Source: Ezakiella coagulans (GTDB lineage Bacteria > Bacillota > Clostridia > Tissierellales > Peptoniphilaceae). From it: a stretch of DNA of 64,000 nucleotides. The notes under the pieces were generated by a model. The model did no database searches and was not told where the DNA came from. It saw only the letters and a program-made list of their open reading frames with translations. Made by a program: the position numbers and the translations under genes. The DNA is taken from NCBI RefSeq assembly GCF_003096635.1, contig NZ_QEKV01000007.1, forward strand, positions 1 through 64,000, in the 5' to 3' direction. Each line of letters opens with the position of its first letter. Within the stretch, counting starts at the first letter, position 1. Shown here piece by piece: positions 1 to 64,000 of this stretch.

Positions 1-1
1 A

Positions 2-91
2 CATACAAAAATAAAAACATTAAAAAGAATAAGCTACGGCTTTAGAAACTTCGATAGTTTTAGGAATAGAATATTTTTGATGTGTAAATAG
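2..91 (+). CDS. ISL3 family transposase, C-terminal fragment (cut by window edge)
   Basis: The open frame enters from the left edge and stops at TAG 89-91. The residues include the run KRISYGFRNFDSFRNRI, typical of the extreme C-terminus of ISL3-family DDE transposases, which excise and reinsert their element. Catalytic residues lie outside the window, so activity cannot be judged. The stop lies 175 bases inside the element's right end. Confidence 0.7.
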   Translation, partial: HTKIKTLKRISYGFRNFDSFRNRIFLMCK

Positions 92-116
92 AAAAGAATA
101 TGTAACAGCGGCGGCG

Positions 117-134
117 AAAACCCCTAGGGGTTTT
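117..134 (+). terminator. Palindromic hairpin after the transposase
   Basis: AAAACCCC-TA-GGGGTTTT is a perfect palindrome 26 bases after the transposase stop. The GC core flanked by A and T runs fits a bidirectional terminator. A second hairpin (222-229 with 238-245) lies inside the IS end but has no T run. Confidence 0.5.
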
Positions 135-334
135 GTTTGCCATGCAAAAAATCCGAGAAATTGAACAGAGTTATTTTTAGTAGTTATGTTTTACTAATAA
201 TGTGTATTTTTAAATGAAAGAGAGGCTTGTTTTTATGCAAGCCTCCCCCATTGTTGACAAAGAGCCTATAAATTTTACTTCTTATTGACAATATAGATTA
301 TTTTAATATTGGTATTTTAAAACAATATTTTATA

Positions 335-363
335 TTGTAAAATATTTAAATATATATTATAAT
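335..363 (+). promoter_or_regulatory. Sigma-A type promoter for the SLH-CAP gene
   Basis: TTGTAA (335-340), a 17-base spacer and TATAAT (358-363). It lies just outside the IS end, about 30 bases before the start codon. Confidence 0.65.
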
Positions 364-395
364 AAATATAGAAATATATTTTACAGGAGTGAATT

Positions 396-1715
396 ATGTT
401 TAAGTTAAATAAGCAAAAAATAATGATTGCACTTCTGTTGGCAATACTAATAGCTAGCAGCGGAGTCGTTGAGTCGGCTCAAATTGAGTTTAAGGACATT
501 TCCAGTCACTGGGCGAAAGATATAATTGTAGAGACTGCAAGTAAGGGATTTATAAACGGTTATGAGGACGGAAGCTTTAAACCGGACAATATGATTTCTG
601 TAAAGGAAGCACTTGCGATTTTAGGAAGATATGCTATGTCGAATCAAGAATTGGTAAACAATCAAGTTGCGGACTACCAAATTGAACCGAATAGTAAAAA
701 TTGGGGATATTTAGAAGTGAATTTTGCTATGGATAGAATGCCTATGAATATTTTTGCGGGTTCAGAAAGTTCAAGAGCAATTACTAGAGAAGAAACAGCA
801 TATATTATTAGTAATTTGTTTAAAGGAATAGAAGGAACGGAAAAAGTTCAAATTTCAGATATAAATAACTCAAAGTTTCAAGCGGAAGTACAAAATCTTG
901 TCGCAGGTGGAATAATAAGTGGCTTTCCTGATGGCTCGTTTAAGCCGGAACTACAAATTACACGAGCAGAACTTACAAGTCTTTTATTTAAAATTATAAG
1001 AATGGATTCGCCATCATCTACAAATGAAAATGAATCTACTATAGATTTAATAAATAATAAAGGTGAATACGAAAATAATATAGACGAACAAAAAACAATA
1101 GAAGCAAATAAAGCTCAGTTAAATAATGAAAAATTCAAATATACAAACAATTTTACAGAACTTTTTAATAGTGGTAAAATAATTGATTTTGATGAGCTAA
1201 GAGATGAATTTATGTATTTGTTGAATAAAGAGAGAGAAGCAAATGGAGTGGCACCTCTTACTCTTGGAGAACATCTTAGAAGAGGAACTGAGACGAGGGC
1301 AATCGAACTTGCTGAAAATGGTTATCACAGAACTGGAAAAAATTATGATCAATCACACAAGAGACTAGATGGATTAAGAAGTTTTAGAACGGCTTTTGAT
1401 TATTTACCTTCTTATGATAGATGTAAGGGTTGTTCGCTCGGAGAGAATGTTTTGGTTTATACTTACACTCCTGGGAATGAAAAATATAGTGCTCAAGATC
1501 CGAAGTATATTAATGATGTAAAATTTATAGCAAAGTATTTATTTGACATATGGAAAGGTAGCGAAGGACATTACAGAAACATGATGAGCAGTAGTTATAA
1601 CACCACTTGGTTGGACGTAAAAGTCAGCGGTGTGATATATAATTACGGTACAGAAAAGAAGGATTATCCATTACACACAATCCTTGCAGTTCAAGTATTT
1701 GACTCGGAAAAATAA
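396..1715 (+). CDS. SLH-domain surface protein with CAP (SCP/PR1-like) domain
   Basis: A 439-residue exported cell-surface protein. Residues 1-28 form a signal peptide. Three S-layer homology repeats follow (about 30-205; the clearest blocks are NGYEDGSFKP and SGFPDGSFKP), which in this family bind secondary cell-wall polymer. After an Asn/Glu-rich linker, residues about 270-435 form a CAP domain with GENV and a GHYRNMM block equivalent to the family's GHRxNI motif. An extra CKGC pair could form a disulfide. The molecular role of bacterial CAP domains is poorly defined. The start is set by AGGAG ten bases upstream. Confidence 0.85.
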   Translation: MFKLNKQKIMIALLLAILIASSGVVESAQIEFKDISSHWAKDIIVETASKGFINGYEDGSFKPDNMISVKEALAILGRYAMSNQELVNNQVADYQIEPNSKNWGYLEVNFAMDRMPMNIFAGSESSRAITREETAYIISNLFKGIEGTEKVQISDINNSKFQAEVQNLVAGGIISGFPDGSFKPELQITRAELTSLLFKIIRMDSPSSTNENESTIDLINNKGEYENNIDEQKTIEANKAQLNNEKFKYTNNFTELFNSGKIIDFDELRDEFMYLLNKEREANGVAPLTLGEHLRRGTETRAIELAENGYHRTGKNYDQSHKRLDGLRSFRTAFDYLPSYDRCKGCSLGENVLVYTYTPGNEKYSAQDPKYINDVKFIAKYLFDIWKGSEGHYRNMMSSSYNTTWLDVKVSGVIYNYGTEKKDYPLHTILAVQVFDSEK

Positions 1716-1742
1716 AATAAACAAATCATTACCTACGAATTT

Positions 1743-1778
1743 AAAGAAGGCCATGTTCATAATTGGCCTTCTTTTTTA
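1743..1778 (+). terminator. Rho-independent terminator
   Basis: An 11-bp stem (1743-1753 with 1764-1774) around a GGCC core, 10-base loop, then a T run. It ends the SLH-CAP transcript. Confidence 0.85.
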
Positions 1779-1889
1779 TATAATTATTAAAATATCCATT
1801 AATCTTATGACTTAAATCACAAATACGGAATTATTAATAGTTAATAGGCTGGAAACAATAAATAATATGCATTTTTAACAAAAATTTAC

Positions 1890-1918
1890 TTGATTTAGAG
1901 TACTTTCAATGTTATAAT
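1890..1918 (+). promoter_or_regulatory. Promoter for the giant SLH/LRR protein
   Basis: TTGATT (1890-1895), 17 bases, TATAAT (1913-1918). The transcript would start near 1925, just ahead of GGAGG at 1943-1947. Confidence 0.7.
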
Positions 1919-1953
1919 TATAATTGACTAAAAAAATTATTTGGAGGTTTTTT

Positions 1954-4900
1954 ATGAAGAGAATAATTTCATTGACACTTGTATTCTTGATGATGATTAC
2001 ATTTGTGCCAGTGCTTAATGCACAAGGTGCAAATTTAATTGGTATATCCATCAATGATGGAGCAAAAAGTAAGGAATTAAGTGTTGATTTCAAAAAGTCG
2101 GGAGGTAAATTAGAGGCTAAAGTATATACTGAAGGCATTACTAATTTACAAACTAGAGCTAGAAAAGATACAGTTTTTTATCAACAAGATGATTACAACA
2201 ATAATCTTAAGCCTAATGTAGAAAATAAGGGCGATTATTTTCTATACACTTGCACTATACCTAAAAATGAAACTGAGTCTGATGTAGTTTGGACTATTGA
2301 GTTTAAGGGCGAAAAGTGGTCTAGTGGTGGAAAGATAAATGTAAGAGTTTCTGGAAAAGAAGATTCTGGCGAGCCAAGCCCAGAACCTAATCCGGGTCCT
2401 GAGCCTAATCCAAATCCTACACCTACACCAGGTGAAGATACTAATAAAGCACAAATTCTTGGCATGGATATGGGTGACGGAAAGCTGGTTAAGACATTTA
2501 CTGAAAATATTAAGAATGCAAGTAAAACTTATACAGCAATTGTAAAGACTAAGAATGTCGATAAACTACAAGTTAAGTATACTTCTAATGGTAAAATTGC
2601 CTTTAATGGTGTAAACAATAAAATTACAAATATATCTAAAGATGAATTTAAAGTAGAACTAACAATACTTGAAAATTTTGCAAAAAGTTGTAAAAAATAT
2701 GAGATCAGTATAGGACATGGCGAATTACCTGGAGACTACAGTGACGGTATTAAATTAAATATAAATATCGATGGAACAGAGAATAAATGTACACTTGGTG
2801 GTAATGATGAAGACCCAATAGAGAGAGTTGCTACTATTTCACGTGTTAGTGATACTGAAGATATTAAAGATGACGTTTTAAACATGGAGATTGACTCAAA
2901 AGAGCAAGATAAAAAAGTTTATCTAACACTTATAAACGGTGACATCTTGAAAGATGGTGAATTAGATGCTATTGTAAAGAAAGATACAGTTATGGATCCT
3001 TCTATAAAAACTACATTCACTGGATCTAAGAATGCTAGAGTAGCTAGTATTCCTTTTCCTGAAAACACAAGTGACAAGGACATCACTTATGAAGTAACAT
3101 TCATGATTAAAAACAAGCTTCAAAATGGTAAGAAGCTTACTATAGTTCAAAAGAAGAAGTCCCAAGAAGAAAAAGAAGCTAGTATTGAGCTATTTACTTT
3201 AACAAATGAGAATATTCCTCTTAGCGGTGGTTCAGTAAGAGCTTCTGTTTTTGGTGAAAACATTGATACAAGTAAGCTGAGTGTAAAGGTATATGATGGA
3301 GATAGTGATATAAGCGGCTCTATGATGATGAGTCCATTTATTGGAAGAGAAGATGTTGCGACAAGTGATATCACTTTCAAAGAAAGCGTTGAAGACAAAT
3401 CTTATACTCTAAAGCTATATTACGCCGGTGAAGAAAAAATGACTGCAAACTTGGTTCAAAACAAGTACGGCAGCAACAACGACTCTATAAACTTCCAAGC
3501 GAACAGAATATTTAAAGCTGGAAACAAGATTATAACTGAGTTTACTCACGACATTTTTGAAGCATATCCAAATGCATTGAAAGATAATACAGAAATAGCG
3601 TTTGATGGAACAGCAGATATTGAAAAACACGAAGGAAAATATGTAAAAGCTGAGCCTAAATTTGAAAAGCTTAAAGATGCTGACACAGTTGAAATTCAAG
3701 GTAACAAGATAATTGTAACATTATCAGAAGAAAGAGAATTTAAGAATGCACCTAAGATAAGATTCGGATTTAGGACATTCAAAAATCCGGAAGGAATCTA
3801 CAATGGAAGAAAAGACAATAGAATAAACAGCTACTTTATTCAAGACGGTAATGGAATTATATTGTCAGCAGATTTCATAAGTGATAAGGTATTAACTTCA
3901 CAAGGTGGAGATGTTGAGCTTAAAATTCATGGAATTGAATTAAGTGATGACGAAACGAATGCAAGTCACACAAGAGTAAAAATCATTAAGATGGAAAATC
4001 TTAAGAAAGACAGTGAACAAACAGAAGTTCCTTACACATTGGAGGGCAATGGAAGTGAACAAATATTGAAGTTCACATTGCCGGAAAACAATTCAAATAG
4101 AACTGAGTCTTATACTGTTCTTCTATCAACTGACGGACGCGTATATGTTTCGGATGTCAATGCTACAGCAAATGATAGAGCGAATCTTCTTGTTCTATCA
4201 GTTTTACCGGAAGGAAAGAACAAAGATGATATGACTCTCGGTTTTGCGAGAATTCAAAGTTACGGTACAAGCGGCGGAAGCACGGAAAAGCCGGACCTAA
4301 CTCATACAACTCCACCTCTGGGACAAGAAAGCAAAAAGACTTGGGTTACGATTTATGGAACAAACTTTAAGAACCCGATGACAAAGATTAGAGCGAAAGC
4401 TGAGGTTCCTGCGGGAAGCGGAAAATATGTTTACTGGTATCCGGTTAACGAAGGCACTCAAGACAGCGGCGACAAGTTCATCATGGTCGGTGTAAGCAAG
4501 GGGCTTTACGGAAAAGATAATGTTCAAATGCTTGAAGTGATTGCACCGCGTGGATACAGAGGAAACATAACTTACACATATGAAATCGCTATAGACGGTG
4601 TAAATTACGATACGGAGCTTACAACTAGTGTTTTACTTCTTGATGACGGTGAAGACCAAGGTATCAGAAAAAAACATGAAGAATTTGTTCGAGAACTTTC
4701 TGTGAAATACCAAGATGAAAGTGGTAATGAAATAAAAACTACAGAAAATATGCATGTTATGAAAAACATGTCGTTAAGAGTAGTGGGAATTGATAAAGCG
4801 CCTGAAATTGATGGATATAAATATAAAGAGCTCAAGGGTTTAAACAAAGACCTAAATAAAGAACTCGCCAAGATTGATATGCTTAGAAAGTTAGCAGAAA

Positions 4901-6960
4901 ATGGAACTATATCAGAAGATGAAAAACAAGAACTTGCAAAACTTGAACAATGGGTTAAGGACCACAAGGACATTGAATTTGATACAGTTATCGGAGATAT
5001 CGAAGAATTAGTTTTTGTTTATGAAAAATTAGAACAAGATGAATATATTAATATTCCAGATCCTAAATTCTTAAAAGTTATAAACAAGAACTTGGATCCA
5101 AATCGTCCTGACAATCAAAAAGTTACTAAGAAAGAGATGGAAAGCTTAACATTGATCTCTCATTGGCTAGATAATGACGGCAAGCCTGGAATTCAAGACG
5201 ATGCTAATAAATCCATACTTGGAACTCCAAAGAGCTTGGAAGGTACAGATGAGTTTAAATTCATGATAAGCTATGGAATTAAGAGCATAGAAGGCATACA
5301 ATATGCTAAGAATCTTAAGAAGTTGAAGTTAAATGAAAATGAAATCAGCGACATTAGCTACTTGAAAGACTTAGACAAGCTTGAGTATCTGGAAATTTCA
5401 AGAAACAGAATTGTTGACATAAAGCCGCTTGAAGGATTGACTAATCTTACTTTCTTAAAACTATACAACAACTGGATAGAAGACCTTACACCAATAAAAG
5501 GGCTTACTAATTTAACAGGTCTTGACGTGCATAATAATGTAAGACAAAAGATGATAGATGGGAAGAGAGTCAATAGTCACGGCATAAGTGATATATCTAT
5601 GCTAAAAGATTTGACTAAGCTTAACTTCTTGGATGTATCGGCTAACAGTTTAAAAGATGCAACTGTTATTAAGATGTTCCCAGATATAAAGGATATGGAC
5701 CTTTCAGGCAACCACATCGAAACATATGAGGGCCTTGGCGAATATATTGCAGGTAAGTATATGCAAGCTCAAATGGGAATTGGAAGTCTGAACTTCTGGG
5801 CACAAAGCGTTACAGAAGATGAGCCTATAAAAGTAAGTGTAAAAGAACTTGAATTTGATAATAAATACAAAGGCTACAAGGAACTATTCACAACATTAAT
5901 TAAGAAAATGAATGAAGATGATGCGCCTAGCGATGAAGATGCGTTACAAATGGCTCAAGACTATACTATGATAGAAACAAACTTAGATGAAGTGGATGCA
6001 AGCTACGATTTGAAAACAAATAAGATTAAATTAAATTTAAGTGATGATTTCTTAAAAGAAAATAAAGATAAGCTAGTAGATGCACAAATTAAGTTTACAT
6101 TTGCTTATGCGTACCAATGGAGTTTGAACGTAAAACTTGACTTAAGGGAAGAAAAATCGGAACCACAACCTGAACCAAAACCACAACCTGAACCTGAACC
6201 GGATCCACAACCGGTGCCGGATTATGATGTAGTTGTAAGACCGAGACCTGGACGCAGACCGGATACAAATGGAAAGAAAGAGGAAATAAAGCCGGAAGAA
6301 AAGAAAGAAGTTAAAACTGAAGAAAAACAAGAGGTTAAGGCTGAAGAAAATACCGTACTAAAACCGATTGCAAAAGAAGTTCAGCTTGATGTTAAAGAGC
6401 CGACTTTACCTGTCAATTTAAAGGATATCCCTAATGACGATTTCGGCGTAGCTATAAAGAATATGGTCAGTCGTGGAGTTCTTGTTGGAACGAGTGAAAA
6501 AGAATTTTCTCCTGATCTTTCGATTTCAAGAGCGATGGTAACTGAAGTATTTAGAAGATTGGCAACGGATAAAAACGCTGGGGAAAATGTAAAATTTGAA
6601 GACGTTAAGGACGATGCCTGGTATGCTGAGTCAGTTAAGTGGGCTGCTTTCATGAATATTATTAAAGGATATGAAAATGGTACCTTTAAGCCAAATCAAA
6701 AAGTCACAAGACAAGAATTTGCTATAATGATTTGCAGGATGCTAGATGCTTTCAAAATAGAATTACCAAAGGGTAGTAAAGTTGATTTAACTCAATTCGG
6801 AAGTTTGGAAAATTGGAGTAAAGATGCTGTTATACGAGTACTTCAAGAAGGTTTATTAAAAATTGAACCGAACGGAGAATTAGGTCCTAAGAGTCTTGTA
6901 AGTAGAAAGGAACTTGCATTGGTACTTGATAAGATTGTAAAATTTACAATGAGCAAATAA
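1954..6960 (+). CDS. Giant SLH-anchored adhesin-like protein with leucine-rich repeats
   Basis: A 1668-residue secreted surface protein. The ATG at 1954 is chosen over an upstream TTG at 1924 because GGAGG precedes it and a clean signal peptide follows. Visible parts in order: signal peptide (1-24); beta-rich Ig-like repeats broken by a Pro-rich PEPNPGPEP linker (about 138-162); a MucBP-like unit near 915-1025 starting YQDESGNEI and interrupted by a charged helical insert; SDS22/internalin-type leucine-rich repeats (about 1100-1260); a second Pro/Glu-rich spacer (about 1403-1475); and three SLH repeats at the C-terminus (about 1483-1667). Known families with this build bind host or matrix ligands, but no ligand can be named here. 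It is monocistronic, between its own promoter and a hairpin. Confidence 0.85.
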   Translation: MKRIISLTLVFLMMITFVPVLNAQGANLIGISINDGAKSKELSVDFKKSGGKLEAKVYTEGITNLQTRARKDTVFYQQDDYNNNLKPNVENKGDYFLYTCTIPKNETESDVVWTIEFKGEKWSSGGKINVRVSGKEDSGEPSPEPNPGPEPNPNPTPTPGEDTNKAQILGMDMGDGKLVKTFTENIKNASKTYTAIVKTKNVDKLQVKYTSNGKIAFNGVNNKITNISKDEFKVELTILENFAKSCKKYEISIGHGELPGDYSDGIKLNINIDGTENKCTLGGNDEDPIERVATISRVSDTEDIKDDVLNMEIDSKEQDKKVYLTLINGDILKDGELDAIVKKDTVMDPSIKTTFTGSKNARVASIPFPENTSDKDITYEVTFMIKNKLQNGKKLTIVQKKKSQEEKEASIELFTLTNENIPLSGGSVRASVFGENIDTSKLSVKVYDGDSDISGSMMMSPFIGREDVATSDITFKESVEDKSYTLKLYYAGEEKMTANLVQNKYGSNNDSINFQANRIFKAGNKIITEFTHDIFEAYPNALKDNTEIAFDGTADIEKHEGKYVKAEPKFEKLKDADTVEIQGNKIIVTLSEEREFKNAPKIRFGFRTFKNPEGIYNGRKDNRINSYFIQDGNGIILSADFISDKVLTSQGGDVELKIHGIELSDDETNASHTRVKIIKMENLKKDSEQTEVPYTLEGNGSEQILKFTLPENNSNRTESYTVLLSTDGRVYVSDVNATANDRANLLVLSVLPEGKNKDDMTLGFARIQSYGTSGGSTEKPDLTHTTPPLGQESKKTWVTIYGTNFKNPMTKIRAKAEVPAGSGKYVYWYPVNEGTQDSGDKFIMVGVSKGLYGKDNVQMLEVIAPRGYRGNITYTYEIAIDGVNYDTELTTSVLLLDDGEDQGIRKKHEEFVRELSVKYQDESGNEIKTTENMHVMKNMSLRVVGIDKAPEIDGYKYKELKGLNKDLNKELAKIDMLRKLAENGTISEDEKQELAKLEQWVKDHKDIEFDTVIGDIEELVFVYEKLEQDEYINIPDPKFLKVINKNLDPNRPDNQKVTKKEMESLTLISHWLDNDGKPGIQDDANKSILGTPKSLEGTDEFKFMISYGIKSIEGIQYAKNLKKLKLNENEISDISYLKDLDKLEYLEISRNRIVDIKPLEGLTNLTFLKLYNNWIEDLTPIKGLTNLTGLDVHNNVRQKMIDGKRVNSHGISDISMLKDLTKLNFLDVSANSLKDATVIKMFPDIKDMDLSGNHIETYEGLGEYIAGKYMQAQMGIGSLNFWAQSVTEDEPIKVSVKELEFDNKYKGYKELFTTLIKKMNEDDAPSDEDALQMAQDYTMIETNLDEVDASYDLKTNKIKLNLSDDFLKENKDKLVDAQIKFTFAYAYQWSLNVKLDLREEKSEPQPEPKPQPEPEPDPQPVPDYDVVVRPRPGRRPDTNGKKEEIKPEEKKEVKTEEKQEVKAEENTVLKPIAKEVQLDVKEPTLPVNLKDIPNDDFGVAIKNMVSRGVLVGTSEKEFSPDLSISRAMVTEVFRRLATDKNAGENVKFEDVKDDAWYAESVKWAAFMNIIKGYENGTFKPNQKVTRQEFAIMICRMLDAFKIELPKGSKVDLTQFGSLENWSKDAVIRVLQEGLLKIEPNGELGPKSLVSRKELALVLDKIVKFTMSK

Positions 6961-6979
6961 ATTATTGTTAAACAACATG

Positions 6980-7002
6980 GAGGCTTGAGAAAATCAAGTC
7001 TC
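6980..7002 (+). terminator. Hairpin after the SLH/LRR gene
   Basis: A 9-bp stem (6980-6988 with 6994-7002), loop GAAAA, followed by the T-rich TATTTGTTTG. The T tract is imperfect, so termination may be partial. Confidence 0.6.
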
Positions 7003-7009
7003 TATTTGT

Positions 7010-7038
7010 TTGAAAATATTTTTGGTTTACTATATAAT
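7010..7038 (+). promoter_or_regulatory. Promoter for the PnrA-like lipoprotein
   Basis: TTGAAA (7010-7015), 17 bases, TATAAT (7033-7038). Confidence 0.7.
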
Positions 7039-7072
7039 TAGTCTATAGAATAATGGTATTAGGAGAATTTAT

Positions 7073-8038
7073 ATGAATAGAAATAGAATAATTATTTTAA
7101 TTTTAATTGCATTATTTATTTTCGGTTGTAAAAAGCCACAGGAAGTTAAAGAACCGGAGAATGTTACGCCGATAAAGGTCGGAGTTTTGGATCACGGATA
7201 CTACAGCGATAAAAGTTTTGTGGATAAGGTTGTTTCGAGTTTAAATAATAATTTTAATATTGATGCAAAAAAGCTTACAATAGACGAAACACAACATTTT
7301 AATTTGGAAGATTCGGAATTAGTTTTCGGTATCGGGACTGTTATGAACGAATTTTTTCCTGCGATTTGTGACAAGTATCCGGAGAAAAACTTTGTTCTTA
7401 TAGATTCAGTTTTAAAAGAAAAACGTGAAAATTTGAAGGAGATTGCAATAAAGCGTGAGGACGCAGCATTTCTTGCCGGCATTATAGCTTCTAAGATTTC
7501 AGATAATAGAAAAGTTTTATTTGTCGGTGGAGAGAAAATCCCTTTAGTTGAAAGTGTGGAATATGGTTTTAAGAATGGAGTAAATTATCTTGAAACAGAA
7601 AGTCCGATTGATTTCAATGTGGATTATTTAAGTTCTTTTCATGATGTTGATGCTATGAGTGAACTTTTAAATAGCTTTAAGAACGGTGGGGCGGATGTTG
7701 TTTTTAGTGTTTCAGGAGATGCGGATATAAAAGACGATGACGCAAGTTATAAGTTAATAAAGTTTGATGATTATTTGGCGAACGGGTCGTTGAGACCGGA
7801 TATTTCAATAACGGTGGATTATGGGCGAGTAATTAAAAAGTTTATGGAAAGCGGGGAGCCGAATTTTTCGGAGTATTCTTTAGAAGATGATGTAGTTTTT
7901 GTTGATGTAAAGAATTATTTGGATGAGGAAGGCTTGAAAACTGTAGATGAAATAAAGAATGACATTATTAGCGGAAAAATTTTAGTTCCATATGATTCCG
8001 AGTCTTATAAGCTTTATATTAATAAAAATTTAAAATAA
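7073..8038 (+). CDS. BMP/PnrA-like substrate-binding lipoprotein
   Basis: A 321-residue lipoprotein. The hydrophobic leader ends in a lipobox, FIFGC, so it should be lipidated on Cys19 and face outward. The rest resembles the basic membrane protein (BMP/PnrA) family, which binds nucleosides for ABC uptake: EKNFVLIDS, then DAAFLAGIIASK, then FVGGEKIPLVESVEYGF. It is somewhat shorter than the usual ~350 residues. No ABC ATPase or permease lies beside it, so it would work with a transporter elsewhere or as a sensor. It has its own promoter and terminator. Substrate is not readable from sequence. Confidence 0.75.
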   Translation: MNRNRIIILILIALFIFGCKKPQEVKEPENVTPIKVGVLDHGYYSDKSFVDKVVSSLNNNFNIDAKKLTIDETQHFNLEDSELVFGIGTVMNEFFPAICDKYPEKNFVLIDSVLKEKRENLKEIAIKREDAAFLAGIIASKISDNRKVLFVGGEKIPLVESVEYGFKNGVNYLETESPIDFNVDYLSSFHDVDAMSELLNSFKNGGADVVFSVSGDADIKDDDASYKLIKFDDYLANGSLRPDISITVDYGRVIKKFMESGEPNFSEYSLEDDVVFVDVKNYLDEEGLKTVDEIKNDIISGKILVPYDSESYKLYINKNLK

Positions 8039-8053
8039 ATTTGTTAAAAAGAG

Positions 8054-8092
8054 AGATAAATTAGAACCTGTGTAATTAATTTATCTTTTTTT
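8054..8092 (+). terminator. Rho-independent terminator
   Basis: AGATAAATTA (8054-8063) pairs with TAATTTATCT (8077-8086), followed by seven T. Confidence 0.8.
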
Positions 8093-8107
8093 ATTTATAT
8101 TCAAACA

Positions 8108-8137
8108 TTAGAAAATTTAATCAATCTATGGTATAAT
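8108..8137 (+). promoter_or_regulatory. Promoter of the glycolytic operon
   Basis: A good -10 TATAAT (8132-8137) with a weaker -35 TTAGAA (8108-8113), 18-base spacer. The leader (about 8145-8205) holds two small hairpins: GCACA/TGTGC and TTTCC/GGAAA. No cggR-type repressor gene precedes the operon. Confidence 0.55.
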
Positions 8138-8210
8138 ATATGTGTAAGAGCACATTTAGATTTGTGCAAAAGATTTCCATTTGGAAACGAATTTTTAAGG
8201 AGGAACTTAA

Positions 8211-9221
8211 ATGAAAGTTGGTATTAATGGCTTTGGCCGTATTGGACGTGATGTAGCAAGAATTCTTTTGGAAGGAAAACATCCTGAATTAGAATTGGTT
8301 CACATAAATGCAAGCGGTAATCTTGATGATTTAGCTCATTTATTCAAATATGACTCAATTTATGGGAAATTGCCTCATGAAATAGAAGCGACTGAAAACG
8401 GATTTGTTATTGACGGTAAAAGCATTAATTTCACTCAAGAACGTGACCCTGAAAAGATTGACTGGTCAAAAGATGGAGTTGAGATTGTTATTGACGCAAC
8501 AGGTGCTTTCAAGGATATGGAAGGTCTTGGTAAACATCTTCGTGGCACTGTTAAGAAGGTTATTTTGACAGCTCCGGGCAAAAAATTGGACAATACAATA
8601 GTTATGGGTGTAAATGATGACACTTATGACAAAAATACACAAAATATAATTTCTAATGCAAGCTGCACAACAAACTGTTTGGCACCTGTTGCAAAAGTTA
8701 TCGAAGATGAATTCGGAATCGAAAGAGGTCTTATGACAACTGTACACGCATATACGGGAGACCAAATGCTTTTGGATAGCAGACATAAAAAAGATAGAAG
8801 AAGAGCAAGAGCTGCGGCATTGTCTATGATTCCTACAACAACAGGAGCTGCAAAGGCTGTTGCACTTGTTATTCCTTCACTTGAAGGAAAATTAACCGGT
8901 TATGCACTTCGCGTTCCGACACCGACTGTTTCAGTAGTTGACGTTGTTTTAGAACTTAAAAAATCTGCAACGGTTGAAGAAGTTAACAATGCTCTTAAAA
9001 AAGCTGCAAACGGTAAGATGAAGGGAATATTGGGATATACAGAAGAAGAATTAGTTTCTGTAGACTTTACAGGAGATGAGAATTCATCAATTGTTGATTC
9101 AAAACTTACTCTTCAAATGGGAGACAATATGTTCAAAATTGTAGCATGGTATGACAACGAATGGGGTTATTCAATGCGTGTTGTAGACTTGGCTCAAATG
9201 GTTGCAAAAGCGGAAAAATAA
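8211..9221 (+). CDS. gap: Glyceraldehyde-3-phosphate dehydrogenase, type I
   Basis: A 336-residue cytoplasmic enzyme converting glyceraldehyde-3-phosphate, NAD and phosphate to 1,3-bisphosphoglycerate. The N-terminal NAD fold shows GINGFGRIGR. The catalytic cysteine sits in SNASCTTNCLAP, and the C-terminus has the usual WYDNEWGYS. Length is normal. GGAGGA lies nine bases before ATG. It is first in a tight gap-pgk-tpiA-eno operon, with pgk starting two bases after its stop, so expression is probably matched to lower glycolysis. Confidence 0.97.
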   Translation: MKVGINGFGRIGRDVARILLEGKHPELELVHINASGNLDDLAHLFKYDSIYGKLPHEIEATENGFVIDGKSINFTQERDPEKIDWSKDGVEIVIDATGAFKDMEGLGKHLRGTVKKVILTAPGKKLDNTIVMGVNDDTYDKNTQNIISNASCTTNCLAPVAKVIEDEFGIERGLMTTVHAYTGDQMLLDSRHKKDRRRARAAALSMIPTTTGAAKAVALVIPSLEGKLTGYALRVPTPTVSVVDVVLELKKSATVEEVNNALKKAANGKMKGILGYTEEELVSVDFTGDENSSIVDSKLTLQMGDNMFKIVAWYDNEWGYSMRVVDLAQMVAKAEK

Positions 9222-9223
9222 AA

Positions 9224-10408
9224 ATGAAAAAGATAGTAACGGATTTAAAAGTCGAAGGAAGAAGAGTTCTTGTCAGAGTAGACTTTAATGTTCCTATGAA
9301 AGATGGAGAAATTACAGACGATTTTCGTATAAGATCTTCACTTAAAACAATAAAGTATTTGATAGATCAAAAAGCTCGCGTTATTCTTATGAGCCATTTG
9401 GGCAGACCAAAGGGTGAATATAAAAAAGAATTTTCGCTTGCACCTGTAAAGGCAAGACTTGAGGAACTCTTGGGACAAGATGTTGTTTTTATTGAAGCAA
9501 CGACTCCTGCAGATGAGTTGACAATTGCTGCAAGTGAAAACTTGAAGAACGGGGAAGTCATGCTTCTTGAAAACACAAGATTTTCACCGGGAGAAGAAAA
9601 GAATGATCCGGAATTTGCAAAACTTTTGGCAAAGCATGCTGATTATTTTGTAAATGATGCTTTCGGTACAGCCCACAGAGCTCATGCTTCGAACGTTGGA
9701 GTTTCAGAACTGATGCCTTCTGCTGCAGGTTTTCTTGTAGCAAAAGAAATTGAGTATATAAAAGATAATCTTGACAATCCAAAAAGACCTTTTGTCGCAA
9801 TTCTCGGTGGGGCAAAAGTTTCCGATAAAATTGGTGTCATAGAAAATCTTTTAAATAAAGTAAATGCAATTTTGATTGGTGGAGCAATGGCAAACACATT
9901 TTTGAAGGCAAATGGATATGACATGGGCAAATCGCTTGTTGAAGATGACAAAGTTGAGCTTGCAAAATCGCTAATTGAAAAAGCCAAAGAGGCTAGAGTT
10001 GATTTAGTCTTACCGGTTGATGTTGTGGTCTCCGAAAGTTTAGATAAGCCAAAAGATGTAGAAACGGTTTTGCTTGAAGATATACCTAAAGATACTATGG
10101 CACTTGATATTGGAAAGATGACTATTAATCTATTTGCAGACAAAATAAAGAAGGCTAAACTTGTTATTTGGAACGGTCCAATGGGCGTGTTTGAAAATGA
10201 AAAGTTTAGCAAAGGAACTTTTGAAATTGCAAAAGCTGTTGCAGAATCTGATGCGATTTCGATTATTGGCGGCGGAGACAGTGCTTTAGCTGTAAAACTT
10301 TCGGGATATGAAGACAAAGTGTCTCATGTTTCAACGGGCGGCGGAGCAAGTCTTGAAATGATGGAGGGAAAAGAACTTCCTGGTATCGCTGCAATTAGTG
10401 ATAAATAA
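9224..10408 (+). CDS. pgk: Phosphoglycerate kinase
   Basis: A 394-residue enzyme transferring phosphate from 1,3-bisphosphoglycerate to ADP. Motifs: VRVDFNVPM near the N-terminus, GGAKVSDKIGV, WNGPMGVFE, and the nucleotide-binding GGGDSALA and STGGGASLE. The frame is open further upstream (to 9161), but that stretch overlaps gap. The ATG at 9224 gives the standard N-terminus and lies two bases after gap, with only a weak GCGGAA site, which suggests translational coupling. Confidence 0.97.
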   Translation: MKKIVTDLKVEGRRVLVRVDFNVPMKDGEITDDFRIRSSLKTIKYLIDQKARVILMSHLGRPKGEYKKEFSLAPVKARLEELLGQDVVFIEATTPADELTIAASENLKNGEVMLLENTRFSPGEEKNDPEFAKLLAKHADYFVNDAFGTAHRAHASNVGVSELMPSAAGFLVAKEIEYIKDNLDNPKRPFVAILGGAKVSDKIGVIENLLNKVNAILIGGAMANTFLKANGYDMGKSLVEDDKVELAKSLIEKAKEARVDLVLPVDVVVSESLDKPKDVETVLLEDIPKDTMALDIGKMTINLFADKIKKAKLVIWNGPMGVFENEKFSKGTFEIAKAVAESDAISIIGGGDSALAVKLSGYEDKVSHVSTGGGASLEMMEGKELPGIAAISDK

Positions 10409-10418
10409 AGGTGATAGT

Positions 10419-11171
10419 TTGAGACGTAAAATTTTAGCGGCTAATTGGAAGATGAATATGAGAAGGGATGAAGCAAAATCCCTTCTTTCATCTATAAATA
10501 AAATGAAGATTAAAGATGGAAGGGAAGAAATTATTTTTGTCCCTTCTGTTTATCTCGAAATGTGCGAAAACGCATTAAAAGATACAAATGCATGTTATGG
10601 TGCTCAAAATGTATATTCAAAAGAAAAAGGAGCGTTTACAGGCGAAATAAGTGCACTTCAAGTTAAAGACTTCGGTGCTAAATATGTTCTGGTTGGACAT
10701 AGCGAGAGAAGAACTATTTTTAATGAAGACGGCGATTTTTTGAATGAAAAAATAAAAATGATTCTTTCTGCAGGCTTAACACCGGTTTTATGTGTCGGCG
10801 AGCCGCTTTCTGAGAGAGAAAATAAAACTTATGAAGCTTATTTATATAAAGAGCTAAAAGAAGCTATGAGTGGTGTTTCAATCGAAGATGCAAAAAATAT
10901 TATTTATGCTTATGAACCGATTTGGGCAATTGGCACGGGTAAGACTGCAAAAATCGGTGAAATCAAAAAAACTCTTGAGTTTTTAAGAAATACACTCGAC
11001 TATATGTATGATGGTGTTAAAGAAGACGTTCATTTACTATATGGCGGAAGTGTGAATAAGGAAAACATTGATGAAATTATTAATACTGATCATGTGGATG
11101 GAGTTTTAGTAGGCGGAGCTTCGCTCAAAGTGGATGATTGGGAAAGAATTCTAAATTGTGAGGTGAAATAA
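10419..11171 (+). CDS. tpiA: Triose-phosphate isomerase
   Basis: Interconverts dihydroxyacetone phosphate and glyceraldehyde-3-phosphate. I place the start at TTG 10419, after AAGGTGA, because it yields the canonical MRRKILAANWKMN opening (250 residues). A GTG at 10398 would add seven residues and lie inside pgk. Catalytic motifs are present: Lys in NWKMN, His in VGHSERR, Glu in YEPIWAIGTGK, and the phosphate loops LYGGSVN and GVLVGGASL. It lies 10 bases after pgk and abuts eno with no gap. Confidence 0.95.
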   Translation: MRRKILAANWKMNMRRDEAKSLLSSINKMKIKDGREEIIFVPSVYLEMCENALKDTNACYGAQNVYSKEKGAFTGEISALQVKDFGAKYVLVGHSERRTIFNEDGDFLNEKIKMILSAGLTPVLCVGEPLSERENKTYEAYLYKELKEAMSGVSIEDAKNIIYAYEPIWAIGTGKTAKIGEIKKTLEFLRNTLDYMYDGVKEDVHLLYGGSVNKENIDEIINTDHVDGVLVGGASLKVDDWERILNCEVK

Positions 11172-12461
<1,290 letters not shown>

Positions 12462-12465
12462 TCTA

Positions 12466-12490
12466 AAACCTTCGGTTCATCCGAGGGTTT
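12466..12490 (+). terminator. Terminator of the glycolytic operon
   Basis: AAACCTTCGG (12466-12475) pairs with CCGAGGGTTT (12481-12490), 5-base loop. Strong stem, short T run. Confidence 0.75.
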
Positions 12491-12501
12491 ACATAAGAAG
12501 C

Positions 12502-12531
12502 TTGACACGATATATTTAAATATGGTAAAAT
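12502..12531 (+). promoter_or_regulatory. Promoter of the NlpC/P60 gene
   Basis: Perfect -35 TTGACA (12502-12507), 18-base spacer, TAAAAT (12526-12531). Confidence 0.7.
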
Positions 12532-12554
12532 AAATATATCGCGAAGGAGGAACT

Positions 12555-13574
12555 ATGCACAAAGTTATAAAGAATGTACTAAGAGTAACGGGTGCTGTTG
12601 CCGTATTGGCACTTGCAACGTTTGACACAGGTACTATAATTAACCCGGTACAAGTAACTACGCCGAGCGGAAAACAAACGTCATTTACTGACGGCGAAAA
12701 TGTTGAAATAAAAGAAACTAAGTCTGAGGGATATGTTGTAGTAAAAAATAATGAAAATGTCCTTGTTACTAAGAACAATATTCTTCTTAAAGAAGTAGTT
12801 TCAAGTAATATTGTAGTTAAGAGAATCACAGCTCTCAAGAAAGATAAAAATACAGATGATGCGATAAGATTTTTACTCGAAGACGAAGAGCTTAGTGTGA
12901 TAAAAAACGAAGGTCAATTTTCATTGGTTAAAACTGAAGACGATCTTACAGGATATGTTCTTTCTGAAGATATATCCGTATCAGTTATGCCAAAAATAAA
13001 CCTTGGATTTATTAAGAATGCTTTTGTATATGGCGGACGCCAATACAACAAAGATGATGCTGTAATTGTTCGTGATTATGAAAATGGGAATTTTATTTGT
13101 CTTGATAATGCTGGAAACATTCTTGCAATTCAAAAAGATAATATCAGATTTCAAGATGAATTCCTTAATAGAAGCGATGATGAACTTAATAGAGTCAACA
13201 TTGCAGAATCAAACAATCTTGTTTCAATAGCAAAATCACAGCTTGGGAAACCTTATGTATTTGGTTCATCAGGTCCAAGCTCGTTTGACTGCAGCGGTTT
13301 TACTACATTTGTTTTTAGACAAATGGGTATTAAATTGCCAAGAACAAGTGTTTCACAATCAAGATTTGGAAAACCTGTTGACAAGGCAAACCTTCAAGTT
13401 GGAGACTTGTTATTTTTCAATACATCAGGAGCAGGAGTAAGTCACGTCGGAATTTATATCGGAAATGGACAATTTATTCATTCTGCTTCAGGGATAAATC
13501 CAGGCGTTGTTATTGACAAATTAAATTCAAATTATTATATCAGAACTTATGTTAATGCAAGAAGAGTTTTATAA
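12555..13574 (+). CDS. Secreted NlpC/P60 family cell-wall peptidase
   Basis: A 339-residue exported protein. The N-terminus has a basic stretch and a hydrophobic segment (about 1-30). Residues about 35-215 are probably SH3-like wall-binding modules (low similarity). Residues about 222-339 form an NlpC/P60 domain, whose members cut gamma-D-Glu-diamino acid bonds in peptidoglycan stem peptides. The active-site Cys is in FDCSGF, the His in VSHVGIYIG, and a third polar site in FIHSAS. AAGGAGG precedes the ATG. It is monocistronic. Confidence 0.88.
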   Translation: MHKVIKNVLRVTGAVAVLALATFDTGTIINPVQVTTPSGKQTSFTDGENVEIKETKSEGYVVVKNNENVLVTKNNILLKEVVSSNIVVKRITALKKDKNTDDAIRFLLEDEELSVIKNEGQFSLVKTEDDLTGYVLSEDISVSVMPKINLGFIKNAFVYGGRQYNKDDAVIVRDYENGNFICLDNAGNILAIQKDNIRFQDEFLNRSDDELNRVNIAESNNLVSIAKSQLGKPYVFGSSGPSSFDCSGFTTFVFRQMGIKLPRTSVSQSRFGKPVDKANLQVGDLLFFNTSGAGVSHVGIYIGNGQFIHSASGINPGVVIDKLNSNYYIRTYVNARRVL

Positions 13575-13577
13575 ATT

Positions 13578-13602
13578 AAAAGCGGATTAGTCCGCTTTTT
13601 TA
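13578..13602 (+). terminator. Rho-independent terminator
   Basis: AAAAGCGGA (13578-13586) / TCCGCTTTT (13591-13599), loop TTAG, then T-rich sequence. folD starts 18 bases later, so folD may depend on readthrough. Confidence 0.85.
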
Positions 13603-13619
13603 TTTTAATGGAGGTATTT

Positions 13620-14471
13620 ATGAAAGAGTTGAGAGGAAAGATAGTAGCAGATAAGCTAAAAGCTGAATTAAAAAAGAGAATTGAAGTCTTAGAAAACAAA
13701 AAAGTTAGTCCAACGTTAGCAATTGTTAGGGTTGGAGAAAATGATTCGGACATTTCGTACGAAAGGGCAATTTTAAAAGTTTCGGAATCCATTGGTCTTC
13801 ACACAAAACCAATAGGACTACCGGTATCAATTACCACTGATGAACTAATTGCTGAAATAGAAAAGTTGAACGCTGACAAAAAAGTTCATGGAATTTTAAT
13901 GTTTAGACCACTTCCAAAATCTATTGATCAAGAAAGAGTTGTAAATGTTGTCGCACCTGAAAAAGATGTTGACGCAATGAATCCGGTAAATCTTGAGAAG
14001 ATATTTGAAGGTGACAAGAGCGGCCTTGAACCGGCAACACCGCGTGCTGCTGTTGAAATGATAAAAGGTCACGGATACAATCTTGACGGCAAGGAAGTTG
14101 TCGTTATTAATCGTTCTATGGTTGTTGGAAAACCGCTTTCGATGATGCTTCTTTCGGAGAATGCAACTGTCACGATTTGTCACAGTCACACAAAGGATTT
14201 AAAGAACCACACTAGAAGAGCAAATTTTGTTATAACCGCATTGGGCAGACCTGCATCACTTGACAAATCATATTTCACAAATGATTCTATTGTAATTGAC
14301 GTTGGAGTCGGAACAACAGAAGATGGAAAATTGTCGGGCGATGTAAACTATGAAGAAGTTAAAGACTATGTACAAGCAATTACACCTGTACCGGGTGGAG
14401 TAGGCTCAATTACAACTACGATTCTTCTTTCGCAAGTTGTAAAAGCATGCGAACAACAAACAAACAAATAA
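13620..14471 (+). CDS. folD: FolD-type methylenetetrahydrofolate dehydrogenase (variant active site)
   Basis: A 283-residue protein of the bifunctional 5,10-methylene-THF dehydrogenase/methenyl-THF cyclohydrolase family. The ATG at 13620 fits GGAGG six bases upstream; an in-frame ATG at 13608 precedes that site. The nucleotide half is standard (NRSMVVGKP, TPVPGGVGSIT). The folate half is a variant: the family's YxxxK catalytic lysine position is Ile51 in SYERAILK, and the usual QLPLP loop is FRPLP. I recall a clostridial subgroup with similar changes, so this may be a dehydrogenase needing a separate cyclohydrolase. Confidence 0.88.
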   Translation: MKELRGKIVADKLKAELKKRIEVLENKKVSPTLAIVRVGENDSDISYERAILKVSESIGLHTKPIGLPVSITTDELIAEIEKLNADKKVHGILMFRPLPKSIDQERVVNVVAPEKDVDAMNPVNLEKIFEGDKSGLEPATPRAAVEMIKGHGYNLDGKEVVVINRSMVVGKPLSMMLLSENATVTICHSHTKDLKNHTRRANFVITALGRPASLDKSYFTNDSIVIDVGVGTTEDGKLSGDVNYEEVKDYVQAITPVPGGVGSITTTILLSQVVKACEQQTNK

Positions 14472-14481
14472 ATTGATTTTT

Positions 14482-14508
14482 ACTCACCGTTCATGCGGTG
14501 AGTTTTTG
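14482..14508 (+). terminator. Terminator after folD
   Basis: ACTCACCG (14482-14489) / CGGTGAGT (14496-14503), six-base loop, followed by a T run. Confidence 0.85.
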
Positions 14509-14534
14509 TATTTATATCTATAAAATAATTTAGA

Positions 14535-14563
14535 TTGATTTTTATAATATTAAATTGTATAAT
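14535..14563 (+). promoter_or_regulatory. Promoter of the Cu-amine-oxidase-domain protein
   Basis: TTGATT (14535-14540), 17 bases, TATAAT (14558-14563). The -10 lies inside the left arm of a perfect palindrome. Confidence 0.7.
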
Positions 14564-14578
14564 TATATTATACAATTT
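14552..14578. promoter_or_regulatory. Perfect 12-bp inverted repeat over the -10 and start site (putative operator)
   Basis: AAATTGTATAAT (14552-14563), TAT, ATTATACAATTT (14567-14578): 24 of 24 bases match. It covers the -10 and the expected transcription start, a classic repressor position. Without a T run or GC core it is unlikely to be a terminator. Confidence 0.55.
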
Positions 14579-14596
14579 ATCATATTGGAGGTAAGT

Positions 14597-15790
14597 ATGA
14601 AAAAATTTATTTGTATTTTGGCAGCATGTATTGCCATATTGATTTCAAGCAATTACTCAAAGGCTGAAGGTTACAACTTGTTTATTGACGGTGAGCAAAA
14701 ACAAGCTGATGTTATCATGGAAAACTCAAGAACATTTGTGCCGCTTCGTTTTATTTCAGAAACTATGGGATACAAGGTTGATTATGATGCTAAAACAAAG
14801 AGTATAACAATTACAAATGGCACACAAACTTTGGAGCTTAAAGTCGGCGCAAATGAATATGTAAAAGATGGAGTAAAGGGGTTTATGGATGTAAAGACAC
14901 TTATTAGAAATGACAGAACGTTCGTTCCACTCAGATTCTTCGGTGAGGCTTTTTCTAAAACAGTCGGTTGGGATCAAGCATCCGGCTCTGTTTACATCGG
15001 AGTAAAACCTGAAAAATTCCCTATTCATAAAACAAACGAATACACAGCAAAAGAATTTCCTAAATTCGGTATTAAATTAATTTTGCCACCTAAATTTGAT
15101 GACAAAATGTTCATTAAAGAATCAGATGATGGTGAGCGTCTTGAAATTCGAAGCAAATTTGTTGAAGCATACAAAAAAGATGAAGGCTTCGTTCAATCAT
15201 ATTATCTGAGTAACACATATAATCCGGAATATGAAGATATGGGAATGAAGGTTGAATTTTATTCGAAAAATAAATATTTGATCAAGCAATCCAGCATGGA
15301 CTTTTTCACATCGAGTGGAGTATATTATGACGATATGAGGGAATGCTTTAAAATTGCGGACCAAATTATTATTGTTCCACTAGCACCGGCTTTACCGGAA
15401 GGAAAGAATGTAAGCGCAGATGTTAAAAATGGAAATCTTGTATACAAATTTGGAAATCCACAAGTAACAGTTGAAGTTCCTTTAAAAAATCTAAAAGATG
15501 TCAGGGTTAGATTATATGAAATCGGACTTGGATTCTATGACTTAAAAAATAGCTCCGGTGCAGGCGGAAGACTTTTTGATATAGTCCAATTTAAAGGCGA
15601 ATCGGAATCTCCGAATAATTTGTTGTCAGTTGATAACGGTATGTCGCTTAGAAAAACAGGCCCTAGTGATGTACAATACAGAGACGATGTTCCTGAACTC
15701 AAAAAATCTTATTTCGACAAGATGACACTTTTGGAAAATTCTGTTGTTAAAGTCGGAAATAAAACATTGAAACCGAATAAGAGAATATAA
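14597..15790 (+). CDS. Secreted protein with copper-amine-oxidase N-terminal (stalk) domain
   Basis: A 397-residue exported protein of unknown function. The start at ATG 14597 is supported by GGAGG and a signal peptide (about 1-23). Residues about 28-150 hold the Cu_amine_oxidN1 fold, recognised by two NSRTFVPLRF / NDRTFVPLRF blocks and the segment between them. In Firmicutes this module is common in exported proteins and does not imply amine oxidase activity. The remaining ~245 residues match nothing I recognise. The gene stands alone, with a palindrome over its promoter suggesting specific control. Confidence 0.75.
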   Translation: MKKFICILAACIAILISSNYSKAEGYNLFIDGEQKQADVIMENSRTFVPLRFISETMGYKVDYDAKTKSITITNGTQTLELKVGANEYVKDGVKGFMDVKTLIRNDRTFVPLRFFGEAFSKTVGWDQASGSVYIGVKPEKFPIHKTNEYTAKEFPKFGIKLILPPKFDDKMFIKESDDGERLEIRSKFVEAYKKDEGFVQSYYLSNTYNPEYEDMGMKVEFYSKNKYLIKQSSMDFFTSSGVYYDDMRECFKIADQIIIVPLAPALPEGKNVSADVKNGNLVYKFGNPQVTVEVPLKNLKDVRVRLYEIGLGFYDLKNSSGAGGRLFDIVQFKGESESPNNLLSVDNGMSLRKTGPSDVQYRDDVPELKKSYFDKMTLLENSVVKVGNKTLKPNKRI

Positions 15791-15825
15791 TTAAAAATTA
15801 AAAATAATTGAAATATTAATTCAGT

Positions 15826-15856
15826 AAAAATGCAGGTAATATGCCTGCATTTTTTA
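15826..15856 (+). terminator. Rho-independent terminator
   Basis: AAAAATGCAGG (15826-15836) / CCTGCATTTTT (15844-15854), seven-base loop, then T residues. Confidence 0.85.
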
Positions 15857-16040
15857 GTGTATATTTGTAAAACAATTAATTTATTTAATTTTATATCTGC
15901 AAAAATTGTATAATTAATGCTATAATCATCATATATATTCTGTTATAAATAATCGTACGCTTATAATAATTAGCAAATAATGGCGAAATTCTTTAATACA
16001 TATCAGCTAATGATTATCTAAAACACGAATTTTAATCATT
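15857..16040. other. AT-rich intergenic stretch before ctsR
   Basis: The gene-free interval 15791-16130 holds the preceding terminator, this AT-rich stretch, and then the ctsR promoter and operator. TATAAT-like boxes at 15921-15926 and 15962-15967 lack good -35 partners. I see no small ORF or RNA gene in it. Confidence 0.4.
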
Positions 16041-16071
16041 TTGATTTAAGAATTATATTTGTGGGTATAAA
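16041..16071 (+). promoter_or_regulatory. Likely ctsR operon promoter
   Basis: TTGATT (16041-16046) and TATAAA (16066-16071) with a long 19-base spacer, directly upstream of the CtsR-type repeat. Confidence 0.45.
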
Positions 16072-16074
16072 CAA

Positions 16075-16091
16075 GGTTAGAAAAGGTCAGA
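16075..16091 (+). promoter_or_regulatory. CtsR operator-like direct repeat
   Basis: Two heptads, GGTTAGA and GGTCAGA, separated by AAA. This matches the layout of the CtsR box (GGTCAAA-N3-GGTCAAA) with an A to G change at heptad position 6. It lies just after the -10, so bound CtsR would block transcription of its own operon. Confidence 0.65.
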
Positions 16092-16130
16092 AATAATTTG
16101 ATGATAAATTAAAGAAAGGGGTTGAGATTT

Positions 16131-16604
16131 TTGGCAGGATTATCTAATTCAATTGAAGATTTTTTGAATAAGCTTTTAGACGATAATGAAGGGATTGTTG
16201 AGCTCAGAAGGAACGAACTTGCCAATGACTTTAATTGCAGTCCATCGCAAATTAACTATGTTTTACAAACCAGATTTCAACCGACAATGGGATATTATAT
16301 TGAATCGAGACGAGGCGGCGGAGGTTATATTAAGATTGAAAGGGTTGAAATTCATGTTCACAATGGATTTTTTGAAGAGCTGTTGGATAGTATAGGTGAT
16401 TCTATTACTTTAAATGCAAGTGAACAAATCATAGATATGTTAAGTTCATATTCTATTATAGATAAAAAGGAAGAAAATTTACTCAAGGCGGCTATTGAGG
16501 AAAGAGCGCTCGATATTAAGGGGCAAGACAGAAATGTTTTGAGAGCAACTTTACTTAGAAATATGTTGCTTGCGGTTTTCAAGGAGATTGATTATGAAGA
16601 ATAG
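16131..16604 (+). CDS. ctsR: CtsR, transcriptional repressor of class III heat-shock genes
   Basis: A 157-residue dimeric winged-helix repressor of clp genes. I choose TTG 16131 as start: it gives MAGLSNSIEDFL, matching the family opening, and AAAGGGG lies nine bases upstream. A TTG at 16122 would sit almost on that site. The DNA-binding part includes NCSPSQINYVLQTRF and the glycine-rich wing ESRRGGGGYIKI, whose Arg/Gly loop is the known heat-sensing and operator-contact element. It is first of ctsR-mcsA-mcsB-clpC-radA and overlaps mcsA by 11 bases. Confidence 0.93.
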   Translation: MAGLSNSIEDFLNKLLDDNEGIVELRRNELANDFNCSPSQINYVLQTRFQPTMGYYIESRRGGGGYIKIERVEIHVHNGFFEELLDSIGDSITLNASEQIIDMLSSYSIIDKKEENLLKAAIEERALDIKGQDRNVLRATLLRNMLLAVFKEIDYEE

Positions 16605-17004
16605 AAATTTATATAATGACGCAAATGGTGGTGAAAATCACAATAGAGTAGATGTTAATGTTGTTCTTTCCGATGATATTATGAATTTCTTAAAGGGACT
16701 AGAAAAGTTGGCATCAGATGGGGATGAAGATAGCAATGAAAAAGAGTGTCCGAAATGCCACAGAAAGTGGGCGGATATAAGTCTTAGGATGGCTGTTGGA
16801 TGCGAGGTTTGTTATAAAGTATTTAAGAAGGAAATTTCAGAAGCAATGAAAAATAGAAATCTTTATCCTATGCTTCAAAAAAGGGATGAGTTTGCGGATT
16901 TAAAACGCGATCTTGAGGTAGCGATAAGACTTGAAGAATATGAGAAAGCCGAAGAGATTAAGAAAAAACTTGAGGAGGCGGCACATGGTAATTCAAGGAT
17001 ATAG
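16594..17004 (+). CDS. mcsA: McsA-like protein, short form
   Basis: A 136-residue homologue of McsA, the zinc protein that activates the McsB arginine kinase and modulates CtsR. The ATG at 16594 follows AAGGAG. Only one zinc site is visible: CPKC at about 50 and CEVC at about 69. The N-terminal CxxC pair of Bacillus McsA is replaced by an Asn-rich stretch without cysteines. A UVR-type helical hairpin (LKRDLEVAIRLEEYEKAEEI) is at the C-terminus. It overlaps ctsR by 11 and mcsB by 20 bases. The missing zinc finger may go with the degenerate McsB next door. Confidence 0.82.
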   Translation: MKNRNLYNDANGGENHNRVDVNVVLSDDIMNFLKGLEKLASDGDEDSNEKECPKCHRKWADISLRMAVGCEVCYKVFKKEISEAMKNRNLYPMLQKRDEFADLKRDLEVAIRLEEYEKAEEIKKKLEEAAHGNSRI

Positions 17005-17938
17005 TTTTGACTTTTTTAGAAATTTAAGGGGTTATAAATATCCGTCAGAACTTACTTTGGAAGAGAAAAATGCAGTGAGAAATACTTTTCTTTCAGAAAT
17101 TTCAAAGCTTCCAATTCCATTAAGATATGTTCCTTCATATTTTGCACAAAAAGGTGAAGTGGATTCTTTCGTGGAGAAAAATCTATTATCAATGGGTGTT
17201 TCCAATGAAGATGCAAGTATTTTATATGATGATAAATCAAAAATAATAATTACTATTAATGATACGGAACACTTATCATTTAGCGGTTATACTTTGGATA
17301 ATCCTGTGAAGAAGTATGATGAATTAAATGGATATTTGAGGATTATGTCAGAAGATTTGGCTTTTCAAAAAGATAGAAATTTCGGATATTTATCGAGTCA
17401 AATTCCTCTTTGTGGAAATGGATTTATGATTGATTCAATCGTTCATATTCCGGCACTTATGAATTCTAACAAGGTAATGTATATGGTAAACAAAACTATG
17501 AGAAGGCCTGGTGCACTTTTGATTCCGTATTCAGATAAGGCTGCAGCAAGTGCATTTTTTATAGTTAGATGTATTTCAAAAACAGAACCGTATAAGGATA
17601 TAAATTTTATAGAAAATATTGTGTCCGAGCTAGAAGTAAAAGAAAGAGCCGAAGCTTATGAACTAGGACAAAATCAAAATTTTATGGAGTTTTTGGCAGA
17701 TAGGGTTGAATCGGCAAGAAATAGTGGAAGAATTAGTACCGGTGATTTTTTGAGAACCGTTGATGATATTATACTTTTTAGAAAAATCATGGGCGATGAA
17801 GTACAAGGCGAGAAAATCAGAAATGTTCTAATAAAAACACAAGGCACGAATATTTCTAATATGAATTTTAAACATAATGAAATCGAAGAATATTTTTATT
17901 CTTTGCTATTTGAGGATAAGGAGGGATTAAATGCTTGA
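16985..17938 (+). CDS. mcsB: McsB-like protein, probably catalytically inactive
   Basis: A 317-residue homologue of protein-arginine kinase McsB (usually ~350), placed by synteny and by RNLRGYKYP, GYLSSQ and VHIPAL blocks. Start is ATG 16985 after GAGGAGG. Conserved catalytic features are lost: the SSRIRLARN opening is GYSFDFFRN (both leading arginines gone, Ser7/Asp9), the SCPTNxGTGLR loop is SQIPLCGNGFM (Cys to Gln139, Arg to Met148), and the GEGSEA segment is PYSDKAAASA. The frame is intact and tightly coupled to mcsA and clpC, so it looks maintained, perhaps as a ClpC adaptor or CtsR-binding pseudokinase. That role is inference. Confidence 0.8.
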   Translation: MVIQGYSFDFFRNLRGYKYPSELTLEEKNAVRNTFLSEISKLPIPLRYVPSYFAQKGEVDSFVEKNLLSMGVSNEDASILYDDKSKIIITINDTEHLSFSGYTLDNPVKKYDELNGYLRIMSEDLAFQKDRNFGYLSSQIPLCGNGFMIDSIVHIPALMNSNKVMYMVNKTMRRPGALLIPYSDKAAASAFFIVRCISKTEPYKDINFIENIVSELEVKERAEAYELGQNQNFMEFLADRVESARNSGRISTGDFLRTVDDIILFRKIMGDEVQGEKIRNVLIKTQGTNISNMNFKHNEIEEYFYSLLFEDKEGLNA

Positions 17939-20318
17939 TTTTTCAAGGTTTGATAAAATCGCAAGAGAGGTAATAGAGTTCAGCGAAGAAGAGGCTAGAG
18001 CGTTAAAGGCTGATGTTGTCGGCACTCATCACATTCTTCTTGCCGCTCTGAAAAGAACAGATGCTGAAATTATAAACGTTTTAGCAAGATATGGACTTGA
18101 TTATAATAGATTTTACAATGGACTTGTTGATATAGTGGGAATCGGTGATAGTGAGAGGGTTCAAGGAACAACACCTGGGTATAGGAGAGTCGTTACAAGA
18201 GATGTAAAAAGGCTTGCGGCTTTGATGCGAGAAAATATGGTCACTCTTGATGTACTTGTTACCGCAGCGATAAGTGATAATACAGATATTACTGATATGG
18301 TATTGAGAAGTCTTGACTTTGACAAACGGCTATTCATAAGAAATATGCTTAATCAGGGCGATGAAGAAATGGGCCCGGACGGTCCAAACATGTCGGATGA
18401 AGAAATTTTTGAAAATTATACTACAAATTTAAATGAAAAGGCAAAGAGTGGAGAGATTGATCCTGTTATAGGACGTGAAAAAGAAATCTCTAGGATGGTT
18501 GAAATTTTGTCGAGAAGGACAAAAAACAATCCGACGCTTATCGGCGAGCCGGGAGTTGGTAAAACGGCTGTTGTTGAAGGTCTATCTGAAAAAATTGTAT
18601 CAGGAGATGTCCCATACTATTTAAAAGATAAAATCATTTATAAGGTTGATTTGACAATGCTTGTTGCCGGAACAAAATATAGAGGGGACTTTGAAGATAG
18701 AATTAAAAAACTTCTTGAAAGGGCAAAAAATGACGATACAGTCATTCTATTTATTGATGAAATTCATAATATTGTCGGTGCCGGGGGGTCAGAGGGAAGT
18801 CTTGATGCTTCGAATATTTTAAAGCCTTATCTGGAAAGAGGAGACATTCAAATCATTGGAGCTACTACATTTGATGAATATAGAAAATATATAGAGAAAG
18901 ATTCTGCACTTGAAAGACGGCTTCAAACCATAACTGTTGAAGAACCTACAGTTGATGAAACTATAAAGATTTTGAAAGGTATAAGAAAGAAATTCGAGGA
19001 ATATCATAGGGTTAAGATTACAGACGATGCACTTATTGAAGCGGTAACTCTTTCGGAAAGATATCTTACTGAAAGATTTTTACCGGACAAAGCAATCGAC
19101 GTTATGGACGAGGCGATGAGTAAAAAGCGTACAAAAGTAAAGGGTGAAGATTCTTCGAAGATTCTAAAAGAGCAATTGGAATCTATAATCGAGGAAAAGA
19201 AAGCGGCTGTTTTAAAACAGGATTTTTTGCGTGCTGCTCGACTAAGAGATGAGGAAAGAATAATAGAGGACAAGATTTCAAAAGACTCGCTCGAAGCTGC
19301 AAATAAGTATGAAGTTGTGGACAAGTCGGTAATCGAAGAGGTTGTGTCAACTTGGAGTGGAGTTCCGGTTTCTCAAATGACTGACAATGAACTTTTAAAA
19401 TTGAGAAATTTTGAGAAGAAGTTAAGTGATAGAGTTATCGGTCAAGAGGAAGCAATTTCTGTCATTGATAGAGCTATAAAGAGGTCAAAGGTAGGGCTTA
19501 AAGACCCGAATCGTCCGATTGGAAGCTTTTTATTTGTCGGACCGACAGGAGTTGGAAAGACTTATCTTGCAAAGAGAATTTCTTATGAGCTATTCGGAGA
19601 CGAGAATAAAATGACAGTTGTAGATATGAGTGAATTTATGGAAAAACATAGCGTCTCAAAGCTCATCGGTTCGCCTCCGGGATATGTCGGATATGAGGAA
19701 GGCGGTAGGCTTACTGAGTCCGTAAGAAAAAATCCGTATCAAGTTATTTTGTTTGATGAAATTGAAAAAGCACATCCAGATATTTTCAATGCTCTTCTAC
19801 AAATTTTGGAAGAGGGAAGACTCACAGACAGCAAGGGAAAAGTTGTAGATTTTAAAAATACGGTTATAATTATGACTTCAAATGCCGGCACATCTGATTT
19901 AAAGAAAAAGAACACATATGGCTTTGGAGGAGGTAATGAAACTGAAAACGAAGCGATAAAGGGCAAGGTAGATAAAGCACTGAAAGAAATGTTTAAACCT
20001 GAATTCTTGAATCGTGTCGATGAAATTGTCGTATTTAATACACTCAACCAAGAAGCAGTGAAGAAAATTGTAAATCTTGAAATTGAAAAGATAAAATCAA
20101 GAATTAAAGATAAATATGAACTTGAAGTTACGGATGATTTTTTGACTCATGTTGCAAAGGAAGGATATAGTGACACTTACGGTGCAAGACCTATAAAGCG
20201 TGTTTTAATGAAGTCGCTTGAAGATGTTATTTCAGAAGAAATTGTCCGCGGTCAAATTCAACCTGGGGATAAAGTTATTCTCGATTTCAAAGATAAAGTT
20301 GTGGTAAACAGGGAATAG
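17931..20318 (+). CDS. clpC: ClpC, AAA+ unfoldase of the Clp protease
   Basis: A 795-residue ATPase that unfolds proteins and feeds them to ClpP. In order: N-terminal repeat domain (about 1-145); AAA1 with Walker [15 protein letters not shown] and Walker [15 protein letters not shown]; a coiled-coil middle domain with a UVR-like segment ([16 protein letters not shown], about 425-440); AAA2 with [14 protein letters not shown] and [15 protein letters not shown]; and the C-terminal D2-small domain. Length is normal. Its ATG overlaps the mcsB stop by eight bases, and the CtsR box upstream implies heat control. Confidence 0.97.
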
Positions 20319-20319
20319 T

Positions 20320-21690
20320 ATGGCTAAAAATAATTTGTTCAGATGCACAGAGTGCGGATATGAATCTGTTGGTAGTTTTGGAAAGTGTCCAGGTTGTGGC
20401 AAATGGGGGACAATGGTTGAAAAAGAGCCGGAACCGGTAAAGAGCATAAATGTAAAAGGTAAACGAAATATTGGAAGCGGTGTTGTTTCAAAACTTTCAG
20501 AAGTAAAAGGCTTAAATTCTGACCGAGTAATGTCAAAAATAAATGAACTCGACAGAGTTATGGGTGGCGGAATCGTTAGAGACTCCGTCACCATTTTGAC
20601 CGCACGTCCCGGTGCAGGAAAGAGTACACTTCTTCTGCAACTTTCAAATAAACTTGGCGAACTTGGCTATAAGGTTTTATATGCAAGTGGTGAAGAAAGC
20701 GAAAGTCAAATAAAAAAGAGGGCGGAAAGAATTTTAGATAAAACTTCGGATAATCTTTATGTTATTAGCACAAATAGTCTTAATGAGGTAGACCAAAGTG
20801 TTAGAAGCATGTGTATTGATGTTTTGATTGTTGACTCAATACAAACTTTCGTTCTCGATGAATATTTACCAAGCAGGGCCGGAAGCCCTACACAGAGCCT
20901 GGAATGTGCATATAAATGCGTTGAAATTGCAAAAGATAAAGAGAATCCGAGAATTGTTTTTCTAGTAGGACAAATGAATAAGGAAGACGAGTTGTCCGGA
21001 CTTCGTTCTATAGAGCATTTGGTCGACACTGTTTTATATATTGAAGGTGAAAAAGGAGAAGCATTAAGATCTCTTGTTGCTACAAAAAACAGATACGGCT
21101 CAACCGGCGAAATGGGATTCTTCCAAATGGAGGACAAAGGACTTATTTCTATTGACAATCCTTCTGAGTATTTTATGACAACGAGAGAAAGTCCAGTCAA
21201 AGGTTCTGCACTTGGTGCAATAAAGGAAGGCTCACGACCGATTGTTCTTGAAGTTGAGAGTCTTATGAGTAAATCTTTCACACCATATCCGTCTAGAATA
21301 ACGGACTCAATAAAAAAAGATAGTTTAAATATTTGTATTAGTATTCTTGAAGACACAATGAATTTAAAACTTTTTGATCAGAATGTTGTCCTTAAAGCGG
21401 TTGGGGGGTTTAGAACATATGATCCGTCTTTAAACTTTGCGATTATTATGAGTATTGCAAGTTCTTATTACGGAAAACCTCTTAATAAAGATGTTGTTTT
21501 TATAGGAGACGTTGCTCTTACAGGAGAAATCAGAAAGTCTCAAAGCCTTTCTGAAAAAATTAAAGAAGCTGACAGAACCGGGGTTAGCGAAATTGCAATC
21601 AGCGATAGAAATGGGGATTTTAAAGCTACGAATGCAAAAGTGATAAAATTCAAAAATATATCTGAGGCGATTTCCCATTATTTGAAATAG
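20320..21690 (+). CDS. radA: RadA, DNA repair/recombination ATPase
   Basis: A 456-residue RecA-like helicase that extends recombination intermediates. The N-terminal zinc finger is CTECGYES...CPGCGKWG; Walker A is ARPGAGKSTLLLQL (the usual GDPG is ARPG); the RadA-specific KNRYGSTGE block and a C-terminal Lon-like domain (about 290-456) follow. It starts one base after the clpC stop, the gene order seen in Bacillus, so it is probably induced with the clp genes. A strong terminator ends the operon. Confidence 0.96.
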   Translation: MAKNNLFRCTECGYESVGSFGKCPGCGKWGTMVEKEPEPVKSINVKGKRNIGSGVVSKLSEVKGLNSDRVMSKINELDRVMGGGIVRDSVTILTARPGAGKSTLLLQLSNKLGELGYKVLYASGEESESQIKKRAERILDKTSDNLYVISTNSLNEVDQSVRSMCIDVLIVDSIQTFVLDEYLPSRAGSPTQSLECAYKCVEIAKDKENPRIVFLVGQMNKEDELSGLRSIEHLVDTVLYIEGEKGEALRSLVATKNRYGSTGEMGFFQMEDKGLISIDNPSEYFMTTRESPVKGSALGAIKEGSRPIVLEVESLMSKSFTPYPSRITDSIKKDSLNICISILEDTMNLKLFDQNVVLKAVGGFRTYDPSLNFAIIMSIASSYYGKPLNKDVVFIGDVALTGEIRKSQSLSEKIKEADRTGVSEIAISDRNGDFKATNAKVIKFKNISEAISHYLK

Positions 21691-21694
21691 TTAT

Positions 21695-21729
21695 AGCATT
21701 GAAATTTCGATATTTCAATGCTTTTTTTA
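21695..21729 (+). terminator. Terminator of the ctsR-radA operon
   Basis: AGCATTGAAAT (21695-21705) / ATTTCAATGCT (21712-21722), six-base loop, seven-base T run. Confidence 0.9.
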
Positions 21730-21758
21730 TTGCAAATTATTAATATTTATGTTAAAAT
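21730..21758 (+). promoter_or_regulatory. Promoter of the comEA-like/sel operon
   Basis: TTGCAA (21730-21735), 17 bases, TAAAAT (21753-21758), immediately after the radA terminator. Confidence 0.6.
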
Positions 21759-21792
21759 GAAAATATAGTACGTGTTCTTTCGGGAGGAATAT

Positions 21793-22371
21793 ATGAAGAA
21801 AAAATTTATTTATTTAATTATAATTTTTATTTTTTCATTTGCCGGATGTAAAGACAATAATGAAGATATACTTAGGTTTAAAACGAGTGCAAATGAGATT
21901 AATCGAGAGGACATTGTGGAAGAAAAGAGTGAGAAAAAGGACGATCTTTTGATTGTTCATGTTAGTGGAAGTGTTAAAAGATCCGGAGTTTACCAACTTG
22001 AAAAGGATAAACGTATTATCGATGCTATTGAAAAAGCGGGTGGACTTTTAGAAGAAGCGGACCCCGATGCATTAAATCTCGCTGAGAAGATTAAAGACGG
22101 GATGAAGATCTATGTGCCGAAAAAAGGAGAACAACCTACTGCGGCTGCGGATCTTAAATCTCAAAGTTATATAGATTTAAATTTGGCAACAAAAGAAGAG
22201 TTAATGACTCTTCCGGGAGTTGGAGAAAAGACGGCTGATAAAATTATTGCCTATAGGGAGGCGCAGCCATTTGAAAAAGTAGATGACTTGTTAAAAGTTT
22301 CCGGTTTCGGTAAAAAGAAAATGGAGGCTCTAAAAGGTTTGATTGCTGTTGGAGGGGAAATATATGAGTGA
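21793..22371 (+). CDS. ComEA-like DNA-binding lipoprotein (SLBB + helix-hairpin-helix)
   Basis: A 192-residue exported protein. Start is ATG 21793 after GGGAGGA. The leader ends in FAGC, a lipobox, so it should be lipid-anchored, whereas Bacillus ComEA uses an N-terminal transmembrane helix. An SLBB domain follows (about 50-115, VHVSGSVKRSGVY), then two helix-hairpin-helix motifs (about 125-187; LPGVGEKTADKI and VSGFGKKKMEAL), which bind duplex DNA without sequence preference. ComEA captures DNA for transformation; no comEB/EC genes are adjacent. It overlaps selD by eight bases and shares its transcript. Confidence 0.85.
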   Translation: MKKKFIYLIIIFIFSFAGCKDNNEDILRFKTSANEINREDIVEEKSEKKDDLLIVHVSGSVKRSGVYQLEKDKRIIDAIEKAGGLLEEADPDALNLAEKIKDGMKIYVPKKGEQPTAAADLKSQSYIDLNLATKEELMTLPGVGEKTADKIIAYREAQPFEKVDDLLKVSGFGKKKMEALKGLIAVGGEIYE

Positions 22372-23401
22372 TGTAAAATTAACACAATATGCAAAGACAA
22401 GCGGCTGAGCGGCAAAAGTCGGTCCCGACATATTGTCGCAAGTTTTGCGAGGAATAACAAAAAATGTAATTTCAGATGATAAATTATTGGTTGGCATAGA
22501 GACATCGGACGATGCGGCGGTTTATGATTTAGGAAATGATAATTTGTTAATAACCACTTTGGATTTCTTTACTCCTATTGTTGATGATCCATATACATTT
22601 GGACTCATCGGAGCTGCAAACTCATTGTCCGACGTTTATGCAATGGGCGGATATCCGAAGATGGCTATGAATATTGTGTGCTTTCCAAACTGTTTAAGCC
22701 CTTCCATTTTACAGGAGATTTTAAGAGGCGGATTCGATAAGATGATGGAAGCGGAATGTCTTTGTGTAGGTGGACATACAGTTCAAGATGATGAGCCGAA
22801 ATATGGACTTTCAGTTTCAGGATTCTGCCACAGAAAAGATCTTTTAAGAAACAGTTCTGCAAATGAAGGTGACCTCATTATTATGACAAAGCCAATAGGA
22901 ACTGGTGTATTAACAACTGCAATAAAAGCAGGTTTTGCAAAGCAAGATGAAATAGATGAAGTTGTAAAGTCGATGAGCACACTCAATGCTTTTGGGTTAA
23001 AGGCTATTGAGCAAGGCGGTGGTGCAACGGCAGCAACGGATATAACAGGTTTCGGACTTGCAGGACATCTTATTGAAATGCTGGATGGCGCTGATTTATC
23101 GTGTGATTTGTATACAGATAAACTTGTAGCAATCAAGAGTGCACATGACTATGCTCAAATGGGACTTGTTCCAAAGGGAACATATGATAATAAAAAATAT
23201 TTTTCAAATAGATATGAATCGATGCACAACGATTATATAGATGACTTGGTTTTTGACCCTCAAACATCAGGAGGCCTTTTAATTACTGCTGATGAAAAAA
23301 GGGCAAATAAAATTATGCAAGCACTTAATGATTCACCATATCCGGGAGCAATTATAGGTGAAGTCACTAAGAAAAGAGAAAAACGACTTTATGTAAAGTA
23401 G
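22364..23401 (+). CDS. selD: SelD, selenophosphate synthetase containing selenocysteine (in-frame UGA)
   Basis: A 345-residue enzyme making selenophosphate from selenide and ATP, the selenium donor for SelA. The true start is ATG 22364 after GGAGG (22351-22355). The 15th codon is TGA (22406-22408), exactly where SelD has its catalytic Cys or Sec: TSG-Sec-AAKVGPD. Downstream residues are typical (TTLDFFTPIVDDP, GGHTVQDDEPKYGLSV, ATDITGFGLAGH, DPQTSGGLL). A SECIS-like hairpin follows the UGA, and selA, selB and tRNA-Sec lie just downstream. A standard gene caller would start this gene late or call it broken. Confidence 0.95.
22409..22439 (+). promoter_or_regulatory. SECIS-like hairpin of selD
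   Basis: It starts one base after UGA. GCGGCA (22409-22414) pairs with TGTCGC (22434-22439). After an A/T internal section, GTCG (22418-22421) pairs with CGAC (22426-22429), leaving the apical loop GTCC. Bacterial SECIS elements are recognised by SelB through a small apical loop containing G and U, which fits. Confidence 0.8.
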
Positions 23402-23408
23402 GTGTTGT

Positions 23409-24788
23409 ATGTATAGTAAAATTCCTAAGATGGATGAAATTTTAGGTCGTGATAAAATAAAAATACTATCTGATTCCGTTGATATTGAAGCTATAAAAGA
23501 TCTAGCAAATGATATTTTAAACGGTTTTAGAAACGATATCAGAAATGGAATCACAGAAGATGAACTAGATAGAAAAATTGAAAGACTTGATGATGACATA
23601 ATTGAATCATTTTCAAGTTTGAAAGAGGATCGCCTGAGACCTCTTGTGAATGCAACCGGAACAGTTATTCACACAAATCTTGGAAGAAGTTTAATAAGTA
23701 AGGACATGGTATCTTCGATTGAAAACATTCTTCTTGGATATTCAAACCTTGAGTTTGACCTTGAAAAAGGAGTTAGAGGGCTCAGATATTCTCACATTGA
23801 AAGCCTCATTACAAAAGTGACAGGAGCTGAAGCGGCAATGGTTGTAAATAACAATGCTTCAGCTGTTCTTTTGGTGCTTTCAGAGTTCGCAAAAGGAAAA
23901 GAGGCTATTATAAGCCGCGGTGAACTGATTGAAATCGGTGGAAGCTTTAGAATTCCTGATGTTATGGAAGCAAGCGGATGTGAGCTGAGAGAAGTTGGAA
24001 CTACAAATAAAACACATCTTTTTGATTATGAAAGAGCGATTAATGAAAATACCGGCGTTATTTTGAAAGTTCATACGTCAAATTATAGAGTTGTAGGTTT
24101 TACTGAAGATGTTAAGGCTTTTGAATTAAAAAAGCTTGCCAATGACAACGAATTGCCGCTTATTGAAGACTTGGGAAGCGGAGTTCTTGTAAATTTGGAA
24201 GAGTATGGTCTTATGCATGAACCGACTGTTCAAGAGTCAGTCGAGTCAGGCATTGATATTATTACGTTCAGCGGAGACAAACTTTTGGGCGGACCGCAAG
24301 CGGGGATAATTATCGGTAAGAAAAAATATATAGACAGACTAAAGAGAAATCAGTTGACGAGGGCTCTTAGAGTTGATAAGATGACAATAAAACTTTTAGA
24401 AGAAATTTTTAAGGTTTATTTATACGAAAAAGATCCAGTTAAAAAGATTCCTACACTTAATATGATTACAAAATCAAAAGAAAATATTCTCGAAGATTCA
24501 AAAAAAGTTTCAAAGGGTCTTAAAAAATTGGGATATGAAGCTGAGGTTGTGGAAGATTATTCGGAAGTTGGAGGAGGAAGTCTTCCAACTGAAAAGCTTC
24601 CGACCTATGTTGTCAAGGTATCCGATGATGAACTTTCAGAAGGGGAGATTGACTATAGGCTTAGACATTTGAAATATCCGGTTGTTGGAAGAATCCACAA
24701 AGAATATTTTATCATAGACCCGAGAACTTTTATTGACGATGATGTCAAAAGAGTAATTTCAGCTTTTAAAGAAATTAAGGAGAGTTAA
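23409..24788 (+). CDS. selA: SelA, L-seryl-tRNA(Sec) selenium transferase
   Basis: A 459-residue PLP enzyme converting seryl-tRNA-Sec to selenocysteinyl-tRNA-Sec with selenophosphate. Seen: the N-terminal tRNA-binding region; RPLVNATGTVIHTNLGRSL; NNNASAVLL; and the PLP-lysine segment TFSGDKLLGGPQAG near residue 295. Length is normal. It begins seven bases after selD, and its stop overlaps the selB ATG (TAATG), so selD-selA-selB are read together. Confidence 0.97.
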   Translation: MYSKIPKMDEILGRDKIKILSDSVDIEAIKDLANDILNGFRNDIRNGITEDELDRKIERLDDDIIESFSSLKEDRLRPLVNATGTVIHTNLGRSLISKDMVSSIENILLGYSNLEFDLEKGVRGLRYSHIESLITKVTGAEAAMVVNNNASAVLLVLSEFAKGKEAIISRGELIEIGGSFRIPDVMEASGCELREVGTTNKTHLFDYERAINENTGVILKVHTSNYRVVGFTEDVKAFELKKLANDNELPLIEDLGSGVLVNLEEYGLMHEPTVQESVESGIDIITFSGDKLLGGPQAGIIIGKKKYIDRLKRNQLTRALRVDKMTIKLLEEIFKVYLYEKDPVKKIPTLNMITKSKENILEDSKKVSKGLKKLGYEAEVVEDYSEVGGGSLPTEKLPTYVVKVSDDELSEGEIDYRLRHLKYPVVGRIHKEYFIIDPRTFIDDDVKRVISAFKEIKES

Positions 24789-26671
24789 TGAAACACTTTA
24801 TTATTGGAACTGCCGGCCACATTGACCATGGAAAAACATCACTTATAAGAGCTCTTACAGGCAGAAATACAGATAGATTGTCAGAAGAACAACAAAGGGG
24901 AATAACAATAGATTTGGGTTTCACATACTATGATGATAAATCAGGTGTTAGAGTTGGAATCGTTGACGTACCTGGGCATGAAAAGTTTGTAAAAAACATG
25001 TTGTCCGGTGTTCATGGAATGGATATTGTTCTTGTAATTGTAGCAGCGGATGAAGGAATAATGCCGCAAACTATAGAGCATCTTAATATTTTAAATTTGC
25101 TTGGAGTTGACAAGGGCATAATCGTTATAACAAAGACTGATATGGTTGATAAAGATTGGTTGGGACTTGTTCTTGATGATGTTAAGGAATATATTTCTCA
25201 CACATTTTTAAAAGATGCACCGATTGTCCCTGTGAGCTCAAAAACGGGTGATGGTATCGATGAATTGAAATCTTTAATTTCTAAATTTATTAGTGAAATG
25301 CCTGAAAATATAAATAAAGGTGAAGGAGTTCTTCCAATTGACCGCGTGTTCACGCTTAAAGGTGTGGGTACAGTCGTTACCGGGACTCAGACTCATGGCG
25401 AGTTTAAGATAAATCAGGATGTTTTTATTTATCCTGAAATGATTGAAAGTAAAATTCGTTCAATACAAGTTCACGGTGAGGATATGAATGAAAGTTTCAG
25501 TTCGCAACGTGTGGCGATGAATCTTGCAAATGTAAAAAAGGAAGATATAAAAAGAGGTTCGGTCATTTCGGTTAAAGATCATTTGCTAGTATCAAATTTA
25601 ATTGATGTTAAGCTAAAATGTATACCAGACTCAAAGTATTCAATAAAAAATAGGTCCCGTGTAAGATTTCACATTGGGAGTGAAGAGACACTAGCACGAG
25701 TTATACTACTTGATAGAGGGGAACTTAATCCGGGAGAAGAGTGTTATGCGCAACTACTTCTTCAAGACGAAATTGTTGCGATGCGAAAGGATAAATTTAT
25801 TGTAAGATTTTTCAGTCCGGTCATAACAATTGGCGGTGGAGAAATTTTGGAACTAAAACCAAGCAAGAAAAAGAGATTTAGAGAAGAGTCCATTGAGCTT
25901 ATAAAGAATAAGGATACTGACAGTATTTCCGAATCGATTGAAGCTATTCTTGCAGATCGCGGCACAGATTTTGTAACGAAGTCAGATCTTTCGAAGCTTC
26001 TTTCTATACCGGAAGAAGATATAATAAGTGACATTGAAAATCTTGAAGACGAAGGAACCGTCGAAACGATTGGAGACAATTATCTAGTTCTTTCTTCAGA
26101 TATAAAGAAAATTCAAAATGGAGTAATAGAATATCTTGAAGAGTACCACAAAAAATTCCCTTTGAGACTGGGTGTTTCTTTAGAAGAAATAAGACAAAAG
26201 TTTTTGAGAGGATTAAATCAAAAGATTCAGGATTCTTTTTTAAATCGTATAAGTGCCGATAAAGATATTATCATAGACGATAATTTAGTTCTTTTGAGTA
26301 CTTTCTTCAGAACGTATACCGATGCTGAACAAAAGAAAATTGATGAAATTGTTAATTACATGAAGAAAGAAAATCGTTTATACAAAAAAGAAGAGTTGAT
26401 TGGAGCATCACCTGATTTGATAAATGCAATGATAAAGGATAAAATTTTAATTGAGATGTCAAAAGAGGTTTTGCTCTATGAATATTATTTAAAATGTACA
26501 GATACAGTTTTTAAGTTATTCAATGAACATGAATCAATAAATGTTAAGATTCTAAGGGATGAATTGGAAACCAATAGAAAGACTGCTGTTGCTCTTTTGG
26601 AATATTACGATGCTAAAAAGATTACTAGAAGACAAGGTGACGAAAGGTTTTTGTTTAAGAGAAGGGATTAA
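24788..26671 (+). CDS. selB: SelB, selenocysteine-specific elongation factor
   Basis: A 627-residue GTPase that carries Sec-tRNA to the ribosome and binds SECIS RNA. The EF-Tu-like part has GTAGHIDHGKTSLIRAL (G1), DVPGHEKFVKNM (G3) and ITKTDMVD (G4), followed by beta-barrel domains. The C-terminal ~240 residues are winged-helix repeats, the SECIS-binding module, ending in KITRRQGDERFLFKRRD. ATG overlaps the selA stop. Normal length; no defects seen. Confidence 0.97.
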   Translation: MKHFIIGTAGHIDHGKTSLIRALTGRNTDRLSEEQQRGITIDLGFTYYDDKSGVRVGIVDVPGHEKFVKNMLSGVHGMDIVLVIVAADEGIMPQTIEHLNILNLLGVDKGIIVITKTDMVDKDWLGLVLDDVKEYISHTFLKDAPIVPVSSKTGDGIDELKSLISKFISEMPENINKGEGVLPIDRVFTLKGVGTVVTGTQTHGEFKINQDVFIYPEMIESKIRSIQVHGEDMNESFSSQRVAMNLANVKKEDIKRGSVISVKDHLLVSNLIDVKLKCIPDSKYSIKNRSRVRFHIGSEETLARVILLDRGELNPGEECYAQLLLQDEIVAMRKDKFIVRFFSPVITIGGGEILELKPSKKKRFREESIELIKNKDTDSISESIEAILADRGTDFVTKSDLSKLLSIPEEDIISDIENLEDEGTVETIGDNYLVLSSDIKKIQNGVIEYLEEYHKKFPLRLGVSLEEIRQKFLRGLNQKIQDSFLNRISADKDIIIDDNLVLLSTFFRTYTDAEQKKIDEIVNYMKKENRLYKKEELIGASPDLINAMIKDKILIEMSKEVLLYEYYLKCTDTVFKLFNEHESINVKILRDELETNRKTAVALLEYYDAKKITRRQGDERFLFKRRD

Positions 26672-26673
26672 TT

Positions 26674-27363
26674 TTGAGGTTATTAATTATAGATGAAAAT
26701 AGGTTGTCGGCCGGAAATCTCGCATACTCAATGGAACAAGATGATTATGAGGTTAAGATTTGTACAGACCCGAAAAATGAACTTCTGGGTGTGTTGGGTG
26801 CAAATTATGATATAATAGTTATGGAACTTGATTATTCAAATATTAATGGTCTAACAATAATTCAAAGTATAAGAAGGATGTCGACTATTCCTATTATTAT
26901 TACTACTGAAAACAATGATGACATTCAAAAGATTTTGGCACTTGAATATGGTGCGGATGATTATTTGATTAAACCATACAATATACTTGAATTGAAAGTC
27001 AGAATAAAAGCTATAATGAGAAGGCTAAAGTCTACATTTAAGGACACAGACGATATAGATATAAAGTTTGATGAATATATTATAAAACCGGTGGGGAGAG
27101 TACTCGTGAAGGATGACAGCGTGGTTTCACTTACCGGAAAAGAGTTCGATTTGATTTATGTTTTAGGTTCTAATCCGGGAAAAGTTTTTTCAAGGGAAGA
27201 ACTTATGACGAAAGTTTGGGGATATGATTATTATGGTGACGTTAGAAGTATTGATGTTCACATAAGAAGAATCAGGGAGAAAATTGAAAAAGAGCCGAAA
27301 AACCCTAAGTATTTATTGACAAAATGGGGACAAGGTTACTATTTTTATGATTATAACAAATAA
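26674..27363 (+). CDS. OmpR/PhoB-type response regulator with Glu at the phospho-acceptor site
   Basis: A 229-residue regulator starting at TTG, two bases after selB. The receiver domain (1-115) keeps the acidic pair (IIDEN), the Thr of IIITTEN and the Lys of DYLIKPYN. The phospho-acceptor Asp is replaced by Glu51 (DIIVMELDYS, five residues after Asp46 as in the family). The winged-helix output domain (about 130-228) is typical: LTGKEFDLIYVLGSNPGKVFSREEL and VDVHIRRIREKIE. No histidine kinase is adjacent. Glu may mimic phosphorylation, giving a constitutively active regulator. Its link to selenium is positional only. Confidence 0.85.
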   Translation: MRLLIIDENRLSAGNLAYSMEQDDYEVKICTDPKNELLGVLGANYDIIVMELDYSNINGLTIIQSIRRMSTIPIIITTENNDDIQKILALEYGADDYLIKPYNILELKVRIKAIMRRLKSTFKDTDDIDIKFDEYIIKPVGRVLVKDDSVVSLTGKEFDLIYVLGSNPGKVFSREELMTKVWGYDYYGDVRSIDVHIRRIREKIEKEPKNPKYLLTKWGQGYYFYDYNK

Positions 27364-27398
27364 ATCGTAAGGGGGTTTATGAATGTAACATAAATCCC

Positions 27399-27427
27399 TT
27401 GAATTTTCTTTTTTGTTCGTGTATAAT
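27399..27427 (+). promoter_or_regulatory. Promoter of tRNA-Sec
   Basis: TTGAAT (27399-27404), 17 bases, TATAAT (27422-27427), 18 bases ahead of the mature tRNA. Confidence 0.75.
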
Positions 27428-27445
27428 AGAACTTGTTGGATTTGT

Positions 27446-27542
27446 GGGGGTAGATGGGTCCTGGTGGGCCCTCCGGTCTTCAAAACCGGCGAATGGGGTT
27501 CGGAGCCTCATTGGTGTGTTCGATTCGCACGTACTCCCGCCA
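27446..27542 (+). tRNA. selC: tRNA-Sec (anticodon TCA)
   Basis: The 97-base tRNA folds as a bacterial tRNA-Sec. It has an 8-bp acceptor arm (27446-27453 with 27531-27538), with a G-T pair at the fourth position and a G-G mismatch at the eighth. The D stem is a long 6 bp with loop TGGT (27456-27471). The anticodon arm is CCGGT-CTTCAAA-ACCGG with TCA at 27480-27482. A long variable arm (about 27492-27512) and a 5-bp T stem with TTCGATT follow. Discriminator G and CCA (27540-27542) are encoded. It reads UGA, as used in selD. Confidence 0.95.
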
Positions 27543-27550
27543 TATATGAG

Positions 27551-27585
27551 ACTGTTCTATTTGAATATAGAACAGTTATTTTTTT
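27551..27585 (+). terminator. Terminator after tRNA-Sec, abutting the next gene's RBS
   Basis: ACTGTTCTAT (27551-27560) / ATAGAACAGT (27567-27576), then TATTTTTTT. GGAGG of the next gene starts at 27586, so the hairpin could also act as an attenuator. Confidence 0.85.
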
Positions 27586-27595
27586 GGAGGATTTT

Positions 27596-29215
27596 ATGAA
27601 AAGAAAATGGACAGATGAGAGAGTTTATGGTAAAGATACTGTTACTCGTGTTCTCTCTATGAGTAATGAAGAATACGAAGCGGCATTTGATGGCAATCTG
27701 AAGTTTGGGACTGCAGGCCTCAGGGGATATATGGATGCAGGAACAAACAGGATGAATGTTTTTACCGTTAAAAAAGCGGCTATCGCTATTGCAAAGTGGA
27801 TTAAAAAAAATAATGCGGAGGATAGGGGAGTTGTGATTGGATATGATGTAAGGCATAATAGTCGTGACTTTGCGAAAATAACTGCATCTGTAATGGAATA
27901 TTTTAATATTAAATATTATTTTTTTGATGAAATTGTTGCAACACCTCATCTTTCTTATTCTGTAAGACATCTTAAAACATTCTGTGGCGTTATGGTTACT
28001 GCAAGCCACAATCCAAAAGATTATAATGGATACAAAGTATACAAAAGAACAGGTTCTCAAATTTTGGAAGACGATGCAGAAATTATTGAATATTTTATGA
28101 GTGAAATAAATGAAGAAGAACTAGCAAACATTCCTAACAAAAAACCTATTGAATTTAACTTTAAACATGTTTTTAACGATTATTATAGAGATATAATGTC
28201 ACTTAGTATGTATGACGATAAAACGCCTTTTAAGATGGTTTACAGCCCATATAACGGTTGCGGAGAGAAGACGGCTAAGAAAATCTTAAAAGATAAAAAT
28301 GTTATGTTTTTTATCCCAAAAGAGCAAGAGTTTCCGGATCCGGATTTTACGACTATTCCATATCCAAATCCGGAGGTAAAGGAGACTTTTTCACTTGCAA
28401 TTGATTTAGCAGAAAAAGAGAATGCAAATTTAATTGTAGTTAACGATCCTGACGCTGACAGAATGTCTTTTGCATCGAGAGAAGGAAAGATTTTCAGGAT
28501 TTTTTCAGGCAATGAAATCGGTGCAATTCTTATCTACTATTTACTTCTCGTACGCAAAGAGCGAGGCTTAACAACTAACGGAAGAATTGTTAAGACGATT
28601 GTGACTGATGACTTGGGTATTGAAATTGCAAGAGATTTTGGATATAAAACATTTGAAACGCTTACGGGTTTTAAAAATATATCAGTTTTTGCAAATGAAC
28701 TTGACGGAAAAGATGAAGAATTTATTTTTGGGTATGAAGAATCGATTGGATATGAAATAGGGAGCGTTGTTCGTGATAAAGACGGTTTAAGTGCACTTTT
28801 GTATGTAGTTGACGCATACAGATATTTTAAAAATAAAAACATGACTTTTCAAAATGTTTTGGAAGAAATACATCAAAACTATGGATATCACATCGAAAAC
28901 AATTTTTCGATTTATTTTGAAGGTGTCGATTCTAGCGAAAAAATGAACGGAGTGATGAAAGAGTTTAGAGAGGATTTTGTGGATCGTCTTTTTGATATCG
29001 AGGTTGATAAAAGAAAAGATTATTTGTTGGAAACCGGAAGTATGAAGACTAATGCTCTGATATACAACCTAAAAAACGGAATAAAAATTTGCATGCGCCC
29101 ATCGGGGACAGAGCCTAAGCTAAAGATTTATATGTATGGAGTTGGGGATGACAAAGAAAAAATCATGATTGAGCTCAATAAGCTCCGCGAAAAAGTAGAG
29201 CAATTTGCAAAATAA
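27596..29215 (+). CDS. Phosphohexomutase (phosphoglucomutase/phosphomannomutase family)
   Basis: A 539-residue enzyme interconverting hexose-1- and hexose-6-phosphates (or pentose phosphates) via a phosphoserine. The open frame runs back through tRNA-Sec, but the real start is ATG 27596 after GGAGG, giving the usual N-terminus. Seen: FGTAGLRGYM, the phosphoserine loop TASHNPKDYNGYK, the metal loop DPDADR, the sugar loop GYEESIGYE, and the phosphate loop RPSGTEPKLK. It most resembles the long PgcA-type mutases. No promoter is evident after the tRNA-Sec terminator, so it may be fed by readthrough. Confidence 0.92.
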   Translation: MKRKWTDERVYGKDTVTRVLSMSNEEYEAAFDGNLKFGTAGLRGYMDAGTNRMNVFTVKKAAIAIAKWIKKNNAEDRGVVIGYDVRHNSRDFAKITASVMEYFNIKYYFFDEIVATPHLSYSVRHLKTFCGVMVTASHNPKDYNGYKVYKRTGSQILEDDAEIIEYFMSEINEEELANIPNKKPIEFNFKHVFNDYYRDIMSLSMYDDKTPFKMVYSPYNGCGEKTAKKILKDKNVMFFIPKEQEFPDPDFTTIPYPNPEVKETFSLAIDLAEKENANLIVVNDPDADRMSFASREGKIFRIFSGNEIGAILIYYLLLVRKERGLTTNGRIVKTIVTDDLGIEIARDFGYKTFETLTGFKNISVFANELDGKDEEFIFGYEESIGYEIGSVVRDKDGLSALLYVVDAYRYFKNKNMTFQNVLEEIHQNYGYHIENNFSIYFEGVDSSEKMNGVMKEFREDFVDRLFDIEVDKRKDYLLETGSMKTNALIYNLKNGIKICMRPSGTEPKLKIYMYGVGDDKEKIMIELNKLREKVEQFAK

Positions 29216-29264
29216 AAAAAGCTGTATAAGATTTATTATTATAAGTCTTATACAGCTTTTTTTT
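29214..29264. terminator. Bidirectional terminator between convergent genes
   Basis: GCTGTATAAGA (29221-29231) / TCTTATACAGC (29246-29256), flanked by an A run on the left and a T run on the right, so it serves both strands. Confidence 0.9.
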
Positions 29265-30147
29265 AGTTTTCGCTATGTGCGTTTTTTTCTTCCATTTCTT
29301 CTCCGAGCTTTTCAGCTGTAGGAGTTGCGGCAAGTCCACCCAAAGCGGTTTCTCTTAAAGCTTCAGGAAGTGAGTTTCCAACTTGTCTCATAGAGTCGAT
29401 TGTTTCATCGAGTGGAATGAGGCATGGTAATCCGGACATTGCAAGGTCAGCTGAGATTATAGCGTTCACAACACCGCTTGCATTTCTAAGGTTACATGGA
29501 TATTCAACGAGTCCAAGAACCGGATCACAAACAAGGCCTAAAATATTTTTTATAGCAAATGCGGCACTTGCAAAAATAGTGTCGATATCATAATCTCTCA
29601 AATAACAAATTGCAGCGGCACCCATTGCGGCAGCTGAACCACATTCTGCTTGACATCCGCCTTCTGCACCGGAAATACTTGCGTTTTGAGCAATAATTTC
29701 ACCGATGACACCTGCTACGATTAGTCCTTTTACAAGCTTATCATCATCATATCCATATTTTTCTTGCATAGTGAAAAGGGCAGCAGGCAAAATTCCACTT
29801 GCACCTGCAGTAGGGGCAGCAACTATTCTTCCCATCGAAGAGTTAACTTCGGAAACAGAAAGAGCCATTGCCATAGCACGGGTAATTGTCTTTCCACTGA
29901 CTGAATCTTCTGCAAACTTATTAACTTTTACAGCACTTCCACCTGTGATTTTTGACATTGAATAGACAGCTTGGTCAAGTCCTTTATACGCTGAATCACG
30001 CATGACTTCTAGTGTTTCGTGCATAAGTTCGAGTAAATCTGCCTCTTCTATTCCGGTATTTTCGAAATCTTTATCAAGTGCGATTTGCCAAATTTCTTTT
30101 CCGGTTTTTATACACAAATCTTTTATTTCTTTTGCTTTATTATACAT
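29263..30147 (-). CDS. sdaAA: L-serine dehydratase, alpha (iron-sulfur) subunit
   Basis: A 294-residue subunit of the oxygen-sensitive 4Fe-4S enzyme that deaminates serine to pyruvate and ammonia. Cluster cysteines are visible in GGCQAECGSA and in CDPVLGLVEYPC, together with GAEGGCQ and PTAGASG. I choose ATG 30147 (MYNKAKEI), because AAAGGATGA lies eight bases upstream. An in-frame ATG nine bases earlier sits on that site. It begins one base after the sdaAB stop, so the two subunits are co-translated. It fits an amino-acid-fermenting anaerobe. Confidence 0.94.
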   Translation of the reverse strand: MYNKAKEIKDLCIKTGKEIWQIALDKDFENTGIEEADLLELMHETLEVMRDSAYKGLDQAVYSMSKITGGSAVKVNKFAEDSVSGKTITRAMAMALSVSEVNSSMGRIVAAPTAGASGILPAALFTMQEKYGYDDDKLVKGLIVAGVIGEIIAQNASISGAEGGCQAECGSAAAMGAAAICYLRDYDIDTIFASAAFAIKNILGLVCDPVLGLVEYPCNLRNASGVVNAIISADLAMSGLPCLIPLDETIDSMRQVGNSLPEALRETALGGLAATPTAEKLGEEMEEKNAHSEN

Positions 30148-30148
30148 A

Positions 30149-30820
30149 TTAGTCATCCTTTCCATGGTCAATGAATTTAACAAAGTCAAAGTCATATAGT
30201 CTTACCATATCGTCAATTACAGCAGGATCAATATCACTGTCAAATTCACAGATTAGAGTTGCTTGTTTTCCGTTTCTTATAACATTCATATTCGCAATGT
30301 TAAATCCTGAAATTGCAAAAAGTGAGGTAATTCTAGATATAATACCTTTTTTATCTTGATATTTTGCAATTACAGTAGGACGTTCTCCGGTAAATGTAAT
30401 GTCGGTTCCGTTAATGTCTGTAATAATAATATTACCACCACCTATTGATGAACCTTGAACATAGAAATCTGGTTTGTCGTTAAAATGGAAAATCATTTTT
30501 ACCGTATTAGGATGACAATATCCTAGATCGGTTGGAATAAATTCATATTTTAGACCGATTTTGTCGGCAATTTCGAATGAGTCTCTAATTCTTTCGTCGC
30601 TTGGAGAAAAACCCATAACTCCGGCAAGTAAGGCCTTGTCAGTGCCGTGTCCATGATAAGTTTTTGCAAAAGAGCCATGGAGTAAAAAAGTAACTGAAGT
30701 AAAATTTGCTCCGACAATATTTCTTGCAATTTTTCCAAGTCGACATGCACCGGCAGTGTGGGAACTTGAAGGACCTATCATAATAGGACCCAATATTTCT
30801 TTTAAACTGAAATCTCTCAT
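30149..30820 (-). CDS. sdaAB: L-serine dehydratase, beta subunit
   Basis: A 223-residue partner of the alpha subunit. The N-terminal half shows IMIGPSSSHTAGACRLGK, HGSFAKTYHGHGTDKALLAG and the serine-binding-region signature of the family. The C-terminal ~75 residues form an ACT-like domain (IAKYQDKKGIISRITSLFAI) thought to sense amino acids. AAGGAG lies seven bases before ATG. It starts two bases after the upstream amidohydrolase-like gene, forming a three-gene minus-strand operon. Confidence 0.94.
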   Translation of the reverse strand: MRDFSLKEILGPIMIGPSSSHTAGACRLGKIARNIVGANFTSVTFLLHGSFAKTYHGHGTDKALLAGVMGFSPSDERIRDSFEIADKIGLKYEFIPTDLGYCHPNTVKMIFHFNDKPDFYVQGSSIGGGNIIITDINGTDITFTGERPTVIAKYQDKKGIISRITSLFAISGFNIANMNVIRNGKQATLICEFDSDIDPAVIDDMVRLYDFDFVKFIDHGKDD

Positions 30821-30822
30821 AT

Positions 30823-32658
30823 TTATTCTCCTTTTTTAGTTTTCGTTCTCTTTTTATTAAGTAAGAAAACAAATAAAAATATTAAACCTGCCGCCATTAA
30901 ATAAGAAATAAAAATACTAACAGGGTTTAAATCTACATTAATTGAACTTCCGTTGTCTTCTTTTTTGTCGAGAAGTTTAGACATCTTGTCTGCACTAAAG
31001 TTCAAAGTTTCATCGCCTATTTCAATGTTGTAATAACTTTCGAAAATATCATCCAAATCATTTATGTCGATGACATAGCTTCCGTCAATAAGATGTGGAG
31101 AATTTTTTAGGCTTAACTTATTTGTGCCGATTGTAAAATCTCTATTACCAATTTCAAGTCTTATAATTCCGCCGAAATAAAAAGTTCCGCCATTCTCTTC
31201 ATACTTTATATTTAAATAATCCGCAAGCTCGTGAGCTCTTACATAGTGTTTGCCTTCGTAGTTTAAAAGTTCAAATTTTCGTTTCTTTTTTCCTTTGGTG
31301 GAAATCGTGTAAGATTCATCTATAAATGAAGGTATCTCGTCTTTTAGATAGTACGCTTTTGGAGCGATTGTGCTGTAATTACCCTGGTCGTAAATTATAT
31401 ATCCGTTTCGAATAACAGAATCTATTCCGGTTGACGGATGAATTTCTTCTGTCATTGATGAGAATTGTGAAATATTCTCAGTATTAACAATGATTAGATC
31501 AGCATCTGCCCCGGTTTCAATGCATCCTTTATTTTGAAGAAAAGAGCGATTTCCAAAAATATTTCTCAGTATTGTTGATTGAGAAAATACAGTATTATAA
31601 AAATCTTTTTGCTCAGGCAACTCTTTATCAAAGGTTAGGAAAAGTCTTCCCATAAATGTGTTTATTCCAGCGGTAGAAGGTCTCGGCGCATCGAAACGAT
31701 TAAAAGACTCCGAAACAAATGAATTGCAGGTTAGAGCCTTATTTATTATTTTTTCATCAATAAGGCCAATAACAGAAAGTGTGTCAGTCATGTTTTTATT
31801 TTCTGCACTTAAACGAAATATGTTGAATTCATTTTGATTAATTGAAATCTGATTAATAAGCTTGTTAAATTTTTCGTCGCTTATTTCAGAAGGCACAATA
31901 TTTGTATAGCTAAAAGGGTAGCCACCCATAAAAACGTTTTCTTCATCGTTTGAATAACCGATAATATTATCCATTGAGCTAAAATGAAAGTTTGAATTAA
32001 CTATATAAATTTTTCTGTCATTTTTCTGATCATTTTTAAATTTGTCAAGCCAAGGAATGATTTTTGAGTCTTCAAACTCGAAAAAATCGAGATAAATCGG
32101 ATAGCTTACAGGAATGTTTTTTAAATTTGGAAATTTTGAATTTGGAGTCGGCTTAAAATATAAACCGGCATATCCTTCATCTAAACGTTCGTTTAAATCA
32201 GATTCAAACTTTTCCTTTTCTTCCTTTGATGCGTTTGGATTAAAAATTGGGGTGAAATCATAAATCAAAATCCTATTTATATAGCTTATTTGATTTTCCT
32301 CCTGAAGAATATATTTATCAAAAGGGAGGTCTGATTTTATAACTGTTGTAGTGACCCCATCTTTTAACCTCAGTTGATTATATTCTTCGTTTTTAGCATC
32401 TGAAAGAGCATCTATGAAACCAGGCAAAACAAGTTTGTCCTTGGCATCAATCACGTTGCTTCCGTTTATTTCATCTCGTGTTATTTTTTTTATTTTACCG
32501 GAGCTTATACCGATGTTATAGTTTTTTAGATAAACGCCGGCAAGCGGATCATATATATTACCATTTAAAATGACTGTGTCATAGTTTTCAGGTTCCGCTT
32601 GTATAATTATACTATTAATTAATAAAAATGCAAGTATTATTGTCAATAATTTTTTCAT
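30823..32658 (-). CDS. Exported, membrane-anchored amidohydrolase-like protein lacking the metal-binding HxH
   Basis: A 611-residue protein with a signal peptide (1-21), an amidohydrolase-type domain (about 25-430) and a C-terminal membrane helix (about 580-602) followed by a basic tail. Similarity is to N-acyl-D-amino-acid deacylases: VLPGFID at the first metal site, PRPSTAGINTFMGRL and ETGADADLIIV late in the domain. The HxH that should follow GFID is Ala84-Leu-Ser86, so one metal site is missing and hydrolysis is doubtful. Residues about 455-570 look like a copper-amine-oxidase-N-type module. It leads an operon with sdaAB and sdaAA. The function is unknown. Confidence 0.7.
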   Translation of the reverse strand: MKKLLTIILAFLLINSIIIQAEPENYDTVILNGNIYDPLAGVYLKNYNIGISSGKIKKITRDEINGSNVIDAKDKLVLPGFIDALSDAKNEEYNQLRLKDGVTTTVIKSDLPFDKYILQEENQISYINRILIYDFTPIFNPNASKEEKEKFESDLNERLDEGYAGLYFKPTPNSKFPNLKNIPVSYPIYLDFFEFEDSKIIPWLDKFKNDQKNDRKIYIVNSNFHFSSMDNIIGYSNDEENVFMGGYPFSYTNIVPSEISDEKFNKLINQISINQNEFNIFRLSAENKNMTDTLSVIGLIDEKIINKALTCNSFVSESFNRFDAPRPSTAGINTFMGRLFLTFDKELPEQKDFYNTVFSQSTILRNIFGNRSFLQNKGCIETGADADLIIVNTENISQFSSMTEEIHPSTGIDSVIRNGYIIYDQGNYSTIAPKAYYLKDEIPSFIDESYTISTKGKKKRKFELLNYEGKHYVRAHELADYLNIKYEENGGTFYFGGIIRLEIGNRDFTIGTNKLSLKNSPHLIDGSYVIDINDLDDIFESYYNIEIGDETLNFSADKMSKLLDKKEDNGSSINVDLNPVSIFISYLMAAGLIFLFVFLLNKKRTKTKKGE

Positions 32659-32674
32659 ATCTTCACCACATATT

Positions 32675-32703
32675 ATTATATCCTATTTTTTGTAGAATTT
32701 AAA
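32675..32703 (-). promoter_or_regulatory. Promoter of the amidohydrolase-sdaAB-sdaAA operon
   Basis: On the minus strand: TTTAAA (32703-32698), 17 bases, TATAAT (32680-32675), ahead of GGTGAAG and the start codon. Confidence 0.6.
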
Positions 32704-32751
32704 GAGTAAAAGGTTAAAAAATGGGTAAAAATAAAAGTGGAGGAGAGATTT

Positions 32752-33597
32752 ATGTCGCTTTTGGTAGAACTAAGTCCTAAACTTTTGCTTGAGTTTAAAG
32801 ACGGAGAAAAATCATGTGATATTTCATGTGATTTAAGAACAAAAAATTTATACAAACTTATGAAAAATTATAATTGTGATTTTAAACTTCTGACGGCGCT
32901 TGGGGGCAATTTTGGCGAGGAAATTTACAATTATTTCATGAAAAATTCAGTTAAGGTTGAAAGAATAGATATTCGTGATGACACAGGAGTTATTGGTATT
33001 ATCAGAGATGGAAAAATAACTTTAAGTGGCGAGTCCTCATCTCAAGTTTTTACATTTGATGATATTAGATCTATAAAAAGTAAATACATAACGTCTATTT
33101 ACAATGAAAATGATATTATACTTCCGATTTTTGAATCGGAAATGGAATTTGCTTCTGAGTTTATAAAAAAAGCAAACGAATACTATAAAAATATTATTAT
33201 ATTCGGACCGAAAGCACATCTATATATAAAATTTAACCCAACAATTGCTATTTTAACAAAAAAAGAAGTAGTTGATCTTTGTCCGTTTAAAATTACATCT
33301 AATTATGAATTTGTAAATTTCTCATATAGTTTGGTTGAAGATTTTAAAACGCGAGTTATTATTATTGATGATGATTCACTATATTTTTACAAAACCGGAA
33401 TCTGTTATTTGATTGAAAATATCAAGACAGATTTTACTAAAACTCTATTTGCAACTGTTTTTGCATCTCAAAATAATATGGACAATGACGCAATAATACA
33501 ATTTGTTGCAGCTGCAAATATTATGCCGTCTGATTCAAGGATTGGTGACATAATTGAAAGGTCAAATAAAATTAAGGTTGGTGTTTATAGAAGATGA
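32752..33597 (+). CDS. PfkB-like (ribokinase-fold) protein with degenerate active site
   Basis: A 281-residue protein; ATG 32752 follows GGAGGAG. The N-terminal part resembles PfkB sugar kinases: NYNCDFKLLTALGGNFGEEIYNYF followed by a VKVERIDIRDDTG-type strand. The C-terminal GAGD motif, which carries the catalytic Asp and anion hole, is not found; the matching place reads TDFTKTLFATVFA. It is therefore probably not a working kinase of the usual type. The last four bases overlap the next gene, so it belongs to the phosphoesterase/YhaN operon. Function unknown; the family call is moderate. Confidence 0.55.
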   Translation: MSLLVELSPKLLLEFKDGEKSCDISCDLRTKNLYKLMKNYNCDFKLLTALGGNFGEEIYNYFMKNSVKVERIDIRDDTGVIGIIRDGKITLSGESSSQVFTFDDIRSIKSKYITSIYNENDIILPIFESEMEFASEFIKKANEYYKNIIIFGPKAHLYIKFNPTIAILTKKEVVDLCPFKITSNYEFVNFSYSLVEDFKTRVIIIDDDSLYFYKTGICYLIENIKTDFTKTLFATVFASQNNMDNDAIIQFVAAANIMPSDSRIGDIIERSNKIKVGVYRR

Positions 33598-34631
33598 GGG
33601 AATTCAGCTTTTTGCACATAAGTGATTTACATCTATGCGAGCCATTTAAGAATAATATTTATCTTGATGGCTATTTTTTACGTGAAGAAATGTGGAGAAC
33701 TCTACAAAATGCAGTTATGTATGCAAATGATAAAAATATAGACTTTATTTTTATAACCGGAGATATTTTTAATAAAGAATATTTTACAAAAGCACATGCT
33801 CTCAGATTTATAGAGATTTTAAAGAATTTTATGGGAGAAAAAATTTTTATTATCTTTGGTAACCATGACTATGTCGGTGGAGATAATGTTCTTGTAGACG
33901 TTGATATTCCTGAAAATATAATAGTGAATTTTTCAAATGAAATAGATGAATTTGTCTTGCAGGATTATGATTTATCGATATTTATGCACAGCTGGACAAA
34001 TTCTATTGAAAGAGTTCCTGTTATAGATGCGATAAAGTTTAAATCTAAAAGAAATATTTTACTTCTTCATAGTGGCACTAATGTTGACTCAAACTATATG
34101 CCGGTGGCGGTTTCTAGCCTAAATAGATTTGACTATGTTGCACTCGGACATATTCATAAGCCGATGGAACTTTCAAAAAATGTATGCTATTCTGGAAGTC
34201 TCACGCCTTTATCGATTGGAGAAACAGGAGATCATGGCGGAATGTACGGCGTCATTGACGAAAAATTGAAATTGCAATTTGTACGGCTTTCAGAATTAAA
34301 ATATATTGATACGGAGTTAAATGTTGACGGTCTTTCGTATGAAGAAATTATAGAAACTTTAAAAATTGAAGGTGGAATTAATATTTTAAGGCTTAAACTC
34401 AAAGGCTCAAAAAATATTTATATAAATTCAGATGACTTAAAGGCAACTTTGTCCAATTTTTATAAATGTGTAGAGATTCTTGATGAAAGAATTTATACTG
34501 AAGAGTTTATGAAAACGCATTCTGAATTATTTGCAGGTATTGTAAATTTTTTGGATAAAAAGAACTTAGATGAAAATTTAAGGCGTGAAGTTATCGAAAA
34601 TGCAATTAAACATTTGGTGGGAACGAAATGA
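33594..34631 (+). CDS. SbcD/YhaO-like metallophosphoesterase (DNA nuclease subunit)
   Basis: A 345-residue calcineurin-like phosphoesterase. Metal motifs in order: HISDLHL, FITGDIFN, FGNHDYVGG and, later, LLLHSG and ALGHIHKP. The family pairs with SbcC/Rad50-like ATPases to process DNA ends; Bacillus YhaO is the closest match I recognise. It overlaps the upstream PfkB-like gene and the downstream ATPase gene by four bases each, supporting a stable nuclease-ATPase pair. Confidence 0.85.
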   Translation: MREFSFLHISDLHLCEPFKNNIYLDGYFLREEMWRTLQNAVMYANDKNIDFIFITGDIFNKEYFTKAHALRFIEILKNFMGEKIFIIFGNHDYVGGDNVLVDVDIPENIIVNFSNEIDEFVLQDYDLSIFMHSWTNSIERVPVIDAIKFKSKRNILLLHSGTNVDSNYMPVAVSSLNRFDYVALGHIHKPMELSKNVCYSGSLTPLSIGETGDHGGMYGVIDEKLKLQFVRLSELKYIDTELNVDGLSYEEIIETLKIEGGINILRLKLKGSKNIYINSDDLKATLSNFYKCVEILDERIYTEEFMKTHSELFAGIVNFLDKKNLDENLRREVIENAIKHLVGTK

Positions 34632-36223
34632 TAATAAAAAATATACGATTAATTGAATTTGGAGCATACAAGGACAGAAGTTTTAATTTTGATAACGGTT
34701 TAAATTTAATTTATGGAAAGAATGAGGTTGGCAAGACCACATTAAGATCGAGTATTGACGCAGTTCTTTATGGATTTCTCGATGGAAAAACACTTAGAAA
34801 ATCATATGTAGATGGCTTTGAAACTTATACCGGCGGTTCATCTAATGTGAGCATGAAACTATGCTATGACAATAGGCATTATCTTGTAGAACGAAATCTA
34901 AGTATGGAAACATGCAGGGTTTTTGACGAGGGAAATAATGATATAACGGAAAAATTTTCTCTTACAAATAAAATCCTGACGCCTGGGAATGATTTTTTAA
35001 ATGTTGACAGTGAAACGTTCAGGAAATTTTTCTATATTGATACTACAAATAAAGATGTCGGAGATTTAGGATTTTTGATTTTGAAAGATGAAATGGATGA
35101 AGACATTGTTTCAAAGGCGATTAGAAATCTAAAAAAAGAAAATGAAGAACTTGGAAGCGACCGTTCGTGGCAAAAGAAAAGACCGAGAATAAAAAATGAG
35201 ATTGCAAATTTAGAGGATGAAATAAGAGCTGGTGAAGAAGTACTTATCCAAAGTTCTAAGAAAAAAATTAAGACTGACGAAATTAATAATGAATTGAGAA
35301 AACATGACGCCAGACTTTTGAAGCTATATAGGAGAGAAACAAAACTTGAGGACTTAAAGAATGAAATATATCATGACAGTTTAAATATGAGTTCTAAAAA
35401 GAAGTCCAATAAAATTATCTTTCCGATTCTTGCTGTTTTATTTATTTTGGCGGCGTTTGTAACCAAATACGCATTTAATTTAGATAAATATTTTTGGTAT
35501 TTAAATATTATTTCGGCGATTTTTATTGTTGTTTTTATTTTGAGTAATATTTATAACTCGGATAGTAATGAAAAAAAAGAATATGAAATTAATGATGTTT
35601 TGGGTGAGATTTCAATAGTAAATTCAAAAATTAAAGAAATAAATGATTCTAAAATGGAACTTCAAAAAGAACTATCTTTTTTGGAAGGACAGCTTGATAA
35701 TATAATGAAAGTTTCTGAAAATACATTATATCTCAAAGATAGGCTTTCTGTTTTAAAAAGACAAAGCGAAAATATGGATAGAAGATATTTGGTAAACGAA
35801 CTCACAATCGATGCATTAGATTTTTTAAAAATTGAAAAGAAGAAAGCACCGAAAACTATGATTATTAATAGGGCAGAGGATATTTATTTTAATATTACAG
35901 GTAAAAATGATTTAATAATAAGCGACAAGATGGAGTTATTTTTAGATAGAGAGAGAAGAATGGGCGAAAAAAATTTTTCGTCAGGAACAATGGAAATTGC
36001 AATTTTTTCATTAAAGCTTGCATTTAACGAGTTTTTGACTGATGAAGATTTTATTATTTTTGATGATGCTTTTTTATTTGTTGACGATGAAAGACTGGAA
36101 AAAATTGCAGAGATATTGTATAATATTTCAAGTAAAAAACAGATTATGTATTTTACATCCAATAAGAGATTGTTGGACATAATAAATCGCAAATATTATA
36201 ATATAAACGAGGTGATTATTTGA
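34628..36223 (+). CDS. YhaN/SbcC-like AAA ATPase with central membrane helices
   Basis: A 531-residue ATPase. The N-terminal lobe has Walker A YGKNEVGKTT; the C-terminal lobe has the signature-like SSGTMEIAIFSLKLAF and Walker B FIIFDDAFLF. Between them lie a short coiled coil and two hydrophobic helices (about 262-285 and 293-312), as in YhaN, rather than the long coiled coil and zinc hook of SbcC. It probably works with the preceding phosphoesterase on DNA near the membrane. It is much shorter than the YhaN proteins I know (~960 residues). Confidence 0.8.
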   Translation: MIIKNIRLIEFGAYKDRSFNFDNGLNLIYGKNEVGKTTLRSSIDAVLYGFLDGKTLRKSYVDGFETYTGGSSNVSMKLCYDNRHYLVERNLSMETCRVFDEGNNDITEKFSLTNKILTPGNDFLNVDSETFRKFFYIDTTNKDVGDLGFLILKDEMDEDIVSKAIRNLKKENEELGSDRSWQKKRPRIKNEIANLEDEIRAGEEVLIQSSKKKIKTDEINNELRKHDARLLKLYRRETKLEDLKNEIYHDSLNMSSKKKSNKIIFPILAVLFILAAFVTKYAFNLDKYFWYLNIISAIFIVVFILSNIYNSDSNEKKEYEINDVLGEISIVNSKIKEINDSKMELQKELSFLEGQLDNIMKVSENTLYLKDRLSVLKRQSENMDRRYLVNELTIDALDFLKIEKKKAPKTMIINRAEDIYFNITGKNDLIISDKMELFLDRERRMGEKNFSSGTMEIAIFSLKLAFNEFLTDEDFIIFDDAFLFVDDERLEKIAEILYNISSKKQIMYFTSNKRLLDIINRKYYNINEVII

Positions 36224-36903
36224 TTTATGCGCTTTCCGATACACATCTTGACGGCGGAAAAAACAAACCTATGGATGTTTTTTCAGACAGTTGGATTGAT
36301 CATAAACAAAAGATTCAATTGAATTGGGAGCGTATAGTTAAAGATGAGGACACTGTTCTCGTTGCCGGGGATATAAGCTGGGCTATGAAATTGGAAGAGG
36401 CAATTCCGGATTTGGAATTTCTCGATTCGCTACCTGGACAAAAGATTTTATCAAGGGGCAATCATGACTATTGGTGGTCAGGCTTAAAAAAGATGAATGA
36501 TTTAAATCTTAAGACAATAAAATTCTTGCAAAATAATTCATACAGCGTCGAAGGTTATGAGATTGCAGGTTCGAGAATTTGGCTCGATGACACTTCTAAA
36601 GAGTACGAAGAAAATGATAAAAAAATTACGGATAGAGAAATTATAAGATTAAAGCTTAGCCTTGATACATGTAAAAGGGGTAGGCCGATAATCGCAATGC
36701 TTCATTATCCACCATTCGACAATAATAAGCAACCGAATGTGTACGCAAAAATCCTTGAAGAGTATAATGTTGAAGTCTGTATCTATGGACATCTTCATGC
36801 AAATGGGCATCAAAATGCTGTTGAAGGAAACATTAATGGAGTTGAATATTTTTTAACATCCTGTGATTTTATCAATTTCACACCTGTTATCATAAGGAGG
36901 TAA
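36220..36903 (+). CDS. Calcineurin-like metallophosphoesterase
   Basis: A 227-residue phosphoesterase starting at TTG behind GAGGTGA, overlapping the YhaN-like gene by four bases. Metal-binding blocks: ALSDTHLDGG, VAGDISWAMK, SRGNHDYWW, MLHYPPF and IYGHLHANG. The short single-domain build matches a cytoplasmic family often annotated only as phosphohydrolase. The substrate is unknown. It is read with the SbcD/YhaN-like pair and just upstream of nagB. Confidence 0.88.
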   Translation: MIYALSDTHLDGGKNKPMDVFSDSWIDHKQKIQLNWERIVKDEDTVLVAGDISWAMKLEEAIPDLEFLDSLPGQKILSRGNHDYWWSGLKKMNDLNLKTIKFLQNNSYSVEGYEIAGSRIWLDDTSKEYEENDKKITDREIIRLKLSLDTCKRGRPIIAMLHYPPFDNNKQPNVYAKILEEYNVEVCIYGHLHANGHQNAVEGNINGVEYFLTSCDFINFTPVIIRR

Positions 36904-36908
36904 CAACT

Positions 36909-37637
36909 ATGAAACTTGTAGTAGGTAAAAATTATGACGATATGTCAAAGCTCGCAGCTGAACAAATGATTGAAAACTGGAACGAAATAAAAGTTTTAGG
37001 TCTTGCAACTGGGAGTACTCCGCTAGGATTATATAATGAATTAATAAAAGCAAATAAGGAAGGCAGAATTTCTTTTAAGGATAAAACAAGTGTAAACTTG
37101 GATGAATATATCGGACTTCCTGAAGGACACAAAGAAAGTTACAGAAGATTTATGGATGACAATCTTTTTGATAAAGTTGACATTGACAAATCAAAAACAT
37201 TTGTTCCAAAGGCAAAAGACGAAAATGACATTAATGCCGGAGAAGAATATGAAAAGTTGGTACAAAAGTTGGGCTGCCAAGACATTCAAGTTTTGGGAAT
37301 TGGTGAAAATGGACACATTGCATTTAATGAACCTACACCGGAACTGAATGGTAAAACAGGAATTGTTAAGCTAACACAATCCACTATTCATGCAAATTCA
37401 AGATTCTTCAACAATGAAGAAGAAGTGCCTAAATATGCAATATCAATGGGTATGGGAACGATTCTTCAAGCAAAGGAAATAATCCTTTTGGCAAGCGGAA
37501 AGAAAAAAGCTGACGCTATTAAAAAGCTTTTATGTGATGATAAAGTCACGACTGATTGCCCGGTAACATTCCTTAAATTGCATAAAAATGTTACCATTTA
37601 TATCGACGAAGATATAAAAGAAGAATTGGATAAATAA
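36909..37637 (+). CDS. nagB: Glucosamine-6-phosphate deaminase
   Basis: A 242-residue enzyme converting glucosamine-6-phosphate to fructose-6-phosphate and ammonia, linking amino-sugar use to glycolysis. Seen: LATGSTPLGLY (phosphate loop), NLDEYIGLP with the catalytic Asp, GIGENGHIAFNEP with the catalytic His, and SMGMGTIL. Length matches the short Gram-positive form lacking the C-terminal allosteric segment of the E. coli enzyme. AAGGAGG precedes the ATG; no nagA is adjacent. Confidence 0.95.
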   Translation: MKLVVGKNYDDMSKLAAEQMIENWNEIKVLGLATGSTPLGLYNELIKANKEGRISFKDKTSVNLDEYIGLPEGHKESYRRFMDDNLFDKVDIDKSKTFVPKAKDENDINAGEEYEKLVQKLGCQDIQVLGIGENGHIAFNEPTPELNGKTGIVKLTQSTIHANSRFFNNEEEVPKYAISMGMGTILQAKEIILLASGKKKADAIKKLLCDDKVTTDCPVTFLKLHKNVTIYIDEDIKEELDK

Positions 37638-37642
37638 GTTCA

Positions 37643-38158
37643 ATGCTCGAAAAAGAAATAGAAGTAAAAGTTCTTGGTTTCGAGATTCAGGATTATATAG
37701 ATATGGTCGAGAAAATCGGAGCAAAGAAGATTTCAACAGAAGAGCAAGTCAATCACAGATTTTTGGATGCAAAAACGGAGGGAGAATCATTTTTGAGACT
37801 CCGAGAAGTTGGCGGCAAAGGATATTTCACTTTAAAAGAGATAAGCTCGTCGCAAAATGCGAGAGTAAGTAGTGAATTGACTACAGAAATTTCTGAGCCT
37901 AGAACTTTTCTAGAAATTGCCGATAAACTTGGTATAATATATACATCAGAGTCAAAGAAAAGAATTAAATATGTTCTTGAGGATTTTGTTTTCGACATTG
38001 ATAAGTGGAGTGATGATGTTTATCCTTTTCCATATATGGAGATAGAGGCGAAGTCAACGGAAGCACTACAGTCTATAATTGCTCGACTTGGTATATCTGA
38101 AGAACATATTTCTACAAAATCGATTAAAGAATTAAAAGATAGTTTAAAGTCTTTATAA
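37643..38158 (+). CDS. CYTH-domain protein (CyaB/class IV adenylate cyclase-like)
   Basis: A 171-residue protein with the CYTH triphosphate tunnel fold: the ExExK signature (EKEIEVK) at the N-terminus, FLRLRE, YFTLKE, KKRIKY, and YMEIEAK near the C-terminus. Members act on triphosphates (triphosphatases, thiamine-triphosphatase, class IV cyclases). Sequence alone does not tell which, though bacterial ones of this length are often triphosphatases. It lies five bases after nagB and ends the operon at a strong terminator. Confidence 0.85.
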   Translation: MLEKEIEVKVLGFEIQDYIDMVEKIGAKKISTEEQVNHRFLDAKTEGESFLRLREVGGKGYFTLKEISSSQNARVSSELTTEISEPRTFLEIADKLGIIYTSESKKRIKYVLEDFVFDIDKWSDDVYPFPYMEIEAKSTEALQSIIARLGISEEHISTKSIKELKDSLKSL

Positions 38159-38160
38159 AT

Positions 38161-38201
38161 AAAAAAATAAACCGAAATTAACGTTTTCGGTTTATTTTTT
38201 T
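38161..38201 (+). terminator. Rho-independent terminator
   Basis: An ACCGAAA/TTTCGGT core (38071-type numbering not used; core at 38171-38177 and 38185-38191) extended by A-T pairs, then a seven-base T run. Confidence 0.9.
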
Positions 38202-38222
38202 GTCATAAGTGACCTGAATGAC

Positions 38223-38251
38223 TCGAAAAAAATATGTAAATATGATATAAT
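38223..38251 (+). promoter_or_regulatory. Promoter of the membrane-protein gene
   Basis: TCGAAA (38223-38228), 17 bases, TATAAT (38246-38251). Confidence 0.5.
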
Positions 38252-38268
38252 GAATCAAGGAGGTTGCT

Positions 38269-38799
38269 ATGAAAGAATCAGTTATAAAAGAAAACATTAT
38301 AGTTTTATTTTTGGGTGTTTTTTTTAGTGCAATCCTTATGATTTTATCAAATAAATTTTTAAACGGTATGGCCGTCAAATTTTTGGGTATTTGTGCAATC
38401 TCATATTTGATGGCTTTTCTTGTAGGGAAAACTGTACTTTTGACTTATCTGTTACTGTCGAGTGCAATTTTGATTTTCCTAAATGGATATAAGCTTGAAA
38501 GTTCAATTGATTATTTGCCATTTGTGATTGAGGCTTTTGTGGGTAGTTATTTAATTAGTTTTATAAAAAATATTTTCTACAACAATGAACTCCTTTCAAG
38601 TTTTTTTGCAGTTATCATTGGGCGTATTTCATTTTTTACGACAGGATTTATATTATACGATGTGATTTTGAAAAAAGGAATTTTTAATGAATTTTTGATT
38701 AGTCATTTAAGCAATGAAGTTGTTGGAATGATTTTTTGTGTTATATTTGTACCGTTTATATGTTATAGCATCAAGAAAAACACAATTATGTGGAATTAA
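38269..38799 (+). CDS. Integral membrane protein of unknown function
   Basis: A 176-residue, very hydrophobic protein with about five or six membrane spans (for example 10-28, 35-52, 55-72, 80-98, 108-128, 145-165). AGGAGG precedes the ATG. I recognise no family. Size and helix count resemble ECF-transporter S components or small permeases, but no diagnostic motif supports this. It has its own promoter and is followed 17 bases later by the zinc metallopeptidase gene, with which it may be co-transcribed. Confidence 0.7.
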   Translation: MKESVIKENIIVLFLGVFFSAILMILSNKFLNGMAVKFLGICAISYLMAFLVGKTVLLTYLLLSSAILIFLNGYKLESSIDYLPFVIEAFVGSYLISFIKNIFYNNELLSSFFAVIIGRISFFTTGFILYDVILKKGIFNEFLISHLSNEVVGMIFCVIFVPFICYSIKKNTIMWN

Positions 38800-38816
38800 A
38801 ATATGGAGGTTTTGTT

Positions 38817-39677
38817 ATGAAGTGGCGTGGAAGAGAGGGAAGCTCAAATATTGAAGACGGAAGAAGAAGTTATTCCGGCGGAGGTGGTTTTAGGCCGACC
38901 GGCGGATTTAAAATAAGTGGATTCGGACTAATTATAGTTGCTGTTATATATTTAATAATGGGAGGAAATCCGCTAGATATGTTGACGGGCGGAGCTCCAA
39001 CAGCTTCAAGTTATCAGCCGTCAGCAGCTGATGAAGAAAAAATGCAATTTTTAAGCGTTGTTTTAAAAGATACGGAAGATGTTTGGAAAAAAATATTTGA
39101 AGAAAACGGCTTAACATATAAAGAACCGGTCATGCATATATTCCACGGTGCTGTAAAGAGTGCGTGCGGTGTCCAATCTGCACAAGCAGGACCATTTTAT
39201 TGTCCGGGAGACCAAAAACTGTATATGGATTTGGATTTTTTCGATGAACTGAGCAAGAACTTGGGAGCAAAAGGGGATTTTGCAATTGCTTATGTAGTTG
39301 CTCATGAAGTTGGGCATCATGTTCAAAATATGCTTGGTATAATGAGAGAGCAACAGTCAAAAAGGAGAAACCTTTCAGAAACCGAATATAATAAAATTTC
39401 TGTAGCAATAGAACTTCAAGCGGACTATCTAGCGGGAGTATTTGCACGATGGGAAGATGAAGCAGGGTATCTCGAAAAGGGAGACTTGATGGAAGCGATT
39501 AATGCAACGTCGGCAGTCGGTGACGATACTCTTCAAAAGAAATATCAAGGGGCTGTTGTTCCGGATTCTTTCACACATGGAACGGCAGAACAAAGAGAAA
39601 GATGGTTTAAACGCGGATATGAAGCGGGAGATCTTTCACAAGGAGACACATTCAGTGTACCTTATGACGAATTGTAA
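38817..39677 (+). CDS. Putative neutral zinc metallopeptidase (YpfJ family)
   Basis: A 286-residue membrane-anchored protein. The N-terminus is basic and Gly-rich (SYSGGGGFRPTGG), followed by one hydrophobic segment (about 44-60). The large outer part holds the zinc motif HEVGHHV (HExxH) and a downstream ELQADYLAG supplying a third ligand, as in the YpfJ family. Cysteines at SACGVQSA and GPFYCPGD are also typical of that family. Its substrates are not established. ATG 38817 follows GGAGG. Confidence 0.9.
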   Translation: MKWRGREGSSNIEDGRRSYSGGGGFRPTGGFKISGFGLIIVAVIYLIMGGNPLDMLTGGAPTASSYQPSAADEEKMQFLSVVLKDTEDVWKKIFEENGLTYKEPVMHIFHGAVKSACGVQSAQAGPFYCPGDQKLYMDLDFFDELSKNLGAKGDFAIAYVVAHEVGHHVQNMLGIMREQQSKRRNLSETEYNKISVAIELQADYLAGVFARWEDEAGYLEKGDLMEAINATSAVGDDTLQKKYQGAVVPDSFTHGTAEQRERWFKRGYEAGDLSQGDTFSVPYDEL

Positions 39678-39714
39678 TTTATAAATTTTTAAAAATATAG
39701 AAAGGGATGAAATT

Positions 39715-40704
39715 ATGAAAACAGTTTATAGTGCTATACAGCCTTCGGGGGATTTGACAATAGGAAATTATTTAGGTGCTTTAAGAAACTGGAAAAAATT
39801 AGAAAATGACTATAGATGTATTTTTGGTGTTGCTGATCTTCATGCGATAACTGTAAGACAAGATCCTGAAAAGTTAAGAGAGAGGTCAAAAAAACTAATT
39901 GCGATTTACCTTGCAAATGGTTTGGACCCGAAAAAGTCCATTATATATGTAAACAGTCATGTACCTGAACATGCAGAACTTGGATGGGCTCTTCATACCT
40001 ATACATCTCTTGGACAGCTAAACAGAATGCATCAGTTTAAGAGTAAAATAAAAGACAATGAAGAAAGAGCAAATGCAGGACTTTATTGCTATCCGGTTTT
40101 AATGGCGGCCGATATTCTTCTTTACGACACAGACCTTGTGCCGGTTGGAGATGACCAAAAGCAACACGTTGAAATTACAAGGGATATTGCAGAAAGATTT
40201 AATGGAATATACGGCGACACTTTTGTTATGCCGGAACCACTTATCGGAAAAATGGGTAACAGGATAAAGAGTTTACAAGATCCGACAATTAAGATGAGCA
40301 AATCCGATCCTAATCCTGCTGCATATATACTTCTTCTTGAAGAATACAAAGATATAAAAAAGAAAATTAATAGAGCAGTGACCGACTCTGTTGGAGAAAT
40401 AAATTATTCAGAAGATCAACCGGGGGTTTCAAATCTTCTTGAAATATATCAATCTTGCACAGATGAAAATATGGAAGATATTCTGTCTAAGTTTGAGGGA
40501 AAAGGTTATGGAGATTTAAAAAAAGCAGTAATTGAAGCGGTCGAAAACTCAATCGGTCCGGTTAGAGATAAGACAAATGAGTTTTTACAAAACGAAGATT
40601 ATCTGATTGAAGTTGCACATGATGGAATGATAAGAGCTAGAGAAGTTGCATCAAAAACACTTGAAAGAGTTTATGAAAAAATAGGATTTTTGAGGGGGAT
40701 GTAA
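39715..40704 (+). CDS. trpS: Tryptophanyl-tRNA synthetase
   Basis: A 329-residue class I synthetase charging tRNA-Trp. Motifs: IQPSGDLTIGNYLGAL (HIGH equivalent), GDDQKQHVE (Trp/ATP site), IKMSKSDPN (KMSKS loop). Length is normal. AAAGGGATG lies upstream. The 37-base gap before it is too short for a T-box leader, so T-box control from an adjacent leader can be excluded. Its stop overlaps the ATG of the purD-purL gene. Confidence 0.96.
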   Translation: MKTVYSAIQPSGDLTIGNYLGALRNWKKLENDYRCIFGVADLHAITVRQDPEKLRERSKKLIAIYLANGLDPKKSIIYVNSHVPEHAELGWALHTYTSLGQLNRMHQFKSKIKDNEERANAGLYCYPVLMAADILLYDTDLVPVGDDQKQHVEITRDIAERFNGIYGDTFVMPEPLIGKMGNRIKSLQDPTIKMSKSDPNPAAYILLLEEYKDIKKKINRAVTDSVGEINYSEDQPGVSNLLEIYQSCTDENMEDILSKFEGKGYGDLKKAVIEAVENSIGPVRDKTNEFLQNEDYLIEVAHDGMIRAREVASKTLERVYEKIGFLRGM

Positions 40705-43700
40705 TGAAAGTATTAATTGTTGGTGGCGGAGCAAGGGAGTACGCTATTGGAGAGAAAATTAAGAGTCAACGCGGCGATAATGTTGAACTTATTTTCGCAC
40801 CGGGAAATGGCGGCACAAAACTTATCGGGAAAAATGTAGATATTGTAGACACAGATATTTCAAAACTTTTAGATTTTGCAAAAAATGAAAAAGTCGAATT
40901 TACAATTGTGGGTCCCGAAGCACCTCTTTGCGAGGGAATTGTTGATGAGTTTATTGAAGCGGGACTAAAAATATTTGGACCTGACAAAAAAGCTTCTAAG
41001 CTTGAAGGTTCAAAGGAGTTTACAAAAGAAGTTTTAAAACTTGAAAATATTCCTACTGCTCAATATAAAACATTTACAGACTCAAAAGAAGCTATTAAAT
41101 ATGCAAAAGAATTAAGAGATAAAAACTTAAAAAATAAAGTTGTTCTAAAAGCTGATGGACTCGCATCAGGAAAAGGTGTTATTATAGCAGAACATGACGA
41201 TGAAATTGAAGAAGGCATAAAAAATGTTTTGGATAATAAAATTTTTGGAGATCAAAAGATTTTGATTGAAGAATTCCTCTGGGGTTTTGAAACTAGTTTA
41301 ATTGGATTTTTAGATGGAGAAACAATAAAGTTATTCAATCCAACAAGAGATCACAAGACGATTTTCGAAGGAAATGTCGGAGCTAATACAGGAGGAATGG
41401 GAACTTTTACTCCTGATTTTGAAGCCTTGGCATATAAAGAAGAAATTGATGAAAAAATTGTTCAGCCGATTGTTCACGCACTAAAAAAAGCAGATATTGA
41501 TTACAAGGGAATTATTTTCTTGGGCCTTATAATTTCTGAGGATGGGCCTAGAGTTCTTGAAATAAACTGTAGATTCGGTGATCCTGAAACACAATGTTTG
41601 ATGATGAATCTCGAAAGTGACTTGCTTGATTTGATGATTAAAACAACCGAAAAAAATCTAAAGAATGTTGAACTAGTTCTTAATGATAAAAAGATCGTAA
41701 ATGTTGTTTTAGCAAGCGGAGGATATCCGGGAGATTACAAAAAAGGATTTGAAATCAGTGGTTTAGACTCTGTAGAATATTCTAAAATTTATTATGGCGG
41801 CGTTAAAGAGAAAGACGGAAGCGTTTATACAAACGGCGGACGTGTGCTTGGAATTTGTGCATGCGGCGACAGTTTTGATGAAGCGATGGAAAAAGCTTAT
41901 AGCGATGTTAAAAAAGTTAATTTTAATGATGTTTATTACAGAAAGGATATTGCGCCAATGGTAAAGAGAATTTATGTTTGGAAGAAGGATGACTTTGATG
42001 TTCCTTCAAATTCCGTAAGAAATTTGATAAAAGAAGAGCTTGGAAAATCTTTTGACAATTTAAAATTGTATAGAAGATACGACATTGACGGATTGACGGA
42101 TGCTGAAATCGACAATATTAAAGATACGATTTTAAGAGAGCCACCGGTTGATGAAATAGTGACCGGAAACGATGCAATCGATTTGCAAACAAAACTCGAA
42201 AATTCAATTGTTATAAAATATAAATCAGGGCAGTTCGACCAAAGAAAGAAGGGGCTTTTAGACACAATTAAAGCAGTTCTTCCTGAATCAAATGTCGATG
42301 CTGAAGTTGAAGAGGTAATAACTATTCCTGACGCAACCGATGACGAAATAAAAAAGATTAAAGCAATTCTAATAAATCCTGTAGATCAGGAAGAAGGAGA
42401 ACTTCTTGAAATCCCAGCATCTCTAAGAGACATGTCAAAAAGATCAAACGAAATTTTGACATATGACGGATTTAAAGACATGAGCGAAAAAGAACTTGAA
42501 GAGTTTCACGATTCGCACTCACTTGCAATGAGCGTTGCAGATTTAAAAACAATACAGGATTATTGCAAAAAAGAAGATAAAGACCCGACAGACACAGAAA
42601 TTTCAATTCTCGACACATATTGGAGTGACCACTGCAGGCACACAACATTCTTCACAAATCTTGAAGATGTTGAATTTAAGAATACTGATTCAAAACGTGA
42701 CGAAGCAATAAAAGAAGCATTCAAAAAATATCTCGAAATGAGAGAAAAAGCAAATGCAAAGAAGCCTGTTTCGTTGATGGACATGAGTACTATTCAATCA
42801 AAACTCATGAGAAAAGAAGGAAAACTTGACGACGTTGAAGTTAGCGATGAAATAAATGCATGCACTCTTATTATTCCGGCTGATGTTGACGGAAAAAATG
42901 AAGAATATTTGTTGTTCTTTAAAAATGAAACTCACAATCACCCGACTGAAATTGAACCGTTCGGTGGAGCTCAAACATGTTTGGGAGGAGCTATAAGAGA
43001 CCCGCTTTCAGGCAGAGGATATGTTTATCAAGCGATGAGAATAACAGGTGCGAGCGACCCGATTAACGATTACAAATTGGAAGGCAAGCTTACGCAAAAG
43101 AAAATCATTCGCGATGCAATGAAGGGATACAGTTCGTATGGAAACCAAATCGGTTTACCGACAGGCTATGTTGAGGAATTGTTCCACCCGGGATACAAGG
43201 CAAAGAGAATGGAAGTAGGAGCTGTTATGGGAGCAGCACCGAGAAAGAATGTCATTAGAGAAAAACCGCTTCCTGGCGATGTTGTTATCTTACTTGGCGG
43301 TAGAACTGGAAGAGACGGAGTCGGCGGAGCAACCGGTTCATCAAAAGTTCACACAAAGGACAGTGTTAAAAAATCGGGTGCAGAAGTTCAAAAAGGACAT
43401 GCACCGACAGAAAGAAAAATTCAAAGACTCATGAGAAGAACCGAAGCGGCATCATTAATAAAGAAATGTAACGACTTCGGGGCCGGCGGAGTTTCAGTCG
43501 CAATCGGTGAACTCGCAGACAGCTTGGATATTTATTTGGACAGAGTACCGCTAAAATACAAGGGTCTAACACCGCGAGAAATTGCAATAAGTGAATCTCA
43601 AGAAAGAATGGCGGTTGTAGTTTCTAAGGAAAATATGGCTGAGTTTTTGAAATATGCGGATGAAGAAAACCTTGAAGCTACACATGTTGCAGATGTAACC

Positions 43701-45635
43701 GATACAGGCAGAGTTAAAATGTACTATGATGACAAAATTGCTTGCGACATGAGCCGTGAATTTATGGACTCAACGGGTGCACCGAGAAAGCAAAAAGTTG
43801 TTGTGGATTCAAACGAGTCTGTAAAATATTTCGATGAAAAGAATGAACATGATTTAAATAAATATCTCTTAGAAGAGATTAAAGGAATCAACCACGCATC
43901 AAAGAAAAATCTTTTGGAACATTTCGACTTTTCTGTAGGAAGAGCTACATCCATGATGCCGCTTGGAGGAAAAAATCAAATCACTCCAATCAATTCAATG
44001 GTTGCAAAGATTCCTTCAAAAACAGATTTAACAAACACTGTAAGTTATATGAGCTTCGGATTTATTCCTGAACTCAGTGCAGAAGATCCATTCTTAGGCG
44101 GTTATTATGCAGTTTTAATTTCAGTATTGAAAGCTGTTGCAACGGGAGCACCTCTAAGCACAATACGCCTTTCATATCAAGAATACTTTGAAAAGCTCGA
44201 AGATGCACCTGAAAAATGGCAAAAACCTTTCATCGCTCTCTTGGGTGCAATGAAAGCTTCGAGCCTTACACAAACACCGCCTATAGGAGGAAAAGACTCA
44301 ATGAGCGGAAGTTTTGAAAATCTTCACGTTCCACCGACACTCATCAGTTTTGCAGTCGGTTATGGCGACAAAAAAGCTGTGACAACTTCTGAACTCAAAG
44401 GCGGATATAAGCTCGGTATTGTTAGAAACGAAATTGAAAACGGACTTGTCGATGAAAATATATTCTTAAAGAATTTAAATCTCATCGAAGCAGAAATAAA
44501 GAGCGGCAATATTAAGACGGCATATGTTGTCGACAGAGAAAATATTTTGCTTTCTCTAATGAAGATGAGTTTCGGAAATGATATTGGATTTGACGCTACA
44601 CTCGATGCAAAAACTTTACTTTCAAACAGACCACTCGATGTCATTGTTGAATATGAAAATGAATTCGACGGTGTTACAAATATAGGTTCAACCGGCGGGG
44701 AAGAGTTTATAGTAAATGGAACAGCGCTTCAATACGAATCAATCAAGGATGCTTTCATTCACGGACTCGACGAAGTTTATGGAACGCCGATTGAAAAAGA
44801 AGCAAAGGACTTAAATTGGAATTCAGCTTCACAAAGAAGAACACATTCAAATAAAAAAGTTGAAACACCGCTTGTAACAATTGCCGTATTTGAAGGAACA
44901 AACAGTGAATACGATTCAAGAATCGCTTTTGAAAGAGCCGGAGCAAAGGTAAATGAAGTTCTTATAAAGAACATCACACCTGAAATGCTCGAAAGCTCAA
45001 TTGAAGAACTTGCAGAGTCAATTAGAAAATCACAAATGTTCTTTATTCCGGGTGGCTTCTCTATGAGCGACGAACCGGATGGAAGTGCAAAGTTTATTGC
45101 AAATGTGCTAAGAAATGAAAAGGTTTCAAGTGCAATCGAATATCTGCTCGATGAAAATGGACAAGATGGACTTATTCTAGGAATTTGTAACGGTTTCCAA
45201 GCACTTATTAAAACGGGACTTCTTCCGTATGGAAAAATTATGAAGCTTGAAGAAACTTCACCGACTCTAACATATAATGAAGTCGGTCGCCACATTTCAA
45301 AAATAATTCCGACAGTCGGTATTACAAATGACGGCCCATGGCTCAAGTATATAGAAAAGGATGTCTGTTACAATGTTCCTATTTCACACGGAGAAGGAAG
45401 ATTTGTTGCGGATGACAACTGTATCGAAGAACTTGTAAAGAACAATCAAATTGCATTCAAATATGTAATTAATCCTAACGGTTCAAAATGTGACATTGAA
45501 GGCGTTATGGACAAGACAGGAAAGATTTTAGGAAAGATGGGCCACTCCGAACGTGTATCGGGTGACACATACAAAAACTTCGGTGAAATTGAAATTGAAG
45601 AACTATTTAAATCCGGGGTTAAATACTTTAAATAA
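40704..45635 (+). CDS. PurD-PurL fusion: GAR synthetase + FGAM synthase (with glutaminase)
   Basis: A single 1643-residue frame with two purine-pathway enzymes. Residues 1-418 are phosphoribosylamine-glycine ligase (PurD): VGGGAREYAIG, GADGL-type ATP-grasp KADGLASGKGV, ADDGPRVLEINCRFGDPETQ-like segment, ending NDVYYRKDIAP. Residues 419-1643 are a long single-chain FGAM synthase (PurL) that begins exactly at Met419 (41958): MVKRIYVWKKDDFDV, then DHCRHTTF, NETHNHPTEIEPFGGA and GGKDSMSG. The C-terminal glutaminase has GICNGFQAL (catalytic Cys) and SHGEGRF. The two act at steps 2 and 4 of the pathway. PurD usually ends there, so a lost stop codon is likely. No other pur gene is nearby. Confidence 0.93.
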   Translation: MKVLIVGGGAREYAIGEKIKSQRGDNVELIFAPGNGGTKLIGKNVDIVDTDISKLLDFAKNEKVEFTIVGPEAPLCEGIVDEFIEAGLKIFGPDKKASKLEGSKEFTKEVLKLENIPTAQYKTFTDSKEAIKYAKELRDKNLKNKVVLKADGLASGKGVIIAEHDDEIEEGIKNVLDNKIFGDQKILIEEFLWGFETSLIGFLDGETIKLFNPTRDHKTIFEGNVGANTGGMGTFTPDFEALAYKEEIDEKIVQPIVHALKKADIDYKGIIFLGLIISEDGPRVLEINCRFGDPETQCLMMNLESDLLDLMIKTTEKNLKNVELVLNDKKIVNVVLASGGYPGDYKKGFEISGLDSVEYSKIYYGGVKEKDGSVYTNGGRVLGICACGDSFDEAMEKAYSDVKKVNFNDVYYRKDIAPMVKRIYVWKKDDFDVPSNSVRNLIKEELGKSFDNLKLYRRYDIDGLTDAEIDNIKDTILREPPVDEIVTGNDAIDLQTKLENSIVIKYKSGQFDQRKKGLLDTIKAVLPESNVDAEVEEVITIPDATDDEIKKIKAILINPVDQEEGELLEIPASLRDMSKRSNEILTYDGFKDMSEKELEEFHDSHSLAMSVADLKTIQDYCKKEDKDPTDTEISILDTYWSDHCRHTTFFTNLEDVEFKNTDSKRDEAIKEAFKKYLEMREKANAKKPVSLMDMSTIQSKLMRKEGKLDDVEVSDEINACTLIIPADVDGKNEEYLLFFKNETHNHPTEIEPFGGAQTCLGGAIRDPLSGRGYVYQAMRITGASDPINDYKLEGKLTQKKIIRDAMKGYSSYGNQIGLPTGYVEELFHPGYKAKRMEVGAVMGAAPRKNVIREKPLPGDVVILLGGRTGRDGVGGATGSSKVHTKDSVKKSGAEVQKGHAPTERKIQRLMRRTEAASLIKKCNDFGAGGVSVAIGELADSLDIYLDRVPLKYKGLTPREIAISESQERMAVVVSKENMAEFLKYADEENLEATHVADVTDTGRVKMYYDDKIACDMSREFMDSTGAPRKQKVVVDSNESVKYFDEKNEHDLNKYLLEEIKGINHASKKNLLEHFDFSVGRATSMMPLGGKNQITPINSMVAKIPSKTDLTNTVSYMSFGFIPELSAEDPFLGGYYAVLISVLKAVATGAPLSTIRLSYQEYFEKLEDAPEKWQKPFIALLGAMKASSLTQTPPIGGKDSMSGSFENLHVPPTLISFAVGYGDKKAVTTSELKGGYKLGIVRNEIENGLVDENIFLKNLNLIEAEIKSGNIKTAYVVDRENILLSLMKMSFGNDIGFDATLDAKTLLSNRPLDVIVEYENEFDGVTNIGSTGGEEFIVNGTALQYESIKDAFIHGLDEVYGTPIEKEAKDLNWNSASQRRTHSNKKVETPLVTIAVFEGTNSEYDSRIAFERAGAKVNEVLIKNITPEMLESSIEELAESIRKSQMFFIPGGFSMSDEPDGSAKFIANVLRNEKVSSAIEYLLDENGQDGLILGICNGFQALIKTGLLPYGKIMKLEETSPTLTYNEVGRHISKIIPTVGITNDGPWLKYIEKDVCYNVPISHGEGRFVADDNCIEELVKNNQIAFKYVINPNGSKCDIEGVMDKTGKILGKMGHSERVSGDTYKNFGEIEIEELFKSGVKYFK

Positions 45636-45645
45636 AATATGTATG

Positions 45646-45680
45646 AAAAAAGCAAGATATGAATTCATATCTTGCTTTTA
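45646..45680. terminator. Bidirectional terminator (perfect 16-bp palindrome)
   Basis: The arms 45648-45663 and 45664-45679 are perfect complements centred on GAATTC, with A and T runs at the ends. It serves purD-purL (plus) and the ABC permease (minus). Confidence 0.9.
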
Positions 45681-45681
45681 T

Positions 45682-47391
45682 TTATATGTCATATTTAACT
45701 AGATATTTTTCAAAAGAGCTTACATTTAATGAAAATAATATACATCCAATTAGAATAAGCACAATAGGAATCGAAAGAAGTACAGACGGCAGTTGTAAAA
45801 TATTGATAATTTTATTTTGTAAAAGCCTTGAAATCACAAAGTAGAATGCAAATCCCAATGCAAATAATGATAGCGTGAGTTTTAAAACATTCATATTTTG
45901 TTTGATTGCATGTTGCGGCGTGTCCCATTTTAGCTTAGGACTTCTTATATCAAAGAAGAGTCCTAAGTTTGAAATAAAAAATGAGGCGAGCACGAATCCC
46001 AATAACCCCAAAATCATCAGATAAAAATATTTTCCTAGTGCAATCATAAGAACTATAAAAATCGGAGTCTGTGCAATAATTTTTAGAAGTGTTGATGCAA
46101 CGATGCGTCCCTTTATTTGGTCTTTTGAATTTATCGGAAGCGATTTTAGAAGTCTTATGTTTTTTCCTTCTCTTGAAATCGATGTTGCAGATGGATCGTT
46201 TGAGATTCCTGAAATCAATGCAAGTGCGAATCCAACAAGAAAAACGATAACAATTGTTAATAAAAACTCTTTTGATATAAATGGATATATTTTTTCATGT
46301 AGCTTGGAAATAAGAGAAAGGACCCCACCGTTTGCACCCATATCCTCTTTGGCAGCATTTAAAAATCCAATCACGAAAATGATTATCACGAATACGCCGG
46401 TGAACATTGTATTAAAAAGATAAATCGGTGTTTTAATAATATCAACCATTTCTTTTTTTGCAATTGTAAATGTAACAGATGTTGATTTAACTTTTGCAAT
46501 ATTTACTTTTTTCTTTTTGTTCGGGCTAACACGATTTTGTTGGAAGCCTTTTAAAAACGGCTTAACCATAAGGTTCGACGTTAAATAGAAGAGGACTGCA
46601 CACAATCCGACAAGTATTATAAGTGATAAAATGCTGACACTTTCACCGATAAGTCCTATTGATTTTTGAAACAAGTTATCAAAAGGGAATAGGTACTTGA
46701 AAATGTTTTTTGCTTTATCAAAAGCGATGTTGAAATTTTCTTCGGAGCTAAGTTTTGGAATCACCATTTGATAAAATACAAAAAATACTAAACCCAATAA
46801 AAGAGAAATAAATTGAAATTTGTTTTTTAGGTTTGGAATTTTTGTTATATATTGCATTATAAAAATCGTCACAAGAGAAATAATTGAAGTGATAATTAAT
46901 GGTATTGCAATGGAACCTATTATAAAAAACAAATAATACAAAATACCAGAATTTTTTAGAAGACCATATTTTATTGCTGCGGGATATGAGATAAAAAGAT
47001 AAACAATAAAATTTGTCGTACTCATAGAAACTATTTTTGCAGCAATAATGTCCTTTATCTTTATCGGGAGTCTTGTCAAGATTTTTATGTCGTCGCTGAA
47101 AAAGAAATTACTCATCGAGGACGCAAGCGTAAATATTATAGAAAAAAATGTTGCGGCAACCATAGTTCCTTTGACAATATCTTCAGGTTTTACTCCGGTT
47201 GACTTAAAAGCGGGAAGTACAACGCTGTAATTTATTATGGAAGCATAAGCCAAAATTACAAGTAGTCCAATCACATTTTTCAATCTTTCTTTAAGAGGTT
47301 TTTGTGATCTTGATGGATGAATTATGTTGTCGATAAAAGAAAATTGCAAATAAAAATCCTTTTTTATTAAAAGTAAAAGTTTATTTTTCAT
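45682..47391 (-). CDS. ABC-2 type exporter permease
   Basis: A 569-residue polytopic membrane protein with about 12-14 hydrophobic segments in two halves and a hydrophilic stretch (about 275-310, containing NKKKKVNIAKVKS) between them. SSMSNFFFSDDIKILTRLPIK near residue 95 and GISNDPSATSISREGKNIRLLKSLPI near 400 are paired conserved loops typical of this exporter class. The substrate cannot be read. It overlaps the ATPase gene by 11 bases. Confidence 0.85.
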   Translation of the reverse strand: MKNKLLLLIKKDFYLQFSFIDNIIHPSRSQKPLKERLKNVIGLLVILAYASIINYSVVLPAFKSTGVKPEDIVKGTMVAATFFSIIFTLASSMSNFFFSDDIKILTRLPIKIKDIIAAKIVSMSTTNFIVYLFISYPAAIKYGLLKNSGILYYLFFIIGSIAIPLIITSIISLVTIFIMQYITKIPNLKNKFQFISLLLGLVFFVFYQMVIPKLSSEENFNIAFDKAKNIFKYLFPFDNLFQKSIGLIGESVSILSLIILVGLCAVLFYLTSNLMVKPFLKGFQQNRVSPNKKKKVNIAKVKSTSVTFTIAKKEMVDIIKTPIYLFNTMFTGVFVIIIFVIGFLNAAKEDMGANGGVLSLISKLHEKIYPFISKEFLLTIVIVFLVGFALALISGISNDPSATSISREGKNIRLLKSLPINSKDQIKGRIVASTLLKIIAQTPIFIVLMIALGKYFYLMILGLLGFVLASFFISNLGLFFDIRSPKLKWDTPQHAIKQNMNVLKLTLSLFALGFAFYFVISRLLQNKIINILQLPSVLLSIPIVLILIGCILFSLNVSSFEKYLVKYDI

Positions 47392-48106
47392 CGTCTGTCA
47401 ACTCCAAGAAAATCTTTTCGAGACTTCCGTCTTCTCCCATTTTTTGTTTTATAGAACCGAAAGTACCGCTAACAACAAGTCTTCCTTTGTTTATAATTGC
47501 AATCTCGTCGCAAATATTTTCCGCAACTTCCATAACGTGTGTGGAGAAGAAGACGGTTTTATCATTGTCAGCCATTTCTCTCATTATCTCTTTCAGTCTG
47601 AAACTGCTTTTGGCATCAAGACCCACCATAGGCTCGTCAAGAATAAAAACTTCCGGCTCAGTGATTAGAGCAGAGATTATTATAATTTTTTGTTGCATAC
47701 CGTGAGAGTATGAAGAAATTTCAGAACCTAGATTGTCTGTCATTTCAAATATTTCAGAGTATTTTTTAATGTTTTCAACTCTCTTGTTTTCGTCTATCTC
47801 ATAAACGTCGGCAATAAAGTTTAAAAACTGTATGCCGGACATCTTGTCGTATGCGGTAGGAGTGTCTGAAACATATGCAAATTGTTTTTTTGATTCGTAT
47901 GGATATTTTTCTACATCGATACCGTTAATAAGAATAGAGCCTGATGTAATTGAAAGGGCATTTGTAATCATATTGATGGTGGTTGATTTACCGGCACCAT
48001 TCGGTCCTAAAAATCCGTAAATTTTTCCACTTGGTATAGTTAGATTAATGTCGTCAACAACGGTGTTTTTGCCAAATTTTTTAGTTAAGTTTTTTAATTC
48101 AATCAT
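47381..48106 (-). CDS. ABC transporter ATP-binding protein
   Basis: A 241-residue ATPase energising the following permease. Walker A GPNGAGKSTT, Q loop KQFAYVSDTP, signature SYSHGMQQK (LSGGQ variant), Walker B VFILDEPMVGLD, H loop STHVME. This is the DrrA/CcmA-like class used with ABC-2 permeases for export of drugs, peptides or lipids. AAGGAG precedes the ATG. The two genes form their own operon downstream of ppdK on the minus strand. Confidence 0.93.
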   Translation of the reverse strand: MIELKNLTKKFGKNTVVDDINLTIPSGKIYGFLGPNGAGKSTTINMITNALSITSGSILINGIDVEKYPYESKKQFAYVSDTPTAYDKMSGIQFLNFIADVYEIDENKRVENIKKYSEIFEMTDNLGSEISSYSHGMQQKIIIISALITEPEVFILDEPMVGLDAKSSFRLKEIMREMADNDKTVFFSTHVMEVAENICDEIAIINKGRLVVSGTFGSIKQKMGEDGSLEKIFLELTDDEK

Positions 48107-48122
48107 TTTATCTCCTTATTAT

Positions 48123-48162
48123 ATAACAAAAGGATAAATTGTAGAATTTATCCTTTTGTTAT
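48123..48162 (-). terminator. Terminator after ppdK (perfect 18-bp stem)
   Basis: Arms 48123-48140 and 48145-48162 pair perfectly around GTAG. In the minus direction it follows ppdK and ends in TTTTGTTATAT before the ABC operon. A minus-strand TATAAT (48123-48118) overlaps its foot. Confidence 0.75.
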
Positions 48163-48184
48163 AGCTTTTTTAGTTTTAATAAAC

Positions 48185-50821
48185 TTATTTATCTCTTTCT
48201 TCGAACTTGTGTTCAATCACAGCTTGAGCAGCAGCCAATCTTGCGATTGGAACTCTGTATGGTGAGCAACTTACATAATCAAGGTTGATTTCATCACAGA
48301 ATTTAATTGAATCAGGATCTCCGCCGGCTTCACCGCAAACACCGATATGAATGTTCGGGTTGGCTTTTCTTCCAAGAGTTGTAGCCATGTCTAAAAGTTT
48401 GCCAACACCATTTATATCAAGTGATTCAAAAGGCGAGACCTTGAAGATTTTTTTGTCTAAATATTCGTTGATGAATTTTCCATAGTCGTCTCTTGAATAA
48501 CCGAAGACCATTTGAGTCATATCGTTGGTTCCAAAACTGAAAAAGTCTGCTTCAGTTGCAATTTCATCAGCAAGAAGAGCTGCACGAGGAACTTCGATCA
48601 TTGTTCCGATTTCATAGTGAATTTCTTCACCTTTTTCTTCAAAGACTGTATTTATTTCTTCAAGAATTTCAGATTTTACATATTTCAATTCTTTGAGTTC
48701 GCCGATTAGCGGAATCATAATTTGAGGTTTAACAGTTTTTCCTTCCGCACTTACTTCAAGAGCAGCTTCAATTATTGCTCTTGCTTGCATTCTGTAAATT
48801 TCAGGATAGGTGACGGCAAGTCTACAACCTCTGTGTCCAAGCATCGGGTTGAATTCCTTTAATTCTTCGATTCTTGTTCTTAAAACTTCTTCATCAATTT
48901 CCATATCTTTAGCAATTGATTTAATATCGTCGTCTTTTACCGGCAAGAATTCGTGAAGCGGTGGATCGAGAAGTCTTACAGTAACAGGAAGACCGTCCAT
49001 TGCTTCAAAAATTCCTTTGAAGTCTTCTTTTTGGTATGGAAGAAGTTTTGCTAAATATTTTTCTCTTTCTTCCTTCGTGTCGGCGAGAATCATCTTACGA
49101 ACATTTTTGATTCTAGCTTCATCGAAGAACATATGTTCAGTTCTTGTAAGACCGATTCCTTCTGCACCGAATTCTCTTGCGGTTTTTGCGTCTTTCGGCG
49201 TGTCGGCATTTGTAAGAACACCAAGTTTTCTTACTTCATCTGCCCATGACATAAATTTTCCAAAGTTTCCGGTTAGGGAAGGTTCAATCTTTTTAATGTC
49301 GCCTAAATATACAGTACCTGTTGTACCGTCTATAGAAATTATATCTCCTTCTTTGAGATCTCCATTTTTACCTTTAATAATTTTTTTATTTTCTTCGACT
49401 CTGAGTTCACTTGTTCCGGCAACACAGCACTTACCCATACCTCTTGCAACAACAGCTGCGTGAGAAGTCATACCTCCGCGTGCAGTTAAGATACCTTCAG
49501 CTAAAACCATACCGTCGATATCTTCAGGAGAAGTTTCTTCTCTGACAAGAATAGTTTTGATTCCGGCTTCATGTTTTTCTCGTACAGCTTCAGGAGTAAA
49601 TACGATTTCACCGGATGCAGCACCTGGACTTGCTGGAAGACCCTTTGCATAAGGAACCTTGTCCTTTAATTCAGCTGGGTCAAACTGATAGTGCATAAGT
49701 TGATTTAAACTGTTCGGTTCAAGTTTCATCAAAGCTTCTTCTTTTGTGATAAGACCTTCTTCATACATATCTACTGCAATGTTTAAAGCTGCTCTTGCGG
49801 TTCTCTTACCATTTCTGCATTGTAAGAAGTATAATTTGCCGTCTTCAATTGTAAATTCAACATCTTGCATATCTTTATAATGTTTTTCAAGATTTTCAAT
49901 AATGTCGAGAAATTGGTCATATACGTTTTTATTTGTATCTTCAAGTTGTGAAATACTTTGCGGAGTTCTTACACCTGAAACAACGTCTTCACCTTGAGCG
50001 TTCATAAGGAATTCGCCGAATAATTTGTTTTCACCGTCTGACGGGCTTCTTGAGAAGCAAACGCCTGTTCCTGAATTATCTCCCATATTACCGAAGACCA
50101 TTGATTGAATGTTTACAGCAGTTCCTAGATTGTCGTCAATTTTGTGGAGTCTTCTGTAAGTCTTTGCTCTCGGATTCATCCATGAATCAAAAACAGCTTT
50201 GATTGCGATTTCAAGTTGTTTTTTTGGATCTGTAGGGAAGTCATCCTTGATGTATTCCTTATATTTTTCTTTATATCTTTTAACTGTTTCTTTAAGGCCT
50301 TCAACTGAGACTTCTTGGTCACTGTTGACACCTTCTTTTTTCTTTATATCATTAAATATGTCGTCAAATTCATATTTTGGGATACTCATTGCAACATCGG
50401 AAAACATTTGAATGAATCTTCTGTAGCTGTCCCAAGCAAATCTTTCGTTTGATGATTTTTTTACGAGGCCTTCAACGGTTTCGTCATTTAAACCTAAATT
50501 TAAAATTGTATCCATCATTCCCGGCATAGAAAAAACTGCGCCACTTCTTACGGAGAATAGGAGTGGATTTTCATTATCCCCGAATTTCTTTTCGATCTTA
50601 GTTTCGACTTCAGCAATCCTTTTTGTAACTTCTTCCATTAAACCTTCCGGAAGATTTTCGTCATTATTATAAAATGCTGTGCATGCTTCGGTTGAAATTG
50701 TAAATCCCGGGGGTACAGGAATCCCCAAATTTGTCATTTCACATAAATTTGCACCCTTGCCGCCAAGCAGTGAGCGCATCTTTGCATTACCTTCTTCGAA
50801 ACTGTAAGTAAACTTGTTCAT
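48185..50821 (-). CDS. ppdK: Pyruvate, phosphate dikinase
   Basis: An 878-residue enzyme interconverting PEP, AMP and PPi with pyruvate, ATP and phosphate. The N-terminal ATP-grasp has GGKGANLCEM and FSVRSGAVFSMPGMMDT; the phospho-histidine is in GGMTSHAAVVARGMG near residue 455; the C-terminal PEP barrel ends with GVCGEAGGD. Length is normal. GGAGG lies upstream. It starts nine bases after a half-length DUF299 gene, the family that regulates PPDK, so the pair forms an operon. In anaerobes the enzyme can run in the glycolytic, ATP-saving direction. Confidence 0.97.
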   Translation of the reverse strand: MNKFTYSFEEGNAKMRSLLGGKGANLCEMTNLGIPVPPGFTISTEACTAFYNNDENLPEGLMEEVTKRIAEVETKIEKKFGDNENPLLFSVRSGAVFSMPGMMDTILNLGLNDETVEGLVKKSSNERFAWDSYRRFIQMFSDVAMSIPKYEFDDIFNDIKKKEGVNSDQEVSVEGLKETVKRYKEKYKEYIKDDFPTDPKKQLEIAIKAVFDSWMNPRAKTYRRLHKIDDNLGTAVNIQSMVFGNMGDNSGTGVCFSRSPSDGENKLFGEFLMNAQGEDVVSGVRTPQSISQLEDTNKNVYDQFLDIIENLEKHYKDMQDVEFTIEDGKLYFLQCRNGKRTARAALNIAVDMYEEGLITKEEALMKLEPNSLNQLMHYQFDPAELKDKVPYAKGLPASPGAASGEIVFTPEAVREKHEAGIKTILVREETSPEDIDGMVLAEGILTARGGMTSHAAVVARGMGKCCVAGTSELRVEENKKIIKGKNGDLKEGDIISIDGTTGTVYLGDIKKIEPSLTGNFGKFMSWADEVRKLGVLTNADTPKDAKTAREFGAEGIGLTRTEHMFFDEARIKNVRKMILADTKEEREKYLAKLLPYQKEDFKGIFEAMDGLPVTVRLLDPPLHEFLPVKDDDIKSIAKDMEIDEEVLRTRIEELKEFNPMLGHRGCRLAVTYPEIYRMQARAIIEAALEVSAEGKTVKPQIMIPLIGELKELKYVKSEILEEINTVFEEKGEEIHYEIGTMIEVPRAALLADEIATEADFFSFGTNDMTQMVFGYSRDDYGKFINEYLDKKIFKVSPFESLDINGVGKLLDMATTLGRKANPNIHIGVCGEAGGDPDSIKFCDEINLDYVSCSPYRVPIARLAAAQAVIEHKFEERDK

Positions 50822-50830
50822 GTTTCCTCC

Positions 50831-51268
50831 TCATCTACTAATTCTTTTAGAAATAAAAACCGTTGCTTCTTCAATTGCCATCTTATCTAAATCTATAATT
50901 GGTATTCGAAGCGTTTTATAAATATCATGGGCGTACATAAGCTCGTCAAATATTCTTTCTTCACTTGCGTAATTCGAACTGATACCAAGATTTTCTTCTC
51001 GTGACAATCTGTGTTTTCTGATTGACTCGACACTTCTTGTAAGACCGAAGGTTTTTTCCCTTGGTAGAGACTTAAACATTTCTGTTAAATTTGCCTCTGG
51101 TACAAGTGGAATATTACAAACTTTTAAATCAAAATAGCCCATATAAAATGAAAGTGGTGTTTTACCAACCCTCGATGGACCAAGCAATATTACGTCCGCA
51201 TCATTCAAATCTGATAGGATTTTTCCGTCATCATAATTATGGCAAAAATCAATATTTTTATAATCCAT
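50831..51268 (-). CDS. Half-length PPDK regulatory (DUF299) protein
   Basis: A 145-residue protein matching only the C-terminal half of the DUF299 kinase/pyrophosphorylase family (~270 residues) that phosphorylates and dephosphorylates PPDK. Seen: the P-loop LLGPSRVGKTPLS, then VCNIPLVPEANL, FGLTRSVESIRKHR and IIDLDKMAIEEAT. The start is ATG 51268 after GAGAGGTGA. The normal N-terminal ~125 residues are absent, and the 155 bases to lepB hold only promoters, so they are not hidden in another frame. It lies directly upstream of ppdK, supporting a role in its control. Confidence 0.85.
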   Translation of the reverse strand: MDYKNIDFCHNYDDGKILSDLNDADVILLGPSRVGKTPLSFYMGYFDLKVCNIPLVPEANLTEMFKSLPREKTFGLTRSVESIRKHRLSREENLGISSNYASEERIFDELMYAHDIYKTLRIPIIDLDKMAIEEATVFISKRISR

Positions 51269-51290
51269 CGTTTCACCTCTCACTCGTTTT

Positions 51291-51319
51291 ATTATACCAC
51301 ATATATATTTTTTTTTAAA
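51291..51319 (-). promoter_or_regulatory. Promoter of the DUF299-ppdK operon
   Basis: On the minus strand: TTTAAA (51319-51314), 17 bases, TATAAT (51296-51291). Confidence 0.6.
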
Positions 51320-51372
51320 GATTATAGCTCGTTTATTTTTCTTTGATGAAGCAATAAAAATACTGGTTTTCC

Positions 51373-51401
51373 TTGAAGTTTAAATAATTAAATGGTATAA
51401 T
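51373..51401 (+). promoter_or_regulatory. Promoter of lepB
   Basis: TTGAAG (51373-51378), 17 bases, TATAAT (51396-51401). Divergent from the ppdK-side promoter. Confidence 0.65.
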
Positions 51402-51423
51402 TAAACGGATAGAGGTGTAAAAT

Positions 51424-52086
51424 ATGAACGATGATAAAAATGAATTAATCGAAAATAATGATAAAAAATTAATCGAAAATAAAGATGCTTCGGAAGAAGT
51501 CTTAGAGCCAATCGAAGATGGCGATGAAGCTTTTGAAGATGCAGATGAGCAAAATAAAACAAAAAGGATAAAAAAAGAAGTGATTGAATGGATAAAAAGT
51601 TTGGCATCGGCTGCAATCATAGCAATTTTAATTGTAAAATTTGTTTTTGCATTCACGGTTGTTGACGGAAAAAGCATGATGCCTACTTTGCACAATAGAG
51701 ACAGGCTTATTGAGCTTAAACTTGATAAATTGTTTAGAAGTTTTAAACGCGGAGACATTGTTGTTTTAAAAGATGAGGTTAAAACAGACGGCAATTACTA
51801 TGTAAAAAGAGTTGTAGGTCTTCCGGGCGAACATATTGAAATAGAAAACGGAAGTGTTTTTATTGACGGCGAACTCATTGACGAGCCGTATATTGAAACC
51901 GGAATTTATACTGAAGGAAATGTTTCGATTGATTTATCGGATGAAGAATATTTTGTTATGGGAGACAATCGCCTTCCACTTGCTAGTAGAGATTCTAGAG
52001 CATTTGGACCGGTAAATAAAAAAAGCATAGGTGGAAGATGCGTTTTTAGAGTTTTCCCATTTGATAGAATTGGAAAGTTGAGGTAG
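51424..52086 (+). CDS. lepB: Signal peptidase I
   Basis: A 220-residue membrane protease that removes signal peptides. It has an unusually long acidic N-terminal tail (about 1-50, rich in Asp/Glu), one membrane helix (about 57-75), the catalytic Ser in GKSMMPTL, the catalytic Lys in YYVKRVVGLPGE, and the conserved MGDNR and SRDSRAFGPV blocks. It precedes lepA by six bases. The exported proteins in this window would be among its substrates. Confidence 0.94.
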   Translation: MNDDKNELIENNDKKLIENKDASEEVLEPIEDGDEAFEDADEQNKTKRIKKEVIEWIKSLASAAIIAILIVKFVFAFTVVDGKSMMPTLHNRDRLIELKLDKLFRSFKRGDIVVLKDEVKTDGNYYVKRVVGLPGEHIEIENGSVFIDGELIDEPYIETGIYTEGNVSIDLSDEEYFVMGDNRLPLASRDSRAFGPVNKKSIGGRCVFRVFPFDRIGKLR

Positions 52087-52092
52087 TTATTT

Positions 52093-53895
52093 ATGAAAAA
52101 AGAGCATATAAGAAATTTCTCTATCATTGCTCATATAGACCACGGTAAGAGCACTCTCGCAGATAGACTTTTGGAAGCTACCAATACAGTTGAACTAAGA
52201 GATATGAGAGAGCAAACTTTGGACAGTATGGACCTTGAAAGAGAAAGAGGCATAACAATAAAGCTTAAAGCGGTAAGACTTTTATATACAGCTGACGATG
52301 GTAAAAAATATACATTAAATTTGATTGATACCCCGGGCCACGTTGACTTCAACTACGAAGTTTCACGTTCACTTGCCGCATGTGAAGGAGCTGTTTTGGT
52401 TGTAGATGCAACACAAGGTGTTGAAGCTCAAACTTTGGGAAATGTTTATCTTGCACTCGATCAAGATCTTGAGATACTTCCGGTTATAAATAAAATGGAT
52501 CTGCCTAGTGCAATGCCGGATGAGGTAAAACATGAAATTGAGGATGTAATCGGACTCGATGCTTCTGAAGCGCCGTTAATTTCCGCTAAGACAGGATTAA
52601 ATATTAAAGATGTTTTGGAATATATTGTAAAAAATGTTCCGGCACCTGAAGGAGATGATGATGCACCGCTAAAAGCACTCATATTCGACTCATACTATGA
52701 CCCGTATTTGGGAGTTGTGTGTTATGTAAGAGTCTTTGACGGAAGCATTAAAGCCGGAATGAATATTAAATTTATGTCCACAAATCAGGAATTCGAAGTT
52801 ACCGAAGTTGGTGTAAATATAACACACATGCTAAAAGTTGATGAGCTTAAAGCAGGAGACGTAGGATATTTCACAGCTTCTGTAAAAGAGGTCAAGGACG
52901 CAAGAGTGGGTGACACTGTTACAGATGCGTCTAGACCTACAAAAGAACGTCTTCCGGGATACAAGGCAGTAGTTCCGATGGTGTATTGCGGGATTTATCC
53001 ATCAGAAGGCGAGGACTACAACACTGTTAGAGAAGCTTTGGAAAAATTAAAAGTTAACGATGCGTCCCTAACATTCGAACCGGAAACATCGAAAGCTTTG
53101 GGCTTCGGTTTTAGATGTGGATTCTTAGGACTATTACACATGGAAATAATTCAAGAAAGACTTGACAGGGAGTTTGACTTAAATATTATTGCTACAGCAC
53201 CATCGGTAATTTATAGAGTTCACAAAACCGACGGGGAAGTACTTGAAATACAAAATCCTACAAATTTACCGTCGCAAGGAGAAATTGATTTTATCGAAGA
53301 ACCGATGGTTGATGCAAATATTATGGCACCAAAAGATTATGTTGGAAACATTATGGACATTTGTATCGAAAGAAGAGGACAATTTAAGAACATGGAATAT
53401 CTCGACGAAAGAAGAGTTGTTTTGCATTTTAGAATGCCTCTAAATGAAGTAATTTATGATTTCTTCGATGCACTTAAATCCAACACAAAAGGATATGCTT
53501 CGCTCGACTATGAACTTGCTGGATATGAACAAAGCGACCTAGTTAAACTCGACATTCTAATTAACGGAGAACTTGTTGATGCATTCAGTCTAATTGTTCA
53601 CGAATCAAAGGCATATTCAAGGGGACGCGATATTGCTGAAAGGCTTAAAGACGTAATTCCAAGACATCAATTTGCTGTTCCTATTCAAGCTGCAATCGGC
53701 TCGAAAATTATTGCAAGAGAAACAATTTCCGCACTAAGAAAAGACGTTCTTGCAAAATGTTACGGCGGAGATATTTCAAGAAAGAAGAAATTGCTTGAAA
53801 AACAAAAAGAAGGTAAAAAAAGAATGCGCTCTGTAGGAAATGTTGACGTTCCACAAGAAGCGTTCATGGAAGTGTTGAAATATAAGGAAAAGTAA
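52093..53895 (+). CDS. lepA: Elongation factor 4 (LepA)
   Basis: A 600-residue translational GTPase that acts on stalled or mistranslocated ribosomes. G motifs: [14 protein letters not shown], the switch block [24 protein letters not shown]. The LepA-specific C-terminal domain ends in [18 protein letters not shown]. Length is typical. Its stop overlaps the hemW start (TAATG), the common lepA-hemW order next to the hrcA operon in Firmicutes. Confidence 0.97.
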
Positions 53896-55025
53896 TGAAT
53901 TTAGGAATTTATATACACATACCGTTTTGTAAAAGTAAGTGCAGTTATTGTGACTTTTTAAGCTTTGTTCCTAAAAGTGAAGATGAAAAAAATAGATATG
54001 TGGATTATTTGATAAAGGAAATTGGTCTTTATTCAAAACTTTATGGAAAGAGGTGTGTCGACTCAATTTATTTTGGGGGCGGCACGCCTTCTTTAATTGG
54101 AACAAAGAATGTTAATAGAATTATGGAAGCGATATACAGTGGCTTTAATGTTTTAGATCATTCCGAAAATACGCTTGAGATAAATCCAGGAACAACTGAC
54201 GAGCACCTTTATAAAGAAATTTATAAAACCGGAATAAATAGGGCGAGTCTTGGACTACAAACGTCTGACGACAGAATTATAAAAACACTGAATAGAACCT
54301 CATCATTTAAAGATTTTTTAAAAGCGGTTAATGAATTGAAAGAGAGCGGTATAAAAAACATTTCTGCAGATTTGATGTTATCTCTTCCTGGAAATACAGA
54401 AGAGCGGGAGTTAAAAGATGCTAAGCTGATAAGTGAATTAGGAATAAATCATATTTCAGCATATAGTCTTATTGTGCATGAAAACACTCCAATTTATGAA
54501 GACATAAAAAACAAAAAACTAATTCTTCCGAGCGAAGATGAAGAAAGAAAGAGCTATCATGACCTTTCGAATTTCTTGAGTGAAATTGGATATGAAAGAT
54601 ATGAAATTTCGAATTTTGCTAAATCCGGTTTTGAGTCAAGACATAATAAAAAATATTGGAACCTTGATGAGTATCTTGCGTTTGGGATTGGGGCCTCCGC
54701 TTTTATAGAAGGGGAAAGAAGAAAGAATTTTTCAAACTTAAAATATTATTATGAAGCACTTGAAAGAAAAGAGTTACCATATAGAGTCGAATATGTTCTT
54801 GATTTAAGTGACAAGATGAGCGAATATTCTTTTTTAAATATAAGGACTAAAGATGGAATTTCTCTTGAGAAATTTAATGAGAGATTTAATAGAGAATTCT
54901 TTGATGTATTTAATTTAGAAAAACATTGTGATTCCGGACTTATAAAAATAGAAAAAGGTCATGTGGTTTTAACAGAAAAAGGAATGGATTTATCAAATCT
55001 TGTTGAGATTGATTTACTTTTATAA
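53895..55025 (+). CDS. hemW: HemW-like radical SAM protein
   Basis: A 376-residue radical SAM protein. The cluster motif is CKSKCSYC (CxxxCxxC); GGGTPSLI follows at the SAM site, and there is a C-terminal HemN-like domain. It is related to oxygen-independent coproporphyrinogen oxidase, but the hemW subgroup beside lepA is regarded as a haem chaperone. No haem genes are in the window. No terminator separates it clearly from the hrcA region. Confidence 0.92.
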   Translation: MNLGIYIHIPFCKSKCSYCDFLSFVPKSEDEKNRYVDYLIKEIGLYSKLYGKRCVDSIYFGGGTPSLIGTKNVNRIMEAIYSGFNVLDHSENTLEINPGTTDEHLYKEIYKTGINRASLGLQTSDDRIIKTLNRTSSFKDFLKAVNELKESGIKNISADLMLSLPGNTEERELKDAKLISELGINHISAYSLIVHENTPIYEDIKNKKLILPSEDEERKSYHDLSNFLSEIGYERYEISNFAKSGFESRHNKKYWNLDEYLAFGIGASAFIEGERRKNFSNLKYYYEALERKELPYRVEYVLDLSDKMSEYSFLNIRTKDGISLEKFNERFNREFFDVFNLEKHCDSGLIKIEKGHVVLTEKGMDLSNLVEIDLLL

Positions 55026-55065
55026 ATATGTTTTAAAATTAAAAATCAGGGTATAAGATTCATTG

Positions 55066-55092
55066 TTAGCACTCAAACCATATAAGTGCTAA
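55066..55092 (+). promoter_or_regulatory. CIRCE element 1 (HrcA operator)
   Basis: TTAGCACTC, nine bases, AAGTGCTAA: one mismatch to the consensus TTAGCACTC-N9-GAGTGCTAA. A TATAAG box at 55052-55057 lies just upstream, so it would cover the transcription start. Confidence 0.9.
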
Positions 55093-55175
55093 TTCATAAA
55101 AAATTATAATAAAAAATTTATAGATTACAGTTTAATTATGATTAAATGAAAATTATATGGGTATATATTTAATAG

Positions 55176-55202
55176 TTAGCACTCACAACATAAGATTGCT
55201 AA
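55176..55202 (+). promoter_or_regulatory. CIRCE element 2 (HrcA operator)
   Basis: TTAGCACTC, nine bases, GATTGCTAA: one mismatch in the right arm. It lies 20 bases before the hrcA start codon and 110 bases after CIRCE 1. Confidence 0.88.
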
Positions 55203-55222
55203 TAAAAAGTGGGAGGTGTAAA

Positions 55223-56242
55223 ATGTTAAGTCAAAGAGAACTGAAAATATTAAACAGTATTATAAACTCTTTCATTGAAACCGGTCAGCCGGTCGGCTCA
55301 AGAACTATTGAGAAAAACTATGACATAGGACTTAGCGCCGCCACTATAAGAAATGTAATGAGTGATTTGGAAGAAAAGGGATTTATTTCAAAAACACATC
55401 ACTCAAGCGGAAGAATTCCTTCGGGTTCTGCAATTGAAAATTATGTAACGGCTTTGATTGATTCCACAACAAGACAGGAAGACAACCCTCGAAAGTTTGT
55501 TAAGAGATTGTTGGAGTCGGAAGGGACTAAGCTTGAGAAGATGATGCTAAAAGCGGGAGAAGTTCTTAATTTGATGACAAATTATGCCACACTCACGTTT
55601 ATTCCTCATTATAAGGATGCTGAAATTTCTCAAGTATTTGCAAAGCGTATAGACGATTCGAATCTTCTATTTGTAATAATGACAAAAGATTTGGAAGTTT
55701 CTACAAATGTTGTTCATGACGGAGGCACTATCAATGAGGAGAAATTTAATAATTTTCTAAAGCAGTATTTTTACGATAGGAAAGTAAGTTATTTCCTTGA
55801 AAATCTTGAAAAGCTTTACAAAAAAGAATTTTTTGATAAATTGGACGTCTTAAAAAACATTCTAAAAGATATTGAGTCGGATGAATCAATGGAAGATGAA
55901 TTGATTTTAAGTGGTGTGACGAGATTACTTGAGCATCCGGATTTTATAGATACAGAAAATGTAAAAACAGTAGCTATGATTATGGAAGACAGTTCGCAGA
56001 TAAAAGATTTAATTAAAGGTAGTGAAAATAAGCGAATTAGTGTTCATATAGGCGATGAAAATTCAAGTTTAAAAAATTTAACAGTTATAACCTCAAATAT
56101 ATTGCTTGACAGTGACAGGACCGCATCTTTTGGTATAATTGCTCCTGTAAGGATGAATTATTCAAATGCTATAAATGCAATTCTTGAACTTGACAAGACA
56201 TTAAGGTTTCTAAATGCGAATTTGAAAGGGGATGAGGACTAA
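55223..56242 (+). CDS. hrcA: HrcA, heat-inducible repressor of CIRCE operons
   Basis: A 339-residue repressor binding CIRCE, with GroEL-dependent activity in studied species. ATG 55223 follows GGGAGGTG; an upstream in-frame GTG/TTG extension would run through CIRCE 2 and is rejected. The N-terminal winged helix includes TGQPVGSRTI, LSAATIRNVMSDLEE and SGRIPSG. The rest is the GAF-like and dimer region. It starts hrcA-grpE-dnaK-dnaJ, with grpE beginning right after its stop. Confidence 0.95.
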   Translation: MLSQRELKILNSIINSFIETGQPVGSRTIEKNYDIGLSAATIRNVMSDLEEKGFISKTHHSSGRIPSGSAIENYVTALIDSTTRQEDNPRKFVKRLLESEGTKLEKMMLKAGEVLNLMTNYATLTFIPHYKDAEISQVFAKRIDDSNLLFVIMTKDLEVSTNVVHDGGTINEEKFNNFLKQYFYDRKVSYFLENLEKLYKKEFFDKLDVLKNILKDIESDESMEDELILSGVTRLLEHPDFIDTENVKTVAMIMEDSSQIKDLIKGSENKRISVHIGDENSSLKNLTVITSNILLDSDRTASFGIIAPVRMNYSNAINAILELDKTLRFLNANLKGDED

Positions 56243-56764
56243 ATGAAAGAAAATAATGAGTTTAAGAATGATGTTGATAAAAAAGTCATTGATGAAGATG
56301 TTCAACCGAATTTATGCGATGAAGATACAAATGAATCGGATGAATTAACCACAGAAATAGATTCTCTAAAGACACAGCTTATAAGGCTTAAAGCAGATTT
56401 TACAAACTTTAAAAAGAGAGCACAAAAGAGAGAACATGATAGTGTGAACTTGGGAGTTGAAAAATTTGCGGAAGTTTTATTTCCTGTAATTGATAATTTT
56501 GATATTGCACTTTCACATATAGAGGATAAAAATATATATGACGGAGTCAAGATGATTTATGATCAAGTTATCGAAGCTTTTAAAAATGTAGATATAAATG
56601 TTATGGAAAGCGATGGGGCAGTTTTTGATCCTAATCTGCACTACGCGGTAATGATGGAAGAAAAAGATGGAGTTCAAAGTGGAATAATAACCGAAACTCT
56701 AAAAAAAGGATTTATGCTGGGAGATAAAGTTATACGTCCGGCAATGGTAAAAGTAAGTAAATAA
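56243..56764 (+). CDS. grpE: GrpE, nucleotide exchange factor for DnaK
   Basis: A 173-residue cochaperone releasing ADP from DnaK. An acidic N-terminal stretch (1-35) leads to a long dimerising coiled coil (about 35-85; LKADFTNFKKRAQKRE), then the beta-wing domain with DNFDIAL, PNLHYAVM and the terminal KGFMLGDKVIRPAMVKVSK. The start codon directly abuts the hrcA stop, so the two are probably translationally coupled. Confidence 0.96.
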   Translation: MKENNEFKNDVDKKVIDEDVQPNLCDEDTNESDELTTEIDSLKTQLIRLKADFTNFKKRAQKREHDSVNLGVEKFAEVLFPVIDNFDIALSHIEDKNIYDGVKMIYDQVIEAFKNVDINVMESDGAVFDPNLHYAVMMEEKDGVQSGIITETLKKGFMLGDKVIRPAMVKVSK

Positions 56765-56797
56765 TTAATTAATTTTAAATTGAGGAGGATATTATAA

Positions 56798-58627
<1,830 letters not shown>

Positions 58628-58657
58628 TTTGACAATTTCCGCTAATTATAGGATAAT

Positions 58658-58696
58658 AGAACTGATCCACTTTTAGTGGACAGTTCTTATTTTTTT
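58658..58696 (+). terminator. Terminator or attenuator between dnaK and dnaJ
   Basis: AGAACTG/CAGTTCT and TCCACT/AGTGGA stack with one bulged A (58665) around a TTT loop, then TATTTTTTT. The dnaJ RBS GAAAGG begins at its end, so dnaJ expression may be reduced relative to dnaK. Confidence 0.8.
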
Positions 58697-58710
58697 GAAA
58701 GGCTGAGTTG

Positions 58711-59859
58711 ATGAAAAATTTGTATGAAGTATTAGAGGTTGAAGAAACAGCTTCAATCGATGAAATAAAGAAAAGTTATAGACGTTTAGCAAAAAAATAC
58801 CATCCTGATTTGAACCCTGATGATCCGGAGAGTGCAGAAAAATTTAAAGAGGTTACAGCTGCATATGAGGTTCTTTCAAATCAAGAAAAAAGAACTATGT
58901 ATGATAATTATGGTACTACTGATGCTCAAGCTGGTGGCGGATTTGGTTATGACGACATATTCAGTGATTTATTCGGCGACATTTTCGGTGGTATGGGTTT
59001 TGGCGGATTCAGTTCAAATAGAGCTGCAAGCAATCAAAAATCGGGTCAAGATAGAATGACTTATATAGATTTTGATTTAAAAGACACTCTCACAGAAAAA
59101 AGCGTTGATATTGAGTATGAGAGAGTTGAAAACTGTGAAAAATGTCATGGTACAGGTGCAAAGTCAGAAGATGACGTGGAGGTATGCAAGACTTGTCACG
59201 GAAGAGGACGAGTAAGACAGGTTAAACAAACACTTTTTGGTCAAATGCAAACTGATACAGTTTGTCCTGACTGCAACGGTACAGGGAAAGTAGTTAAAGA
59301 AAAGTGCGAAGAATGTGCAGGCTCAGGAAGAAAGTCTAAGAAAATAAAAAAGACAGTTAAAATTCCCAAAGGCGTAACAGATGGTGTTGTATTAAATTTG
59401 GGTGCACATGGTGACGAAGGAGTAAACGGTGGAAGACGTGGAAATTTATATGCCGAAATTCACGTTAGAAATCCATATGGTTATGAAATTCAAGATACAA
59501 ATCTTGTAAAGGAATACAAGATTTCATTCTCAGAAGCAGCACTTGGTACTCGAAAAAAATTTGAAACATTAGATGGGGAAGAAGAAATTGTTATACCGGA
59601 AGGAACGCAAAATGGAGATTATATAACAATTTCGAAAAAGGGCTTATACAAATATAATTCAAATACACGCGGTGATATTTATTTGGTATTTAAAGTTGTA
59701 ACACCTACAAATTTATCAAAGCGTCAAAAAGAAATTTTAAGGGAGCTTGATGAAGAAAACGAGCTTAATGACCCTCCTCCCTTTTCGGGAATAAGAGAAA
59801 AATTTAAAAATATATATTTCAAAATAAAAAATGTGATTAGAAGGATGTTTGCACGATGA
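58711..59859 (+). CDS. dnaJ: DnaJ (Hsp40 cochaperone)
   Basis: A 382-residue type I DnaJ. J domain with the HPD motif (KKYHPDLNP) at about 33; Gly/Phe-rich linker (about 75-105); four CxxCxGxG zinc repeats ([32 protein letters not shown]); C-terminal substrate domains. ATG 58711 is preferred to the TTG at 58708 from its spacing to GAAAGG. It overlaps prmA by four bases. Confidence 0.96.
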
Positions 59860-60731
59860 TAGAAGTTTCATTAAAAGTAAATAGAAATTTGGAAGATGAA
59901 ATTACGACTAAACTTATTATGTTTGGGATAACTTCTTTTGAAGTAATTGATGACAATTTAAGTGACAGTCTTAAAATTTCCGAAAAGAATTGGGACTATA
60001 TCGATAAAAAAGAAAAAACGGATTTCGTTATTTTCAAAGTATATTTGGAAGATGATGAAGTTCAAAAATTTCTTGAAGATATTGACGTTGAAAGCGAGTG
60101 TGAAATTTCAAAAAAATCAATTGAAGAAAAGGATTACGAAAACGATTGGAAAAATTATTTTCACACGATTGACGTTTCAAAGGATTTAAAAGTTGTTCCA
60201 CTTTGGGAAGAACACACTGAATCGGATGTTGTTATAAATCCGGGAATGGCTTTTGGTACAGGAAGTCATGAAACTACTTATATGTGCCTTAAAGAGATTG
60301 ACAAGTATCGTCCTGACGGCAAAATTTTGGACGTAGGAACGGGAAGCGGAATTCTCGCAATTTCTGCTGCGAAGCTATCAAGTGCAGTCGTAGATGCGTA
60401 TGAAATTGATGCGTTAGCTATAAAGTCGGCAAATCAAAATGTGAAACTAAATAATGTTGAGGGTAAAGTTAATATAATTCATGGAGATTTCAGGGATTAT
60501 GATATCAAGATATACGACACGATAATATCGAACATTTATGCAGAAACTTTATGCGAAATGATGCCGGAATTTTCTAAGCGTATTAAATCACAAGGCTTAA
60601 TAATATTGTCGGGTATTGTTAATGAAAAAGAAGACATGGTCAGAGATGCTCTACAAAAAAACAAATTTGAAATTGTAAGTTCAAATAAACAAAACGGTTG
60701 GTCTGAGATTACGGGTAGATTTAATGGATAG
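59856..60731 (+). CDS. prmA: Ribosomal protein L11 methyltransferase
   Basis: A 291-residue SAM methyltransferase modifying ribosomal protein L11. The N-terminal substrate-recognition domain (about 1-100) includes the [15 protein letters not shown] segment. The Rossmann domain has [13 protein letters not shown] and [17 protein letters not shown] (SAM site). The motif IV equivalent is SNIYAETL. Located between dnaJ and rsmE, a common Firmicute order; it overlaps both neighbours. Confidence 0.94.
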
Positions 60732-61449
60732 AATTTTTATCGATGATACATTAATAACAGGAGAGGACTTCAGACATGTTATAAAAAGCCAAAGACATAT
60801 TGTGGGTGATAAACTTGAGGTTGTTTTAAATGAGGAACTCTACTTAGCGGAGATTTCAGAAGTTTCAAAGAACAGTTTTTCAGTTAAACTTTTAGAAAAA
60901 ATCGAGGAAGACACAAATAGTATAAAAATCTATTTGTTTCAAGGATATATTCCAAAGAAGAAAATGGAACATGTTTTTAAAATGAACGGCATGCTAGGTG
61001 TCGAAAAGTTTATCCCGACAATTACTGAAAGATGTTATGAGAAACGTATTGAAGACTTTTCAAACGATAGATGTTATTCTATTTTAAAAGACAGTGCTGA
61101 AGTTTCAAAGTCAATAAAAATTCCTACAGTCTCAAATAATATGGAATTTAAAGAGGCTATAGAATTTTCTAAAACTTTGGATTATTCGGTTATTCTTTTT
61201 GAAGATGAGAATGTAAATTGTATATATGACTTTTTAAAAGATGTTGATGTAACTTACCCGAGAGAGGTTTCGATAGGGATTTTTGTCGGACCTGAAGGAG
61301 GGTTTTCAGAAGAAGAAGTGGTATTTGCAAAAGACAGAGGGGTAAAATCTATACGGTTATTTAGAAATATATTGAGAACGGAGTATGCTGCATTTTCTGC
61401 TATATCTTCTATATTGACCTACTATGAAAGGACTAAATATGAAAGTTAA
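60724..61449 (+). CDS. rsmE: 16S rRNA (uracil1498-N3)-methyltransferase
   Basis: A 241-residue SPOUT-class rRNA methyltransferase. The N-terminal PUA-like part carries HVIKSQRHIVGD. The C-terminal knotted SAM domain shows IGIFVGPEGGFSEEEV and SIRLFRNILRTEYAAFSAIS (usually LGxRILRxETA). It overlaps prmA by eight bases and mtaB by 11, and is therefore read as part of the long heat-shock transcript. Confidence 0.94.
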   Translation: MDRIFIDDTLITGEDFRHVIKSQRHIVGDKLEVVLNEELYLAEISEVSKNSFSVKLLEKIEEDTNSIKIYLFQGYIPKKKMEHVFKMNGMLGVEKFIPTITERCYEKRIEDFSNDRCYSILKDSAEVSKSIKIPTVSNNMEFKEAIEFSKTLDYSVILFEDENVNCIYDFLKDVDVTYPREVSIGIFVGPEGGFSEEEVVFAKDRGVKSIRLFRNILRTEYAAFSAISSILTYYERTKYES

Positions 61450-62731
61450 AATTAAAACTCTGGGTTGCAAAGTGAATTTTGTTGAAAGTCTTGCACTTGA
61501 AGAGAGGCTTCGAAAAGCAGGATTTGAAATAGCCGATTCTGACGAAGAAATTTGTGACGTTTTTATTCTAAATTCATGCAGCGTTACAAATGAAAGCGAT
61601 AAAAAATCGAGGCAGGCATTAAGCAGAAATCGAAAGATAAACCCTGATAATTACTCTGTGATTATGGGGTGTTATAGCCAAGTTTCAAAGGATGAACTTT
61701 TAGAAAATAAAAATGTAAATCTTGTCGTCGGAAATAAAGATAAACTTGATATTTCGTATCTAATGACTTTGGATAAAGACAAAGGTGAAAAAGTATATGA
61801 TATTTCAAAATATAGAGAATTTGAAGATTTGCCGCTCCATGGAACGGGTGAAAAGACTCGTGGATTTATTAAAATTGAAGACGGTTGCGATAATTTTTGC
61901 TCATACTGCATAATTCCTTACGCAAGAGGAAGAGTACGGTCAAGAAGTATCGAGTCCATAAAAAAAGAAGCATCATCTCTTGGGGAAACCGCAAAAGAGA
62001 TTGTTATAACGGGAATTGAAGTTGCATCGTATGGAAAAGATTTAAAAGATGCAACTCTTATCGATGCAATTGAAGCGGTACACGCAGCAGCGCCGAATGT
62101 AAGAATAAGACTTTCAAGTCTTGAAATTTCGGTTATAACAGATGATTTTTTAAGAAGGCTAAAAAGCATAAGTCGGTTCTGTGACCAATTCCATTTGTCA
62201 CTTCAAAGCGGATCGGATAATGTTTTAAAAGCAATGAATCGAAAATACAACAAAGAAACTTTCAAGAAAAAAGTTGATTTGATAAGGTCTTATTATCCAA
62301 GCGCAGGAATCACAACGGATATTATTGTAGGTTTTCCCGGTGAAACGGAAGCAGACCACGAGAGCACTGTTCAGTATTTGAAAGATTTGAAACTTTCAAG
62401 GATTCATATTTTCCCATATTCTATTAGAAAAGGTACAAAAGCGGCGGATATGGAGCAAGTTGACGGAAATATAAAAATCAGAAGAAAAAATGAACTTGAA
62501 AAATTAGGAGAAGAACTTCAAGAGGAATTTAAAAATTCTCTTTTAAATAAAGAGGAAGAAGTTCTTATTGAAGAAAGAACAAAGGGATTTTTCACAGGAT
62601 ACACAAGGAACTATGTAAAGGCAGAGATTTCTTGTGATGAATATCCGGATTTAAAATTAAACAGCGTTATTAATACAATGCTTGTTGAAGAAAAGGGGGA
62701 AAAGAAATGGATTGTTTGTTCTGCAAAATAA
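61439..62731 (+). CDS. mtaB: tRNA t6A37 methylthiotransferase MtaB
   Basis: A 430-residue radical SAM enzyme that turns t6A into ms2t6A at position 37 of ANN-decoding tRNAs. ATG 61439 follows GAAAGGA. The N-terminal UPF0004 domain holds three cluster cysteines (LGCKVN, NSCSVT, GCYSQ). The radical SAM motif is CDNFCSYC, and a C-terminal TRAM domain (about 365-430) binds tRNA. It overlaps rsmE and the HIT gene. Confidence 0.95.
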   Translation: MKVKIKTLGCKVNFVESLALEERLRKAGFEIADSDEEICDVFILNSCSVTNESDKKSRQALSRNRKINPDNYSVIMGCYSQVSKDELLENKNVNLVVGNKDKLDISYLMTLDKDKGEKVYDISKYREFEDLPLHGTGEKTRGFIKIEDGCDNFCSYCIIPYARGRVRSRSIESIKKEASSLGETAKEIVITGIEVASYGKDLKDATLIDAIEAVHAAAPNVRIRLSSLEISVITDDFLRRLKSISRFCDQFHLSLQSGSDNVLKAMNRKYNKETFKKKVDLIRSYYPSAGITTDIIVGFPGETEADHESTVQYLKDLKLSRIHIFPYSIRKGTKAADMEQVDGNIKIRRKNELEKLGEELQEEFKNSLLNKEEEVLIEERTKGFFTGYTRNYVKAEISCDEYPDLKLNSVINTMLVEEKGEKKWIVCSAK

Positions 62732-63045
62732 TTGATGGGGAAATACCTTCTACAAAGGTTTATGAGGATGATGTTTGTTATGCATTCAGGGATATAAATC
62801 CGGTTGCACCTACACATATTCTTGTTATTCCAAAAAAACATATAGATGGACTGGATGCATGCGACGAAGGTGACAAGGAAATACTTAGTCACATTTTATC
62901 GGTCATAAAGCTGATTGCAAGAGAAGAAAAATTGACAGGTGGATATCGCGTAATTTCAAACGTTGGCGAGGATGGAGGACAGTCTGTTCGCCATTTGCAT
63001 TTTCATCTAATAGGCGGAAAAAAATTAGGTTGGAATTTTGATTAA
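62707..63045 (+). CDS. HIT family protein (HinT-like nucleotide hydrolase)
   Basis: A 112-residue histidine-triad protein. It opens with CLFCKIIDGEIPS, including a CxxC pair typical of HinT-like proteins, and ends with the catalytic triad HLHFHLIGG. HinT enzymes hydrolyse purine nucleoside phosphoramidates; the natural substrate is uncertain. AAGGGGGAAAAG precedes the ATG. It overlaps the end of mtaB by 25 bases and closes the operon. Confidence 0.93.
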   Translation: MDCLFCKIIDGEIPSTKVYEDDVCYAFRDINPVAPTHILVIPKKHIDGLDACDEGDKEILSHILSVIKLIAREEKLTGGYRVISNVGEDGGQSVRHLHFHLIGGKKLGWNFD

Positions 63046-63049
63046 ATAC

Positions 63050-63078
63050 TTGATTTTTTAATTAACTATGTGTATAAT
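63050..63078 (+). promoter_or_regulatory. Promoter of rpsU
   Basis: TTGATT (63050-63055), 17 bases, TATAAT (63073-63078). Confidence 0.7.
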
Positions 63079-63124
63079 ATTGGATAGAGCGTTGTGGATA
63101 ACCTTATGGAAGGGGGGAAGATAA

Positions 63125-63307
63125 ATGTCAGAAATCAAAGTTGGAGAAAATGAATCCCTAGATAGTGCTCTAAAGCGCTTCAAGAGACAATGTGCTCGCT
63201 CAGGAGTAATGGGTGAAGTTAGAAAAAGAGAACATTACGAAAAACCTAGCGTTAGAAGAAAACTTAAATCTCTAGCAGCTAGAAAAAAGAGACGTAAAGG
63301 ATTTTAG
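63125..63307 (+). CDS. rpsU: 30S ribosomal protein S21
   Basis: A 60-residue basic ribosomal protein: [17 protein letters not shown] then the [13 protein letters not shown] block and a Lys/Arg-rich tail. Length is normal. It has its own promoter and the strong site GGAAGGGGGG upstream, and is followed three bases later by a YqeY-like gene, the usual Firmicute neighbour. Confidence 0.97.
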
Positions 63308-63310
63308 TTT

Positions 63311-63763
63311 ATGTCATTAAAAGAACGTTTGATGGATGATTTAAAAACTTCCATGAAAGAGAAACAAACTCTTAGAAAAAATACTATCACAATGCTCAGA
63401 TCTCGTATAAAGCAATATGAGGTTGACAACAGATTGACTGCTGATGATGATTTAATTATGCAGATGATTCAAAAAGAAATAAAAGAAAGAAATGATACGC
63501 TGGATTCTCTCAAAGGCACAGATAGAGCAGAACTTATAAAAGATACGGAAGAAGAAATTTCATATCTTTCCGAGTATTTACCAAAGCAAATGGACGATGA
63601 TGAGTTAAATGAATTGGTTAGTGCTGTAGTAGCTGAAGTAGGAGCAACATCAATGAAAGACATGGGTGCTGTTATGAAATTGGCTAAGGAAAGAAGCGAA
63701 TCTAGAGTAGATGCTAAGAGATTATCTGAAGCGGTGAAAGCAAAATTAGGCTCACTAAAATAG
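63311..63763 (+). CDS. GatB/YqeY domain protein
   Basis: A 150-residue helical protein of the YqeY family, related to the C-terminal tRNA-binding domain of GatB: KEKQTLRKNTITMLRSRIK, QKEIKERNDTLDSL, SEYLPKQMDDDEL and the ending VDAKRLSEAVKAKLG. Often suggested to act in tRNA-dependent amidation, though its role is not settled. Co-transcribed with rpsU. Confidence 0.92.
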   Translation: MSLKERLMDDLKTSMKEKQTLRKNTITMLRSRIKQYEVDNRLTADDDLIMQMIQKEIKERNDTLDSLKGTDRAELIKDTEEEISYLSEYLPKQMDDDELNELVSAVVAEVGATSMKDMGAVMKLAKERSESRVDAKRLSEAVKAKLGSLK

Positions 63764-63777
63764 GTGGGCTATTTTTG
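63749..63777 (+). terminator. Weak terminator overlapping the end of the YqeY-like gene
   Basis: GGCTCAC (63749-63755) / GTGGGCT (63764-63770) with two wobble pairs, then ATTTTTG. The stem includes the stop codon region. Confidence 0.55.
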
Positions 63778-63844
63778 TGTAAAAATTCAATAAAATAGTT
63801 TAACTATGTCTTTTTCGGGTAATATGTAATTAAAGGAGGTAGTT

Positions 63845-64000
63845 ATGGTAAAAATGATTGAGATGTTAAAAAACATTCCAAATTTAGCTGTGCTTTTGAT
63901 TTTTTTAATTTCGGTAGCATGCTTTATTTCATCGCTTTTTGTCAATAAGAAATTCAATTTTGTTGTCGGAGTTTTGCTTTTGATTGCATACATAGCGATA
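63845..64000 (+). CDS. Membrane protein, N-terminal part (truncated by window end)
   Basis: An open frame of 52 codons from ATG 63845 to the window edge, with AGGAGG seven bases upstream. It encodes two hydrophobic helices (about 12-31 and 38-52) separated by VNKKFN. No family can be named from this fragment. Confidence 0.65.
   Translation, partial: MVKMIEMLKNIPNLAVLLIFLISVACFISSLFVNKKFNFVVGVLLLIAYIAI

Follow-up and report, generated by a model that had tools for sequence, protein, structure and literature searches.

A McsB homologue without catalytic residues, retained as a probable pseudokinase in the ctsR operon of Ezakiella coagulans

Protein arginine kinases have McsB as their founding member, and the phosphoarginine mark is viewed as a tag for degradation that is read by ClpC. 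The ctsR operon of Ezakiella coagulans raises the question of what a McsB might do when the residues for this chemistry are gone. An original prediction, made from the DNA letters alone, described the McsB encoded there as a pseudokinase, paired with a shortened McsA, that may serve as a ClpC adaptor or CtsR modulator. This was followed up in the window (the whole stretch of DNA analysed, 64,000 nucleotides) and in related genomes, where family, order and class are those of the window's organism and g1 is its genus. We consider it probable that this McsB is a pseudokinase in a McsA-McsB complex, which would act on ClpC and/or CtsR without phosphorylation.

The operon and the former active site

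The operon has the order ctsR-mcsA-mcsB-clpC, with gene overlaps of 11 bases (ctsR/mcsA), 20 bases (mcsA/mcsB) and 8 bases (mcsB/clpC). The next gene is, by its sequence, presumably radA. The features of the locus are as follows.

16,075 to 16,091, forward strand: direct repeat GGTTAGA-AAA-GGTCAGA resembling a CtsR operator, upstream of ctsR (placed by position alone)
16,122 to 16,604, forward strand: ctsR, heat-shock repressor (PF05848, N-terminal domain, 111.4 bits; PF17727, dimerisation domain, 66.4 bits)
16,594 to 17,004, forward strand: mcsA without the N-terminal zinc finger (NCBIfam McsA 30.2 bits, cut-off 210)
16,747 to 16,812, forward strand: zinc finger 2 of McsA, CPKC...CEVC, the kept module for docking of McsB (by motif; docking role from passages of PMC12467219 and PMC7235348)
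16,985 to 17,938, forward strand: mcsB, probable pseudokinase, 317 aa from ATG (PF00217, residue alignment, fold model, dN/dS)
17,003 to 17,011, forward strand: Ser7-Phe8-Asp9 replacing Arg29-x-Arg31 (alignment to B. subtilis McsB)
17,384 to 17,392, forward strand: Gly134-Tyr135-Leu136, conserved at the end of the loop assigned to contact with McsA (alignment; loop from passages of PMC12467219)
17,399 to 17,428, forward strand: former active-site loop, with Gln139 for Cys167 and Met148 for Arg176 (alignment)
17,931 to 20,318, forward strand: clpC (Pfam), with the pocket glutamates replaced by His33 (18,027 to 18,029) and Asp107 (18,249 to 18,251)

As had been proposed, mcsB is an intact frame between mcsA and clpC that overlaps both (16,985 to 17,938; 20 and 8 bases). 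Its product matched PF00217 (E 2.1e-10, 40.8 bits, cut-off 22.4) and scored 33-51 bits with four NCBIfam McsB models, whose cut-offs are 381-679; the best score, 51.1 bits, thus did not reach the equivalog cut-off of 381. McsA of the window had no Pfam family match. The original prediction would have been refuted by a second, intact mcsB with decay of the present copy in relatives: no second PF00217 match was found in the genome of the window (1.8 Mb, 20 contigs, 99.85% complete), and dead mcsB was under purifying selection in the genome pairs compared. A six-sequence alignment search placed the genome in the Ezakiella group, with relatives in Ezakiella peruensis, two Ezakiella MAGs and one Tissierellia MAG. 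Viral contigs yielded no relative. Matches to the operator-like repeat in the window were as frequent as expected by chance (2 versus 2.14 expected), and the half-site GGTTAGA of the copy upstream of ctsR is diverged.

The catalytic positions were read against B. subtilis McsB (PDB 8wtb sequence) in an alignment of 121 operons, comprising the window, 101 other family genomes and 19 outgroups of the same order. Eight positions were scored: R29, R31, E121, R125, C167, R176, R207 and E212. E121 and E212 count as catalytic glutamates of McsB. For the others, passages of PMC7235348 report that R29K, R31K, R125K, R176K and R207K each abolish activity of B. subtilis McsB and that C167S is kinase-inactive. 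The window McsB keeps none of the eight in this alignment. The claimed losses of both leading arginines (now Ser7 and Asp9), of the cysteine (Gln139) and of the loop arginine (Met148) were borne out; in addition, Glu121 and Arg125 are replaced by Thr and Ser, and Arg207 and Glu212 by Ile and Lys. The GEG segment is gone, in agreement with the reported loss of GEGSEA. None of the eight residues remains in five further members of the genus either, and their frames are open, which excludes chance or sequencing error as the source. The phosphoarginine receptor pocket (R337/D338/R341) has none of its three residues in the six genus members, although R337 (2/22) and D338 (5/22) are seldom kept in intact family McsBs too. 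Over the old catalytic loop, the six Ezakiella-group McsBs share the sequence PL[CS]GxGxxxD, and most of it belongs to the positions that are invariant within Ezakiella.

An AlphaFold2 model of the window McsB, built from an alignment of 5 sequences, reached moderate confidence (pLDDT 75.1, pTM 0.75). Its best solved Foldseek match was McsB 6tv6_B, and VIA-align superposed it on 6fh1_B over 301 residues of both domains (Z 22.9, rmsd 3.9). The model thus predicts that the two-domain phosphotransferase and dimerisation fold is present, in line with the claim that the McsB fold landmarks are kept. Residues 130-141, which lead up to and include the position of the old catalytic cysteine, had pLDDT <50.

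Recurrence of the loss and selection on the gene

Among 130 family genomes, CtsR was matched in 123 and McsB in 102. Of the latter, 22 keep six to eight catalytic residues (hereafter intact) and 80 keep zero to two (hereafter pseudo), and no genome keeps three to five. Twenty intact McsBs have all eight residues, G014 has seven (C167S) and G022 six (R176K, E212T). The pseudo forms keep none (53 genomes), one (23) or two (4), and the replacements at the catalytic positions vary among their lineages. All eight residues are present in 19/19 same-order outgroups. A further 19 family operons (L244-L263 except L252) have ctsR, mcsA and clpC still adjacent with mcsB cleanly absent; G016, which has YwlE, was excluded from the McsB-less counts because the contig stops within its operon. 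One pseudo genome, G132 (L154), has a short mcsB frame and a broken clpC frame at 5% genome contamination, and these frame defects are likely to be an assembly error.

The main ClpC-core tree had 104 rows, i.e. 68 of the 102 McsB-bearing family genomes, 17 McsB-less genomes and 19 outgroups; outgroups G058-G060 and the McsB-less G124 were left out. The intact/pseudo label changes at least four times on this tree, and the intact/pseudo/absent label changes at least eight times. A reduced 63-row tree under a mixture model gave the same minima, 4 and 8. The ClpC-core tree rejected a single clade of all pseudo forms (delta lnL 98.65, AU p 0.007), but it did allow the Ezakiella and g16 lineage to be joined to the g5/g9/g14/g20/g22/g25 lineage (p 0.2).

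In the class sample, McsB was matched in 265/391 genomes, and 28 of these McsBs, mainly weak-scoring ones, were read residue by residue. In twenty, C167 is missing and the number of retained residues is 0-3 of 8; six others have 5-7, and two are fragments. The 20 dead forms occur in seven other families, ten of them in a single f60 genus and the rest in f27, f30, f74, f82, f98 and f99. The phylum sample had a match in 364/398 genomes and, outside the class, none weaker than 5.6e-53 among the matches listed. Within these samples, an eroded but recognisable McsB would therefore seem particular to this class.

The arginine phosphatase YwlE follows a similar division. LMW-phosphatase matches of the family were sorted by motif, with C-x-G-N-T-x-R (mostly CTGNTCRS) as the YwlE type; fragment matches in G004, in G085 and the second of two in G076 were left outside the count. 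YwlE was present in 21/22 intact genomes (missing in G066) versus 0/80 pseudo genomes, with the three fragment matches unread. The intact genomes included the variant motifs CIGNTARS (G022) and CAGNTCRS (G153). Of the 80 pseudo genomes, 46 had no LMW-phosphatase match, 32 had proteins of the C[VT]HNSCRSQ type, here called arsenate reductase, and 2 had fragments only. No LMW phosphatase was found in the window's genome. Class genomes were searched with a DNA pattern that encodes exactly CTGNTCR, with the reversed pattern as a control (0/58 genomes). It was found in 29/32 controls chosen by high PF00217 score, in 1/20 pseudo genomes (G353) and in 0/5 partly eroded ones, and also in G158, which keeps 7/8 catalytic residues. 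The YwlE motif beside a dead McsB in G353 and its absence from 3/32 controls count against the explanation that we prefer.

Some genomes show mixed states. In G022 (L192), the YwlE homologue with CIGNTARS occurs together with the altered McsB (R176K, E212T), so that both kinase and phosphatase are changed; the YwlE gene has tsaC-like, rpiB-like and upp-like neighbours. G388, G425 and G313 (L265, L270, L273) have a McsB with 5/8 residues, in which Cys167 is replaced by Phe or Asp, and lack the YwlE motif. These McsBs are possible intermediates between kinase and pseudokinase.

That McsB is still a catalyst, which would have a rebuilt active site and phosphorylate arginine or act as a different phosphotransferase, appears very improbable. 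Two observations point that way: the new loop PL[CS]GxGxxxD common to the six Ezakiella-group McsBs, and R34, an active-site residue essential for catalysis in B. subtilis McsB (passages of PMC7235348), which is kept in 79/80 family pseudo forms. Set against these are the loss from the window of the other five essential arginines scored, of both glutamates and of the cysteine, the lineage-specific nature of the replacements and the missing YwlE. R34 may have a second, non-catalytic role, as its retention in these forms would suggest.

Selection on mcsB was estimated by Nei-Gojobori dN/dS for 66 of 636 within-genus pairs, drawn at random with <=12 per genus and a ClpC dS of 0.15-2; G132 was left out, and pairs with clpC dS <1 were treated as close. 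Of the 18 close pseudo pairs, 16 had an mcsB omega of 0.049-0.194, namely 0.049-0.095 in 8 pairs (g16, g14, Ezakiella, g24, g6) and 0.134-0.194 in 8 (g22, g21), and in the remaining 2 (g21, g9) it was 0.43-0.44. Six close intact pairs gave 0.074-0.151. The single usable Ezakiella pair, G001-G005, of which the window is not part, had an omega of 0.059. Over all usable pairs the median was 0.177 for pseudo (n=47) and 0.128 for intact forms (n=15), and mcsB dN was about twice that of clpC in both (median ratios 1.9 and 1.8). These low values agree with the claim that the frame is under selection. The 0.43-0.44 of the g21 and g9 close pairs, and the highest value of 0.54 among distant ones (g56), count against the preferred explanation.

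A slowly decaying relic, with the kinase function gone and the gene leaving, held by time and operon context, would be an unlikely alternative in view of these data: the PF00217 stretch is free of stops in all 80 pseudo genomes, omega is <0.55 in 47/47 usable pairs, some McsB columns are invariant in 80/80 genomes, and so is the presence of the second McsA zinc finger. It gains from the 19 family operons without mcsB and from a large mcsB-less clade that groups with pseudo-McsB lineages on the tree, as well as from the omega of 0.43-0.54 in some g9, g21 and g56 pairs and the identity of just 37-44% between the window McsB and the other McsBs of its genus. The several lineages entirely without mcsB also count against the explanation that we prefer, since they imply that McsB is dispensable in the long run.

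The McsA docking finger, retained residues and ClpC

According to passages of PMC12467219 and PMC7235348, McsA uses its second zinc finger to dock McsB, at the loop before the catalytic cysteine (Y147-Y153 in S. aureus). The shortening of McsA was correctly predicted, as the window McsA has the second CxxC pair only; docking of McsB is, however, the task of the other finger and not of the lost N-terminal one. The first finger is lost and the second kept throughout Ezakiella (6/6) and g21 (6/6), and the first is altered in G112. Called by a spacing rule, finger 2 is kept in 80/80 pseudo, 22/22 intact and 19/19 outgroup operons, i.e. in 121/121 operons with mcsB. In the class pseudo genomes it is kept in 19/20, the remaining one having CxC for one pair. 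The 19 McsB-less family operons show the reverse, with the first finger in 19/19 and the second in 3/19 (lost in 16); two of the three genomes that keep it are from a genus whose sister genus has intact McsB. On the tree, this link amounts to two losses of the finger among four losses of mcsB, and independent-pairs sign tests were unable to reach 0.05, as the supporting correlations rest on 2-4 independent contrasts. Of all the observations, retention of finger 2 speaks most strongly for continued binding of the dead McsB to McsA, though it is suggestive and short of statistical proof.

The pseudo McsBs have also kept specific residues. With genomes weighted by genus, R34, N35, H123, G162, L164, G172 and E251 are retained at 94-100%, R255 at 92%, Y163 at 88% and R341 at 86%. 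Passages of PMC7235348 indicate that R86, R255, R272, R281 and R341 matter for stimulation by McsA in B. subtilis. Among the 20 class pseudo McsBs, R272 and R341 are found in 20, R255 in 19, R281 in 10 and R86 in 1; R86 is not kept in the family pseudo forms and is poorly kept in intact ones too. The good retention of R255 and R341 holds outside Ezakiella. Within the genus, R272, R281 and R341 are lost in 6/6 members and R255 in 4/6. These losses, and that of R86 from the family pseudo forms, count against the preferred explanation.

ClpC was examined as well. E32 and E106 are residues of its phosphoarginine pockets, which double as anchor sites of the resting state, as stated in passages of PMC12583610. 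In the window ClpC both glutamates are gone (His33, Asp107); neither this nor the missing phosphatase had been noted in the original prediction. Both are present in 22/22 intact genomes, 19/19 outgroups, 61/79 pseudo genomes (G132 was left out for its broken clpC frame) and 12/19 McsB-less genomes. The window and G004 are the sole pseudo genomes without either, which makes the window an extreme case. With 61/79 pseudo genomes keeping both residues, pocket loss was rejected as a marker of kinase loss in general; by this count phosphoarginine reading has not been lost across the board, which counts against the preferred explanation.

The changed pockets bear on a further alternative, in which McsB would be an inhibitor rather than an adaptor: a complex of McsA and the dead McsB would stabilise the resting state of ClpC or support repression by CtsR until stress releases it. 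In B. subtilis, McsB is held inactive through binding by ClpC, while repression by CtsR is favoured by McsA (passages of PMC12634643); moreover, the ClpC pockets that serve as resting-state anchors (PMC12583610, in part) are both changed in the window. Every sequence observation is, however, shared with an adaptor, so that the sequence data fit both equally. We regard such an inhibitor as unlikely, at about the same level as a decaying relic.

Possible role and comparison with known systems

Catalytic loss and continued selection on mcsB are well supported. The predicted pseudokinase gains support from residue loss, the missing YwlE, purifying selection and recurrence across lineages. As for function, we infer from the genomic data that kinase activity would be absent, that McsA would be bound and that ClpC and/or CtsR would be acted on, and we infer an adaptor role for McsB on the same grounds. 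In the explanation that we prefer, a protein of McsB fold would no longer transfer phosphate to arginine, and selection would keep it since a complex with McsA still forms through the second zinc finger of McsA. This complex would bind CtsR and/or aberrant proteins independently of phosphorylation, and would present them to, or tune, the ClpC unfoldase encoded by the adjacent gene.

Passages of PMC7235348 provide precedents in B. subtilis. The half-life of MgsR was 12.3 min with C167S McsB versus 17.7 min in the deletion, a difference that the authors attribute to an adaptor function independent of the kinase; they also cite work in which ClpCP degrades heat-inactivated CtsR whatever its phospho-state. 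The proposed role as ClpC adaptor or CtsR modulator is consistent with this analogy and with retention of the docking finger.

A broader scenario can be put forward tentatively, and may well be wrong: arginine phosphorylation would have been switched off independently many times in one class of anaerobes, each time leaving a phosphorylation-free McsA-McsB adaptor, with the phosphatase discarded, the docking finger kept, the Ezakiella loop rebuilt as a binding site and some ClpC pockets lost. If this is true, the adaptor function would be older than the kinase chemistry or easily re-exposed, and the chemistry would be an optional addition to it. The existing hint of a McsB role apart from chemistry comes from one lab mutant (PMC7235348, in part), and natural kinase-dead McsBs kept by selection make such a role testable. 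Among the matches listed from the open-licence PubMed Central literature, no description of a catalytically dead natural McsB was found, which does not imply its absence from print.

The window McsB fits a pseudoenzyme by its homology to the phosphagen kinase family with the catalytic residues lost and by the purifying selection on dead mcsB, and is classed, on sequence criteria, as a McsB-derived pseudoenzyme outside the equivalog of protein arginine kinases. In this class of bacteria, automatic annotation as "protein arginine kinase" can be unsafe. With the McsB kinases of B. subtilis, G. stearothermophilus and S. aureus (PDB 6tv6, 6fh1, 8gqd) it shares the operon, the G-Y-L end of the docking loop and, as modelled, the two-domain fold. 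It differs from them in lacking the eight catalytic residues and R337/D338/R341, and in NCBIfam scores far under the cut-offs.

Bacterial Ser/Thr pseudokinases, whose fold is unrelated to that of McsB, offer another parallel. There, too, a dead kinase is kept as a regulator or scaffold (passages of the review PMC12599244, where the two mentions of McsB found are both in the reference list). There is a further likeness with the C167S lab mutant of B. subtilis, which is likewise non-catalytic and has residual adaptor-like activity (PMC7235348, in part). That mutant is an engineered single change, whereas here the whole active site has been eroded naturally, in several lineages, and YwlE has been lost as well.
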